Shown here one piece after another: positions 1-64,000 of a DNA stretch of 64,000 nt. Within the stretch, counting starts at the first letter, position 1. Every line of letters starts with the position of its first letter. The translations under genes were made by a program, and so were the position numbers. Source of the stretch: a sulfur-oxidizing endosymbiont of Gigantopelta aegis (GTDB lineage Bacteria; Pseudomonadota; Gammaproteobacteria; GRL18). The notes beneath the pieces were generated by a model. That model was not told the DNA's origin. It saw nothing but the letters and a program-made list of their open reading frames with translations, and did no database searches. The DNA lies in contig NZ_JAEHGE010000002.1 in assembly GCF_016097415.1 (NCBI RefSeq), forward strand, positions 62,001 through 126,000, in the 5' to 3' direction.

Positions 1-568
1 CGTTGGAAATGTAGGCGGTCATTAAGTCAGTTTTGTGTTGAATTAAATCGTTAATATTATAAGAATGTGCCTGTAATTGAATATCACTATAATTAATACC
101 CTGAGATAGCATCATCGCAATGAGAACGGCATCAATTTCTTTATCTCCCGTGAGCATGATACGTAGATCTCTAATGTCAGTAATTTTTTTAATGTTGGCA
201 CTTTGCAAGGCCATTAATACCAAGGGTGATGATTGGTAAATAGCGGCGAGGTAAACAATTTTTTTACCCTGAGAGATATCAATGAGGGAGTTGGTTCTAC
301 CCACTGCATAGGTTGAATGTCCGTTAAGGACTTCATCAACCAGGTTGATTCCTAGTTTTGCTTCTTTGATTTCGACTTCTAGGCCAACTTGCTTATAAAA
401 TCCCTTTTCAAGCGCCATATAATAGCCCGCGAATTGAAACTGATGTTTCCATTTGAGTTGTAGCGATACTTTATGCAGATCAGCATGAGAGGACAATGAT
501 ATTAAAAAAATCATTAATGCTATAAAAAGTGGGTATGTGGTTTTTAGATTTTGCTTAAATGTTGGCAT
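1..568 (-). CDS. NMT1/THI5-like periplasmic binding-domain protein, partial
   Basis: The reverse strand is open from an ATG at 568 to the window edge, giving at least 189 residues. It begins with a hydrophobic signal segment (about residues 10-29). The mature start, LQLKWKHQFQFAGYYMA, is the characteristic opening of NMT1/THI5/SsuA-like substrate-binding domains. Such domains occur either as ABC-transporter binding proteins or as the N-terminal sensor part of histidine kinases and diguanylate cyclases. The C-terminal part lies outside the window, so the output domain cannot be seen. It is divergent from the alpha-2-macroglobulin gene. Family assignment is by remembered sequence pattern; the ligand is unknown. 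Confidence 0.7.
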   Translation of the reverse strand, partial: MPTFKQNLKTTYPLFIALMIFLISLSSHADLHKVSLQLKWKHQFQFAGYYMALEKGFYKQVGLEVEIKEAKLGINLVDEVLNGHSTYAVGRTNSLIDISQGKKIVYLAAIYQSSPLVLMALQSANIKKITDIRDLRIMLTGDKEIDAVLIAMMLSQGINYSDIQLQAHSYNINDLIQHKTDLMTAYISN

Positions 569-906
569 TCAATATCATCGTAATGGGTTTGATAGAAGTT
601 TACTCCTAAGTCTGATGCTAGCTCAAGTTAGTAGAGTACAATTTGTTCCATAAATGTAGGACTTGTCTTATGATTCGGTGTTTTTTTTATTTCATCGGCA
701 ATAATTCCAAGTTATTGCCATAATTTTGCCACAATTGAGCAGAATTCATCGCTTTGAGTTCAGTATTAATTCAGATGTTTTTTGTATGATGAGTATAGTC
801 AAGAATGTCACTAAGAAAGTGAAATGAGCGATTTTATGTATTTTTTCTTTTTTATTAAATTTTTCTTTCAAATAAAGCCATTAATTATAAGTTTACAGGT
901 ATAGGT
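569..906. promoter_or_regulatory. Divergent intergenic region with a short inverted repeat
   Basis: These 338 bases separate two divergent genes and should hold both promoters. The one clear structure is an inverted repeat at 697-719, GGCAATAA and TTATTGCC around a 7-base spacer. It could be an operator. I see no convincing RNA gene or additional open reading frame. No individual promoter is called because several weak A/T-rich -10 candidates exist. Confidence 0.3.
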
Positions 907-3900
907 ATGACAAAAATAACCGCCAGAATTATAAAATTAAACCGCTTTGATGCGCCAAAGTTTCTAGTCTATCAATGTCTAATGCTCTTAATGTTGCTGT
1001 TTTTGTTAGGCTGTGAAGAAGATAAGTCCTGGTCAGAAAAAGAAAAATCAGCGGTTTTATCTGAGATTGGTCAAGTATCAAATAATCATACCCCCGTTCA
1101 AGATAATTCTCCTGCAAGTTATAAGGATACAAAATTTGAAATTATTGATTTTACAGAACGTGATTATAAAGGGGTGAGTAGTCTGGCTATTGTTCTATCG
1201 GTGCCATTGGATAGGCGTGAAGACATTCAATCCTACTTTGTCTTGGAGCGTAGGGATGGTGAGCGGGTTGATGGAGCATGGATATTGGCAGAAAATGGCC
1301 GAGAATTATTTTTCAAAAATATTGAACCGGAAACTGATTATTTGTTAACAGTATTCGCCAATCTCAAAGCGCTTAATCAGCAAACCTTAGGTAAACGCTA
1401 TAAAAAGGAGATAAAGACCAAATCCCGTGTGGCTTCGGTGAGCTTTGCTCATGATGGTGGCATTTTACCCCTAAGTCATGCTAAGGGCTTGCCTGTTTAT
1501 AGCATTAATATCAAACAAGTTGATATTGAATTTCACCGGGTGAAAAATGACCGTATGGTTGAATTTTTAGAATCATGGCGTGGTGGGCGTAGAGGGGCTT
1601 ATCAATTACAGCATTATGCAGATAAATCGCAACTGGTTTATTCTGCTCGGTTTGATATGGCGATTGAAAAAAATAAACGTGAGCGGGTAAATTTAGAGAT
1701 TGATTCAATCGCTGAGTTAAAGCCTGCGGGCATTTATATGGCGGTAATGAAGCCTTCGGGCACTTATGATTATGAACAGGCTGTCACCTATTTTGTGCGC
1801 AGTGATATTGGCTTACATGTCAGACGCTATCCCGGAAAATTGGATGTTTATGTGCGCTCAATCGTCACCGGCGCTGCCATGAATGATGTCAGTCTGAGTT
1901 TGTTAGACAAGGACAGTAAAATATTAACAGTGATTCAGGCCGATGCTCAGGGTAGCTATTCTTTTAGTGACCACTTAAAAAAGGCTCATAGTATTTTGGC
2001 ACAAAAAGATCTGCAAATGTCATTGGTACAATTGCATCGCCCAGCATTGGACTTGTCAGAGTTTAATGTGGGCCAACGAATTGCGCAGCAAAATGAAGCT
2101 TTTATTTATGCCCCCAGAGATCTCTATCGACCAGGAGAAAAGGTAGAAATCAGTATGCTTTTGCGGGATGCTGATGGCCGTAGTATCCCAGGGATATCTT
2201 TACCAGCACTGATCAAACAAGAGGATGGGCAAATTGTTGAACGTTTTATATGGCATGCTGAAAAACTGGGCTATTACCACCATGCATTACAATTAGATAA
2301 AAATGCTCGCACTGGCCTCTGGCATATTGAAGTGCAATTGCCCGGCAATAAGAGCACTGAAAAATGGTCGTTTTCGGTGGAAGATTTTCTCCCTGAACGG
2401 ATGAAATTAAGTCTTTCGTCAGCAGGTGATGTAGAAAAACAGCACTTTGTTGTGCAGGAAAAAAATCTTATTATTGCTGTTGAAGGACAATACTTATACG
2501 GTGCGCCAGCAGCGGGCAATCGTCTGGAAAGTCGTGTTAGAACCGTTATCGATCAGCATGCCTTGCAGTCACAGCCTGATTATTTTTTTGGTTTGGCCGA
2601 AGAAAAGGGAGCAAATGATAATTATGATCTGGCAGAAGCTCAATTAGATAAGCAGGGCAAGCTCAATTTAAAAATCACTCCAAGCTGGAAAAATGTTCAG
2701 TCACCCATTGTTATCAAGGTCTCGGCCAGTTTGTTTGAGACTGGTGGCAGAGCAATTGAACGTCAAACAAAGTTTCGTCTTTGGCCTGCTAAAACGCTGC
2801 TGGGAATTCGTCCTCATAGTGATGAGCCACAGGCTGATAGCTTGCTTAAATTTGATGTGATTAATGCCGATAAATCCGGACAATTGTATTCTGCCAGTGA
2901 TTTACAAGTGACCTTGATAAAAAATAGGCGTGATTATTATTGGACTTATAATGATTCCGGTCATTGGCAAATGGACTATAGTGAAAAACAACATCCGGTT
3001 TATAAACAAGTCCTAAGTATTAAATCTGCACAAAAAACCGTACTCGAAGTACCGGTTGAATGGGGTGAGTATCGTTTAGAAATTTTTAATCCAGAAACAA
3101 AATTGACCACCAGTCATGTATTTAATGCGGGTGGTTCATGGTATTACGACAATGAACAAGCAAAAATAACCCGGCCTGACAAAATCAACCTCAGTCTGGA
3201 TAAAGCCAGTTATAAGACTGGAGATAGAGTCCAGCTTTTGATTAAGTCGCCTTTTAGTGGCCGATGCTTGGTGCTCGTTGAAAATAATCAGGGTAAATTA
3301 TGGCAACAGGAAATTGAGCTAAAGAATGTTAATGAATTGCAGTTGAGTATTCCTATTGCAAAACATTGGCAGCAACATGATATTTATATTTCGACCATAC
3401 TCTTTAACCAGCCTGGGGAAAACAATGTCATTAAGGTAAAGCGGGCAGTTGGCTTAATCCATTTGCCCTTAGATAGAAGTCAGCGTCAAATTCAATTCAG
3501 TATGGTGGTGCCAGAAAAAACAAAACCACTTTCTTCTTTAGAGGTAGAGCTTCAATTAGCTGCAAGCTTTCTAAGAAGAAACAATAAAATCACTAAAGTG
3601 ACGTTAGCAGCTGTGGATGTTGGGGTATTGAATGTGAGTGGCTTTTCTACTCCCGATGCATTCAAGTGGTTTTTCTCACAGCGTCGTTATAATGTGGATA
3701 GCCTAGATCTCTATGGCAATATAATGGATGCGAGCACAGGCATCGTAGGTCAACAGCGTTTTGGTGGTGACATGGATATTGCCAGTGCGGGTAATTTGCA
3801 AAAAGCAAAAGTAAAAATCGTGTCATTATTTCAGCAACCAGTTACTTTTAATGAGCAGGGGATTGCTAAAATTACTCTGGATATCCCCGACTTTAATGGC

Positions 3901-5919
3901 CAGTTACGGCTTATGGCGCTGGCTTTTAATGAAGACTCCTATGGGCAACTTGAACAGGCTGTTACCGTAGCTTCGCCCTTAGTGTCACAATTATCCATGC
4001 CACGCTTTTTAGCGGCCAATGATGAATCACAATTGACTTTGGATGTGCATAATCTGAGTGATGAAGAACAAGCTATTCATTTAACACTCAAGGCAGATGC
4101 ATTGCTGGCAATTAGCGATGATACACGAGACTTGCTTTTAGCTCCGGGCGAAAAGCAGGTGTTAGACTTTCAGATAACAAGCCATGCTGTGTTTGGACTG
4201 GCAAATATAACGCTGGCAATTAACTCAAAGCAATCCAATGAAATTGCTATGCAACGACAATGGCAGTTAGCCATTAGACCTGCTTGGCCTGCTATTATTA
4301 GAAAACAATACAAAGTTATTGCTCCGGGAAAGTCAGTAAACTTGAAATTAATGACGGAGGATCTGATGTCTGAAACCTTGCTTGCTAAGCTGATTGTGTC
4401 AGATCAACCGCCACTGAAACTGGCGACACATTTATCACACTTATTAAAATACCCCTATGGTTGTCTGGAGCAAACCACCAGTAGTACGTTTCCTTGGTTA
4501 TTTGTGAATGCATCTAATCTGGAAAAATTAGGTCTTAATGAATTAAAAATTAACAATGTCAGGATTGATATAAGTCAAAGTAAGAAATACATCAAGCAAG
4601 GTGTACAGCGTCTCAGTGCAAAACAATTAACTAATGGCGGTTTTGGACTTTGGAACAATCACAGCAGTGAAGAACAGTGGTTAACAGCCTATGCCAGTCA
4701 TTTCTTAATTCAAACTAGAGCGCAGGGACATGAAGTGCCAAAGGCAGTGTTAAAACCGGCGCTGAAACGTTTGCAATTTTATCTGCGCAGTACACGGCCT
4801 GCCTATGATTCACGCTTTAGTGATTATCCTGAACATTTAAGCCTGGCATATAAGTCTTATGCGGCCTATGTTCTATCAACATTAAAACAAGCCCCTTTAG
4901 GCACGATGAGAACGCTTTATGATTACCATGCCAATGATGCACGCTCAGGCTTGCCCTTAATGCATCTTGGTATTGCTCTAAGTCGTCAGGGGGATCATAA
5001 GCGAGGTGATGCTGCGATTAGCAAAGCATTGAGCATTCAGCGTGATAGTCATTGGTATCTGGGGGATTATGGCAGTGTATTGAGAGATGTCAGTTTAATG
5101 CTCGAAGCATTAATACGCTTTCAGCCGAACCATGTTGGTATAGAAGGTTTATTGATACAACTTCAGGATGAACTAACAAAACGCCAGTATTTAAGTACTC
5201 AAGAACGTAATGCGCTGTTTATGACGGGTATTGCATTAATGGATAATGAGCAGCCATCCTGGCAAGCCATTCTAACACTGGCCATGCAGGATAAAAATAT
5301 CTCTGCTAGTGGTGACTTTCTCTATACACTGAATTCTGATGAGCGCTCTGAAATAGATCAGGGTATAGCAGTTAAATCCTTAAGTCAGTCACGTTTATAT
5401 TCTGAACTAGAACTAAGTGCTTATACGCTTGAATCACCTCAGCCTGATTTTAGTCATTTTAATATTAACCGTACATACTACAATACCAAGGGTGAAATGA
5501 TTCTGCCTGAGCAAGTTGGAGTAGGGGCGTTAATCATTGTAGAGCTATCATTACAGGCTAAAAACCGTATTCAGGATGCTTTAGTCGTTGATTTGATTCC
5601 TGCGGGCTTTGAAATTGAAAATCAAAATTTGCTGCACAGTATTAAATTGGATGAATTTCATATTAATGGACAGTCATTACTCGATAGAGTGTCAAGCAAT
5701 CATATCAAATATCAGACCTGGCGTGATGATCGCTATGTGGCGGCAATTGATTTGCCTGCTCATGGTACGCAACATCTCTATTATTTACTCCGTGCAGTGA
5801 CACCAGGTGAATATAATGTGCCACCGCCTTATGCAGAAGACATGTATCGTCCTTATATCCGTGCGATTGGTGAAACCCCAGCAGCACAACGGGTAATAAA
5901 TCAAAATTACAAGATGTGA
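907..5919 (+). CDS. yfhM: Bacterial alpha-2-macroglobulin lipoprotein (YfhM/ECAM-like)
   Basis: This encodes a 1670-residue periplasmic protease-trap protein. Residues 20-36 form a lipoprotein signal with lipobox LLGC, lipidated at Cys36. The thioester motif CLEQ is present with its cysteine at about residue 1186, in the context YPYGCLEQTTSS, so the protein should form the covalent thioester typical of thioester-containing alpha-2-macroglobulins. The length matches the E. coli YfhM class (about 1650). The region after the thioester has the alpha/alpha-barrel-type repeats of the thioester domain, and the C-terminus ends in a receptor-like domain. The known partner PbpC is encoded immediately downstream. 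In this family the pair is thought to guard and repair the envelope when proteases or phages breach the outer membrane. The reading frame is intact over 5 kb despite several 7-base homopolymers. Confidence 0.92.
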   Translation: MTKITARIIKLNRFDAPKFLVYQCLMLLMLLFLLGCEEDKSWSEKEKSAVLSEIGQVSNNHTPVQDNSPASYKDTKFEIIDFTERDYKGVSSLAIVLSVPLDRREDIQSYFVLERRDGERVDGAWILAENGRELFFKNIEPETDYLLTVFANLKALNQQTLGKRYKKEIKTKSRVASVSFAHDGGILPLSHAKGLPVYSINIKQVDIEFHRVKNDRMVEFLESWRGGRRGAYQLQHYADKSQLVYSARFDMAIEKNKRERVNLEIDSIAELKPAGIYMAVMKPSGTYDYEQAVTYFVRSDIGLHVRRYPGKLDVYVRSIVTGAAMNDVSLSLLDKDSKILTVIQADAQGSYSFSDHLKKAHSILAQKDLQMSLVQLHRPALDLSEFNVGQRIAQQNEAFIYAPRDLYRPGEKVEISMLLRDADGRSIPGISLPALIKQEDGQIVERFIWHAEKLGYYHHALQLDKNARTGLWHIEVQLPGNKSTEKWSFSVEDFLPERMKLSLSSAGDVEKQHFVVQEKNLIIAVEGQYLYGAPAAGNRLESRVRTVIDQHALQSQPDYFFGLAEEKGANDNYDLAEAQLDKQGKLNLKITPSWKNVQSPIVIKVSASLFETGGRAIERQTKFRLWPAKTLLGIRPHSDEPQADSLLKFDVINADKSGQLYSASDLQVTLIKNRRDYYWTYNDSGHWQMDYSEKQHPVYKQVLSIKSAQKTVLEVPVEWGEYRLEIFNPETKLTTSHVFNAGGSWYYDNEQAKITRPDKINLSLDKASYKTGDRVQLLIKSPFSGRCLVLVENNQGKLWQQEIELKNVNELQLSIPIAKHWQQHDIYISTILFNQPGENNVIKVKRAVGLIHLPLDRSQRQIQFSMVVPEKTKPLSSLEVELQLAASFLRRNNKITKVTLAAVDVGVLNVSGFSTPDAFKWFFSQRRYNVDSLDLYGNIMDASTGIVGQQRFGGDMDIASAGNLQKAKVKIVSLFQQPVTFNEQGIAKITLDIPDFNGQLRLMALAFNEDSYGQLEQAVTVASPLVSQLSMPRFLAANDESQLTLDVHNLSDEEQAIHLTLKADALLAISDDTRDLLLAPGEKQVLDFQITSHAVFGLANITLAINSKQSNEIAMQRQWQLAIRPAWPAIIRKQYKVIAPGKSVNLKLMTEDLMSETLLAKLIVSDQPPLKLATHLSHLLKYPYGCLEQTTSSTFPWLFVNASNLEKLGLNELKINNVRIDISQSKKYIKQGVQRLSAKQLTNGGFGLWNNHSSEEQWLTAYASHFLIQTRAQGHEVPKAVLKPALKRLQFYLRSTRPAYDSRFSDYPEHLSLAYKSYAAYVLSTLKQAPLGTMRTLYDYHANDARSGLPLMHLGIALSRQGDHKRGDAAISKALSIQRDSHWYLGDYGSVLRDVSLMLEALIRFQPNHVGIEGLLIQLQDELTKRQYLSTQERNALFMTGIALMDNEQPSWQAILTLAMQDKNISASGDFLYTLNSDERSEIDQGIAVKSLSQSRLYSELELSAYTLESPQPDFSHFNINRTYYNTKGEMILPEQVGVGALIIVELSLQAKNRIQDALVVDLIPAGFEIENQNLLHSIKLDEFHINGQSLLDRVSSNHIKYQTWRDDRYVAAIDLPAHGTQHLYYLLRAVTPGEYNVPPPYAEDMYRPYIRAIGETPAAQRVINQNYKM

Positions 5920-5933
5920 GGTCGGGCTTGTTG

Positions 5934-8104
5934 ATGAACAGAATAAATATTTTGCTAAAATTTATTTTAATATTAGTTGCCCTCAGCTTTATTGCTTTTA
6001 TTAGCCTAGATAAAATATCGCCCATTGCCGACAAAATGAATTTTGATGAGCAGTTTGCCAAGGTGATTACGGCTGAAGATGGCACACCATTGCGGGCTTT
6101 TTCTGATGCGCAGGGAGTGTGGCGTTATCCGGTCGCATTAGCTGAAGTCTCACCACTATATATTGATACCCTCCTGGCTTATGAAGATCGCTGGTTCTGG
6201 TATCATCCCGGTTTCAATCCTCTGTCTATACTGCGTGCCAGCCTGCAAAATTTATATTACGGGCGTATTATTTCCGGTGGTTCAACGTTGACGATGCAAG
6301 TCGCTCGACTACTCGATCCGCATTCACGCAGTGTGCATGGCAAGCTAAAGCAGGTGTTTCGAGCTCTGCAACTGGAATGGCATTATAGTAAAGAAGAAAT
6401 TTTGACTCTATACCTTAATTTAGCGCCCTTTGGTGGGCCGATAGAGGGTGTTCAGGCTGCTAGTTATGCATATCTGGGTAAAAGTGCTAAAGAATTGAGT
6501 CTGGCAGAAGCTGCTTTATTGAGTGTGTTACCCCAATCCCCCAGTCGTTTACGGCCTGATAGACATCCACAACGTGCCCAACGGGCAAGAAATAAAGTGC
6601 TGACCAGGTTACAGCACTTTGCTTACATTAGTGCTGATGAACTTGCTGAAGCCAAGCTGGAAATAGTATTACCTTATCTCGACTCACACCCTATGCTGGC
6701 ACCTATACTTGCGCAACGTCTTAAATCACAAGTTGTTTCAGGGCATTCCTTAAGGTCGACCATTGATGCGGATTTACAAGCCAATTTGGAACGGGTGGTT
6801 AAAGATTATAGTCGCCAGCTGAGCAAAAAAAGCTCGGCGGCGGTGTTAGTCGTCAATCACCATACAATGGCAGTCAAAGCTTATGTGGCCTCTGCTGATT
6901 TTTACGATCAACAACGCTATGGTCAGGTCGATATGATCCGTGCTATACGCTCTCCGGGCTCCACTTTGAAACCCTTTCTCTATGCGATGGCCTTGGATAA
7001 GGGCTTAATTAGTTCACATTCTATGCTTAGAGACGAAGCGATTAATGCCGGTGGTTATCGTCCGGAAAATTTCACCCAGACTTTTTCCGGTGTGGTGACC
7101 GTCAGCGAAGCATTACAGCGTTCATTGAATGTGCCGGCAGTTCAGGTTTTGCAATTTCTTGGGCCGGGGGTATTTCATTCGCAATTAGAAAATGCCGGTC
7201 TTAAATTAAGATTACCCAAAAACAGTCGGCCGAATTTAGCCATTATTCTTGGTGTGCGGGTACACGTTTAGAAGAGTTAGTATCAGCCTATAGTGCCTTT
7301 TCTCGCAGCGGTAATGCAGGGCGTTTAAGATTTACTCCTAAGACGCCATTATTTGAAAACCATTTAATGTCAGCCGGTGCGGCATGGATTGTGCGTGACA
7401 TTCTTGCGCAAATACCGACACGAAATCGACTTTCAAATCTGCTTCAGCGCTCGGGCAAGCAACAGCTCATCGCCTGGAAAACAGGCACAAGTTATGGCTT
7501 CCGAGATGCCTGGGCAATTGGTATGACGACAGATTATACCATTGGTATTTGGACAGGGAGACCTGATGGAACACCTGTTCCAGGACATTATGGTTCGCAA
7601 AATGCAGTCCCTTTACTGAAATCAGTGAGTCGCAATTTACCGGACACTCATTCTCCAAGCATTGACTTACAAAAAAAGCCTGACTCAGTGACTCAGGCAT
7701 TGATTTGTTGGCCATCAGGTACACTATTTTCGGATACTCAACACTTTTCAGATACCCAGCACTGCCCAAAAATACAATTATCATGGTTACTTGATAAGAC
7801 CGTGCCCCCAGTACTGGCAATGAGTCCTGATTTAGGAACAAGTCTGGATGAACTAAAAATCACCTCAATCTCTCAGGGGCAGCGAATAAAAAAACCTGCG
7901 GGAAGTGTTTCTGATTTGTCGATTAACCTCAAGGCTCAGGGTGGGACCGGCGCTTTATATTGGTTTGTCAATGGTAAGCCGGTCAATTCTAGTGCGACAC
8001 GAGCAGTCCTCACATACACCCTTGAAAAAACCGGAAACTATGAGATTTATACCATCGATCAAAGCGGTCAGAGTCATAAAGTCAGTTTATTTGTGCAAAT
8101 TTAG
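5934..8104 (+). pseudogene. pbpC: Penicillin-binding protein 1C, broken by one frameshift
   Basis: This is a bifunctional peptidoglycan glycosyltransferase/transpeptidase. The first part (5934-7271) carries an N-terminal membrane anchor, the GT51 domain (catalytic Glu in YEDRWFWYHPG near residue 84, and GGSTLTMQ), and the transpeptidase SxxK motif STLK at about Ser343. The second part (7367-8104, another frame) carries the KTG motif (WKTGTSYGFRDAW) and the BiPBP_C-type C-terminal domain. Reading a GGT GGT GCG GGT stretch with one missing base near 7252-7256 joins the two parts and fills the gap. As written, SxxK and KTG are separated, so transpeptidase activity would be lost while GT51 could survive. 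Start 5934 is preferred over 5916: it has GAGGT 11 bases upstream and gives a proper anchor. The gene directly follows yfhM, as in E. coli. Confidence 0.88.
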
Positions 8105-8167
8105 TGACAGAATATAATTTTGTTATACACTTAAAATCGTAATGCTTGAAAATCAGGTTTTTGTATT

Positions 8168-8351
8168 TAACGAGTGTCCATCCGTTTATTCTAAAATTAT
8201 TTGATAATTTTGACCGTAGGGTGGGCACGCTTTTTGTGCCCACGCTGAAAGTATACATAATAAGCGCTTGAGTCAGCGTGGGCAGATAAAGCCATGCCCA
8301 CCCTACGGTTCTTTATATAAAAAAACCTATTTACGGGTGGGCACTAACTAA
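8168..8351. repeat. Family 1 palindromic repeat, near full length
   Basis: This is a roughly 184-bp element whose ends resemble TTAGTGTCCATCCGT in inverted orientation. Nested inside are strong hairpins built from CGTAGGGTGGGCA and TGCCCACCCTACG, and a core containing AAGCGCTT. It is nearly the reverse complement of the copy at 60321-60502. No coding capacity is seen. It is probably a non-autonomous MITE or REP-like element. It lies between the convergent pbpC and AsmA-like genes. Confidence 0.8.
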
Positions 8352-8357
8352 CAGCCT

Positions 8358-8404
8358 TAATCCTAAAATAATCAGTAGGTTCAACTGATTTTTTTAGGTT
8401 TAAG
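8358..8404. repeat. Family 2 repeat, minimal form (fused ends)
   Basis: CCTAAAATAATCAG is joined directly to TAGGTTCAACTGATTT and TTTAGGTTTAA. These are the two ends of the roughly 185-bp repeats at 23018 and 37197, with all internal sequence missing. It therefore looks like an internally deleted copy that keeps only the termini. Confidence 0.7.
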
Positions 8405-8411
8405 CATTAAA

Positions 8412-8538
8412 TCAGAATGTTTCATCAAAAAACGAAGGTGTTTTGGACTTTATGGAAAGCACTTTTTTCTGAATCTTTAACGGTTGCTTTTTTAACACTT
8501 GTTTTTCAGCCTCTTGTTTACCTACTTCTTGTTTATCT
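8412..8538 (-). pseudogene. C-terminal fragment of the AsmA-like gene
   Basis: Reading leftward from the left junction of the 8.6-kb element, 40 codons are open before a TGA at 8414-8412. The peptide is Lys/Gln-rich and ends with PSFFDETF. The frame continues exactly from the AsmA-like fragment that stops at the right junction (17165), if the element and one copy of its 9-bp duplication (TGTTTATCT) are removed. This is therefore the displaced natural C-terminus of that gene, not an independent gene. Confidence 0.8.
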
Positions 8539-8620
8539 CAAGCCGATAAATAAAGGTGTTGATAGATGCGATAAATTAAGCTATTATTCTTGTAAAATCA
8601 ACATTTAAGGGGATATCTAA

Positions 8621-9289
8621 ATGGATAAAATATCTTCTGATATAAAACAACCAAGAATTCCAGTTGAAATTAACGATATTCAGGTTAATTTTTGCAAAAA
8701 TCCATTGTGCCAAAATTATGGTGTTCCTGCCAGCACAGAAAGCCAAGTTAAACTCCATAAATCACAAAAAGACTGCTACAAATTATCAAGTGGTAGTCGA
8801 AAGCCAGTTACTAAACTGATTTGCAAGTCTTGTAATGAGTTATTCCCAGTTAAGAGCAATCAAGGAATTTGGGATGAATTACAGCGAATTGAAGAATATT
8901 TAAAAGAAACTCCAGAGGTGTCATGCCCTGATAATTCATGTAAAAATAATCTCATTAGTATTAAGTTAGGAAAAGAATTTTACCAGTCTTTTGGGAAAAC
9001 AAAATCAGGTTCTAGTCGTTATCGATGCAAGTCTTGTAAGAAAACATTTTCAGTTAAACAATCTACAACTGGTCAAAAACAGCCTCATAAAAACAATCTT
9101 ATTTTCAAACTTCTAATGAATAAATCCCCTTTAAGGCGAATCTGTGAAGTTGCTGATGTTGGTATGGCGACTGTTTATGCAAAAATTGATTTTCTGCATA
9201 AACAGTGCATGCACCTTTGTATCAGAAAGAGAACAGAGGTTAATTAAAAGCAATATAAAGCGACTTTATGTTAGCGTGGATAGACTAAC
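8621..9289 (+). pseudogene. Zinc-ribbon transposase-like protein, N-terminal fragment
   Basis: The first 208 residues (8621-9247) have three CxxC-type zinc-binding pairs (CKNPLC, CKSC twice) and a segment resembling InsA/IS1-type DNA-binding modules, including a helix-turn-helix-like stretch with DVGMATVYAKI. A frameshift near 9235 follows; the other frame continues IKRLYVSVDR up to about 9289. There a truncated IS3 copy begins and the sequence that should hold the DDE core is missing. Start 8621 has GGGGAT upstream. It is probably the transposase of the 8.6-kb element, because it lies just inside the left terminal repeat. It cannot be functional as it stands. Confidence 0.7.
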
Positions 9290-10731
9290 CGGACACACCT
9301 TAAAATAACTAAAAGATGTGTGACCTAAAATGAATGATCAAACAGCCAAATAAAAGCTATGAATCAGATTTAAAGATCAGCTGTCAAATTAGCTAATGAA
9401 AAAGAATTGGCAAAAGTCAGATTCCAGGAGCGTGATTTATTAAAACTCTACATACCTGGATCACAGCGTGAAGACTTTAGCCAATAGAAGTGATGAACAC
9501 ATTTATGATGAAGTAAAACGTCTGAAAAAGAATTGGCAAAAGTGATTCAGGAGCGTGATTTATTAAAAAGGCCACAGCGTACTTTGCAAGGGAAACTTTG
9601 TGAAGTACGCATGGATAACTGATCAGGCTAAAGATTACCCGGTAACGATTCTGTGCCGTTTTATGGATGTTTCCCGTAGTTGCTATTATGATTGGGTTAG
9701 CTCTCCTAAAACGGATAGAGAGAAAGAAAATGAAGCGCTTACTGAGCAGCTAAAAAACTGTTTGAAGACAGTCGCAAGACTTATGGAACCCGTCGTCTTA
9801 AAAGAAAACTGGCTGAAAAAGGCGTTCATATAAGCCGCCGGAGAATTGGTCGATTAATGAAAAAAGCCGGTTTGTTTTGTAAAACGAAGAGACGCTTTAA
9901 AGCGACGACTAATTCCAAGCATAATAAGCGTATATCTCCAAATTTACTGGAAAGAGAGTTTACTGTCTCTCAACCTGATCGCTACTATGTGGGTGATATT
10001 ACCTATATTGCCACCAAGGAAGGCTGGTTATATTTAGCGGTTGTCATTGACTTATTCTCTAGGCAAATTGTTGGCTGGTCGATGGATGAGCGAATGAAAG
10101 CCAAGCTAGTCAATGATGCTTTACTGATGGCCATATGGAAGCGTAAACCAATGGATGGATTGCTTTGGCATACTGACCGAGGTAGCCAATATGCCTCTGA
10201 TAGTCATAGAAAAATATTGTCGGATCATAACATAATTCAGTCTATGAGCCGCAAAGGAAATTGCTGGGACAATGCTGTATCAGAGAGCTTCTTTCATAGT
10301 TTGAAAACTGAATTGACGCACCATTGTCGATTCAAAACCAGAGTAGAAGCAAAGCAGGCAATATTTGAATATATTGAGGTATTTTTTATAATCGGGAGCG
10401 ACTTCATTCGGCTAATGATTATTTGTCACCAGTCGATTATGAAATACAGCAGGAAATAGCTTAAATCGATTGAGAAGAGGGTAAAAGGCGACAAAATGCC
10501 GCCCATTACCGTTGACGGCCATCGGCTGAATGTGCCGTGAAGATATTGAACAGGTATTTTGTGAAAATACCTTGGGTGAATGGAACGGCTCTATCGTTCC
10601 AGAGGGCAAAGCCCTTTCTCTTCATCTGTTTAAAGTTAACATGAGAAACTAAAATGATAGGAAATACAAAATGACAAAAATCACTTGAAACAGCCAAAAA
10701 AATATTTAGAAAACTGTCCGATGACACATCA
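9290..10731 (+). mobile_element. IS3-family type A, copy 1 (degenerate)
   Basis: The left terminal repeat is truncated to TAACCGGACACAC. The orfA region is scrambled: a segment that belongs near its end occurs twice (about 9398-9446 and 9525-9568) and replaces normal orfA sequence. orfB is present in two frames (9600-9833 and 9857-10459), because an A-run near 9753 has 6 instead of 7 bases; a further run of extra T at 10381 changes the C-terminus. The right end keeps GACACATCA but lacks about 8 bases before it. It is inserted in the transposase-like gene together with a deletion of that gene. Confidence 0.85.
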
Positions 10732-11022
10732 CTGTGATGCTTTTTATGTTCGAATAACAAAGGATTTAACTGTTGATGAAAAGCGGAGAACTTTAAATGA
10801 TTCCAGGAACTATTTTTCAGATCAGCAAAAGAACACCCTGATTTATCAAAAAATAAAATAAAATTAAAAATAATAAAAGATCGATTAGAAAACATGCAGG
10901 AAATTGGAAACTGGAAAGATAAATGGCTTTTACACCCTTTTCCTAATATGTCTGAACCAGAAAAAGCGATTTGTTATCTTACTGATTATGGTGACTATGA
11001 TGAAGACCATCAGGCATGGTTA
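10732..11022 (+). pseudogene. Transposase-like protein, middle fragment
   Basis: Between two opposed IS3 copies lies a short piece encoding CDAFYVRITKDLTVDEKRR and, after a frame change, GNWKDKWLLHPFPNMSEPEK and DYGDYDEDHQAWL. In the family I recall, these segments follow the DDE core of the same large zinc-ribbon protein, so the fragment belongs between the pieces at 8621 and 12123. At least two frame changes are needed to read it. Confidence 0.6.
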
Positions 11023-12122
11023 TGATGTGTCAACACTCCTGTTACAATATCTTCACGGCACAGGCTGAGGAGCCGATGGCCGTCAACGGTAATGGGCGGC
11101 ATTTATGTCGCCTTTTACCCCTCTTCAATCAATCGATTTAAGCTATTTCCTGCTGTATTTCATAATCGACTGGTGACAAATAATCATTAGCCGAATGAAG
11201 TCGCTCCCGATTATAAAATACCTCAATATATTCAAATATTGCCTGCTTTGCTTCTACTCTGGTTTTGAATCGACAATGGTGCGTCAATTCAGTTTTCAAA
11301 CTATGAAAGAAGCTCTCTGATACAGCATTGTCCCAGCAATTTCCTTTGCGGCTCATAGACTGAATTATGTTATGATCCGACAATATTTTTCTATGACTAT
11401 CAGAGGCATATTGGCTACCTCGGTCAGTATGCCAAAGCAATCCATCCATTGGTTTACGCTTCCATATGGCCATCAGTAAAGCATCATTGACTAGCTTGGC
11501 TTTCATTCGCTCATCCATCGACCAGCCAACAATTTGCCTAGAGAATAAGTCAATGACAACCGCTAAATATAACCAGCCTTCCTTGGTGGCAATATAGGTA
11601 ATATCACCCACATAGTAGCGATCAGGTTGAGAGACAGTAAACTCTCTTTCCAGTAAATTTGGAGATATACGCTTATTATGCTTGGAATTAGTCGTCGCTT
11701 TAAAGCGTCTCTTCGTTTTACAAAACAAACCGGCTTTTTTCATTAATCGACCAATTCTCCGGCGGCTTATATGAACGCCTTTTTTCAGCCAGTTTTCTTT
11801 TTAAGACGACGGGTTCCATAAGTCTTGCGACTGTCTTCAAACAGTTTTTTAGCTGCTCAGTAAGCGCTTCATTTTCTTTCTCTCTATCCGTTTTAGGAGA
11901 GCTAACCCAATCATAATAGCAACTACGGAAACATCCATAAAACGGCACAGAATCGTTACCGGGTAATCTTTAGCCTGATCAGTTATCCATGCGTACTTCA
12001 CAAAGTTTCCCTTGCAAAGTACGCTGTGGCCTTTTTAATAAATCACGCTCCTGAATCACTTTTTATTCGGTTTTTTTGTTTGATCATTCATTTTAGGTCA
12101 ACTTTTTATCTTTTAATTTTAA
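11023..12122 (-). mobile_element. IS3-family type A, copy 2 (truncated)
   Basis: This is oriented opposite to copy 1. The right terminal repeat TGATGTGTCAACAC is present at 11023, but about 190 bp of the usual 3' tail is missing just inside it. orfB is recognisable at 11138-11743 (catalytic Asp in GDITYI, Asp in HTDRGSQY, Glu in DNAVSESFF), with its N-terminus in another frame at 11718-11948. Most of orfA is deleted, and the left terminal repeat is lost near 12122. Confidence 0.85.
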
Positions 12123-12398
12123 GCCTCCATGCCTCCATGGGATTGATAATTTTTTATGCAGGTTAGACGTAGATTATCATTATTAGAGCGAGTTATTTCA
12201 TCTGCCAGCAGTTCTGGCAGAAGGTGGTATGGGTATTCTGCTTACAACCCAAAGAACATTGTTAAGTTACTCGATATATTCCGAGTTTATTATAATTATT
12301 GTATTGCAGGAAAAGACAAAAAAACACCCGCTATGCGTTTAGGTCTGGCAAAAGGCATTGTTAGTCCAGAAGACATCATTTATTTTTCACCTAATTAA
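12123..12398 (+). pseudogene. Transposase-like protein, C-terminal fragment
   Basis: This encodes LHGIDNFF, then (from 12156) MQVRRRLSLLER, GRRWYGYSAYNP, IVKLLDIFRVYYNY and KKTPAMRLGLAKG, ending at a stop at 12398. These are the conserved C-terminal motifs of the zinc-ribbon transposase-like family seen at 8621. One T is missing before the Met codon at 12156. An 8-bp tandem GCCTCCAT marks the junction with the IS copy. It ends 12 bp before the restriction-modification gene, so the two cargo genes were probably co-transcribed. Confidence 0.65.
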
Positions 12399-12410
12399 CT
12401 ATGAGCCATT

Positions 12411-15022
12411 ATGAATAAAACAATTTTCAAACAACTTAAGAAAGACAAAGGTAACTGGCTCAATGAAACAGAAGTACGCCAGGGATGGATAAAGATTATT
12501 GGTGATGCTTTAAATATTCCTTTTCAAATGGAGAGGCAAAGAGTTGATGCCAGTTATAACAGAGTTATTATTGAATTTAAGGATAAGGGCTTATTTAATG
12601 GCAGTACTTCCAGTTCTGCATTTAAAAATGCGGTGTTTGATCGCTTAAAAAATATATCCCGACTCGTGCTAAACTCGAATCCCTCGACAATGAGGATTAT
12701 ATTGAATAGTTACCGATGCAGAGCATATTGCATTTGCACGGTACAGCCGAGGAAAAATAGTTCATGATGCATTATTACCATTAAGTGAATCCAGTGTATC
12801 TTTGATAGTTAAGGCTCTGACTGATTGTAAATGGGTTCCTGTTACATCAGAAAATCTAATCACTGATTTTGGTCATAGTTCTGATGCTGGCTGTAATATG
12901 TTACAGGCTTTATCTGACGCATTATCAGAGCGACTGGAAAAGAAAAATAATAATAAAATAAAAATGATCTTTGAAGAGTGGAAAGCTCTTTATGGACAAA
13001 CATCAAATCTTTCCATCAGCCAAGTGAATGGGATTCTTGATAATATTGATTTCAAGTCAATTTCTCTGAACAAAAAAAGTCTGAAGAATTGAAGATCCCT
13101 GTTGCACTTTTTGTCATACATACTTACAACTCTCTTTTGATAAAAATTCTTGGTGCAGAAGTTGTTGCCGAACATGCACTAACCACTTATAAAGGATTTA
13201 TCAGAGAAACAGTCAGCCTTGATGGTCAATTATTAATTGACCGAATGGAATATGAAATTGAACAGGGTAATTTCTTTTCTGGTGCTGGAATAAATGGGTT
13301 TGGAGAAGAAGTTATTTTCAGTTGGTATCTTGATGTTGCAAGATTGAAACAACATCAAGCCAAAATAATTGATGGATTAAAAGGTATTTTGCTTTCATTC
13401 TCCATGTATAGAGCGGATAAATTAACTTCCGCACGTTCAAAAGATGTTCTTAAGTCGTTTTATCAAGATCTCGTGCCAAATGAGCTACGAAAAGTCTGGG
13501 TGAATTTTATACACCAGAATGGTTGGTTGAAGTCACTCTGGATAGAATCAATGTAAAAAAATTTTTTAACTCAACGATTTCTTGATCCAACATGTGGTTC
13601 AGCTTCTTTCTTACTGGCTTTAATCAGGAAAATAAAAATACAAGCAACAGATGATGGGTGGGGTGATTTAGAAGTGTTAAAACACATCATAAACAATGTC
13701 TGGGGCTTTGATTTAAATCCTTTAGCAGTCCAGACTGCCCGAGTGAATATATTAATCGCTATTTCTGATTTATTAGACAATAACAAAGGAACAGATATAG
13801 AAATACCGATTCTTTTAGCGGATGCAGTGTATTCCCCAGCTCGAAATCCTAAAAAAGATGAATTGATTGTCTCTTATAAAATTGGTAGTGAAGTAGCCGA
13901 TCTGAAATTTTATTGCCTTCAGAATTGGCTTTTGATAGAAGTCGTTTAGATTCCGTATTTTTACTAATGGATAATTTAGTTTCAAAAAGTACTCAGTGGC
14001 GTGAGACAGAAAAAAAATTAATACAAAAAAAATTAATTACATCCAATGAAATGAAAGAATGGAGATCACCACTCAAGCATACTTATGAAAAAATTCTGGA
14101 TTTACATGAAAGAAACTGGAATGGTATCTGGTTTCGTATAGTGCGTAATTTCTTCTGGTCTGCTATTGCAGGAAAGTTTGATGTGGTTGTTGGTAATCCA
14201 CCTTGGGTCAGATGGTCAAAATTACCCGAATTATACCGTGAACGTATAAAGCCAACCTGTGATCATTATGGAATTTTCTCAAAAACAAAATTTCATGGTG
14301 GAAATGAACTTGATATATCAGGAATGATCACCTATACCGTTGCAGATAAATGGCTCAAAGATGAAGACGGAATTTTAGCATTTGTTATCACGCAAACTCA
14401 TTTTCAATCACCATCTTCAGCAGGTTTTCGATCATTTTATATCGGAAATAATCAGATCATTCAACCTGTAGGGATTGATGATCTAAAAGCTTTAAAGCCA
14501 TTTCCTGATGCAGCCAATAAAACAGCTATTTTTATTGCTAAAAAATGCAAAGGTAACACAATAAAATATCCTATACCCTATGCTATATGGGAAGCGGCTA
14601 AAGGAAATAAAAAGCAATCCCTGCTCACCTCACAAAACAAGAAGCTCTTGATTCAGTTGACATTGATAAGTGTGAGGCAACCCCTGTTACGGGAGGTGAT
14701 TCACCATGGGCTATTACACCGAAAGGTGGTTTTAAAGCATTTAAAAGATCACTGGTGCAAGCACTTGGGTTAACGGCAGAAAAGGAGTAACCACAGAATT
14801 AAATGGTATTTATTTTGTAAAAATTATTGATACAAATAAAAATAATAATTTGGTGCAAATTGAAACCTGCCCTGACTTTGGAAGAAATGAAAAAGTAAAA
14901 CCAGCAAGAAAGTTTTGGATAGAACCTGATTTTCTATATCCTTTAGTTAAGGGGCTGGAGATATACAGGAATGTTATGTCTCAATCAAAAAAGATTTATA
15001 TGTACTGGTGCCTAATAAGGGG
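12411..15022 (+). pseudogene. Type IIG-like restriction-modification protein, 5' part
   Basis: Joined across frames, this reads as one long protein. The N-terminus (12411-12700) has VDASYNRVIIEFKDKG, an Asp followed by ExK as in PD-(D/E)xK nucleases. A helical linker follows. Near 13530 comes GEFYTPEWLVEVTLDRI. The N6-adenine methyltransferase motif I FLDPTCGSASFLLAL is at about 13578, motif FDLNPLAVQTARVNI near 13707, and the catalytic NPPW motif (VVGNPPWVRWSKL) near 14190. The order fits Eco57I/type IIG enzymes with nuclease and methylase in one chain. At least six frame changes are needed (near 12680, 13080, 13500, 13560, 13915, 14620 and 14950), mostly at short A or T runs. An IS3 copy interrupts it at 15022. 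Confidence 0.8.
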
Positions 15023-15088
15023 TAATGTGGCTATACTTAACCGGACACACAACTTAAAATAACTAAAAGATAAAAAGTGTGACCTAAA

Positions 15089-15412
15089 ATGAATGATCAA
15101 ACAAAAAAAAAACCGAACAAAAGCTATACATCAGAATTTAAAGAATCAGCTGTCAAATTAGCTAATGAGACGGATCAACCTGTTTCTCAGACTGCCAGGG
15201 AGCTAGGTGTTAATGTAAATACTCTACATACCTGGATCAGTAAATATTCCAAACCGGTGAAGACGGTAGCCAATAGAAGTGATGAACACATTTATGATGA
15301 AGTAAAACGTCTGAAAAAAGAATTGGCAAAAGTGATTCAGGAGCGTGATTTATTAAAAAGGCCACAGCGTACTTTGCAAGGGAAACTTTGTGAAGTACGC
15401 ATGGATAACTGA
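15089..15412 (+). CDS. IS3-family OrfA (helix-turn-helix protein)
   Basis: This 107-residue protein has the IS3 OrfA helix-turn-helix ([16 protein letters not shown] through [14 protein letters not shown]) and a leucine-zipper-like coiled coil (DEVKRLKKELAKVIQERDLL). Relatives end with LLKKATAYFARETL; here the run after TTATTA has one A fewer, so the last residues read RPQRTLQGKLCEVRMDN. That change also removes the usual A6G slippery heptamer for -1 frameshifting into orfB. The same short run is seen in copies 1, 5 and 6. Confidence 0.8.
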   Translation: MNDQTKKKPNKSYTSEFKESAVKLANETDQPVSQTARELGVNVNTLHTWISKYSKPVKTVANRSDEHIYDEVKRLKKELAKVIQERDLLKRPQRTLQGKLCEVRMDN

Positions 15413-16257
15413 TCAGGCTAAAGATTACCCGGTAACGATTCTGTGCCGTTTTATGGATGTTTCCCGTAGTTGCTATTATGATTGGGTTAGCTCTCCTAAA
15501 ACGGATAGAGAGAAAGAAAATGAAGCGCTTACTGAGCAGCTAAAAAACTGTTTGAAGACAGTCGCAAGACTTATGGAACCCGTCGTCTTAAAAGAAAACT
15601 GGCTGAAAAAGGCGTTCATATAAGCCGCCGGAGAATTGGTCGATTAATGAAAAAAGCCGGTTTGTTTTGTAAAACGAAGAGACGCTTTAAAGCGACGACT
15701 AATTCCAAGCATAATAAGCGTATATCTCCAAATTTACTGGAAAGAGAGTTTACTGTCTCTCAACCTGATCGCTACTATGTGGGTGATATTACCTATATTG
15801 CCACCAAGGAAGGCTGGTTATATTTAGCGGTTGTCATTGACTTATTCTCTAGGCAAATTGTTGGCTGGTCGATGGATGAGCGAATGAAAGCCAAGCTAGT
15901 CAATGATGCTTTACTTTACTGATGGCCATATGGAAGCGTAAACCAATGGATGGATTGCTTTGGCATACTGACCGAGGTAGCCAATATGCCTCTGATAGTC
16001 ATAGAAAAATATTGTCGGATCATAACATAATTCAGTCTATGAGCCGCAAAGGAAATTGCTGGGACAATGCTGTATCAGAGAGCTTCTTTCATAGTTTGAA
16101 AACTGAATTGACGCACCATTGTCGATTCAAAACCAGAGTAGAAGCAAAGCAGGCAATATTTGAATATATTGAGGTGTTTTATAATCGGGAGCGACTTCAT
16201 TCGGCTAATGATTATTTGTCACCAGTCGATTATGAAATACAGCAGGAAATAGCTTAA
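15390..16257 (+). pseudogene. IS3-family OrfB transposase, frameshifted
   Basis: This is the DDE integrase-type transposase of copy 3. The start is a GTG overlapping orfA. Visible catalytic positions are Asp in VGDITYIA, Asp in WHTDRGSQY and Glu in [13 protein letters not shown]. The order is HTH_21-like N-terminus, rve core, short C-terminus ending DYEIQQEIA. Two frame breaks, near 15547 and 15914, make it non-functional as written. Confidence 0.85.
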
Positions 16258-16547
16258 ATCGATTGATTGAAGAGGGGTAAAAGGCGACATAAATGCCGCC
16301 CATTACCGTTGACGGCCATCGGCTCCTCAGCCTGTGCCGTGAAGATATTGTAACAGGATCATTACCGTTGTGAAAATACCTTGGGTGAATGGAACGGCTC
16401 TATCGTTCCAGAGGGCAAAGCCCTTTCTCTTCATCTGTTTAAAGTTAACATGAGAAACTAAAATGATAGGAAATACAAAATGACAAAAATCACTTGAAAC
16501 AGCCAAAAAATATTTAGAAAACTGTCCGGAAAAGTGTTGACACATCA
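16258..16547 (+). other. Non-coding 3' tail of IS3 type A with hairpins
   Basis: About 290 bp between the orfB stop and the right terminal repeat has no plausible gene on either strand. It holds short hairpins GGAACG/CGTTCC and AGGGC/GCCCT, and an 11-bp direct repeat CATTACCGTTG. The tail is shared by the other copies (33709-33997, 36394-36685, 39272-39518 and inverted at 53018-53308). This is longer than I expect for an IS3-family element. Confidence 0.6.
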
Positions 16548-17111
16548 GGGATCACAAAACAGTTATTAGAAGATTGTGAAAATGACATGGAAGACAAACC
16601 AAAGTGTGAAGGATTTTTTAGCACCTATCAAGACCAGCTTATTTTAAGATCAACATATAGCAAACGAATGACAGAACACGCACCTTATTTCTGTATTTCA
16701 AATGTTGGCAGTTATACTTTCGCACCATTTAAAGTGGTATGGCCTGAACAGCCTGGCAATAAATCATTTAGAGCGGCAGTCATTACAAAAGGTAACGATC
16801 CTATCAGTGGTCAAAAAGTTTTTGTTCCCGACCACAAATTGTTTTTTGTTGATTTTTATGATTCAGAGCCAGCCTATTATCTTTGTGGTTTACTAAACAG
16901 CTCTACAGTACAAGCTTTTATTGATAGTCATAATATTTCAATTCAAGTGGGTAATGTGTTTAAACACATGAATTTACCAGAATTTGATGCAGATAATAAG
17001 AAACATAAAGAGTTATCAGCATTAAGTGAAGTAGCACATAATGAAGATAACAAAATCAAAAGACAAGCATTGTTAAAAACTATTTCTAAACTTGGAAATT
17101 CATTACTTTGA
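16548..17111 (+). pseudogene. Type IIG-like restriction-modification protein, 3' part
   Basis: After the IS copy the frame resumes with ITKQLLEDCENDMEDK and runs without break to a TGA at 17111. It includes YFCISNVGSYTFAPFKVVW, FVPDHKLFFVDFYDSEPAYY and LCGLLNSS, as in the C-terminal target-recognition half of Eco57I-like methyltransferases. Only one protein is involved, which would total roughly 1150 residues with the 5' part. It ends 53 bp before the right terminal repeat of the host element. Confidence 0.8.
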
Positions 17112-17164
17112 GCAAATATGGGTGTTTTTATACAAAAATATCAACACCTTTGTTTATCGGCTTG

Positions 17165-18153
17165 TGTTTATCTATAGGGGCTTCATCATGAGCCTCAGTA
17201 TAAAGGCTTTCATATTGAGGTTCATCATCAAACCAGCGGTATTTAAAATTGCCTACCAGACCGGAGAAGGGATTGGTAAAACCACCTGCTAAAGTGCCGG
17301 CTTTCGCTTCATTGATGATCTCATTAAAATTATCAGTTTGATTGTTCATTGTTCCGGAAAAATTAATGGTGGGGCCTAGCCAAAAACCGAACTTATCCTG
17401 TTGTTTTTTAATAAACCCAGGCCATAGAAGATTGCTGCACCTTCACCTGCAAGATTGAGCTGTGCAGTCATCTTCATGGGCTGATCGAATAAGCGGGTAT
17501 CTTCTTTAAATGAAATTCCCCGGTTGCAATCAGATGGAGTTCGGGACTGACGATATTGAATTCTTTAATGGTCGTATTCAAGTCTTTGTTTCTTACTAAG
17601 TGCATACGAATAAAATCATAGTCAATGTCCTTGGCAAAGTGAATGACTCTATTGACAATGCCTAAACCAAATCCAGACGTGGGTAATACTGATACCACTT
17701 CACCGACAATGACCATTGCTGTACCACTGGAGCGCATCATGATGTCATTGGCCGGAATCAAATGATAAACCCCGTCACGTCCTTCGATCAGTAAATTAAA
17801 AAGTAGTTCATTGCGCCATTGTCCTAAATTACTCACATCACCAAAGATTTCAAAATTCACATCGAAGACACCATCGGCACGGGGCACGTGTTTCGGGTTT
17901 AATTCTTTGAGAAAATCCCCAATTTTAAACTGAGCTAATGAGGTTTTAAATTGGATGTCATAAGGTCGAGCTTGTTTATCGGTGAATTCGAGGCGGGTAT
18001 CCAATTTCATGGGACTATTATGAAATTTAATCCTTAAATCTTTAGCGTGAAAGGTATTATCATCAATAATTAACTCGCCCCTTATATCCTGATATGACAT
18101 ATAATCACTATAATATAATTGATCAATTTTCAGCTGTGCTGAAATATCTATAG
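17165..18153 (-). pseudogene. AsmA-like protein, middle-to-C-terminal fragment
   Basis: This continues the 19315-22864 fragment after the IS-B insertion. It reads ISAQLKIDQLYYSDY and then the 17474-18100 segment, which has the AsmA_2-like motif FNIVSPELHLIATGEF. Two frame changes follow, near 17510 and 17420, each explained by one missing base in an A/T run. Then comes GFWLGPTINFSGTM and the 17175-17349 segment. The frame is cut by the 8.6-kb element at 17165; its end is found at 8412-8538. Confidence 0.75.
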
Positions 18154-19313
18154 TGGACCCCGAAAACTGGACAATAGGTTAAGATATAAGAGCTAACCTA
18201 ACGGGGAACAAAAAAATGAGCACAAAAAGAAAAACATTCAACAACAAATTTAAAGCAAAAGTAGCCATTGAGGCTTTGAAAGGTCAAAAAACAGTCGCAG
18301 AAATTGCGTCAGAATTTGAAGTGCACACCACCCAGGTCAATAGCTGGAAAAAGCAGATGCTTGATGGTGCAGCCGATACTTTTTCAAAAAAAATTAGAGA
18401 ATAAAGATGCTGAACATGAAAAGGAAAAAGAACACCTGTACAGCCAAATAGGTCAACTAAAAGTAGAGGCTGACTGGCTGTCAAAAAAGTTGAAGATGTT
18501 CAACTGAGTAGAGCAGAAAAGCGGTGTTGCATAGAAAAAGAGCACCCTCAGTTGAGCATCAAAAACAATGTGAGCTTATCGGCCTGAACCGTTCAAGCTA
18601 TTACTATCAACCTAAAAAGCCTCTGCAAAATAAAGATTTAACATTAATGAATTTGATTGATGAGTTGTACATAAAACATCCATTCTATGGCAGTCGTCAA
18701 ATTCGTAATGCATTAAGATTGAAATGTTATAAAATTAATCGTAAAAAGTTCAACGGCTTATGCGGATCATGGGATTGGTTTCAGTGGCACCAAAACCCAA
18801 TACCAGCAAGCCTTGCAAAGTAAATAACCTCTATCCATATTTGCTCAAAGGAATTGATATTAATAGGAATAACCAGGTTTGGTGCACAGATATCACGTAT
18901 TTACGGAAACATTATGATTGAACGACTCTGGCGAAGTGTAAAATATGAGGAAATTTACCTCAAGGATTACCAAAGTATTGATGAGCTAAAGAGCTCATTA
19001 AAGGAATATTTTGAGTTTTACAACCATGAACGACCACACAGTACACACGGTGGAAAAACGCCTGCAGAGATCTATGGCGTGATGAAAGAAGTTGTTCCAG
19101 ACTTAAAACGGGCAGCATGATGAGAGGATAATCAACTTTACTGGCAACCGCCTTGTCCACATATCCACAGGCCAAGCCAGTAGCCCTGAGATATATCGCA
19201 AGCGTCTCTGGACTACTGGCAGACCTGTGGATATGTGGATAAGACTAATACTATAAATAACCAACAGAATTATATCTTAATATTTGAGAAAGCTGTCTTG
19301 ACAATGGGGTCCA
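18154..19313 (+). mobile_element. IS3-family type B, degenerate
   Basis: The ends are TGGACCCCGAAAACTGG and, inverted, TGGACCCCATTGTCAAG, giving about 1160 bp. orfA (18216-18404, continuing in another frame to 18507 after an 8-A run) encodes KFKAKVAIEALKGQKTVAEI. orfB pieces at 18524-18823 and 18854-19120 keep the N-terminus and the C-terminus (IERLWRSVKYEEIYL, FYNHERPHSTHGGKTPAEIY), but most of the DDE core between VWCTDITYL and the C-terminal Glu region is deleted. No clean target duplication is visible. It lies in the AsmA-like gene. Confidence 0.85.
19157..19238. repeat. Palindrome near the right end of IS3 type B
   Basis: CCACATATCCACAGG (19157-19171) pairs perfectly with CCTGTGGATATGTGG (19224-19238), and an inner pair GCCAGTAG/CTACTGGC extends the stem. 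It lies between orfB and the right terminal repeat. The function is unknown; it may be a transcription stop or part of transposase recognition. Confidence 0.6.
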
Positions 19314-19314
19314 C

Positions 19315-22300
19315 TGTAATCAACACCACTACGCCAGAAAGGTTTTTTGGCTGGTGTTTTATCCAGACCTTTAGCTAATGTGGGTGCTTGCTGTGCTGGA
19401 GACTTCTTTTTGTCCTCTTTTATATGGTCTTCATCTTCGTTATCTGTATGAGGATCAATGGCGGCTAATAGTTTTAATAAGTCATTTAGAAAGACATCAT
19501 GGCCATTAATACTCATATCGACTTGGGTGTTTTTATTGTGGATACTGGTTTGTGTTTTAAAATCTAATTGGGATGTTCCGGAAACACTTTGCATTACTAT
19601 AGGTAAATTCAAACTGAAATTGTGTTTGTTTTTTATCTGTCCTGTACCCTCTATTGTAATGGCTTCGACCAGTTGTTCTCCTTTGTTGTCAACCAGGTTC
19701 TTAATAGACCAGTGGTGTTTTAACTGATTATTAGTTAAGGAAAACTGAGTTTGCATCGAGCCTTGCGCTAAGGTGTTATGAGGCATTACTCCAGGTTGTT
19801 TCAGCAATTGGGTAATGAGTAGATCCAAACTACCATCAAGTTTTTGTAGAATAATTTCTTTATCCATATCCAGTTGAAAGTTTGCCTGTAGGCTCAGCGC
19901 TTCTTTTTTATCTTTGTTGTCAATAAACTGTATAGAAAGTTTTTTTATTTCACCTTGTGCAATATTTTTATGTTGTTGAGCAGAAAAATCCAGATTAAGA
20001 TCAAACGGATTAAAAATTGTCTTATTCTTATGAGCAATTCGAATATTATGGATTTTAAAGGGCTTTTGCAAAACAATTCTTTGATGTTTCTTAGTTTGAA
20101 TTAAATCAAATAAACCATTGGCATATTGAAATGAAACTTGTGTTTGAGGAAAAATTGTTTCATAGGGTTTTAAATCAAAGTTAATGAGTTCAAAACTTAA
20201 GTGACCATCTTGTGAAAAGTTATGTTGTTTATCTTTTAACGATAATGTGATTGCTTTATGCGTGGTCAATACCAATTTACCCTGGCTTTCCGGATGACTG
20301 ATGGTGAGTTTGGATTGATTAATGGTTAAATTATTATGTTGTAGTTTTAATTGATAGCGGGCATTCAATATAGAGGGCTGAGTCAGCCCTGCTTTTTTCT
20401 TAGTGTAATAATTTACAAGCTTTAAACGCATTAATTGTTCTAAATAACTATCCAGCTTGCCTGATATACTGATGTGCTGCTTGGATTTATCCTTAGCATT
20501 AAGGTTGTTGATGCTGATTTTGCCACTATTATTAAGCAGCTGGGTTTTGTTTTTGAAGATTTTTAATGAGGGATAATGAATAGATAATTGATTGTTAGCA
20601 TAGTGAGCCTGTATTTTTGAGTGGATATTGATGTCTTCAAATAAGCCTTGTTTGTCTTCAAAGGCTTTTAAATCACTGAATTTAAGTGTGCTGATATCCA
20701 CTGAGTATGATGGCTCATCAAGCTTGTTTTGTGCAGAGAGTGTCATATCTAAATGAGCAAGCTGACCGGAAAAAGTATAGGGTGCAGTAACTTGCTGAAT
20801 GATGGGGGACAACCAGTTGAATTTAAAATTCTGAACCTTGGCCGTTAATAGTTTGCCTGATGTGAGTAGCTTGAATTGTTCATTCTTAGTTGCATTGAGT
20901 TGAATGTTTATATTGGGTGCTGCTATCAAGGAAATAATCGTTTTTGATTGCTTGGGGCTGTTGCCAGCATTGAGTGACACTTCAGCATGACTTAAGTTTA
21001 TCGTGGCAGCATTTCCTTGCGCTGCAAAAGCGTACTTCAAGGCTATGGCCTTGGGTAAGGTGCTTGATAGTTCAGTCAGAGAAATTTCTTGGGACAGTTC
21101 TTTTTCTTTTTGAGAAAACAAGGGTAATTTGCTAATGGCTAATAGGTTAATATCGCCGTCTGTTTCTAATGTGTAATCAATCGGAGGATTAGTCGCATGA
21201 ATCAATGTCATGGGGGATTTTATATTCAGTTTGATTGAAGAGGAGAGTTGCTGAATTGGATTATTGTTTTGTACCTTATCATGGTGAAAAAAGCTGAGTT
21301 TTTTTATTGTGGCATTGAAATTATTTTCATCTAAATGAATGGCTAAGTCACTACTGATATTTTGTTTAAATAGGAGAGCCGTTTGTTGTAGATGTTGTTG
21401 ATGATGTTCTTCTGCATCAGGACTATTTTTTTCAATGATGCTTAAATTATGTATATTAATAGGCCGCTTAGTAATGAGTTTTAACGCTTTATCTTCAATG
21501 GCAAGGTTAATTTCAGTGTCAAGGATTCCTTCTTGAATGATTTGTTCAGGGATAAAGTCATTTAACCATTTAAGTGGTAGTTGATTAATATTAAACTGAA
21601 AGAGCTCACTGTTTTCCTGAGAAATAAAAGCACTCAAGTTATCCAGCTGTATAGATAGGGCTTTATGAGTGAAGATGTTAATGTATTTTTTGTTATTGCT
21701 TATTAGATCTAAAAATAATCGCTTGACCTGTAAATGGCTATCATCTAACTGAGCGGATAGATGACTGAATATCTCTATTTTTTTCGGTAAGGATGAGTCT
21801 TTTTTATTGACGTAGTGACTGACATTAAACTCATTAATCAGTTTGATATTGCCTTCATTTGAACGGATGTTATAGGCAAATTTAGCTTCCATAAAACCAT
21901 CTATATCGGGTAGAGACAAGGGTTTTAACTGTTGGGTGAAATCTTTGGCTATTTGTAATTTTAAGTCACCGGAAATAATGCCTTCATTGCCATCGTAGCG
22001 TCCCTTATATTTAACCAAGGCTAATTGTTTGTTTTGTTCATCGCTATGAGTAATTTGTAATTCAATGGCTTCAGGATGCAAACGTTCTTTAAGGTAATTA
22101 TTACGCTTGTTAGTAAAAGGAAAAGATTGCCATTTGTCCGGCTTGGCTAATTGACTCATTGTGAGTTGAGTGGAGATAAATTGTTTACTATTATCCGTTT
22201 GGGTTAATACCAGATCAATAAAGGATTGTTGTGCATTGACTGGGGCATCAGTCTGTTGCCTCAGGGCAATGGATGCATTTAATGAGAGCCCCTTAATATT

Positions 22301-22864
22301 AGGAATTGCAGTTAGTTGTTGTGCATCTATTTTTAAAACAATGGGGTTCTGAGTGTTTTCGTCCACATCCAGAGCTATCAGTGAAAGTTGCACAAACCCA
22401 GTTACTTTAGAGGTGTATTGCGCCTGTATATCTAATCGCTTTATCTCATAAACAAAGCCACTATCAAAATACGGGAATAGGCCATAAAAAGGTAAGCTTT
22501 TGCTGTCATCTGCTGGCATGGCTAGGGACTGATCATTAATTATAATCTGATCGGCAATTAACTGATTAATTTTGATGCGATTGGATAATAGGCTAAAGGG
22601 TGAAAATTCACTGTCAAGCTGATTAATTGATATTTCAATGCCTTCATATTGCACGTGAAGCTGTTTGATTTCAATTGAAAAGGGGCTAATGTAAAGTGTC
22701 TCAGCACTTATCTCGCTCACACCAAGCTCAGCAATAAAAGGTTGCAGAGGCTCTTCAATCAGATATTTCTGTACACCTGGGATAAAGAATCCCATGAGCA
22801 GAATAATAGGGATTAAGCCCATACTGACTAGAAAAAAACTAAGAATACGCCATTTAGAGCACAT
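19315..22864 (-). pseudogene. AsmA-like inner-membrane-anchored protein, N-terminal part
   Basis: An unbroken frame of about 1183 residues starts at 22864 (an upstream ATG at 22906 is possible but would put 14 polar residues before the anchor). One N-terminal membrane helix (LSFFLVSMGLIPIILLMGFF) is followed by a very long beta-strand-rich periplasmic region of alternating polar and hydrophobic stretches, as in AsmA/DUF748/YdbH-type proteins linked to outer-membrane lipid transport and homeostasis. The fragment ends near FWRSGVDY, where IS-B is inserted. With the fragments at 17165-18153 and 8412-8538 the full protein would be about 1550 residues. I am confident of the architecture, not of the exact subfamily. 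Confidence 0.75.
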
Positions 22865-23017
22865 AAAAATCACATTTTTTGAGCTGAAAATAGCATGATA
22901 AATCAATCACTAATAAATAAGAAGTGTTTTAAGCGTTCCATAGTGTGAGATTAACCAAATAAGAACTTTATAAGGATTTACACCTATTGAACAAATTTAT
23001 GTGCAATGGCAATGTAC

Positions 23018-23203
23018 TTAAACCTAAAAAAATCAGTTGAACCTACTGCGACCGCCTTATGCACTGAATCTTAAGGATTTTCCAGAACATTTTGACTTCA
23101 CCCGTAGGGTGACTACGAATAAAGCCAAAATAACCTGTAAAACCCTTAATCTTCAGCACCTAAGTCGCTCTCGCTACGATTCAACTGATTATTTTAGGTT
23201 AAA
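23018..23203. repeat. Family 2 inverted-end repeat, full length
   Basis: This roughly 186-bp element has ends TTAAACCTAAAAAAATCAGT and, inverted, TTTAACCTAAAATAATCAGT. The interior is almost identical to that at 37197-37381. It contains no real gene, although a 69-residue open frame runs through it. It is probably a MITE. The rest of the 22907-23485 interval shows nothing beyond the putative promoter of the next gene. Confidence 0.8.
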
Positions 23204-23488
23204 CCAAGAGATTAGGATGTCACTGGGTAGCGATATTGTCATTTAGGGGGTAATCAGATCGGGAGTTCTGATTAAGTGTTCAATATCCAAAAAATCATAG
23301 GGAACTTGATGGCCATAATATAATATTTATGCAGCGTTGTAAGCTATACGCTTTGTAAATCACTCCATTAGCCAATTACCTTTATTTTTGTTCATTTTAA
23401 AAGATTATTTGTGATGATCTTTGACATCAATCTCTGATTAAATTTCCTGATTATTTGATTTTCAGCAATTTTTACAGAGGGTGAAGTG

Positions 23489-26400
23489 ATGATTTTTAAA
23501 GTGGTTCGATTGTTTTGTGCTGTTACAATGCTTTCAATGATGTTCAGCACACAGGTGCTTGCTGCCTGTGATGATAGTTTGCCTGCAATAGGCAATAGAG
23601 ATGATGTGTTAATTATCGTTAATGATAATGCCAAAGATTCATGTGTAGTGGGCAAATATTATGCCGAACAACGGGGTGTTGGAAAAAATAACATCGTTCA
23701 TCTTAAAGTCCCTTCGTCTTATTTTTTGACCTGGACTGAATTTAAGATCATGCGTGATCAAATTATTCAGTTTATGCGTACCAATACCTTTAAAAACGCC
23801 TCTATCATTCCTCTGGATTGTCCTTCTACCAGTGAATCCTTGCTCTATTGTCAAGCGAGTATGGAGCAAATTCGGGCAGAGACTAAAATCAAATATCTGG
23901 TAATGACTCGTGGTGTACCATCTCGTGTTGTTGTTGATGGTTCAACGCTGAGTTCAGCAAGAGGCCCTACTTCAATTGATAATTACTTACGTCATTGGTT
24001 GGTGAATTACTACGCTAAGGATGTTGCCTTTAACTCCAATATTCGTGCCACAGCATTTGCTGATGGCAGGGGAATGAGAACTGTTGAACCGGCAATCGAT
24101 GGGGAATTAATCGTTGGTCGTATTGATGGCCTCAGTACAGACTCTGCTAAAGCGCTAGTGGATAGAGCCATTGCTGCAGAAAAGAATGGTATTTATGGTA
24201 AGCACTATGGCTCAAAATTTGGTAGTACCGGCGGTCGAGCCTCTTGGCTTGATTATAGTCGCACTTATCCTAATCAATATGTGTATGGCAATAGTAGTAC
24301 TGGCTGGCAATACCAGCATGGTATTTTTGGCGCATACAATGATCTGACAACCCTCTTAAATAATGGAATACGTTTTGTTGATAACAATCAATGTTTGACG
24401 CATATTGATAATCCTGCGGGCTCAACTACTGGAAAATCACCACAGGAATGCGTGGTGAAGCTAACCAATGGTAAAGATTTAATGCCGGGGCATCAGTCGG
24501 GCAGGCAAGCGCTAGTCGATAATGCTTTGGTTTATCTTGGTTCTTTAGATGGTCAGCCAACCAATGGTAAATTCTCTGGTTTTATGAATTGGCGTCGTGA
24601 TAGTACCTGTTCTGTGGTGTTGTGTAAAAACAGTGATGATCCCCTTGCCTGTGAACAGCAATCCACTGACGTGTTTAAAGAGATTAACACCCAATGTGCA
24701 GGTGTCGCAGAAGGTTTTATTGGTTATAATTTTCAATCTTATCCTGTTTCCTTTCTGGGTGTTTGGCCCACAGCCTGGTATCAAACTACCGCATCGACTG
24801 AGCTTTATTGGACCCATCAAGGTGGTGGTGATGTCAATAATTTAGCTTTTCCAGAAATTATAAATGATAGTGCCGATGGCGATGGTAAAAGTGTCTGGTT
24901 TGGTGATTCAAATGCGACAGCCAATAGTCAATGCTATAGTGATTTAAGCTTGTCTGTGATGGATGCTTGCGTTAATGATCAGCGGATTATTGGCTTTGTT
25001 AATCGCACTCAATTTGCTAGTAAAACAAATGATGTTCTTGCACCTCATCGCTATCGTATTTCTCTCAAATACAAGGCTGAATATATTGATCGCCTGACTC
25101 AATTGAGAGTCAATTTATATGTCAAAGAGCCGGATTATGGTTTCTTTCAAGTGTCTTATGGCAGTCAAAACTTCAGTTTAGTTGATTCTGCCGTGCCTCA
25201 TAAAATTCCTCTGGGTAATACAGACTGGGTAGAAGTAGAAGCTTTTTTTACTATTGATCCAAATAAACATGCCACTGCCCGCAGTAATTGTGCCAATGAT
25301 ACACGTTGTTCTGCTCGTGTGAGTGCAGAATTTTTAAATACGCCTTGGGCGGGTAATTATGATGGTTTTAGAGTTCGCATAGAAACAGCCGGCAGTTATG
25401 CCGGAGGTATTGGTCTTGATGATGTTCAAATTGTTGAGACAGATACATTAGAACCCATTGTTTTACGCAATGCTTCGTTTAATGAGGGTCATGAACAGGT
25501 TTCTGCCGGTGATCATGCGGCTAACTTCTTAAGTCGTCTCAATGGTACGGCTTTTTGGGGCAGCGTCAGTCATCATCAATCAGGTGGCCATTCCTTTGAT
25601 AGACATCCTCAGGAAACCTTGATTTATTTTATGCGCGGCTTGCCTTTGGGTGATTCGGTCTGGTTTGCGGAACGCTATAATAGCGGTATGCTATATGGTG
25701 ATCCCCTTTATTCGCCTATTGCCGTTAAATTTCACTACACAAATAGCTATGACTTTATTGCCGATGGTGATGAATTAATGGCTGATACACTCAATGGTAA
25801 TGATAGTTCTGTCGTTAGCACTCAATATAATGTTGATTATTGCTCAGGAGAGGATTTCTTTGTCTGTGATCAGGAAGGTAGCTGGCAAGCAAGTAACCTG
25901 TCAGGTGTGGGTGGTGAAAGAGCGCTTAATTTAGGGGCGATTGATCTTAGTGCTTTAGACGTTGGTCTATACACTTTACGACTCGCTGTGAACAGTGAAA
26001 ACATGTTAACAGCAAAGTCACAAACCTTTTATGATTATTATCCCGTTACCGTGGCCAATAATACCTCTGATTTTGATCAGGATGGACTGACGGATGTGGA
26101 TGAGTTGAAACTTTATCTGACGAATCCAAAGATTGCAGACTCGGATGGTGATGGTTTGGACGATGGTAGGGAAATTCAAATCGGCACGAACCCAAACAAT
26201 CAAGATACTGATGGCGATGGTATGAATGACGCATGGGAAGCTAAATACAGTGTCATGGATCCCTTGGTCAATGATGCCGACTTAGATTCAGATAATGACG
26301 GTCTAACGAATCTGGAAGAGTTTAATTTAAAGACTAATCCCTCTTCAGATGATACAGATCAGGATGGGCTGAGTGATTTTGATGAAATAAATCTTTACAA

Positions 26401-27688
26401 AACCAGTCCAATTTTAGCTGATACTGATCGTGATCATGTCAATGATGGTTTGGAAATCACTAACAATACCGATCCCTTACTTGCTGAGGACACCGATCTG
26501 GATGGCATGAGCAATGATTGGGAACTTGCCTATGGTACCAAGACTTATGCTGATGATGCCAGTGAGGATCCTGATAAGGATGGGGCGGATAATATTCTTG
26601 AATATCTGCGTTATTCCTTACCCAATGACGCGACTTCAACACCTATAACGAATACGCTTTATGTGGATGCCACGATTGGCCAAGATACGAATGATGGTTC
26701 TTTAGAGGCACCTTTTGCAAGTGTGTCTCGTGCCATGAGAGCTGCTTCAGATGGAGACACCATTCAATTGGCTTCCGGACAATATTCAATGGGCTTTTTT
26801 GGCTTTTTTAAATCTGTGAGGATACAAGGGCCGATAGACCGCAGTGCCGAGTTAAGCAGTAGTTTTGTCTTTGTTAATGCGGTTAAATGGGGTGGTTTAT
26901 ATAATTTAAAATTAACCCTATCGGGGCAATTTAACCTGTATTCAGGTCGCAATATAACCATGAGCAATGTTGAGCTGTATTTATCTCAGCCGATTACTAT
27001 GAACCTGAATACCAAGATGACCATTGAGCATGGCTTAGTGGTCAATCGAGGTGCTGCAGGCATGGCTATTTCAGCCAATGGAAGTAGAAACTATATTAGA
27101 ACGGCATTGAATATAGAAAGCTCTACGATTGTTGGTTTTCCAATAGGCATTAAATGGAATAAGGGGATTTATCTACGCGTCAATAATTCTATTTTGGCAA
27201 ATGATATTGATCTGCAGGATGCCTATGGCTTTCAAATATGGAATTCATTGCTCAGTGATGGCCAATTTTCAGGCTTTAGTAGTAATTTAAGTGGTGATCC
27301 TCTATTTGTTGATGCCTCCATTGGTGATTATCATTTACAGCCTGCTTCACCGGGAGTTGATACTGGGAGTCCACGCTATAAAGCACCTTTGGAACATGCT
27401 GGACGTCGTTTAAATATGGGTTTTTACGGTAATACTATCGAAGCGGCTATTGCTAAAGATTCGGATGGGGACACTATGCCGGATGGCTGGGAAATTGCTG
27501 TTGGTACGAATCCACTGCTCAATGATAGTATTGTTGATGCAGACAATGATGGCGTGATTAATCTCTTTGAATACCGCAAAGGAAGCCATCCGCTTAATGC
27601 TAACTCTAAGTTTGGCGTACGCTATGCTTTACTGTATACGTCAAAACTTCCCACGTTGACGTATCATTCCACTTTATTTAAAGGCTGA
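23489..27688 (+). CDS. Large secreted TIGR03790-type protein with TSP3 repeats and beta-helix, 3' end cut by IS66
   Basis: The start is the ATG at 23489, with AGAGGG upstream, rather than the GTG at 23486. A signal peptide occupies residues 1-26. The first third matches the TIGR03790 pattern (DDVLIIVNDNAKDS, YAEQRGVGKNNIVHL, TRGVPSRV). A carbohydrate-binding-like middle follows. Residues about 860-1030 are acidic thrombospondin type 3-like calcium repeats (DSDGDGLDDGREI, DTDGDGMNDAWE). Residues about 1055-1310 look like a right-handed beta-helix (LYVDATIGQDTNDG, ASVSRAMRAASDGDTIQLA). One more calcium repeat (DSDGDTMPDGW) comes near 1325. The last roughly 20 residues are encoded by the IS66 end, so the natural C-terminus is lost. 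The substrate is unknown; an extracellular polysaccharide-related role is inferred. Confidence 0.75.
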   Translation: MIFKVVRLFCAVTMLSMMFSTQVLAACDDSLPAIGNRDDVLIIVNDNAKDSCVVGKYYAEQRGVGKNNIVHLKVPSSYFLTWTEFKIMRDQIIQFMRTNTFKNASIIPLDCPSTSESLLYCQASMEQIRAETKIKYLVMTRGVPSRVVVDGSTLSSARGPTSIDNYLRHWLVNYYAKDVAFNSNIRATAFADGRGMRTVEPAIDGELIVGRIDGLSTDSAKALVDRAIAAEKNGIYGKHYGSKFGSTGGRASWLDYSRTYPNQYVYGNSSTGWQYQHGIFGAYNDLTTLLNNGIRFVDNNQCLTHIDNPAGSTTGKSPQECVVKLTNGKDLMPGHQSGRQALVDNALVYLGSLDGQPTNGKFSGFMNWRRDSTCSVVLCKNSDDPLACEQQSTDVFKEINTQCAGVAEGFIGYNFQSYPVSFLGVWPTAWYQTTASTELYWTHQGGGDVNNLAFPEIINDSADGDGKSVWFGDSNATANSQCYSDLSLSVMDACVNDQRIIGFVNRTQFASKTNDVLAPHRYRISLKYKAEYIDRLTQLRVNLYVKEPDYGFFQVSYGSQNFSLVDSAVPHKIPLGNTDWVEVEAFFTIDPNKHATARSNCANDTRCSARVSAEFLNTPWAGNYDGFRVRIETAGSYAGGIGLDDVQIVETDTLEPIVLRNASFNEGHEQVSAGDHAANFLSRLNGTAFWGSVSHHQSGGHSFDRHPQETLIYFMRGLPLGDSVWFAERYNSGMLYGDPLYSPIAVKFHYTNSYDFIADGDELMADTLNGNDSSVVSTQYNVDYCSGEDFFVCDQEGSWQASNLSGVGGERALNLGAIDLSALDVGLYTLRLAVNSENMLTAKSQTFYDYYPVTVANNTSDFDQDGLTDVDELKLYLTNPKIADSDGDGLDDGREIQIGTNPNNQDTDGDGMNDAWEAKYSVMDPLVNDADLDSDNDGLTNLEEFNLKTNPSSDDTDQDGLSDFDEINLYKTSPILADTDRDHVNDGLEITNNTDPLLAEDTDLDGMSNDWELAYGTKTYADDASEDPDKDGADNILEYLRYSLPNDATSTPITNTLYVDATIGQDTNDGSLEAPFASVSRAMRAASDGDTIQLASGQYSMGFFGFFKSVRIQGPIDRSAELSSSFVFVNAVKWGGLYNLKLTLSGQFNLYSGRNITMSNVELYLSQPITMNLNTKMTIEHGLVVNRGAAGMAISANGSRNYIRTALNIESSTIVGFPIGIKWNKGIYLRVNNSILANDIDLQDAYGFQIWNSLLSDGQFSGFSSNLSGDPLFVDASIGDYHLQPASPGVDTGSPRYKAPLEHAGRRLNMGFYGNTIEAAIAKDSDGDTMPDGWEIAVGTNPLLNDSIVDADNDGVINLFEYRKGSHPLNANSKFGVRYALLYTSKLPTLTYHSTLFKG

Positions 27689-28617
27689 ATTTTTTCAGTC
27701 AAATTCCATGGCAACAATTGCTCTAAAGCCTCATCATCATAATGCCTGCCCAGCTTAGGTAACTCAGTCAGAATGTGTGTTAAAAAGGCAAAGGGCTCTA
27801 GGTTGTTTGCTTTCGCTGTTTGCACGATTGAATATAAAATAGCACTGGCCTCAGCACCACGAGGATTTTGGTTCATGACCCAGTTTTTGCGCCCAATCAC
27901 AAAGGGTTTGATCCGCCGCTCTGCCATATTATTATCAATCTGGAGGTTGCCCTCTTCAAGATAGACAGTCAGATACTTCCATTGATTGATCACATAACGA
28001 ATAGCGACACCCAACTTACTGTCTTTTGTTGTTTTAGTCACTTTATCATCACACCACTTTTTAAAGTCATCCAGTAGTGGTTTGCTTTTTTCCTGACGGA
28101 TCAGGTAACGTTGTTCAGCATTGAGCGGTTTGATTTGTTTTTCAATCGCATACAATTTAGCAATTTTACTGATCGCCATTTGTACCATGCCAGGCTTTTT
28201 CTGACTGTTCTTGGGTAATGCTTTTAAGGCATCATGGAACTTGCGACGAGCATGTGCCATGCAGCCTAATAAAGTGACTTCACTGTTCTCATTTTCGAAT
28301 ATATGATAACCGGGAAAGCCATCCGTTTGCAGGTAACCTGAAAACCCCGTTAAAAAGGTTTTGGCATGTTGGCCTGCACGAGTAGGCTGATACTCATACA
28401 AAACAATGGGACACTTGGAATGATAGCCGCCACTTTGATAGAGCCACATATAAGATTTAGGGCAATTCTCACGTCCATCATGGATCACTCGCATCGTTGT
28501 TTCATCGGCCTGGATGATTTTCTGCCTAATGAGATAATACAACAACCGATTATAAAAGGGTTTGAGTAATTCGTATTCTTCCCACGTCGTATCATCATGG
28601 CTGATCACAAATTCCAT
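27664..28617 (-). pseudogene. tnpC: IS66 TnpC transposase, C-terminal DDE part
   Basis: This 317-residue open frame holds the IS66 catalytic region: IIQADETTMRVI (first Asp), YLQTDGFPGYHIF (second Asp), LLGCMAHARRKFHDA, and the C-terminal DNNMAERRIKPFVIGRKNW (catalytic Glu). It ends with the IS66 C-terminal domain (LLPWNLTEKIQ). It lacks the N-terminal half, which is found separately at 31450-32079, so it is not an independent gene. Confidence 0.9.
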
Positions 28618-29430
28618 GGCAACAATTGCTCTAAAGCCTCATCATCATAATGCCTTTAACTCAGTCAGAATGTGTGTTAAAAAGGCCTAGGTTGTTTGCT
28701 TTCGCTGTTTGCACGATTGATCAGCACCACGAGGATTTTGGTTCATGACCCAGTTTTTGCGCCCAATCACAAAGATCCGCCGCTCTGCCAATTATTATCA
28801 ATCTGGAGGTTGCCCTCTTCAAGATAGACAGTCAGATACTTCCATTGATTGATCACATAACGAATAGCGACACCCAACTTACTGTCTTTTGTTGTTTTAG
28901 TCACTTTATCATCACACCACTTTTTAAAGTCATCCAGTAGTGGTTTGCTTTTTTTCCTGACGGATCAGGTAACGTTGTTCAGCATTGAGCGGTTTGATTT
29001 GTTTTTCAATCGCATACAATTTAGCAATTTTACTGATCGCCATTTGTACCATGCCAGGCTTTTTCTGACTGTTCTTGGGTAATAGGCATCATGGAACTTG
29101 CGACGAGCATGTGCCATGCAGCCTAATAAAGTGACTTCACTGTTCTCATTTTCGAATATATGATAACCGGGAAAGCCATCCGTTTGCAGGTAACCTGAAA
29201 ACCCCGTTAAAAAAGGTTTTGGCATGTTGGCCTGCACGAGTAGGCTGATACTCATACAAAACAATGGGACACTTGGAATGATAGCCGCCACTTTGATAGA
29301 GCCACATATAAGATTTAGGGCAATTCTCACGTCCATCATGGATCACTCGCATCGTTGTTTCATCGGCCTGGATGATTTTCTGCCTAATGAGATAATACAA
29401 CAACCGATTATAAAAGGGTTTGAGTAATTA
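28610..29430 (-). pseudogene. Second partial IS66 tnpC copy with several small deletions
   Basis: This repeats the sequence of 27709-28590 almost exactly, but with at least four short deletions (about 6-20 bases each, near 28655, 28688, 28721 and 28775) and single-base changes near 28952, 29083 and 29212. The copies are joined head to tail at 28609. No reading frame survives over its length. It looks like a tandem partial duplication of the element. Confidence 0.8.
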
Positions 29431-29540
29431 ATAGAATATTTTTGAATATTATCTTAACTGAGAGGAGTTTGATCAACACAGGGCAAACTAAAGAGCCTTA
29501 AAAAGCCATGATACAATTGTTTTATTGAAAACAACCTGTA

Positions 29541-30741
29541 TTGATTATAGTGAAAAAATTACCTCAATTCCAGAGATACCTGAAGAAGAAAAAGACACCG
29601 GTAGTCCGAAAAATAAGAGCCAGTAAATTGCCAAAGGATGATGACAATGATAATCCGACAGGTCATTCAGGAAGCAAGAAAAACAACTCAGGAAATGGGA
29701 CTAGTAAAAGTCGTAAACGAAAGAAGAAATTGGCTATTCATAAAACCACCGTTATCAAACCAGATAACCTGCCAGAACATTCACGTTTTTAGGGTATCAG
29801 GATTATTTTGTTCAGGAGCTGCTGATTAAGCCTTTCAATACTCGTTATCGATTGGCTCGCTATAAAACACCCGATGGTGATACCTGTATAGGAAAATTGA
29901 GCTTTGATACACATATAGGACATTTTGGCCATACATTACAGAGTTATATCGTTTATCAATATTATCACCAGAGAGTGACTCAGCCATTGATAATACAACA
30001 ATTAACAGAATTAGGTTTTGATATTTCAACAGGTCAGATCAATGAGATTTTAATCCATGACAAAGACCATTTTCATACTGAAAAAAATACATTGCTAACT
30101 GCCGGTATCAACAATAGTACTTATATCCATGTTGATGATACGGGTAGTCGTCATGATGGAAAGAATGGTTATTGTACTCACGTTGGCAATGAAACCTTTG
30201 CCTGGTTTTCAAGTACTCGATATAAGAGCCGGATTAATTTTCTACAATTGTTACGAGGTGCTGCTGTTGATTATACGCTCAACGATGCAGCACTTGATTA
30301 TATGAGAGCAGAAAAATTACCTCACAAGCCATTGAGCGTTATTGAACAAAGTCATCAGACTTGCTTTGATAATGAAGAAGCCTGGAAATACTATCTGCAG
30401 AACAATAGTATCATAACACAACGGCATGTTCGCATTGCCACAGAAGGCGCTTTACTGGGGGCATTAATTAACAGTGGCTTTCCAAGTGATTTGGTGATGT
30501 GAGTGATGATGCAGGACAATTTGATATTTTGTTGCACGCATTATGTTGGATACATGCAGACAGAGTGTTTCAGCGGATACTACCACTCAATGAGCGACAT
30601 GATAAAGAACTGAACTGGGTACATACTCAGATTTGGGAACTATTTTATGATCTCAAACAATATAAACTTGAGCCAGATGATCCGTTGAAGTCAGCGATTG
30701 CTGAACATTTTGATGAATTGTGCCGGACTAAAACAAGGTAA
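29541..30741 (+). pseudogene. IS66-like (DUF-type) transposase, frameshifted and truncated
   Basis: Three consecutive frames (29541-29792, 29852-30502, 30499-30741) join to one protein: a basic Lys-rich N-terminus, LPEHSRFQGYQDYFVQELLI, then GHFGHTLQSYIVYQYYHQRV, TYIHVDDTGSRHDGKNGYCT, and after a frame change SDDAGQFDILLHALCWIHAD. This is the order in a family of transposases related to IS66 TnpC (the two Asp motifs are visible). The C-terminus is cut after DELCRTKTR. No terminal repeat was identified. Confidence 0.75.
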
Positions 30742-31440
30742 AGTTTGTGCTGTTTAAATGCACAGACTTATTGAGAAGTTACACTTCATGTTAAAAAATA
30801 TTTCCCTTTTATATGCTTGGTACTGTGAATTTTGGCCTCTTTAAGTCAGCAAAAAAACATTTAAGTTTTTCTGCCCTGAAACAGGCCATCTCACTGCACT
30901 TTCATGCAATCAAAGATAGCCGAGTACAAGGAAAGTGTGATTACAGTCAACATGATGTGCTTATGAGTGCTTTTGCCTGCATGTATTTTCAAGATCCCTC
31001 TTTAAGTGAATTTCAGAAACAGATGGAAGAGGAACAGAATCAAAATAATTTACGCACTCTTTTTTAATGTTGAAAAAATTCTAAAATAGTCAACTAAGAG
31101 ACATTTTGGATCTCATACCCTCTAAAACATTTGCACCTGCATTTAAAGATTTATTTGAACGACTCAGACGACATAAGCATCTTGAAGAGTATGCCATATT
31201 ACCCAACACATTGCTTTGTGTTATTGATGGCACGTATTCCTCTAAGCAAATCCATTGTGACTGTTGTCTTCATAAAGAACATAGACAGTCATGACAAGGT
31301 GCCATTATGCACCCCGATTTTAGGGAAAATGCGTCGATTAAACGCAGCATCTCCCGTGCCTGCTATTTAGAAAGAAAGAACAAAAAAAAAAATTAAAAAG
31401 CATCAGGCAAACAAAAAATGCTGTTTTCAGCTTAATTCAT
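30742..31440 (+). pseudogene. ISNCY-like transposase, N-terminal fragments
   Basis: 30813-31067 encodes LSFSALKQAISLHFHAIKDS and SAFACMYFQDPSLSEFQKQM. 31106-31294 encodes AFKDLFERLRRHKHLEEYAI, then CVIDGTYSSKQIHCDCCLHK. These are consecutive pieces of one transposase that I recall as an ISNCY/IS4-like group, broken by frame changes near 31065 and 31290 and truncated before its catalytic C-terminus. A run of 13 A and short A-rich sequence follows to the IS66 fragment. Confidence 0.6.
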
Positions 31441-31449
31441 AAGAATAAG

Positions 31450-32079
31450 TTACTTCACCGAGTTTTGCTGCACCCAGTTGGACATACTGGCTCTGGAAAG
31501 TGTTATCTTATAGCGTTTAAATATCGCTTCCTGTCGATAGAGAGGCAAGCTGTCTAGGAATTTAGAAACAATGATATAGGCCAGCAGGCTGGGTGATGCA
31601 AAACTTCTAGGAATGGGCTGTGCAGGCTTAGGAGCAGTTTTAACGCCTTCCTCACAAGCACGACAGGCATATTTAACCTGAACATGTTCTACAACATATA
31701 CCTGAGCAGGAACAATTTCCAGTTGCTCTGAGGTCTCTTCACCAATTTCATGCAAGTGATGACCGCAGTCACAGACTTGTTCTGCTTCAGATAACTCATG
31801 ACGAACAACTTTACGAGGTAGGTCTTTAGGTAAAGGCTTACGACCGGGCTTTTTACGCTCATAAGTAATGGTTTCACGGACTTCCGGTGCTTCTTCGGCG
31901 AACGTTTCTGCCTCATTAAAGAAGTCGGGGTGGGCTTCTTTTTCACTGGAAGTACCAAACCGTTTGTGTTGCAACAGACGAAATTGTTCCTCATACCAGT
32001 CCACTTTTGACTGGAGTTCAAGCACCCTGTTTTTGAGCGTTGGTATCTCTTCTGGTAGTATTTTGTCTGTTGAACTCAT
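31450..32079 (-). pseudogene. tnpC: IS66 TnpC transposase, N-terminal part
   Basis: 209 residues carry the IS66 N-terminal signature: a leucine-rich coiled coil (IPTLKNRVLELQSKVDWYEE), the basic FGTSSEK motif, KKPGRKPLP, a zinc-finger pair (CDCGHHLHEIG, YACRACEEG) and the start of the central domain (PRSFASPSLLAYIIVSKFLD). It stops at NWVQQNSVK, where foreign sequence begins. The matching C-terminal half is at 27664-28617. Confidence 0.9.
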
Positions 32080-32242
32080 GCGTTATATTATACTAAAAAT
32101 GAGCGTTAAATGCTTGTATTTATTCTGTTTAATGCGCATCTAAAGGGACTTTTTTAGTTGTTTTCCAGACCATGAATTTCAGGGTGAGCATGGTGTTGTG
32201 TGCAAGATAAACCATCCAGTAACCACTGTAATTCTCTCAGTG

Positions 32243-32509
32243 TTAACGAAAGAGTGGGTTGTTCTTTTTCCATCGGCCACTGGAATTTCCCTTTTCAAGT
32301 GTACGATAGTAAAGCCAGAAACCATTACGCTCCCAGTACAGTATTTTAAGTTTATCTCGCTGACGATTACAAAAAACAAAGACACTGCCATCAAAGGGAT
32401 TGTGTTCCAATTGCTCTGAGACAATCAGTGATAGCCCATTGGTTGCTTTTCTCATATCGGTAACACCAGAAACCAGATAAACCTGATTGACTGTGATGCC
32501 CGTTATCAT
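32243..32509 (-). CDS. tnpB: IS66 TnpB (Orf2-like) protein
   Basis: This 88-residue protein has the TnpB signature VYLVSGVTDMRKATNGLSLI, then NPFDGSVFVFCNRQRDKLKI and LYWERNGFWLYY. Relatives are about 115 residues. Here the C-terminus appears shifted after LEKG: in another frame the sequence would continue with a normal IS66 ending, so it is probably frameshifted. It lies between tnpA and tnpC. A partial copy with a deletion is at 34443-34590. Confidence 0.8.
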   Translation of the reverse strand: MITGITVNQVYLVSGVTDMRKATNGLSLIVSEQLEHNPFDGSVFVFCNRQRDKLKILYWERNGFWLYYRTLEKGNSSGRWKKNNPLFR

Positions 32510-32597
32510 GAAACAGTCCTGAGCAAATCCAGAATGGACTTGAGCTGATTCAGGTTCGTATCAGAATTGATTTCCAAACTGAAACCATTGGTATGGC

Positions 32598-32840
32598 TTA
32601 CTTTAATTGCATTGCTTGTGGGGAATTGGCCAGTAAATTAATGGGAATGAGTTGATTGTTGGTGTTGACCTGTTTTGATGAGCTAACATAACCCAACTTC
32701 TTTCGATAATAGCTAAAAATATGAGAGGGTATCTTATGTTGTTGACAATAAACTGCCTGGCTTAAGTTACTGGCTTGGCAGGCCTCTATGTGTTGCTTCA
32801 TCGAAGCATCTTTTGAATAGTTGCTCATTTGTATCTCCAA
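32598..32840 (-). CDS. tnpA: IS66 TnpA-like protein
   Basis: 80 residues begin MSNYSKDASMKQHIEACQAS (after a 4-residue extension) and include NLSQAVYCQQHKIPSHIFSY, the helix-turn-helix region of IS66 TnpA proteins. It lies first in the tnpA-tnpB-tnpC order. A near-identical partial copy lies at 34645-34826. Confidence 0.75.
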   Translation of the reverse strand: MEIQMSNYSKDASMKQHIEACQASNLSQAVYCQQHKIPSHIFSYYRKKLGYVSSSKQVNTNNQLIPINLLANSPQAMQLK

Positions 32841-32946
32841 ATTACGAATTGAAGATCATAGTTTGAGCTAACTGAAGCTTATTGTGAACGTGGGTTTTAA
32901 TTGACGTTTACAGTAATTCAGCTGATTTAAGCACCCAGTTGGACAT

Positions 32947-33997
32947 TCTCCTAAAACGGATAGAGAGAAAGAAAATGAAGCGCTTACTGAGCAGCTAAAA
33001 AACTGTTTGAAGACAGTCGCAAGACTTATGGAACCCGTCGTCTTAAAAGAAAAACTGGCTGAAAAAGGCGTTCATATAAGCCGCCGGAGAATTGGTCGAT
33101 TAATGAAAAAAGCCGGTTTGTTTTGTAAAACGAAGAGACGCTTTAAAGCGACGACTAATTCCAAGCATAATAAGCGTATATCTCCAAATTTACTGGAAAG
33201 AGAGTTTACTGTCTCTCAACCTGATCGCTACTATGTGGGTGATATTACCTATATTGCCACCAAGGAAGGCTGGTTATATTTAGCGGTTGTCATTGACTTA
33301 TTCTCTAGGCAAATTGTTGGCTGGTCGATGGATGAGCGAATGAAAGCCAAGCTAGTCAATGATGCTTTACTGATGGCCATATGGAAGCGTAAACCAATGG
33401 ATGGATTGCTTTGGCATACTGACCGAGGTAGCCAATATGCCTCTGATAGTCATAGAAAAATATTGTCGGATCATAACATAATTCAGTCTATGAGCCGCAA
33501 AGGAAATTGCTGGGACAATGCTGTATCAGAGAGCTTCTTTCATAGTTTGAAAACTGAATTGACGCACCATTGTCGATTCAAAACCAGAGTAGAAGCAAAG
33601 CAGGCAATATTTGAATATATTGAGGTATTTTATAATCGGGAGCGACTTCATTCGGCTAATGATTATTTGTCACCAGTCGATTATGAAATACAGCAGGAAA
33701 TAGCTTAAATCGATTGATTGAAGAGGGGTAAAGGCGACATAAATGCCGCCCATTACCGTTGACGGCCATCGGCTCCTCAGCCTGTGCCGTGAAGATATTG
33801 TAACAGGATCATTACCGTTGTGAAAATACCTTGGGTGAATGGAACGGCTCTATCGTTCCAGAGGGCAAAGCCCTTTCTCTTCATCTGTTTAAAGTTAACA
33901 TGAGAAACTAAAATGATAGGAAATACAAAATGACAAAAATCACTTGAAACAGCCAAAAAATATTTAGAAAACTGTCCGGAAAAGTGTTGACACATCA
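32947..33997 (+). mobile_element. IS3-family type A, copy 4 (5' truncated)
   Basis: It begins inside orfB at the codons for SPKTDRE; orfA and the left terminal repeat are absent. The rest of orfB (33007-33708, 233 residues) is a single frame with the full DDE core, because a missing A near 32998 is compensated by an extra A near 33053. The intervening 15 or so residues differ from normal ([14 protein letters not shown] in place of [14 protein letters not shown]). The non-coding tail and right terminal repeat are intact to 33997. It sits within IS66 sequence. Confidence 0.9.
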
Positions 33998-34826
33998 CTT
34001 CACCAATTTCATGCAAGTGATGACCGCAGTCACAGACTTGTTCTGCTTCAGATAACTCATGACGAACAACTTTACGAGGTAGGTCTTTAGGTAAAGGCTT
34101 ACGACCGGGCTTTTTACGCTCATAAGTAATGGTTTCACGGACTTCCGGTGCTTCTTCGGCGAACGTTTCTGCCTCATTAAAGAAGTCGGGGTGAACTTCT
34201 TTTCACTGGAAGTACCAAACCGTTTATGTTGCAACAGACGAAATTGTTCCTCATACCAGTCCACTTTTGACTGGAGTTCAAGCACCCTGTTTTTGAGCGT
34301 TGGTATCTCTTCTGGTAGTATTTTGTCTGTTGAACTCATGCGTTATATTATACTAAAAATGAGCGTTAAATGCTTGTATTTATTCTGTTTAATGCGCATC
34401 TAAAGGGACTTTTTTAGTTGTTTTCCAGACCATGAATTTCAGATTACAAAAACAAAGACACTGCCATCAAAGGGATTGTGTTCCAATTGCTCTGAGACAA
34501 TCAGTGATAGCCCATTGGTTGCTTTTCTCATATCGGTAACACCAGAAACCAGATAAACCTGATTGACTGTGATGCCCGTTATCATGAAACAGTCCTGAGC
34601 AAATCCAGAATGGACTTGAGCTGATTCAGGTTCGTATCAGAATTGATTTCAAACTGAAACCATTGGTATGGCTTACTTTAATTGCATTGCTTGTGGGGAA
34701 TTGGCCAGTAAATTAATGGGAATGAGTTGATTGTTGGTGTTGACCTGTTTTGATGAGCTAACATAACCCAACTTCTTTCGATAATAGCTAAAAATATGAG
34801 AGGGTATCTTATGTTGTTGACAATAG
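33998..34826 (-). mobile_element. Second IS66 copy, remnant
   Basis: This repeats parts of 31738-32750: the tnpC N-terminus (33995-34339, with a frameshift where relatives read SSEKEAHPDFF), tnpB with about 180 bases deleted near 34442, and tnpA up to 34826, where unrelated cnoX-like sequence begins. The left part is interrupted by IS3 copy 4. No terminal repeat remains. Confidence 0.8.
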
Positions 34827-35164
34827 AAGCTGTAGCAACAGCTGATCCATCGCTTCCTGATGAATAGCTAAATCAAATTGGGCATCAAAATCACTGAGGT
34901 TAATACTGAGCTTGTTTTGTAACGCCTCAACACTGTCGAGTTTGGCGGCAAGTGTGGCAAATGTAAGTTGGCCATTAAAGCCTTACCCATTTCAGTTTCA
35001 TGACTAGCTTTAGGTAGCCGGGCAAATAAATTGCTGGCTTGTTCTAGCTCACCAATGTCGAGAAATATTTGTACCATATCCATGGCAATACAGAGTATTG
35101 GCTGGATCAGCTTTAATCGCATCAGTCAAAAGCAAAATGGCTGCTGATGTTTCACCAGCAAGAT
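34827..35164 (-). pseudogene. cnoX: CnoX/YbbN-like co-chaperone, C-terminal TPR part
   Basis: Read right to left this continues the thioredoxin-domain fragment at 36686-37069 after IS3 copy 5 and one GAT are removed: KHLAGETSAAILLLTDAIKA. It includes ELEQASNLFARLPKASHETE and, after two frame changes, LSINLSDFDAQFDLAIHQEA, typical of the TPR half of CnoX. The 3' end is lost where IS66 sequence begins at 34826. Confidence 0.75.
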
Positions 35165-36685
<1,521 letters not shown>

Positions 36686-37069
36686 GATGTTTTTCACGAG
36701 CCTGTTCACGGATCAAATCGGCTTCGTGACAAATGTCGTAATCTTTTAGGATGGCACGAAGCTCATTTTCTTTCAGTTCTCCGACTTCAGTGCGAATCAG
36801 TTTACCCTCTTTAAATACCATCAAAGTGGGGATGTTTTCGATTTTATGTTCTTTTACGAGTTCAGCTTGTTCATCAATGTCTACTTTGGCAAAAATAAAC
36901 TGTCCAGCAAACTCTTTTGCCAGTCCGGATAAAATATTATCCATTGCGATGCATGGGCCTGACCAAACGCCCATAAATTCAACGATCACCGGGATCTTAT
37001 GTGAATTTAATAAAACATACTGATCAAAGCTTTTTTGTTGACTTCAAACACAAATACATCGTTGCTCAT
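36686..37069 (-). pseudogene. cnoX: CnoX/YbbN-like co-chaperone, N-terminal thioredoxin domain
   Basis: The start at 37069 reads MSNDVFVFEVNKK. One A is missing in the run near 37031-37036, after which the normal frame gives SFDQYVLLNSHKIPVIVEFM, then WSGPCIAMDNILSGLAKEF and NIPTLMVFKEGKLI. The active-site motif is WSGPC, in which Ser replaces the first Cys, as expected for redox-inactive CnoX holdases. The gene is interrupted at 36686 by IS3 copy 5; the TPR half lies at 34827-35164. Confidence 0.8.
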
Positions 37070-37196
37070 ATTATTTTCTCATCATTAGATAAAGTATATC
37101 GATTGCCTTGGCTTATTTTAGCGAATGTTACCTTGCTTAGCTATCACTACTGGTTTTTTCAAGCTAGCCCCTTGTGTCAGAATGGTTGTTACTTGC

Positions 37197-37381
37197 TTTA
37201 ACCTAAAAAATCAGTTGAACCTACTGCGACCGCCTTATGCACTGAATCTTAAGGATTTTCCAGAACATTTTGACTTCACCCGTAGGGTGACTATGAATAA
37301 AGCCATAATAACCTGTAAAACCCTTAATCTTCAGCACCTAAGTCGCTCTCGCTACGATTCAACTGATTATTTTAGGTTTAA
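37197..37381. repeat. Family 2 inverted-end repeat, full length
   Basis: This is nearly identical to 23018-23203, with ends TTTAACCTAAAAAATCAGTT and, inverted, TAAACCTAAAATAATCAGTT. It lies between the cnoX-like start and the FN3-protein gene. The rest of the 37070-37546 interval shows no gene; a promoter for the FN3 protein is expected but not resolved. Confidence 0.8.
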
Positions 37382-37546
37382 TCATGCTGGATTTTAGGGC
37401 AGCACCTTAAATTATGTTTCAACCTGTTCTCACTTTAACCATAAACAAACCACTTCTGCCTAAATTGTCTACAAAGTAGCAGTTTTGACCCTTAAATTGT
37501 AATAGCTTTGGTAAATCACCATTCTTGTTAAATTTAGGAGACTATC

Positions 37547-38044
37547 TTGAGTGCCCACCCTGTCGATGTATTGATTCGAGGCTTGACCTGTCATCCAGTA
37601 ATTAAGTGCCTGCAATTGTTTTTATTAACAAGCTTATTACTACAAATATCTTCTGTCTATGCTGCAAATAATACCGTACCGGGTATGCTAAATACCCATG
37701 CCACACAGAAATCTATCAGTATTGAATGGAATATCACCGGTGATGATAACCACAATGCCGTGTGTCTGGTTAAATACCGAGTGCGTGGCAGTCGTCAGTG
37801 GCAAACCATGTTGCCACTTTATCGTGTGGATTTTAATGCTGCTAATACACTGGCGGGTTCAGTGTTATTTTTACAGCCCGGTACTAATTATGAGGTGAAT
37901 CTTGATTTGAGTGATCCGGAAGGTGGTAGTGACAATCGTACCTTATCTATCATCACACGGCCTGTGCCCAAAAAAGCCCAGCACAGGACAAATCTTTCAT
38001 GTTGTGCCAGCGAGTGGTGTTGGCACGGGAACAGGAAGTGAAAA
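37547..38044 (+). pseudogene. Secreted fibronectin type III protein, truncated by IS3
   Basis: A signal peptide (LQLFLLTSLLLQISSVYA) is followed by a fibronectin type III domain (THATQKSISIEWNITGD through YEVNLDLSDPEG). Near 37970 a 6-A run changes frame; the alternative frame reads STGQIFHVVPASGVGTGTGS, which resembles the start of secreted beta-helix proteins. The coding sequence ends where IS3 copy 6 begins at 38045. The continuation is not found beyond the IS, so the rest was lost, perhaps by recombination between IS copies. Confidence 0.65.
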
Positions 38045-39518
38045 TAATGTGGCTATACTTAACCGGACACACAACTTAAAATAACTAAAAGATAAAAAGT
38101 GTGACCTAAAATGAATGATCAAACAAAAAAAACCGAATAAAAGCTATACATCAGAATTTAAAGAATCAGCTGTCAAATTAGCTAATGAGACGGATCAACC
38201 CGTTTCTCAGACTGCCAGGGAGCTAGGTGTTAATGTAAATACTCTACATACCTGGATCAGTAAATATTCCAAACCGGTGAAGACGGTAGCCAATAGAAGT
38301 GATGAACACATTTATGATGAAGTAAAACGTCTGAAAAAAGAATTGGCAAAAGTGATTCAGGAGCGTGATTTATTAAAAAGGCCACAGCGTACTTTGCAAG
38401 GGAAACTTTGTGAAGTACGCATGGATAACTGATCAGGCTAAAGATTACCCGGTAACGATTCTGTGCCGTTTTATGGATGTTTCCGTAGTTGCTATTATGA
38501 TTGGGTTACCTCTCCTAAAACGGATAGAGAGAAAGAAAATGAAGCGCTTACTGAGCAGCTAAAAAACTGTTTGAAGACAGTCGCAAGACTTATGGAACCC
38601 GTCGTCTTAAAAGAAAACTGGCTGAAAAAGGCGTTCATATAAGCCGCCGGAGAATTGGTCGATTAATGAAAAAAGCCGGTTTGTTTTGTAAAACGAAGAG
38701 ACGCTTTAAAGCGACGACTAATTCCAAGCATAATAAGCGTATATCTCCAAATTTACTGGAAAGAGAGTTTACTGTCTCTCAACCTGATCGCTACTATGTG
38801 GGTGATATTACCTATATTGCCACCAAGGAAGGCTGGTTATATTTAGCGGTTGTCATTGACTTATTCTCTAGGCAAATTGTTGGCTGGTCGATGGATGAGC
38901 GAATGAAAGCCAAGCTAGTCAATGATGCTTTACTGATGGCCATATGGAAGCGTAAACCAATGGATGGATTGCTTTGGCATACTGACCGAGGTAGCCAATA
39001 TGCCTCTGATAGTCATAGAAAAATATTGTCGGATCATAACATAATTCAGTCTATGAGCCGCAAAGGAAATTGCTGGGACAATGCTGTATCAGAGAGCTTC
39101 TTTCATAGTTTGAAAACTGAATTGACGCACCATTGTCGATTCAAAACCAGAGTAGAAGCAAAGCAGGCAATATTTGAATATATTGAGGTATTTTATAATC
39201 GGGAGCGACTTCATTCGGCTAATGATTATTTGTCACCAGTCGATTATGAAATACAGCAGGAAATAGCTTAAATCGATTGATTGAAGAGGGGTAAAGGCGA
39301 CATAAATGCCGCCCATTACCGTTGACGGCCATCGGCTCCTCAGCCTGTGCCGTGAAGATATTGTAACAGGATCATTACCGTTGTGAAAATACCTTGGGTG
39401 AATGGAACGGCTCTATCGTTCCAGAGGGCAAAGCCCTTTCTCTTCATCTGTTTAAAGTTAACATGAGAAACTAAAATGATAGGAAATACAAAATGACAAA
39501 AATCACTTGGACACATCA
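38045..39518 (+). mobile_element. IS3-family type A, copy 6
   Basis: The left terminal repeat is complete. At the right end about 45 bp inside the terminus are missing, leaving ACTTGG joined to ACACATCA. orfA is readable from an internal ATG at 38115 to 38432 (the true start has an 8-A run out of frame). orfB is split; its main part (38666-39271) carries the full DDE core. The flanks (AAA and AAG) do not match and the neighbouring genes differ, so this copy may mark an IS-IS recombination point. Confidence 0.9.
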
Positions 39519-41780
39519 AAGCTTTGTGTGGTCTTAGTTCGTTCTATTATTGCCGTAATCCTAGTCTTTCCCTGATACAAACTTAAAGGCTTATCACTAA
39601 AATCAAGTTTAACAGTTTCAGGCATGGGGTAGTGTATTTTTTTTTGAGCTGCCATTGACTATTGTCAGATAATTCAATTTTACTGGCGATGAGATTATCT
39701 TCTAATGGTTGGTTTGAGTTAATATGCCAGGGTTTTTTATATTAATGTCAATGACTAATAAATACTCATCATTTGGTTGTTCTTTTAGCGAGGCAGTAAC
39801 GACTAGCTTACCCCTAGCACCATAAACAGGTAGTTGATGCTCACCCTGACGTAATTCATGGGCGGCGATATGGAGACTGGAAAAAGCACTGGGTGTTTGC
39901 TTTGCATCACTGGCAAAGGCTGATAATATACGTTTGGCATCGTCCTTATATTTTTGTTCACCCGTTCTGCGGGCTAGTCGAAGCAACATTTTTGCTGCAA
40001 TGGCATTGCCCGATGGCAGAATTTTATCAAAAGCGGATTTGTTACGAATGGGTAAGGGGGCTTTCTTATCAATCGCAGTCTTATAAAAACCGCCTTTTTT
40101 AGCATCCCATAGTTGTTGTCGCATCACCTCTAATAATTGTTGTGCACGTTGAAGCCAGAGTGTATTTTGAGTTGCGTCATAGAGGCCGATTAAGGCCTGC
40201 AAATAGAAAGCATAATCTTCTAATTGTGCCGGTTCTGAATTATTATGCTTAAAATTTACCCGATACCATGATTGTTGATCATCCTGAGCCATTTTCTGCC
40301 AAATGAAGTCAGCGGCTTTTTTCGCCACTGATAGGTATTCTGGGTGCTCTAAGGTTTGGCTAGCCTGTGTCAGAGCACTGATCATTAGCGCATTCCAACT
40401 CATAATGATTTTTTCGTCCCGATGGGGTTTGCTACGCTGATTGCGAGCCAGTAATAAGATGGAGCGCAGTTTATCCACATAAGGATAGAACTTTTCCTCC
40501 GGTATTTTGAAATCTTGAGCAAAACCAGCGAGTGATTGTGACAGATATAAAATATTATCCTGTTGTAACTCACCATAGGTATCGACAGCAAAATTTCACG
40601 GGAAATTTCTTTATCTATTTGTTGCTCATTATTTTTCTCACTATTTTGCTTATAGTTGTAATCATTTAATACTTGTTCAAATTCACCCAATGTCCAAAGG
40701 TAATATTTACCTTCTTCACCTTCAGTATCTGCATCCAAAGCGGAATAAAAAACCCCTTCAGGTGAGTGTAATTCGCTTAAAACAAAGTCAAGTGTTTGCT
40801 TGGCCACGCGTAAGTAATTTTTATTGGCTGTGAGCTGGTGAGCTGATAAATACAAGGGCACTAATAAAGCCTGGTTATACAGCATTTTTTCAAAGTGAGG
40901 AATTTTCCAATAAGGGTCAGTGCTATAACGATGAAAGCCTCCACCTAATTGATCATAAATACCACCACGTGCCATATAGTCCAAACTGGTCGTCAAAGCA
41001 GTCAACGAATCATTGTTTTTTACATAATCATAGCGATAGCTATCATCTAAAAATAAGTCTAACCAAGGTTCACGAGGAAATTTCTGACTTTCACCAAAGC
41101 CACCATGATAACCATCAGTAAAACTCAATAAATCTTTAATTGCACGTCTTCTGAGTGGTTCATCTAATGAGCTACTCTGCTGATTGCTTTGACTGTGTTG
41201 ATGCAAATCCTTAATTAATTGTTGAGCTTGCTGAGTTAATTCCTGTTGTTTGTTTTGCCAGTCATTGTTTTGTGTTTGTAACAATTGCTTAAACTCAGTG
41301 AAAGAATAATAACCCCCACCAAAAAAAAAGGTTCAGCATTGGGCGTTAAAAATAAACTCATTGGCCAGCCTTGCTGCCCCTGAAAATACTGCACCGCCAT
41401 GGCATACAATTCATCAATATCAGGACGTCGCTCACGATCCACTTTAATGGCAATAAAATGTTGATTAATGAATTGCGCAATTTCAGGATTATCAAAACTT
41501 TCTTTTTCCATACGATGACACCAATGGCAGGTGGCATAGCCAATGGATAGAAAAATAGGCTTGTTTTCTCGTTGGGCTTTTTGTAAAGCCTCTTCACCCC
41601 AGGCAAACCAATTGATGGGATTATGGGCGTGTTGTAATAAGTAGGGCGAGTCTTCAAGATCAAACGATTGATATAACAGGGCTGCTTTGTCCCACAAAAA
41701 TGCTCAGTGTGAGCCTGATAATCGGAATTTTTAGCTTTATAGGCTTGTATCAGCTTATTTTCAAGTTGTGGTGTGATAGG
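39519..41780 (-). pseudogene. DUF255/YyaL-like thioredoxin-domain protein, several frameshifts
   Basis: Three frames (41236-41697, 40400-41284, 39702-40478) form one protein of the SSP411/YyaL family: [35 protein letters not shown] (CxxC) and [13 protein letters not shown], then GGFGESQKFPREPWLDL, YDQLGGGFHRYSTDPYW, HFEKMLYNQALL, SWNALMISALTQAS. Past 39702 another frame gives a DsbD-like tail (PWHINSNQPLEDNLIAS, MPETVKLDFSDKPLSLYQGK) that ends at IS3 copy 6. Breaks lie near 41693, 41320, 40597, 39728 and in the T-run near 39640, each explained by one base. The 5' end runs into a hairpin repeat at 41781. Confidence 0.8.
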
Positions 41781-41815
41781 CGTAGAGTGGGCACAAAAGA
41801 CGTGCCCACGCTACG
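41781..41815. repeat. Family 1 repeat, minimal hairpin
   Basis: CGTAGAGTGGGCAC and GTGCCCACGCTACG form an almost perfect hairpin around a 7-base loop. It is the core of the family-1 repeats and sits at the 5' end of the decayed YyaL-like gene. Confidence 0.7.
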
Positions 41816-41877
41816 AAACTAACTTGGTTAAATGTTCATTTTTGTACTTTATCTCATAAATGTTTTCTTAATCGCTT

Positions 41878-43470
41878 ATGATATTAAAAAATAGCATGAA
41901 TGTTTACTGGGGTAGTCGTTATGAAATACAAAAAAAGCATCAGCATATCGTTGCAGCACTATTATTAGTCCCGTTCTTTATTGTTTTGAGCGGTACACAA
42001 GCAATTGCTGCAACGGCTGTATCAAACACGGGCATGACCAGTCATTTAAAACTGTCTATCATGACCACTGCCAATGACGTCATTGCCCCCTCAATTCCTA
42101 AGCAGCTCAAGTCAATATCGGCCAATAATAGCTCTCAAGTTATCATTCAATGGAATGCCGCCAGTGACAATATTGCGGTATCAGCCTATCGTGTTTACCG
42201 CAATGGACGCTTGTTAAGTAATGTCCGCCCCTTTGCTGACAGTCACGACAAAAATTCAGGCACACTGACTTTTTCAAGTGGATACTCACCTTACCTCCCT
42301 ATGCTTCTACGCTGACAGCGGGTCAAGCGTATGCGGGTAATACCAATAATATCATCTTATGGTTTGATCTAGAGTCACTGAAAGGCAAGCTCATCAGCAG
42401 CGCTGAATTAAAACTAACCACCACCGCACAATATACCAATAGTGATTCCGTGCATGGCCTATTCGCCGTGACCACGACACAATGGGATAATACTGCTCCA
42501 GTTCAGGGGTTGGCTGCACAGTATCCCAATGATAAAGGCATTGCCAATCATCCTGATGTGTATTTGCACGATTCATTTGATAGCAATGATGTCGTGGATG
42601 GAGGACAATATTTATCGCCTACGGCAACCGGTGGTCATGCCAAAAACTATTGGTCATGTGATGATTTATCCCCCGTTGGCCGACAAAAGATGGCAGTCAA
42701 TCGACTCCTGCACCCGGCATTCCCGGCTATAAAGCAATGGATAATGGCAATGCGCTCTGCCTGCGAATCAAATATGAAGACGGGCCTCCCAATACTCAGG
42801 GTTTGGGAAATTATGGGGTCAGTATTGGCGAGAAAGTAGGTAATTTTTCAACCAGCAGCAAACCGACGAATTGTTTGTGCGGATCTACATCTTTCTCAGT
42901 GAAACCTGGGGTGAAAACATTAAACAACAAGGTGGCAAACGTCCTGGTGGTATCTCTGGACGACAAGTTAACACAGCCTATGCCGCAGGCTGGGGCAGTC
43001 GAACCACTAACGGCGCTAATGGTTGGTCTGCCCGTGGCGGTTATGCCGAAGAAGTTCCCTTTGGCAATAATCCATTAGAGGGCTATACCCCATTCACCAC
43101 CTATTTATATCATGCCGATCAAAGTGGTGCTTATGGTGATGCTATCCGGTGGAACAAAACCCCCAATGGTTTGATCAAAAAGGTCAATGGCATAGCATTG
43201 AGCAACAAGTCACCATGAATACCCGCGATGGCAAAAACATCAAAGGTTCATCCGGTGCCAAAGATGGCATAGTCCGAGGCTGGGTTGATGGTCGTTTGGT
43301 GTTTGAAAAAAACCAATGTGCGTTTCACTGACATGGACTACATTAATATTGATGTCGCCGACTTTGGTTTATATTATGGCGGTGTTAAAAACACCCCCTA
43401 TGATCAACACATGGCCATTGATAATATCGTGATTTCCAAATCCTATATCGGCCCGATGAAAAGGCAATAA
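41878..43470 (+). pseudogene. Secreted FN3 plus polysaccharide lyase 14-like protein, frameshifted
   Basis: Six overlapping frames read as one protein. A signal peptide (LLLVPFFIVLSGTQAIAA) is followed by an FN3 domain (SQVIIQWNAASDNIAVSAYR), a carbohydrate-binding-like part (IILWFDLESLKGKLISSAEL), then a region typical of PL14 alginate-lyase-like proteins: GGKRPGGISGRQ, GWSARGGYAEE, TTYLYHADQSGAYGD, GQWHSIEQQVTMNT and GIVRGWVDGRLVFEKTNVRF. It ends SKSYIGPMKRQ. Breaks near 42270, 42700, 42830, 43180 and 43310 make it non-functional as written. The PL14 assignment is from motif memory. Confidence 0.65.
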
Positions 43471-43477
43471 GCTCAGG

Positions 43478-44325
43478 CTAATATAAATACTGTTTTACTT
43501 GCTCATAGTTTTCCAATACCAGTTGCTGTGCTTCGGGAGACTGTTCGGGGAGGCTGGGTGTCATGCGCAAATATTGCAAATAATAGTTGGCCAGTGCTGC
43601 CCGAGTCGTGATTTCTAAGGTTTGCTTCTTCATATTATAATCACGAGCAATAATACTTTGTTGAAATTCAGACAAACGTGGATCGGGAATAATGTTTAAG
43701 ATAATGTGTGTGTTCCATGCGATATCACCCTCAACCCCATGCTCCGAAGGCAATACTACTTCGGGCACCGAACTAATACGAGACAAAACAAAATCACGAT
43801 AATCATTGTTTTTTCACAATGCGCACGTACATGCCAGCGATAACCCGAATACACCAATGAATGAGGAGTGATAACACGCCCTTCATCTGTGCCAGAGGTA
43901 AAAGATGAATACTGAATATCAAGTCGGTCAATCTGATAGATTGCAGCAATAATCGGGCGAATATTTTCAGGTACAATATGTCTTGCAGGTGAAAAAATGA
44001 CTTCTGTATTAGCTGCCTCCATTTTCAAATAGCTGAGATGAGCGCTTAAATCATTGTTACTATTAAGCAATTGCATATATTCATCAAAAGAGCCCGGGCT
44101 TAAAATTGTCAGTGGGCTTAAAACCTTTGAGGTGTTTGTCATAAACCAAATTCTCATCTGATATTTCAGTTCTATAACGTTCAATAATTTTCGAGCCCTG
44201 TTGACGTCAATCGCAAACGCATTGACTAAATGAGTCGCTGTTAAACGACCTTCCCATAATGCCATGATTTCTATCAATTGATATTTGAGTAACAAACTTA
44301 AACTATAGGTTTCTTGATTACCCAC
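43478..44325 (-). pseudogene. WYL-domain transcriptional regulator (BrxR/CapW-like), one frameshift
   Basis: The N-terminal part (43756-44325) has a winged-helix region (YQLIEIMALWEGRLTATHLV) and the first half of a WYL domain (LDIQYSSFTSGTDEG, ITPHSLVYSGYRWHVRAHCE). After a 6-A run near 43810 the second frame (43478-43786) continues SRISSVPEVVLPSEHG and the WCX-type C-terminus to LENYEQVKQYLY. Adding one A gives a single protein of about 280 residues. This length and layout match BrxR/CapW regulators of defence loci. No defence operon lies next to it. An 11-bp tandem array lies just upstream. Confidence 0.75.
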
Positions 44326-44346
44326 AAAGCTCCGCCATATTTCGAT

Positions 44347-44424
44347 AATTATACTATAATTATACTATAATTATACTATAATTATACTATAATTATACTA
44401 TAATTATACTATAATTATACTATA
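44347..44424. repeat. 11-bp tandem repeat array (about 7 units)
   Basis: The unit AATTATACTAT recurs with C at 44354, 44365, 44376, 44387, 44398, 44409 and 44420, so the period is exactly 11 bp. Each unit contains palindromic AT-rich half-sites. It lies 22 bp upstream of the WYL regulator start and upstream of the IS1595-like remnant. The phasing would put identical sites on about one face of the helix. It is not a CRISPR: there are no spacers. Confidence 0.85.
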
Positions 44425-44457
44425 CTATTAAAGTATAGATTATGTGTGGAGTAGAAT

Positions 44458-45279
44458 GATGTCAAAAAATAAAATTCAGTTTCAAGAAGGTTATAGTTTA
44501 TTTGAGCTTTTTTAATGATTATGGCACTGACAAACAGTGCCGACAAATATATTTAAATGGAAATTTCCTGATGGATTTGTTTGCCCAGAGTGTGGCAATA
44601 AGACTTATTGCACTCTAGAACATCGCCATCTTTATCAGTGCCACCATTGTCATCATCAGACATCAGCAACCTGTGGGACAATATTTGATAGTACCAAACT
44701 GCCTTTATCTAAGTGGTTTTAGCGATTCATCTTATGACTCAATTGAAGACAGCGGTTTCAGCATTAGAATTAAAGAGACAGCTTAAGGTAAGCTACAATA
44801 CAGCCTGGAGTATGAAACAAAAGATCATGCAGGTTATGAAAGAACGTGATGACAGTAAACCTTTATCAGGCATCATTCAAATTGATGATGCCTACTGGGG
44901 TGGTGAGCACAGAGGCGGCTCCAGAGGTCGTGGTTCAGAAAATAAAACACCGTTCGTTGCAGCCGTTTCTACTAATGAAGATGGACACCCGATTGCAATG
45001 AATTTAAATGTGCTTAAAGGGTTTAAATCCAGTGAAATAAAACGATGGGCACAAACTCATTTAACACCTGGAAGTACTGTTTACTCAGATGGGTTAAATT
45101 GTTTTCCTGCAGTTAAAGAAGCTGACTGTAAGCATGTTCCAATCGTCACGGGTGGTGGTGCGGCAAGTGTTGATAAAATTGAGTTTATCTGGGTTAACAC
45201 TATGATAGGTAATATTAAAAACTCTATGAAGGGAAGCTATCATTCCATTAATCAAGAAAGTCTATGCTTATATGAGTAG
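44458..45279 (+). pseudogene. IS1595-family (ISXO2-like) transposase, frameshifted and truncated
   Basis: This reads MMSKNKIQFQEGYSLFELF, and after a shift QAIFKWKFPDGFVCPECGNK (zinc ribbon with CPEC and CHHCHHQ), TKLPLSKWF, and after a second shift LAIHLMTQLKTAVSALELKR, IIQIDDAYWGGEHRGGSRGR and VYSDGLNCFPAVKEADCKH. These are the ISXO2-like DDE domain motifs. It ends abnormally after SYHSINQ, where relatives continue into a Tyr/Phe-rich C-terminus. No terminal repeat was identified. It separates the WYL gene from trpE. Confidence 0.8.
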
Positions 45280-45335
45280 CAACGTCTGCTACTGAATATA
45301 AAACCAATTCATTTGTTATTTATTGAGTGATTATT

Positions 45336-46898
45336 ATGTCGATTGTGACTAAAGAACAATTTTTAAAACTCGCCAGCGAAGGCTATAATCGTATTCCGGT
45401 TGTGCATGAAATTCTGGCAGATTTAGATACCCCCCTCAGCGCCTATCTCAAGTTAGCCTCAGGCCCATACTCCTATTTATTAGAATCTGTCCATGGCGGT
45501 GAAAAATGGGGGCGTTATTCCATTATTGGATTGCCATGTAAAACCATTATCACTGTTGATGACGGACTGATTAAAGTCACCCATGATGGTCAGCTTATTG
45601 ATGAGTTGTCTCATGATGATCCCCTAGCCTGGATTGAAGAGTATCAGCAACAATACAATATCCCCGAACATCTTTCAGAGCAGTCTGATTTGCCTCGTTT
45701 TACCGGTGGCTTAGTCGGTTATTTTGGCTATGAAACCATTGGTTATATTGAACCTCGATTAAAAAATACGCATAAAGATGATCCTCTGGGCACACCGGAC
45801 ATTTTATTAATGGTGTCAGAAGAAGTACTGGTGTTTGATAATCTCAGTGGCAAGCTTTACCTTATAGTGCATGCGCATTTTGATGCTCAGGATGTAGTGC
45901 AAGATGCCGTCGCCCATGCTGAACAGGAATGGACGAAAGCGACGCAACGTCTGAAGGCCTTGGCAAATCAATTACGCCAGTCGGATACAGCCTATCAAGC
46001 GCATTCAAAAGTCACTCAGGTGAAAGAAAGCGATTTTGTTTCGGGTTTTACTGAAGCGGGCTTTAAAAAAGCCGTGGCACGTATTAAGGAATATATTGTT
46101 GAAGGAGATGCTATGCAGGTGGTAGTTTCTCAGCGCATGTCGATTCCTTTTAATGCACCACCGTTAGATTTATACCGTGCTTTAAGAAGTTTAAATCCAT
46201 CGCCCTATATGTATTTTCTGGATTTGGCTGAGTTTCATATTGTCGGTTCTTCGCCAGAGATTTTGACCCGTGTTGAAGACGGTAAAATTACTGTTCGTCC
46301 TATTGCCGGCACTCGACCCAGAGGCAAAACTGATGCAGAAGACAAGCAATTAGAGCAGGATTTACTGTCCGATCCGAAGGAATTGGCAGAGCATTTAATG
46401 TTAATTGATTTGGGGCGTAATGATGCCGGTCGGGTCTCTGAAATTGGCACGGTGAAATTAACAGATAAGATGATTATTGAGCGCTATTCACATGTGATGC
46501 ACATTGTGTCTAATGTTGAAGGTGAGTTGAATAAGAATATGAGTACTATGGATGCACTGAAGGCGACTTTTCCTGCGGGCACTGTCAGTGGCGCACCGAA
46601 GATTCGTGCGATGGAAATCATCAATGAATTAGAACCTGTGAAGCGGGGTATTTATTCCGGTGCGGTGGGTTATATTTCCTGGTCGGGCAATATGGATACG
46701 GCGATAGCCATTCGTACCGCAGTGATTAAAGATAAGCAACTACATATTCAGGCAGGGGCAGGCATTGTCGCTGATTCGGTGCCGCAAAATGAATGGGATG
46801 AGACGATGAATAAAGGTCGAGGCGTTTTTCGTGCGGTAGCCATGGCTGAATGTGGTTTGGATTCTAATGCTAATGAACAATGTAAGCAGGAGAAATAA
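45336..46898 (+). CDS. trpE: Anthranilate synthase component I
   Basis: TrpE makes anthranilate from chorismate with ammonia supplied by TrpG. The 520-residue protein has the N-terminal LLES motif ([16 protein letters not shown]) involved in tryptophan feedback, and the catalytic core [46 protein letters not shown] and [14 protein letters not shown] chose the ATG at 45336 over the upstream GTG at 45327 because it gives a normal N-terminus and has GAG at a suitable distance. The stop lies one base before the trpG start, so the two are translationally coupled. The gene is intact. Confidence 0.96.
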
Positions 46899-46899
46899 T

Positions 46900-47478
46900 A
46901 TGCTGATAATGATCGATAACTATGACTCCTTTACTTATAATCTGGTGCAGTATCTGGGCGAATTAAAAGCGGATGTTAAGGTGTATCGTAATGATGAAAT
47001 TACGGTGACTGAGATTGAGCAAATGGCACCGGATCACTTGATGATTTCTCCGGGGCCTTGTACGCCGAATGAAGCGGGAATTTCTATTGCAGCGATTGAA
47101 AAATTCTCTGGTCAGATCCCTATTTTAGGGGTTTGTTTGGGACATCAAAGTATTGGTCAGGCTTTTGGCGGTAAGATTGTTCATGCCCGTGAGATCATGC
47201 ATGGTAAGACCTCGATGATGCATCATAATAATAAGGGTGTATTTAAGGGCTTGCCTTCGCCTTTTGAAGCTACGCGTTATCATTCTTTGGTGATTGACAA
47301 GGCTAGCTTGCCAGATTGTTTGGAAATTACGGCTTGGACGGAAGATGAGCAGGGGAATATGGATGAAATTATGGGCGTTCGTCATAAGGAGCTGGCTATT
47401 GAAGGGGTGCAGTTTCATCCGGAATCGATATTGAGCCAGCATGGACATCAGATGTTGCAGTCGTTTTTGGATATGTAG
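46900..47478 (+). CDS. trpG: Anthranilate synthase component II (glutamine amidotransferase)
   Basis: This 192-residue class I amidotransferase supplies ammonia to TrpE. Visible are [19 protein letters not shown], the oxyanion region [13 protein letters not shown], the nucleophile Cys in [16 protein letters not shown], and the His/Glu of [11 protein letters not shown]. Start 46900 (ATG) has AGGAG about 7 bases upstream, overlapping the end of trpE. It directly follows trpE, as in many gammaproteobacteria. The length is normal and the frame intact. Confidence 0.96.
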
Positions 47479-47550
47479 TTGATAGTTGTTGCGTTGTTAA
47501 TTGGAGTTTTTAAATTAGCAGTGTGAAGGCTATGGGTACTTGTTTAAGTG

Positions 47551-47690
47551 ACCGTAGGGTGGGCATGGCTTTTTGTGCCCACGCTGAAAGTGTACATATT
47601 AAGCGCTTGAGTCAGCGTGGGCAGATAAAGCCATGCCCACCCTACGGTTCTTTATATAAAAAAACTTATTTACGGATGGGCACTTGTTAG
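47551..47690. repeat. Family 1 palindromic repeat between trpG and trpD
   Basis: This roughly 140-bp copy contains both CGTAGGGTGGGCA hairpins, the AAGCGCTT core and one outer end (TACGGATGGGCACTTGTTA). It fills most of the 354-bp gap between trpG and trpD. The rest of the gap holds only short unannotated sequence. Whether it stops or stabilises trp transcripts is unknown. Confidence 0.8.
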
Positions 47691-47832
47691 ATTTTTCAAA
47701 TGTAAAGATAAATTGGCTTATTTGAGCTGTCCCGAAACAAGCACCAGTTTGTTTAGGAACAATGAAGCAAACTGGTGGGCACTGCCCGCCATCGGTATTA
47801 ATGTATAGCATTAAAATAAAGGTTAAAAACCA

Positions 47833-48852
47833 ATGGATATTAAAACAGCCATCGCAAACGCTGTCGAAAAACAAGATATTTCTATCCTTGACATGGAACA
47901 CGTCATGCGTGAGATCATGACCGGAGAAACGACTTCAGCACAAATAGCCGCTTTATTGGTTGCTTTACGCATGAAAGGTGAAACGGTTGATGAATTGACT
48001 GCTTCTGCGAGTGTGATGCGTGAACTGGTTACACCGGTTAAAGTTTCCGGCGAACACATAATCGATATCGTTGGTACGGGCGGTGATGGCTTACATACCT
48101 TCAATGTTTCTACCACCTCTTGCTTTGTTGTTGCCGCAGCGGGTGGTACAGTGGCCAAGCATGGTAATCGCTCTGTGAGCAGTACTTCTGGTAGTGCTGA
48201 TATTCTGGAAGCAGCAGGTATCAATTTGAATATTAGTTCCCATCAAGTCGAACAGTGTATTGAAGAATTAGGCATTGGTTTTATGTTTGCGCCCTTGCAT
48301 CATAGTGCCATGAAACATGCTATTGGGCCGCGCAAAGAAATGGCTATTCGCACGATGTTTAATCTGCTTGGACCTCTGACTAATCCAGCGGGTGCGCCCA
48401 ATCAATTGTTGGGTGTGTTTGCTAAGCAGTGGTTAGTGCCTTTGGCTCAGGTGTTAAAAAATCTAGGCAGCGATCATGTCATGGTAGTACATTCTGCGGA
48501 TGGTATGGATGAGATCAGTATGGCGGGCGAAACCTTTGTTTGTGAATTAAAGCAGGGTGAGTTGAGTGAATATTCTATTACGCCTGAACAGTTTGGTATG
48601 AGTCGTGGCAATATAGATGACATTATGGTGAATAGTGCTGAAGAATCTTTGCAGGTGGTGCAGTCGGTGTTGTCTGATCAGGCGGGTGCGGCCAGAGATA
48701 TTGTGACCTTGAATTCTGGTGCAGCTATTTATTGTGCAGGCCTGAGTGAGTCATTGGAAGCGGGTGTTGATAAGGCGCGTGAAGCCATTGCTTCGGGTGC
48801 GGCTAAGGATAAGATGGCTCGTTTGGCCAGTTTAACGCAGTCTTTTTTGTAA
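47833..48852 (+). CDS. trpD: Anthranilate phosphoribosyltransferase
   Basis: This 339-residue enzyme transfers phosphoribose from PRPP to anthranilate. It has the PRPP/Mg motif DIVGTGGDGLHTFNVST, then KHGNRSVSSTSGSADILEA, FMFAPLHHSAMKHA and FNLLGPLTNPA. It starts at an ATG with an AAAGG-like site upstream. The length and motifs are normal and the frame intact. It lies between two family-1 repeats in an otherwise standard trpGDC order. Confidence 0.96.
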   Translation: MDIKTAIANAVEKQDISILDMEHVMREIMTGETTSAQIAALLVALRMKGETVDELTASASVMRELVTPVKVSGEHIIDIVGTGGDGLHTFNVSTTSCFVVAAAGGTVAKHGNRSVSSTSGSADILEAAGINLNISSHQVEQCIEELGIGFMFAPLHHSAMKHAIGPRKEMAIRTMFNLLGPLTNPAGAPNQLLGVFAKQWLVPLAQVLKNLGSDHVMVVHSADGMDEISMAGETFVCELKQGELSEYSITPEQFGMSRGNIDDIMVNSAEESLQVVQSVLSDQAGAARDIVTLNSGAAIYCAGLSESLEAGVDKAREAIASGAAKDKMARLASLTQSFL

Positions 48853-48862
48853 ATATGGCAAA

Positions 48863-48949
48863 CGTAGGGCGGGCTGGCTTTATCTGCCCACGCGGAATGA
48901 ATATAAACTTTGGGACTGCGTGGGCAGATAAAGCCATGCCCACCCTACG
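48863..48949. repeat. Family 1 repeat between trpD and trpC
   Basis: An outer hairpin (CGTAGGGCGGGCTGG and TGCCCACCCTACG) encloses an inner one (TCTGCCCACGC/GCGTGGGCAGA). The outer ends of the full-length form are missing. It lies 10 bp after the trpD stop, so it is transcribed if trpD and trpC share an mRNA. Confidence 0.8.
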
Positions 48950-48989
48950 AGTTCAGAATAAACATTAGTTAAACAAGTAAGAAGTTATT

Positions 48990-49793
48990 ATGAATAATAC
49001 AAATCCACCGGATATTTTAGTTAAAATTTTAGATCGTAAGCGTGAGGAAGTGGATGCTTTATGTGCAGCTAAATCCTTAGCAGATGTAAAAGCGGCTCTG
49101 GATGGAGTGGCGGATACGCGTGGTTTTGTGCAGGCGATTGAAACTAAAATTAATGCCGGTCAATCGGCGGTGATTGCGGAAATAAAAAAAGCCTCGCCAA
49201 GCAAAGGGCTGATTCGGGAAAACTTTGTGCCTGCTGAAATTGCACAATCTTATGAGCAAGGCGGTGCAGCATGTTTGTCGGTCTTGACGGATATTGATTT
49301 TTTTCAGGGTAGTGATGCTTATTTGCAACAGGCGAGAGCTGCTTGTTCATTGCCGGTATTGCGTAAAGACTTTGTTATTGATACTTATCAGATTTATGAA
49401 GCACGTTTAATGGGTGCGGATGCAATTCTATTAATTGTCGCTTGTCTCAGTGATGCGCAATTGAGTGAGTTTGCTGCCTTGGCAGATGAACTGTCACTTG
49501 ATGTGTTAGTGGAAGTACATGATTTAGCTGAGTTGGAGAGGGCTTTGAAGTTGCCGACACGCTTGCTGGGCATTAATAATCGTAATTTACGCACCTTTGA
49601 AACAACTTTGAATACCACCATTGAATTATTAGATAAAATTGCTGATGATCGTATTGTGGTGACTGAAAGTGCCATTCATTTGCCTGAAGATGTGGCCTTG
49701 ATGAAGAGTCATCAGGTCAATGCCTTTTTGGTCGGTGAGTCGTTTATGCGCGCTGAGCAACCGGGTGAAAAACTTGCTGAGCTTTTTTTCTAA
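48990..49793 (+). CDS. trpC: Indole-3-glycerol-phosphate synthase
   Basis: This 267-residue TIM-barrel enzyme closes the indole ring in tryptophan synthesis. Motifs are [16 protein letters not shown] (catalytic Lys, phosphate-binding loop), [47 protein letters not shown] and the C-terminal [14 protein letters not shown]. It is monofunctional, with no PRAI domain. Start 48990 has AAGAAG upstream. It ends 8 bp before bioA, so the two are probably co-transcribed. Confidence 0.96.
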
Positions 49794-49801
49794 GCCCTTA
49801 C

Positions 49802-51112
49802 ATGTCTGATAATATACCATCTGCTCATAAAATCAGCTCCTTTTCATCGTCATCAGAATGGCTCGCCTACGATAAGGCGCATCTCTGGCATCCCTATACC
49901 AGCATGAGCGATCCTCTGCCGACTTATCCTGTTGAATCCGCTCATGGTGTGCGCCTTAAATTAGCTGATGGTCGTGAGTTAATTGATGGGATGTCTTCCT
50001 GGTGGGCGGCAATTCATGGTTATAATCATTCCGTATTAAATGCTGCTTTGGAGCAGCAAATTCAGTCCATGTCTCATGTGATGTTTGGTGGTTTGACGCA
50101 TTTGCCTGCGGTCACTTTAGCGAAAAAATTAATTGAATTGACGGCTGAACCATTGCAGCATGTTTTTTTTGCTGATTCAGGCTCTGTGGCGGTGGAAGTG
50201 GCGATAAAAATGGCCATGCAATATTTTCAGGCGCAGGGGAAAACGAGTAAGCAAAAACTGCTCACCGTGCGCAGCGGTTATCATGGTGATACCCTGGGTG
50301 GTATGTCGGTTTGCGATCCGCTTAATGGCATGCATCAGTTATTTCAAGGGATTTTAGCACAACATTTTTTTGCTCCTGAGCCCCATTGTGCAGAGGATGG
50401 ATCGAGTAATATTGCTGAACTGGAACAACTTTTACAACAGCATCAAGCTGAAATAGCAGCAGTGATCATTGAGCCTCTGGTTCAGGGGGCGGGCGGTATG
50501 CGTTTTTATTGCCCGGAATATTTACAGCAGCTCAGAGCGATCTGTGATGACTATGATGTGTTGCTTATTTTAGATGAAATAGCGACTGGTTTTGGGCGAA
50601 CGGGAAGCCTCTTTGCCTATGAACAGGCAGGTATTGTACCTGACATTCTATGTCTGGGTAAGGCATTAACAGGGGGCTATTTAACGCTGGCCGCAACGAT
50701 GACAACGCAAAAAGTGGTACAGGGAATCAGTGCTGATGGCGCGGGTATCTTAATGCATGGGCCAACGTTTATGGCCAATCCTTTAGCCTGTCAGGTGGCC
50801 AATGCCAGTATTGAGCTACTCTTGTCGAGTGACTGGAAAAATTCTATTGCTCGCATAGAAGCACAATTGCAGGATGAGTTGGCTATTTGTCGAAGTTTAG
50901 ATTGTGTTGAAGACGTGCGGGTTAAGGGCGCTATTGGTGTTGTGGAATTAAAAGAGTCGGTTGATATGAAAACCATGCAAGCAGACTTTGTTGCCCTAGG
51001 CGTGTGGATTCGCCCCTTTAATAAGTTAGTCTATATTATGCCCCCGTTTATTATCGAAACTAAGGACTTAAGCAAATTGACCCGCGCAATATATCAAGTC
51101 TTGAGTAAATAA
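49802..51112 (+). CDS. bioA: Adenosylmethionine-8-amino-7-oxononanoate aminotransferase
   Basis: This 436-residue class III PLP aminotransferase makes 7,8-diaminopelargonate in biotin synthesis, using S-adenosylmethionine as amino donor. BioA-specific features are WHPYTSMSDPLPTYPVES near the N-terminus and IDGMSSWWAAIHGYNH (substrate-binding Trp pair). The PLP Asp is in LILDEIATGFGRTG and the PLP Lys in LCLGKALTGGYLTLAA. The start codon is 8 bp after trpC. It is intact. The trpC-bioA junction is not a pathway unit; the close spacing may only reflect shared transcription. Confidence 0.93.
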   Translation: MSDNIPSAHKISSFSSSSEWLAYDKAHLWHPYTSMSDPLPTYPVESAHGVRLKLADGRELIDGMSSWWAAIHGYNHSVLNAALEQQIQSMSHVMFGGLTHLPAVTLAKKLIELTAEPLQHVFFADSGSVAVEVAIKMAMQYFQAQGKTSKQKLLTVRSGYHGDTLGGMSVCDPLNGMHQLFQGILAQHFFAPEPHCAEDGSSNIAELEQLLQQHQAEIAAVIIEPLVQGAGGMRFYCPEYLQQLRAICDDYDVLLILDEIATGFGRTGSLFAYEQAGIVPDILCLGKALTGGYLTLAATMTTQKVVQGISADGAGILMHGPTFMANPLACQVANASIELLLSSDWKNSIARIEAQLQDELAICRSLDCVEDVRVKGAIGVVELKESVDMKTMQADFVALGVWIRPFNKLVYIMPPFIIETKDLSKLTRAIYQVLSK

Positions 51113-51115
51113 AAA

Positions 51116-51172
51116 CGTAGGGTGGGCAGATAAAGCCATGCCCACCCTACTATTTACGCATGGACACTAATT
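51116..51172. repeat. Family 1 repeat overlapping a gene end
   Basis: CGTAGGGTGGGCAG and CTGCCCACCCTACG-like arms enclose TAAAGCCA, then the outer end ACGCATGGACACTAATTA follows. The inverted TAATTAGTGTCCAT end supplies the TAG stop codon of the minus-strand gene at 51167-52441. It lies between bioA and that convergent gene and may act as a bidirectional transcription barrier. Confidence 0.8.
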
Positions 51173-52441
51173 AAAAATCTCAGCAGATTTAATCGTATCA
51201 ATCGGGATATGATAGGTAATATTCCCCGAACGTAAACGCGTGACCACCTTATAAATCCTTGGATGATCGATCTTTAATTTTCCCTTAAATGTTTTGTCTT
51301 TAGTGGTCACGAGCTTGATTCTAAAACCATTGAAATTAACAAGATTCTCTATAGCAACAGGACGATATTTTTTAATAATGATCGCTTGTTTTTTCTTGAT
51401 TTGATCCGGCGTTTCTAACTCAACTTCTTTATTGGTTGCGGACTCGATGAGTTTTTCTTTGTCAACATGAATAGAAATTTCATTAATGCGTTTATTGTTA
51501 ACGAATAGTTTTAGGCGGACAAACTGAATAAAATCGTTAGGTTCAAAAGTCACAATTTCTTCAGTACCAGTGAGATCACTGAGATCGGCTTTTAAGGTAA
51601 TTGTACCGTGGGTTTTGAGAATGGTTTTATAGGCATTGAGCAAACCTTCTTCGGCTTCCACACCATAGGATAATAAATATTCTTCTACTTGAAGGGTATG
51701 TTCATTGATATATTCATCAATGCTTAGTTTGCTTTTGCTGGCGCAAAAACGATTTTTTCTTTCAATATAAGAGTCATCGGAAATTTCCAGTGTTATATCT
51801 CCAGGCTGTATCGTCTTGTTCGTAAATGAATTGAGATCACGAACTCCTGTTAATTCACCACTGATATTGATGCGGCTAAAGTCTCGAATGTCATTGTTTA
51901 GTGTGTAATTGAGGGTTTTTTTACGGGCGTTGAAGTGGTATTTTAATAAAATATCACTGGTGAGAGTATCATAGCCCATTTTTGCCAATGCCTGACTACC
52001 GATACGATAAACATCACCACAGGCAAGGGTGGAAAAAACTTCCATTTGTGTGGGTTCAATGTCTGGGTTATCAATCATTTTCATGAGTTTGCCGGTGAGA
52101 TTGACGGAAGCACCGGTGATGATCAAATTTAAAGATTCAGGTATTTGTTTATTTTCCAATTGATTGTTTAAAGTGATTAGGGTCATAAGATCCGGCGCAA
52201 TAAATTGCACGGATTCTATGGAAATACTATCATCAAATAGTGGTAGGTAGACTTTAATGCCAGTGACTGTGGCGCTGCCAGCAAATGAGGTTTTTATTTC
52301 ATCATAAGAAATTTGTGCGAAAGGTTTGGCATGAAAAATCTGATTATCGACAAACTGCTGGGTGAAATACCATAAGCCACCCTTAAGAGCGCCAAAAGAG
52401 ACGATACTAATAACAAACAAAGCAATGACAATTTTTTTCAT
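51167..52441 (-). CDS. Membrane-anchored periplasmic protein of unknown function
   Basis: A protein of 424 residues. I do not recognise it with certainty. A single N-terminal membrane anchor (IVIALFVISIVSFGALKGGL) is followed by a strand-rich domain with SFAGSATVTGIKVYLPLFDD and LIITGASVNLTGKLMKM, reminiscent of YdgA/DUF945 or AsmA-like proteins. There is one Cys pair (Cys in STLACGDVY and NRFCASKS). AGGAT lies 8 bases before the ATG. It starts 43 bp after the DsbA-like gene, so a shared transcript is likely. The stop codon (after AEIFN) lies in the end of a family-1 repeat. Confidence 0.6.
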   Translation of the reverse strand: MKKIVIALFVISIVSFGALKGGLWYFTQQFVDNQIFHAKPFAQISYDEIKTSFAGSATVTGIKVYLPLFDDSISIESVQFIAPDLMTLITLNNQLENKQIPESLNLIITGASVNLTGKLMKMIDNPDIEPTQMEVFSTLACGDVYRIGSQALAKMGYDTLTSDILLKYHFNARKKTLNYTLNNDIRDFSRINISGELTGVRDLNSFTNKTIQPGDITLEISDDSYIERKNRFCASKSKLSIDEYINEHTLQVEEYLLSYGVEAEEGLLNAYKTILKTHGTITLKADLSDLTGTEEIVTFEPNDFIQFVRLKLFVNNKRINEISIHVDKEKLIESATNKEVELETPDQIKKKQAIIIKKYRPVAIENLVNFNGFRIKLVTTKDKTFKGKLKIDHPRIYKVVTRLRSGNITYHIPIDTIKSAEIFN

Positions 52442-52484
52442 TGGTATCCTTGGATGAACAAAAAAATAGCGATTTAATATTTAA

Positions 52485-53017
52485 CTAATACCACGAAGGC
52501 TTGTTTTCAGGTACTTCTAATAAGGCTTTGATATTCGCTGCAATAATATGATAGCCAATATTACCATAAAGTCGCTGTCTGCCCTCATTAAAAACAAAAG
52601 AGGGGCTGCCCTCAATTAATTTTTGTTTATCATTAGTGGTGCAGGATGATAAAGCGGCCATTCCTTCACCATTGTTTAGCAGTTTTTCAATAGGGCTTCT
52701 AGGGATATTAAGTTGTTCTGCAATACGCATGAGTTGAGTATTGTTGGAAATATCCAGAGCATCGCGAAAATAAGCGAGTCGAACTAGCCAATCGGCTTGT
52801 CCCATCAGGCTTGTTTGTGGATCTGAAGAGGCAATTTCGCCGCATTGCTCCAATAGCTGGATGGATTTTAAAAATAAATGACATGAAGCAGAAGAATAAG
52901 GCAGGTTTTTTAGGCCAATTTCAGGGTGTACTTCAATATGCGGGAATTTTTTTTGTAACTGCAGCATGGCTGTATTGTAGCCTTGCAAGTCACCTTTGTT
53001 AGCCCAGTTTGTTTCTA
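52485..53017 (-). pseudogene. DsbA-family oxidoreductase-like protein, C-terminal part
   Basis: This continues the N-terminal fragment at 54392-54545 after IS3 copy 7 and one CTA are removed: HQTLETNWANKGDLQGYNTA. It carries HIEVHPEIGLKNLPYSSASC, FLKSIQLLEQ, RLAYFRDALDISN and the C-terminal SFVFNEGRQRLYGNIGYHII, like FrnE/HCCA-isomerase-type DsbA relatives. The two fragments add to exactly 228 codons including the stop, with no other frameshift. The gene was thus intact until the insertion. Confidence 0.8.
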
Positions 53018-54391
53018 TGATGTGTCAACACTTTTCCGGACAGTTTTCTAAATATTTTTTTGGCTGTTTCAAGTGATTTTTGTCATTTTGTATTTCCTAT
53101 CATTTTAGTTTCTCATGTTAACTTTAAACAGATGAAGAGAAAGGGCTTTGCCCTCTGGAACGATAGAGCCGTTCCATTCACCCAAGGTATTTTCACAACG
53201 GTAATGATCCTGTTACAATATCTTCACGGCACAGGCTGAGGAGCCGATGGCCGTCAACGGTAATGGGCGGCATTTATGTCGCCTTTTACCCCTCTTCAAT
53301 CAATCGATTTAAGCTATTTCCTGCTGTATTTCATAATCGACTGGTGACAAATAATCATTAGCCGAATGAAGTCGCTCCCGATTATAAAATACCTCAATAT
53401 ATTCAAATATTGCCTGCTTTGCTTCTACTCTGGTTTTGAATCGACAATGGTGCGTCAATTCAGTTTTCAAACTATGAAAGAAGCTCTCTGATACAGCATT
53501 GTCCCAGCAATTTCCTTTGCGGCTCATAGACTGAATTATGTTATGATCCGACAATATTTTTCTATGACTATCAGAGGCATATTGGCTACCTCGGTCAGTA
53601 TGCCAAAGCAATCCATCCATTGGTTTACGCTTCCATATGGCCATCAGTAAAGCATCATTGACTAGCTTGGCTTTCATTCGCTCATCCATCGACCAGCCAA
53701 CAATTTGCCTAGAGAATAAGTCAATGACAACCGCTAAATATAACCAGCCTTCCTTGGTGGCAATATAGGTAATATCACCCACATAGTAGCGATCAGGTTG
53801 AGAGACAGTAAACTCTCTTTCCAGTAAATTTGGAGATATACGCTTATTATGCTTGGAATTAGTCGTCGCTTTAAAGCGTCTCTTCGTTTTACAAAACAAA
53901 CCGGCTTTTTTCATTAATCGACCAATTCTCCGGCGGCTTATATGAACGCCTTTTTCAGCCAGTTTTCTTTTTAAGACGACGGGTTCCATAAGTCTTGCGA
54001 CTGTCTTCAAACAGTTTTTTAGCTGCTCAGTAAGCGCTTCATTTTCTTTCTCTCTATCCGTTTTAGGAGAGCTAACCCAATCATAATAGCAACTACGGGA
54101 AACATCCATAAAACGGCACAGAATCGTTACCGGGTAATCTTTAGCCTGATCAGTTATCACCGGTTTGGAATATTTACTGATCCAGGTATGTAGAGTATTT
54201 ACATTAACACCTAGCTCCCTGGCAGTCTGAGAAACGGGTTGATCCGTCTCATTAGCTAATTTGACAGCTGATTCTTTAAATTCTGATGTATAGCTTTTAT
54301 TCGGTTTTTTTGTTTGATCATTCATTTTAGGTCACACTTTTTATCTTTTAGTTGTTTTAAGTTGTGTGTCCGGTTAAGTATAGCCACATTA
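53018..54391 (-). mobile_element. IS3-family type A, copy 7, with fused orfA-orfB
   Basis: Both terminal repeats are complete and flanked by a 3-bp duplication CTA (53015-53017 and 54392-54394). It is 1374 bp instead of about 1525, because about 150 bp spanning the end of orfA and the start of orfB is deleted. The 3' non-coding tail is present at 53018-53308. It is inserted in a DsbA-like gene downstream of crp. Confidence 0.95.
53309..54325 (-). CDS. IS3-family OrfA-OrfB fusion protein (338 aa)
   Basis: A deletion joins KYSKPV of OrfA to [10 protein letters not shown] of OrfB in frame. The fusion keeps the OrfA helix-turn-helix ([14 protein letters not shown]) and the OrfB DDE core ([19 protein letters not shown]). 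It loses the OrfA coiled coil (DEVKRLKKELAKVIQERD) that normally mediates multimerisation. Its A-run at the orfA start is 7, in frame. A -1/+1 pair of A-run changes replaces [14 protein letters not shown] with [14 protein letters not shown]. It is the only copy here with a continuous frame across both genes. Activity is unknown. Confidence 0.85.
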
Positions 54392-54545
54392 CTAATGTCT
54401 GGTGCATATCAACAAATAAAGGCGTATAGCAATAATCAATTGCTACCTGCTCGGCAAATTGCTTTTTTATTTCATCTATTTTTATTTTGGAAGAATATGC
54501 CCAAATGCACAGGACATCAGAGTAGTAAGTAATGGAAATACTCAT
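54392..54545 (-). pseudogene. DsbA-family oxidoreductase-like protein, N-terminal part
   Basis: The start is an ATG at 54545, 25 bp after the crp stop. It reads MSISITYYSDVLCIWAYSSK and then FAEQVAIDYCYTPLFVDM. The active-site position is CIWAY, with a single Cys13 rather than CxxC, as in isomerase-like or FrnE-type members. There is no signal peptide, so it is cytoplasmic. It is interrupted at codon 51 by IS3 copy 7; the rest is at 52485-53017. Confidence 0.8.
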
Positions 54546-54570
54546 GGTTTGAACCTATAACGCGTAATGA

Positions 54571-55206
54571 TTAACGTGTGCCAAAAATTACAATGGTTTT
54601 GCCTTTGACATAAATTAAGTTTTGCTCTTCAAGAATTTTCAGGACTCTACCGGCCATTTCACGTGAACAACCGACGATTTTTCCCAGTTCTTGACGAGTG
54701 ATTTTAATTTGCATACCATCAGGATGTGTCATGGCATCGGGTTGTTTGGCTAGCTCTAATAAAGTGCCAGCAATACGTCCAGTGACATCTAAAAAGGCCA
54801 AGTCACCCACTTTACGACTGGTTTTACGTAAACGATTGGCAATTTGTGTGGATATTTCAAACAGCACATCTGGAATGTTTTGGCGTAGGCCATTAAATTT
54901 GCTATAGCTTATCTCGGCAATTTCACTATCGGTTCTGGCTTTAACCCAGGCGCTACGATTGGCAGGTTGTGAAAATAAGCCCATTTCACCAAAAAAATCA
55001 CCATCATTTAGGTAGTCGAGCACGATTTCATGATCGTCCTTATCTTCTAATAAAACAGAAACGGAGCCTTTAACAATATAGTATAAGGTATCTGATTCAG
55101 TGCCGGCATGAATAATGGTTTTCTTGCTCGGATATTTTCGCTTGTGGCAATGAGTCAAAAATTCGGTAATGGCAGGGTTTTCTTCTTTTAGATTTATTAT
55201 TGACAT
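54571..55206 (-). CDS. crp: cAMP receptor protein family regulator (Crp/Vfr)
   Basis: This 211-residue global regulator has an N-terminal cyclic-nucleotide domain with the phosphate-binding cassette [20 protein letters not shown] (Glu, Arg and Ser that contact cAMP are present) and a C-terminal winged helix, [20 protein letters not shown], nearly matching the CRP recognition helix. I prefer the start at 55206 ([11 protein letters not shown]) over 55266, because it gives the standard Crp/Vfr length. It is divergent from a YhfA-type osmC gene, the neighbour of crp in E. coli. A DsbA-like gene follows 25 bp downstream. Confidence 0.92.
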
Positions 55207-55475
55207 ACTAGTCTGCTTTAACTTTATGGTTGATTTGGATAATTCCAAAATGACGGTTGTGGCCAATCTTTATACAAAAAGTGTATTGCAAAAGAAAAAG
55301 TTATTGAGCCTCATGCTCATCTCTATAATAGAATAGCATGAAAATAGAAAAGTGCGATAATTTAATCAGAAATCTTTAGTTGATGTCACATTTAAGTGCT
55401 TAATAAAGTAGATATTAAGCTACGAGTCATGAAATAATGTTGCCCTGTGTTTTATAGAAAAAAAAGGCTAAGTCG

Positions 55476-55895
55476 ATGGATGTAAAAATAAAGTGGGTTG
55501 AAGACATGATGTTTATGGGGCAGTCTGGCAGTGGTCATGCTGTGGTCATGGATGGGCCGCCAGATTTAGGCGGCCGCAACATGGGGATTCGTCCTATGGA
55601 GATGATGTTGATGGGACTCGGGGGATGCACTTCATTTGATGTGATGCTTATTCTTAAACGCTCACGCCAGGATGTCACTGATTGTGTGGCGGAATTAAAT
55701 GCACAAAGAGCAGAAACCGACCCCAAAGTATTTACCAAAATTCATATTCACTTTGTGATTAGTGGCAATAATTTGAAAGAAAAAATGGTGGAACGTGCAG
55801 TGGAATTATCGGCAACCAAGTATTGTTCGGCTTCTATTATGCTGGCGCAAACGGTGGAAATTACTCATGATTATGAGATTGTTGAAACAAGATAA
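55476..55895 (+). CDS. yhfA: OsmC-family protein, YhfA type
   Basis: This 139-residue protein belongs to the OsmC/Ohr superfamily. The two conserved cysteines are in LMGLGGCTSFDVMLIL and ATKYCSASIMLAQTVEI. The N-terminal MDVKIKWVEDMMFMGQSGSG and the overall length match the YhfA subgroup, whose function is not settled (a thiol-peroxidase-like activity is assumed from relatives). It is divergent from crp across a 269-bp gap that must hold both promoters. It is intact. Confidence 0.88.
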   Translation: MDVKIKWVEDMMFMGQSGSGHAVVMDGPPDLGGRNMGIRPMEMMLMGLGGCTSFDVMLILKRSRQDVTDCVAELNAQRAETDPKVFTKIHIHFVISGNNLKEKMVERAVELSATKYCSASIMLAQTVEITHDYEIVETR

Positions 55896-55920
55896 ATAGT
55901 AGAGCCAAAATGATTGTAGG

Positions 55921-55955
55921 CGTAGCGTGGGCACAAAAAGCATGCCCACCCTACT
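55921..55955. repeat. Family 1 repeat, minimal hairpin
   Basis: CGTAGCGTGGGCAC and a GCATGCCCACCCTACTA-type arm form a 35-bp hairpin between the convergent osmC and rsmJ genes. It may serve as a transcription stop. Confidence 0.65.
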
Positions 55956-55967
55956 ACTGAACTCAGG

Positions 55968-56816
55968 TTAATTAAGGTGCGTAAAATAAATATCAAAGCG
56001 GTGTTTTTTCATATTCATCGACAATGATGGTTTTTGTTGATTGAGATAAGGTGCTTTTATGGGGCGCTTAACGACAACTCGCTTTTTGGCTAGCGGCAGG
56101 CAAGCAGTCAAGAGTTCACCGCTGTCATCATCATTGCCTATCAGTTGTTGAAAGGCTAACATTTCTTTTTTTACCAATGCCGATTTCTTTCTATGAGGAA
56201 ACATCGGATCTAAATAAATCACATCAGGCTGGGCAATTAACTGATCAGTAAAAAAAGAGCTACCGGGTTTGAAGTGAATAAAGTCTTTATTGTCGCTGTT
56301 ATTGCTGTTGTGACTATTATTTTGGACATGGATTAATTCGCGGGCATCGCCATAAATTAGTGTCATGCGAGCGATGATTTCAGCAATGGATGTATCACTT
56401 GTGGCGCGTTGTAGCGCATTACTCAAAAGTGCAGCAGATATTGGCGAGCGCTCCATCATGATGACTTGTGCACCCAGTGAAGCAAAGACAAACGCATCCT
56501 TGCCCATACCGGCCGTCGCATCAAGAATGAGTGGGTTGCTGTCTTTGTTTAAGCCAACGGCTTTGGCAATCGTTTGACCTTTACCGCCACCAAAAAGCCG
56601 TCTATGTGCAACTTGTCCTGTGGCAAAATCAATTGCAATAGGGCCGGGTGATTTTTTATCTGTTTGCAGTAATTGTAGTCGTTGTGGTGTGAGTTGTAGC
56701 TGAAAATTTTCGGTGTCAGCCTGATCGGCCATTGAGACAAAATGAAAGCCCCATTGTTGAGCAAGGTCTTTGGCTGCTTTATATAAGTCCGTTTGTGTGG
56801 CAGTAATGCGTATCAT
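55968..56816 (-). CDS. rsmJ: 16S rRNA (guanine(1516)-N(2))-methyltransferase
   Basis: This 282-residue SAM-dependent methyltransferase modifies G1516 of 16S rRNA. The SAM-binding motif is ILDATAGMGKDAFVFASLGA, then MMERSPISAALL. The catalytic-type motif is VIYLDPMFPHRKKSALVKKE, characteristic of RsmJ. The N-terminal part includes ATGQVAHRRLFGGGKGQTIA. It is slightly longer than E. coli RsmJ (about 250) owing to an Asn/Ser-rich insertion near residue 178. It is intact and monocistronic by appearance. Confidence 0.93.
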   Translation of the reverse strand: MIRITATQTDLYKAAKDLAQQWGFHFVSMADQADTENFQLQLTPQRLQLLQTDKKSPGPIAIDFATGQVAHRRLFGGGKGQTIAKAVGLNKDSNPLILDATAGMGKDAFVFASLGAQVIMMERSPISAALLSNALQRATSDTSIAEIIARMTLIYGDARELIHVQNNSHNSNNSDNKDFIHFKPGSSFFTDQLIAQPDVIYLDPMFPHRKKSALVKKEMLAFQQLIGNDDDSGELLTACLPLAKKRVVVKRPIKAPYLNQQKPSLSMNMKKHRFDIYFTHLN

Positions 56817-56857
56817 CGTACCCGAAAAATACCCGAAAATTAAATTGCTTGAGAAAT

Positions 56858-56896
56858 AAAAAAAGCTGTAACAGATTAACTGTTACAGCTTTTTTA
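56858..56896. terminator. Bidirectional Rho-independent terminator
   Basis: AAAAAAGCTGTAACAG, a 5-base loop, then CTGTTACAGCTTTTTT form a perfect stem with A-run and T-run on the two sides. It can therefore stop transcription from the ompA-like gene on the minus strand and any plus-strand transcript. It lies 61 bp beyond the ompA-like stop. Confidence 0.9.
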
Positions 56897-56909
56897 TAAA
56901 GGCTGTGTG

Positions 56910-56935
56910 CTCGGCTATCAAGCTTGATAGCCGAG
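56910..56935. repeat. Perfect 26-bp palindrome after the OmpA-like gene
   Basis: CTCGGCTATCAAG and CTTGATAGCCGAG are exact reverse complements with no spacer. It lies between the ompA-like stop codon and the terminator, so the transcript ends with two successive hairpins. An mRNA-stabilising role is plausible for a highly expressed envelope protein. Confidence 0.75.
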
Positions 56936-56956
56936 TCACTCTAGCTTACTAATTGC

Positions 56957-57604
56957 TTAGTTGTTGCTAGTGTCGATGTCGATAACAACACGACGGTTTT
57001 CAGCACGACCTTCTTTAGTAGAGTTATCAGCGATAGGATCGCTTTCGCCCTTACCTTCAGCAACAAAAGTAGCTTGTGCGCCAATTGAGTTCAGGAAGTT
57101 AATAACTGCTTCAGCACGTCTTACAGAAAGGCTCTGGTTATAAGCTTCTGGGCCAGTACTATCAGTGTGGCCTGTTACTAGAACAGTTTCTGTTTTATGA
57201 CAACCTTCAGGTACTTCTGCACGGATGAAATCTCTTGCTTCTTCTAGCTTTGACTTATCAATGTCACTAACTGTAGTGCTGTCAAATGCGAAGTGCAGGT
57301 TTTTCAGAACAATAATATCTGGACATGCAGGCGCACTATCAGTCATAACAACTTCTTTAACGTCATTAGCAACGATAACTTCAGCAACGCCCATTTTCTT
57401 TTCGTAACCACATTCTTCTAGTTTAACATCAGTGGCAGCGAAACGATCACGCCAGCACTCACCATAACTATTTTTCCACACTTCACCATAAGATGTAGTG
57501 ACATAATTTTCAACAAAACCATCACCCCCAGCAGTGGCTGAAGCTGATACAATACCTATAGCTAAACCAATAGCTGACATAGCAAATAGCTTTTTCATAG
57601 ACAT
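56957..57604 (-). CDS. OmpA-family peptidoglycan-binding protein
   Basis: This 215-residue exported protein has a signal peptide of residues 1-25 (LFAMSAIGLAIGIVSASATA). A short middle domain contains three cysteines. The C-terminal OmpA-like domain starts at LKNLHFAFDSTTVSDID and has VLVTGHTDSTGPEAYNQSLS and AEGKGESDPIADNSTKEGRA, then ENRRVVI, which bind meso-DAP of peptidoglycan. There is no beta-barrel, so it resembles short OmpA-like proteins of gammaproteobacteria. It is intact, with a likely promoter and a strong terminator of its own. Confidence 0.85.
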   Translation of the reverse strand: MSMKKLFAMSAIGLAIGIVSASATAGGDGFVENYVTTSYGEVWKNSYGECWRDRFAATDVKLEECGYEKKMGVAEVIVANDVKEVVMTDSAPACPDIIVLKNLHFAFDSTTVSDIDKSKLEEARDFIRAEVPEGCHKTETVLVTGHTDSTGPEAYNQSLSVRRAEAVINFLNSIGAQATFVAEGKGESDPIADNSTKEGRAENRRVVIDIDTSNN

Positions 57605-57643
57605 AACGATCCCTTTTCTTTTAAAAATGATTTATCATGTTCT

Positions 57644-57672
57644 AGGATAGCTTGCTATATCAGATGTTGCAA
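57644..57672 (-). promoter_or_regulatory. Possible sigma-70 promoter of the OmpA-like gene
   Basis: On the minus strand TTGCAA (57672-57667) and TATCCT (57649-57644) are 17 bp apart, close to the consensus spacing, and lie about 40 bp upstream of the start codon. The -10 match is partial. This is a prediction by eye. Confidence 0.4.
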
Positions 57673-57710
57673 GGGAAATATTAAATTTTTAGGGTTTTAG
57701 TAGAATATTG

Positions 57711-58019
57711 ATGCTTAATTATATTGTTTTTTTTTCTATAGCCGGATTAATCTGGTATTGGTGGAATTCTGTGAGTGCTTACGAGGTCGCTTATGGGCAG
57801 GCAAAATCAGCCTGCGCAAGGCTGGAACTGCAGTTTCTTGATGATACGCTGGATGTGATAAAGCTACGCTTATGTCGTCATCCTCATGGCTATATGCAAT
57901 TGTGTAGAGTCTATGAATTTGAGTTCAGTAGTGATGGCGATAGCCGTTATAAAGGCTATGTCAAACTCAGTGGCACTAAGTTTGAGGGGATCGATATGGA
58001 TGCTTATCGTATTGATTAG
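57711..58019 (+). CDS. DUF3301 family protein
   Basis: This 102-residue protein has one N-terminal membrane segment (IVFFSIAGLIWYWW). A conserved domain follows with YGQAKSACARLELQFLDDTL, then KLRLCRHPHGYMQLCRVYEF and EFSSDGDSRYKGYVKLSGT. The pattern matches DUF3301 proteins of gammaproteobacteria; the function is unknown. I chose the ATG at 57711 over the TTG at 57708. It is convergent with srkA. Confidence 0.8.
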   Translation: MLNYIVFFSIAGLIWYWWNSVSAYEVAYGQAKSACARLELQFLDDTLDVIKLRLCRHPHGYMQLCRVYEFEFSSDGDSRYKGYVKLSGTKFEGIDMDAYRID

Positions 58020-58043
58020 TCCCTAAGGATATATACCCCAGTA

Positions 58044-59030
58044 TCATGGGTATAGTTGCAGGGGTGGTTCCTGTAGAATAGCGAGTTGTTCTTTGAGTTG
58101 CAAAATATGCTCACCCCAAAATTGTTCCGTGTTAAACCATGGAAAAGCTCTTGGGAAGGCAGGATCATCCCAGCGTTTGGCCAACCAACCGGCATAATGG
58201 ACGATTCTCATGCTGCGCAGTGATTCAATCAGATTGATTTCACTGCGGTCAAAATCACAAAACTCTTCGTAGCCTTCTAATACTTCTCGTAATTGCATTT
58301 CCTGTTCCTGGCGTTCACCGGAAAGTAGCATCCAAAGATCCTGAATCGCAGGGCCATTACGACTATCATCAAAATCAACAAAGTGCGGGCCATTGTCTGT
58401 CCATAAAATATTGCCCGGATGACAATCACCGTGGAGGCGAATTAATTGCGGTGCAAACTGTTTGTAGTTGCTTTGCACGTGATGCAAAATATCACTGACA
58501 ATGGCTTTATAGGAGTCAACAAATAGCGCTGGCATAAAGTCATGTTCAAGGATGTATTCAAAGGGTCGCATGATAAATGATTCAATCGACAGGGTAGGGC
58601 GGTGTTGGAATTGACACGCTTTTCCCACTGCATGAATGCGTCCCATTAATTTGCCTAACCAATAGAGGTGATCCATATCGGTCAGTTCTGGTGCGCGTCC
58701 CCCTCGGCGCAAATACAGTGCAAAGCGATAGCCTTTATAATCAAAGAGACTTTCATTGTCTAAAAAAATAGGCGGTACTGCAGGGATATCCAGTTCGTGC
58801 AGTTCCTGAGAGAAAAGATGTTCTTCTAATATTTGCTCGTTACTCCACCGCCCGGGGCGATAAAATTTGGCAATAATGGGAGCTTCTTCTTCAATACCAA
58901 CCTGATAAACCCGGTTTTCATAACTATTGAGTGCCAATATCCGGGCGTCGGATAAATAACCTTTGCTTTCAACAGCATTGAGCACTGCATCGGGATCGAG
59001 TTTGGAATAATCTTCAATTGAGTCGGTCAT
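58044..59030 (-). CDS. srkA: Stress response kinase A (YihE)
   Basis: This 328-residue APH-like Ser/Thr kinase counteracts envelope-stress-induced cell death in E. coli. Visible are LNSYENRVYQVGIEEEAPII with AKFYRPGRWS (nucleotide-binding Lys), the catalytic loop LIRLHGDCHPGNILW and the metal-binding HFVDFDDSRNGPAIQD. The length is standard and the frame intact. In E. coli the gene lies before dsbA; here its neighbours are a DUF3301 gene and a DUF3549 gene. Confidence 0.93.
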   Translation of the reverse strand: MTDSIEDYSKLDPDAVLNAVESKGYLSDARILALNSYENRVYQVGIEEEAPIIAKFYRPGRWSNEQILEEHLFSQELHELDIPAVPPIFLDNESLFDYKGYRFALYLRRGGRAPELTDMDHLYWLGKLMGRIHAVGKACQFQHRPTLSIESFIMRPFEYILEHDFMPALFVDSYKAIVSDILHHVQSNYKQFAPQLIRLHGDCHPGNILWTDNGPHFVDFDDSRNGPAIQDLWMLLSGERQEQEMQLREVLEGYEEFCDFDRSEINLIESLRSMRIVHYAGWLAKRWDDPAFPRAFPWFNTEQFWGEHILQLKEQLAILQEPPLQLYP

Positions 59031-59143
59031 TGCTTGCCTATTGATCGTGTTATAAGTAATTATGGGTGTAAAAAATCATGAACTATATCAGTAAAACTCC
59101 CGTATCAGATTGTGCTTTGTAATACTCTGAGTAGTTACTAAAT

Positions 59144-60286
59144 TTATAAAGTTTTAAAAAAAGAGCCGATTGCCTGACTCAGTTGTGGCGAACGTTCCGG
59201 AGAACGAAAAGCCGCTAAAATAACCTCCCGTAGCCCCGGAATAAACATGAGGTCAGCGACAATCGCTTTAAATGCACCGGGATATTCGCTCTCAGCAAGT
59301 GCCAGAGCTTCAAGGAAATCGGGTAGTATTTCCGGCTGAGTGACTGCGTGCCAGCTACGACCAGCCAGACTGGCGAGTAATTCAATATCAGCTTTAACCG
59401 CTGAGCCTAATACAGTTTGTAATAATTTAATTTGCTTGTCTGAAACGCTTGCTTGTGCGTTTGCTCGTGTTATGGCAAGACACCATTGATTAAGTTCCGC
59501 TGGTGCATTGCTCAATAGGGTGTTCAGGCGCTGGAAAATAATATCGCTCATGTCGTGGCTAATCTTATAATTTTCCAAGCAACTACAAAGTGCAGTAAAA
59601 GGTTCGATGGGAAGCTGAGATAGGGCATTGTTGATCAGCTTTTCATTATTATATTTAAGAGTGTCGCTTTCATCCAGACGAGCACAAATATCTGCAAAAC
59701 CTTGTATGCCTAATGATTGCCAGTCATTGTCATGCTTGGTGTCGTCTGCTATTTTGGCCAGATAATTTTGCGTGCTGGAATAAAACTCAGAGGTCGGTAA
59801 ATTTAATTGCTTATGTACCATGGCATGAAAATTGGCCATTTGCTCAGGCTTGGGAGTAAAACCATAGGGGTTATCTTGCATCGCTTTTTGCAATGCGTTC
59901 AGCTTATCTTCAGTATTATCGCTTTTTTGCTCCTGAGATAAGGTGAGATAATTCCCCAGCACTTCAAATAGACGGCGCAAAAAATCATCACGGGCAGCGA
60001 GATTCAGTTTTGCCTGCTCATCTAATGGTAATTTAATAAACCAGACATGCTGTTGCGCTTCATTGGCTTGCAGATCGACTTTGTTTTCCCCATGAGCTTT
60101 GTTTTTCCAGAACAGCAGGGCAAACCAAGCGTGTTGCAAGAAGGGCATTTGCCAGGGGATGCGGGTCTCTTCAAAGTCAATAAAATCGGCTTTTTCAACA
60201 GTAGAGACAATGCGCCCTAAATTATAGCATTGAAATTGACAGTCAATTTCAGAAAAAAACTGGTTAAAACTACGCATTGCTTTCAT
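59144..60286 (-). CDS. DUF3549 family protein
   Basis: A 380-residue protein with no signal peptide or membrane segment. Its opening, SFNQFFSEIDCQFQCYNLGR, with VEKADFIDFEETRIPWQMPF and HAWFALLFWKN, is typical of DUF3549 proteins found in gammaproteobacteria. The C-terminal half is helical and repeat-like (FTALCSCLENYKISHDMSDI). The function is unknown. Start 60286 could also be at the internal Met 12 bp later. It is intact. Confidence 0.75.
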   Translation of the reverse strand: MKAMRSFNQFFSEIDCQFQCYNLGRIVSTVEKADFIDFEETRIPWQMPFLQHAWFALLFWKNKAHGENKVDLQANEAQQHVWFIKLPLDEQAKLNLAARDDFLRRLFEVLGNYLTLSQEQKSDNTEDKLNALQKAMQDNPYGFTPKPEQMANFHAMVHKQLNLPTSEFYSSTQNYLAKIADDTKHDNDWQSLGIQGFADICARLDESDTLKYNNEKLINNALSQLPIEPFTALCSCLENYKISHDMSDIIFQRLNTLLSNAPAELNQWCLAITRANAQASVSDKQIKLLQTVLGSAVKADIELLASLAGRSWHAVTQPEILPDFLEALALAESEYPGAFKAIVADLMFIPGLREVILAAFRSPERSPQLSQAIGSFFKTL

Positions 60287-60320
60287 AAAGTGCTTTCCAT
60301 TATGGATTATACCCTGAGCT

Positions 60321-60502
60321 TAATTAGTGTCCATCCGTCAATAGGTTTTTTATATAAAGAACCGTAGGGTGGGCATGGCTTTATCTGCCCACGCTGACTC
60401 AAGCGCTTATTATGTACACTTTCAGCGTGGGCACAAAAAGCATGCCCACCCTACGGTCATAATTATCAAATGATTCTAGAATAAACGAATGGACACTAAT
60501 TA
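60321..60502. repeat. Family 1 palindromic repeat, full length
   Basis: This 182-bp reference copy has TAATTAGTGTCCATCCGT at one end and its near-complement ACGAATGGACACTAATTA at the other. Between them are two nested hairpins with CGTAGGGTGGGCA arms and an AAGCGCTT core. The right end includes the TAG stop of rnd (60496-60498). Confidence 0.85.
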
Positions 60503-61638
60503 AAGACCAGTTGACCGGCATTGTAGCTGAGCTGTGCTTTGCCTGCTAAAAACTGTAGTAAATGTTTGCCAATCAGTTCATTGCGCCAACCGGATAATAG
60601 GGCTAAGTCGCGCTTGCCTTTGATCAGAGCATCTAAGTCTTTGCGAGAGCATAAGCAGCGTGGGCTGATATTGTTATTATTGGCAGACAAATGCACAATG
60701 GCCATCAAACAATCTGCTAGTGCCTCTTCATTTTGGTTCAACTTGTCATAACTCGGTAGCTTCGGACAATCGTCATCAAGAGTATCTAGACCTTGTTGTA
60801 TCAGCTTGATAAGGGTGTCACCATTATACTCTAGAAACTTATGGCTCAAACCCTGAAGTTGTTGTAATTCACTGAGCTCACCGGGTGGATTGGTTGCCAG
60901 CGCAATAAGTAACTCATCGGTCATGACTCTGCGCCGGGGACGGTTTTGTTGTATCGCCAAGTCTTCACGAAAGGCCGCTAGATTTTTTAACACCGCCAGT
61001 TTTTGTTTCTTGAGCCGATTCATGCCCTTGGTTTTTTTCCACATCGTGTCGGGAGAAGGGGTATAGGTAGCGCTATTGGACAGAAATTGAAAGTCTTTTT
61101 GCAGCCATTCAAGACGGCCTAAATCCTGAAGCTTTTGTTTTTGTACCGGGTAGAGTTTTGCCAGATAGCGCACATCGTCAGCAGCATAGTCAATTTGTTT
61201 TTGAGTCAATGGCCGCTTGAGCCAGTCGGTGCGGGTTTGTGATTTATCTAACTCGACATTCAATAATAGTTTCACTAAGGCCGCATAGCCAATTTGTTCA
61301 CCATAGCCTAATAAAGCAGCACTGACCTGAGTATCAAAGAGTGCCTCAGGTACTGCATCATTGAGATGATAAAAAATTTCCATATCCTGCCGAGCGGAAT
61401 GAATGGCCTTGGGAATATCTTTATTATACAACACCGTCATCAGAGGACTGAGGTCTTCGATAGCCAGGGGATCGATGATGGCAATTTGCTCGCCATCACA
61501 GACTTGAAGCAAGGCTAAAATGGGGTAATAGGTGGTTTGTCTGACAAATTCAGTATCCAGTGCTAAAAACTCACTTTGAGCGAATTGCTGACAAATGGCG
61601 GCTAAACTGGCTTGATTATCAATAAAATGAACTTGCAT
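60496..61638 (-). CDS. rnd: Ribonuclease D
   Basis: This 380-residue 3'-5' exoribonuclease trims tRNA and other small RNA 3' ends. It has DEDDy motifs: FLALDTEFVRQTTYYP (Asp, Glu), AIHSARQDMEIFYHL (Asp) and IDYAADDVRYLAKLYPVQ (Asp, Tyr). Two HRDC-like domains follow (RLKKQKLAVLKNLAAFREDL, with MTDELLIALATNPP). The length is normal. The last codons TTT AAT TAG run into a family-1 repeat that provides the stop. Confidence 0.94.
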   Translation of the reverse strand: MQVHFIDNQASLAAICQQFAQSEFLALDTEFVRQTTYYPILALLQVCDGEQIAIIDPLAIEDLSPLMTVLYNKDIPKAIHSARQDMEIFYHLNDAVPEALFDTQVSAALLGYGEQIGYAALVKLLLNVELDKSQTRTDWLKRPLTQKQIDYAADDVRYLAKLYPVQKQKLQDLGRLEWLQKDFQFLSNSATYTPSPDTMWKKTKGMNRLKKQKLAVLKNLAAFREDLAIQQNRPRRRVMTDELLIALATNPPGELSELQQLQGLSHKFLEYNGDTLIKLIQQGLDTLDDDCPKLPSYDKLNQNEEALADCLMAIVHLSANNNNISPRCLCSRKDLDALIKGKRDLALLSGWRNELIGKHLLQFLAGKAQLSYNAGQLVFN

Positions 61639-62144
61639 TTATGACCTGTCTGTTTATATAAAAGAGTGGTGTCGGTAAATAATAATGGCGTTTATTTTAA
61701 CTTAATTAGCGTGGCTAAGATATTCTAATTGTTAAATTTACTCACTCATGAAAGTTGTTTAATATTTTTTTGAGTACAGCATAAGCGACTGCTTAGCAGT
61801 CTAAATCCATTGAATTTAGTATGGATATATAATAAAATACTCATCTACATTGCTAAGAGAATAGCAAGTAGCTGCTAAAATAAACCCTTTTTAAGGTCTT
61901 AGCGTCTGTATTTACCTGCCTAAAGAACGTCATTCTCCCTGCAATTATTATCTAACTCTATGGTCAAAGTTTATATACCCATGACACTTGGAAATGCAGA
62001 CTTCGTTATTTTAACTAAAAGCCTTAATCATGTAGTACTTATACAATCAATCGGCTCTTAGTCAAAATGCCTCGTTGCATTTCCAAGTGTCATGGGTATA
62101 GGTTTTATCTTTGATCTTTTCAAACAGCTAGGTACGCATAAATA
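61639..62144. other. Intergenic region with a MITE-like hairpin
   Basis: Apart from the inverted-repeat element at 61974-62100, this 506-bp gap between the divergent rnd and sulP genes shows no gene on either strand. It is A/T-rich and should contain both promoters. Confidence 0.4.
61974..62100. repeat. 127-bp element with perfect 25-bp inverted ends
   Basis: The arms at 61974-61998 (starting TATACCCATGACACTTGG) and 62076-62100 are exact reverse complements over 25 bases, and the inner flanks pair imperfectly, so the whole element can fold into one long hairpin. No coding capacity is seen. A reduced form with TATACCC and ATCATGGGTATA arms occurs at 58031-58052. It is probably a MITE. It lies 44 bp upstream of sulP. 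Confidence 0.75.
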
Positions 62145-63890
62145 ATGAGTTCAATCAGACGCGTTCTACCATTTTTAAGATGGTTTCCAATGACTGGAAA
62201 TACCGTCAAGACAGATATTATTGCCGGTATCACTGTCGCTCTGGTGCTTATTCCTCAATCAATGGCCTATGCATCTCTCGCTGGACTGCCTGCGTATTTT
62301 GGTTTGTATGCCGCCTTTCTTCCAGTCATGATTGCTGCACTATGGGGTTCATCGAGCCAGCTTGGCACGGGGCCGGTGGCAGTTGTCTCTTTATTGACTG
62401 CATCAGCAATCACGCCATTAGCGGTGGTTGGCTCACCAGAATTTGTTTCTTTGGCAATCATGCTAGCCTTTCTCGTTGGAGTGTTCCAGTTTATGCTGGG
62501 GGTCTTCAAACTGGGCGTTATCGTCAACTTTTTATCACATCCCGTTATCGTGGGCTTCACCAATGCGGCAGCAATTATCATCGCCCTATCTCAGGTTAAT
62601 AAGATCTTTGGCGTTGAAAAAGAACGCAGTGAGTTTTTTATCAATGACATCTGGGGGGTGGTGCTAAATCTGGATGAAACGCATTTACTAACCTTGATTT
62701 TTGGCCTGGGTTCTATTGCTGGTATTATGTTTGCCAGAAAAAAATGGCCTAGAGTCCCCGGTGTATTGATTGCAGTTACCGGGACAATTCTGATTAGTTG
62801 GGTCATTGATTTTGAAGGCATGAACGGCGCTGTGGTAGGAGTGATTCCAGAAGGCCTACCATCGATTGCGATGCCCACTTTTAATATGGAAGTATTTGGC
62901 ACTCTAGTAACAAGTGCCATTGTTATTTCCCTCATTGGCTTTATGGAAGCGATTTCTATTGCCAAGGCCATGGCGGCAAAAACCAAAGAGCGTATCGATC
63001 CCAGCCAGGAATTAATCGGTCAGGGTTTGGGAAACATGTTAGGCGCTATGACCTCATCTTATCCAACCAGTGGTTCTTTTTCTCGTTCAGCGGTGAATAT
63101 AAATGCCGGTGCATTAACAGGAATGTCATCGGTTTATACTGGTATTATTGTTCTTGTCACCTTACTGTTTCTTACACCGCTACTGCATCACCTGCCCAAG
63201 GCAGTACTTGCGGCAGTGATCATGACCGCTGTTTTTGGTCTGATTAACTTCAAAGCAATGATTCATGCATGGCATGCATCAAAGCATGATGGTATTGCTT
63301 CTATTGTAACCTTTGTTGCGACTTTGGGCTTTGCTCCACATCTTGATAAGGGCATTATGATTGGCGGCGGACTGGCAATTTTGCTCTATCTTTATCGTAC
63401 TATGAGTCCGCGTGTGGCGATTTTAGGACGTTATAAAGATGGTACTTTACGCGATGTGAAAGTCAATGATCTGAAAACTTCTGATCAAATTATCGCCATT
63501 CGTTTTGATGGTTCTTTATACTTTGCCAATGTTGCCTTTTTTGAAGATGCCATTCTTGAAGCTGTGAGTGATAAGCCAAAAGCCGAATATATTTTAGTCG
63601 TCGGTGATGCAATTAATCAATTAGATGCCTCCGGTGAAGAAGTCTTACATCACTTGAATGAACGTCTCAAAGAAAATAATATTCAGTTGGTATTCAGTGG
63701 TCTAAAACGTCAGATCTTGCTAGTGCTTCGCCGCACGGGCTTGTTTGATGAAATTGGTCAGGAAAATATCTTTGCCAATGAAGACATGGCGCTGGAAGCA
63801 ATCTATAAACGACTCGGAGAATCTTCTGAGTTTGATTCGGCTAATTGCCCTTTAACTTTCCCTAAGCAGATCATCAGAAAGACAGCATAA
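62145..63890 (+). CDS. SulP/SLC26-family inorganic anion transporter
   Basis: This 581-residue inner-membrane transporter has multiple hydrophobic helices in residues about 20-410 and a cytoplasmic STAS domain in about 440-555. The family signature lies near the N-terminus (IAGITVALVLIPQSMAYASL, then GLPAYFGLYAAFLPVMIAAL), with SSYPTSGSFSRSAVN in the core. The STAS domain includes VVGDAINQLDASGEEVLHHL. Family members carry sulfate, bicarbonate or other anions; the substrate cannot be read from the sequence. The start is an ATG at 62145. It is intact and appears monocistronic. Confidence 0.92.
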   Translation: MSSIRRVLPFLRWFPMTGNTVKTDIIAGITVALVLIPQSMAYASLAGLPAYFGLYAAFLPVMIAALWGSSSQLGTGPVAVVSLLTASAITPLAVVGSPEFVSLAIMLAFLVGVFQFMLGVFKLGVIVNFLSHPVIVGFTNAAAIIIALSQVNKIFGVEKERSEFFINDIWGVVLNLDETHLLTLIFGLGSIAGIMFARKKWPRVPGVLIAVTGTILISWVIDFEGMNGAVVGVIPEGLPSIAMPTFNMEVFGTLVTSAIVISLIGFMEAISIAKAMAAKTKERIDPSQELIGQGLGNMLGAMTSSYPTSGSFSRSAVNINAGALTGMSSVYTGIIVLVTLLFLTPLLHHLPKAVLAAVIMTAVFGLINFKAMIHAWHASKHDGIASIVTFVATLGFAPHLDKGIMIGGGLAILLYLYRTMSPRVAILGRYKDGTLRDVKVNDLKTSDQIIAIRFDGSLYFANVAFFEDAILEAVSDKPKAEYILVVGDAINQLDASGEEVLHHLNERLKENNIQLVFSGLKRQILLVLRRTGLFDEIGQENIFANEDMALEAIYKRLGESSEFDSANCPLTFPKQIIRKTA

Positions 63891-63959
63891 AAGGGGGTCG
63901 AAACAGGTTTTTGGGTTAAATTCAGAATGAGGCAGGCTGCACTGGGGTGTTCAGCATTT

Positions 63960-64000
63960 GTAGGGTGGACATGCTTTTTGTGCCCACGCTGAAAAGTGTG
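63960..64000. repeat. Family 1 repeat, cut by the window end
   Basis: GTAGGGTGGACATGC and TTTTTGTGCCCACGCTG match the left half of the family-1 repeats; the rest lies outside the window. Confidence 0.7.

Follow-up and report, generated by a model that had tools for sequence, protein, structure and literature searches.

The 11-bp tandem array of the window (the whole 64,000-nucleotide stretch of DNA that was analysed) is very likely a minisatellite internal to an insertion sequence (IS), driven by slippage; its repeat unit contains what is probably the transposase −10 box. It travels as part of an IS1595-family element, not of the adjacent WYL gene, which is simply a target into which the IS inserted.

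The array as part of an insertion sequence

The array and its surroundings comprise the following features, where C1 denotes another contig of the same genome and C2 the contig of the window:

43478..44312, minus strand: WYL-domain regulator gene, frameshifted and with its 5' end cut by the IS; duplicate of C1:2315554-2316401
44305..44312, no strand: ATAGGTTT, 8-bp target duplication (left half); the C1 copy is flanked by it on either side
44313..44338, plus strand: left terminal inverted repeat CTTGATTACCCACAAAGCTCCGCCAT of the IS1595-family element, with 57 exact copies in the genome
44347..44423, plus strand: 11-bp array of seven units AATTATACTAT, preceded by the left inverted repeat and followed by the transposase gene
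44424..44455, plus strand: leader tail as read from the sequence, with an altered, degenerate last unit and a GGAG resembling a ribosome-binding site; differs from the other copies
44456..45255, plus strand: broken transposase gene (frame split, C-terminal part missing); Pfam domains assigned on the 316-aa form

TRF reported a period of 11, 7.3 copies and 100% matches at 44345-44424; within this stretch, AATTATACTAT occurs seven times in a row without a mismatch, at 44347-44423. A search for the two-unit pattern with at most three mismatches returned 11 matches in the window (six exact and five on the opposite strand with two mismatches) and none in 100 dinucleotide shuffles of it. These results bear out the sequence-only reading in its description of seven exactly spaced units, and the array also lies, as that reading claimed, a short way upstream of the WYL reading frame on the minus strand. 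An IS1595 remnant had been placed after the array; the remnant is indeed present, but the upstream region that holds the array is the left end of that same IS.

The left tip of the IS in the window is at 44313. In other copies, the left and right terminal inverted repeats are identical in 25 of 26 tip bases, and full-length copies measure approximately 1.04-1.1 kb, with matching right ends. The 316-aa transposase contains the domains PF12762 (DDE_Tnp_IS1595, E 2.4e-35) and PF12760 (Zn_ribbon_IS1595, E 1.1e-13) and is encoded in full, with 100% identity and no stops, at 17 loci. An exact 8-bp target duplication was found for 43 of the 55 IS copies with a readable leader; a duplication of the same length is reported for the IS1595-family element ISApl4 (PMC12561309). 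In its zinc ribbon and DDE domain, inverted repeats, target duplication and length the element resembles the IS1595 family. Beside the window copy neither a right inverted repeat nor the right half of the target duplication was found; this copy is truncated and its frame is broken.

The genome (4.91 Mb, 11 contigs) contains 120 exact matches to the two-unit pattern. As many as 117 fall in leaders of the IS, including one with a damaged tip, which rules out an array independent of the element. The 24 arrays aligned first share the start of the transposase gene on one side and, on the other, the left flank CTTGATTACCCACAAAGCTCCGCCATATTTCGAT, which in four cases is succeeded by a variant unit; their outer flanks are unlike one another, except those of the window and locus L020, which agree. 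In a class-wide sample, the two-unit pattern with at most one mismatch occurred in one of 369 genomes, that of the window itself, and a wide distribution of the array in the class was thus ruled out. Viral contigs gave no exact match, in a collection that may lack entries close to this genome.

Unit number and the probable −10 box

Units were counted in 55 readable leaders, i.e. at the 57 exact occurrences of the left tip less the two in a palindrome at C1:3270442-3270535 (L042). The latter is a 94-bp piece that consists of two left ends of the IS placed back to back and has no target duplication. A further array with a damaged tip (L034) also lies outside the 55. The array occupies the same position of the IS in all 55 leaders and comprises one to eight units, with 4, 19, 13, 7, 5, 3, 3 and 1 copies having 1, 2, 3, 4, 5, 6, 7 and 8 units, respectively; variant units, present in 11 of the leaders, were counted as units. 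Leader lengths follow exact 11-bp steps in 53 of the 55, the exceptions being C1:3818630 and the window copy. One substitution haplotype (nine variable substitution columns, indels ignored) is common to 36 of the 42 near-full-length copies (>980 bp), yet these have two to seven units, and hence unit number changes faster than substitutions accumulate. Three fragments with an identical insertion point have seven, seven and five units, pointing to change later than the insertion itself; in two further same-site pairs the counts are equal (2/2 and 1/1). The single array of eight units lies in a 593-bp copy at C1:2644083 (L024) with an internal deletion and an exact 8-bp target duplication, possibly a non-autonomous form of the IS.

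Related elements were collected at 31 loci, and leaders were compared after omission of six that lack the 5' part (L112, L116, L119, L123, L124 and L126). Of these 25 leaders, 19 have a −10-like hexamer, defined as at least five of six matches to TATAAT, at a distance of 40-45 bp from the tip. The 25 are not independent, many being from related Halomonas-type elements, and in two of them (L101 and L120) the tip is poorly placed (6 of 10 bases). Among the 24 distinct leaders the count is 18, compared with a shuffle expectation of 1.27 on average and a maximum of 6 in 2000, and the offsets 26-39 and 46-63 together hold four such hexamers. A one-unit leader of the present IS shows TATAAT at this offset as well, 33 bp upstream of the ATG. 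Since the hexamer is conserved at the position of the unit, the 11-bp unit probably supplies the −10 box of the transposase gene. Candidates for a −35 box are weak: CCGCCA, at a spacing of 17 bp, yields 9 of 12 matches, and leaders of two or more units contain a further promoter match that is slightly better, with TCGATA at 18 bp (10 of 12). A promoter scan of the window region returned four sites, where shuffles gave 2.8 on average (sd 1.6); one of the four is on the minus strand and reads away from the array. For a transcript beginning from the first −10 box, the predicted folding energy changes from −1.4 kcal/mol with one and two units to −22.6 kcal/mol with seven, values calculated without a shuffle control. 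An influence of the array on the transposase level is plausible.

In the same genus, three relatives of the IS (transposases 93-97% identical) have one unit each, for example AATTGTACTAT then AATTAAAGTAT, and a further copy in one of these genomes likewise has one. A second, degenerate unit was found in all three relatives, and an imperfect repeat therefore probably preceded the expansion of the array. Of the 25 related leaders, 24 are without a tandem repeat of 6-16 bp; in the remaining one, L101, an unrelated 11-bp unit is present in 1.9 copies. What sets the present element apart from these IS1595 relatives is the variable 11-bp array in its leader. Many of the plasmid-borne relatives near 59% identity are, among the matches listed, annotated as ISKpn3-like.

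As the mechanism of unit change we infer replication slippage. The older imperfect repeat of the leader would have seeded it, and whole 11-bp units would then be gained or lost. With each added unit, the distance from the first −10 box to the tip of the IS and that from the last −10 box to the start codon would remain constant, so that a change of unit number would lengthen the leader without breaking the basic promoter.

Possible consequences for the element and comparable systems

Two refinements of this slippage reading differ in what the variation does. That it is purely neutral, i.e. without consequence for the IS, appears somewhat probable to us: near-identical copies vary freely in steps of 11 bp, and the proportion of open transposase frames shows no trend with unit number (0/1, 9/17, 4/11, 3/5, 2/4, 1/2 and 1/2 for one to seven units), but the unit coincides with the conserved −10-like position, where some effect on transcription would be expected. 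The other refinement, which we hold to be possible although rather improbable, is selected tuning, in which the level of transposase expression would depend on unit number, by way of how many −10 boxes there are, how long the leader is or a hairpin in the leader, and the IS lineage would gain from a spread of activities. At least two units in 51 of the 55 leaders, two being the commonest number (19 of 55), the better promoter match available from two units on and the stronger predicted fold at seven units are consistent with tuning, whereas the missing trend in open frames speaks against it and a founder effect accounts for the two-unit mode equally well. A further step, an IS with a self-adjusting promoter in which slippage of the −10 segment diversifies the activity of the copies and tunes transposition in the manner of a contingency locus, is in our view unlikely.

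An accessory array of helically phased transposase-binding sites at the left end would agree with the 11-bp period, which is near one helical turn, with the position adjoining the left inverted repeat and with right ends that, where read, are without an array. It is nevertheless quite improbable, as nearly all related leaders do without a tandem repeat and two copies with a single unit nonetheless show exact target duplications. Hardly any weight falls on assembly artefacts, that is, wrong unit numbers from collapsed or mis-polished repeats. Many IS copies contain small indels, and 25 gapped bases in 2,939 separate the window from its C1 duplicate, so that some of the unit counts could be assembly errors; however, the arrays are joined to different flanks, nearly all leader lengths fall in exact 11-bp steps and two same-site pairs agree.

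The closest precedent found is BrickBuilt of Porphyromonas gingivalis, a MITE that is spread through the genome and contains a minisatellite of 23-nt units with promoter activity (PMC4596501). Both systems place a tandem minisatellite inside a mobile element with genome-wide spread, and they differ in that BrickBuilt is a MITE with 23-nt units, whereas the element described here has its own transposase gene and a unit that is a probable −10 segment. A non-autonomous, BrickBuilt-type MITE was ruled out by the 17 loci with a complete transposase. Among the papers listed on IS tandem repeats, minisatellites and the IS1595 family, none mentions an IS with a variable promoter array in its title or abstract opening.

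In phase-variable promoters, slipped-strand mispairing changes the number of repeats and thereby the spacing between the −35 and −10 boxes of host genes. The likeness lies in a repeat number that changes by slippage in a promoter region, with slippage being the presumed cause here; the difference is that in the IS whole −10 units would be added and the outer distances preserved.

One genome holds dozens of IS copies, mostly identical in substitutions, that form a natural series of leader variants with one to eight copies of the probable −10 segment. Should transposase output depend on unit number, this would be a simple route by which an IS diversifies its activity, and even a neutral array could be useful as a fast marker of the order in which the IS copies inserted.

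The WYL gene and the type I-C CRISPR-Cas locus

The WYL protein matches PF13280 (E 3.8e-13) and the CRISPR-associated WYL models of PADLOC. In the C1 copy of the locus, the same insertion, an IS with seven units, lies near the start of the WYL frame with the target duplication ATAGGTTT on both sides, and joining the flanks without the IS yields an open WYL frame of 294 codons. Next on C1 are genes for a HIRAN-domain protein, a Cas3 helicase, Cas5c, Cas8c, Cas7c, a RhuM-family protein, Cas4 and Cas1c; the HD part of Cas3 scored below the cut-off in the piece searched. In the fuller C1 locus, the WYL gene adjoins a type I-C CRISPR-Cas operon, beyond which lie arrays of a CRISPR-like repeat. With a WYL domain and neighbouring cas genes on C1, both traits of WYL regulators linked to CRISPR-Cas were found, and the earlier reading was partly right about this gene.

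Between 42338 and 45255 the window is 98.9% identical to the C1 locus, and similarity continues in pieces to 38643. The window contains a duplicated, decayed fragment of the WYL-cas locus with a truncated IS. A stretch with trpE that follows the IS was found only on C2, and C2 is therefore not supported as a mere second copy of C1.

The earlier proposal that the array is an operator or autoregulatory element of the WYL gene, or the orphaned operator of a lost defence locus, has in its favour the proximity of the two and the match of the WYL protein to CRISPR-associated WYL models. It has next to no probability left: the array is carried by the IS and recurs at dozens of other sites with different flanks, varies freely from one to eight units like a slippage product, is absent from nine WYL orthologues of related genomes (58-64% identity) and belongs on C1 to an IS inserted within the WYL frame together with an 8-bp duplication. 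In the orthologue loci fetched, the array unit is absent throughout, and the 332-400 bp upstream of the genes are free of tandem repeats of 8-16 bp; a BrxR/CapW-type operator native to the WYL promoter was rejected on the same grounds. What holds of the orphan proposal is that the WYL gene in the window is cut off from a defence locus, but the array is not its operator. A repeat beside a regulator gene may, as a caution, be part of the end of an IS.

Upstream of four of the nine orthologues (L147, L149, L151 and L152) a repeat of 6-7 bp occurs in two copies; in two of these four its sequence is TACATGTACATGT, and the repeats might be the native operator of the WYL regulators there. Genes for Cas1f, Cas1f and Cas3'' lie beside three of the nine.

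Arrays of the CRISPR-like repeat GTCGCGCCTTCACGGGCGCGTGGATTGAAAC occupy C1:2336195-2340658 (L134 1195-5658), with copies of a gene of another mobile element, integrase-like as judged by eye, between and beside them. A third, decayed WYL-cas copy lies at C1:3814000-3824000 (L130) and shares stretches with L131 at 84-99.6% identity, with one short stretch at 72%. Finally, approximately 0.9 kb at the start of L131 has six further matches in the window at 97-100% identity (9834-10720, 11037-11766, 15624-16547, 33080-33997, 35764-36685 and 53015-53937), and is perhaps another multicopy mobile element.
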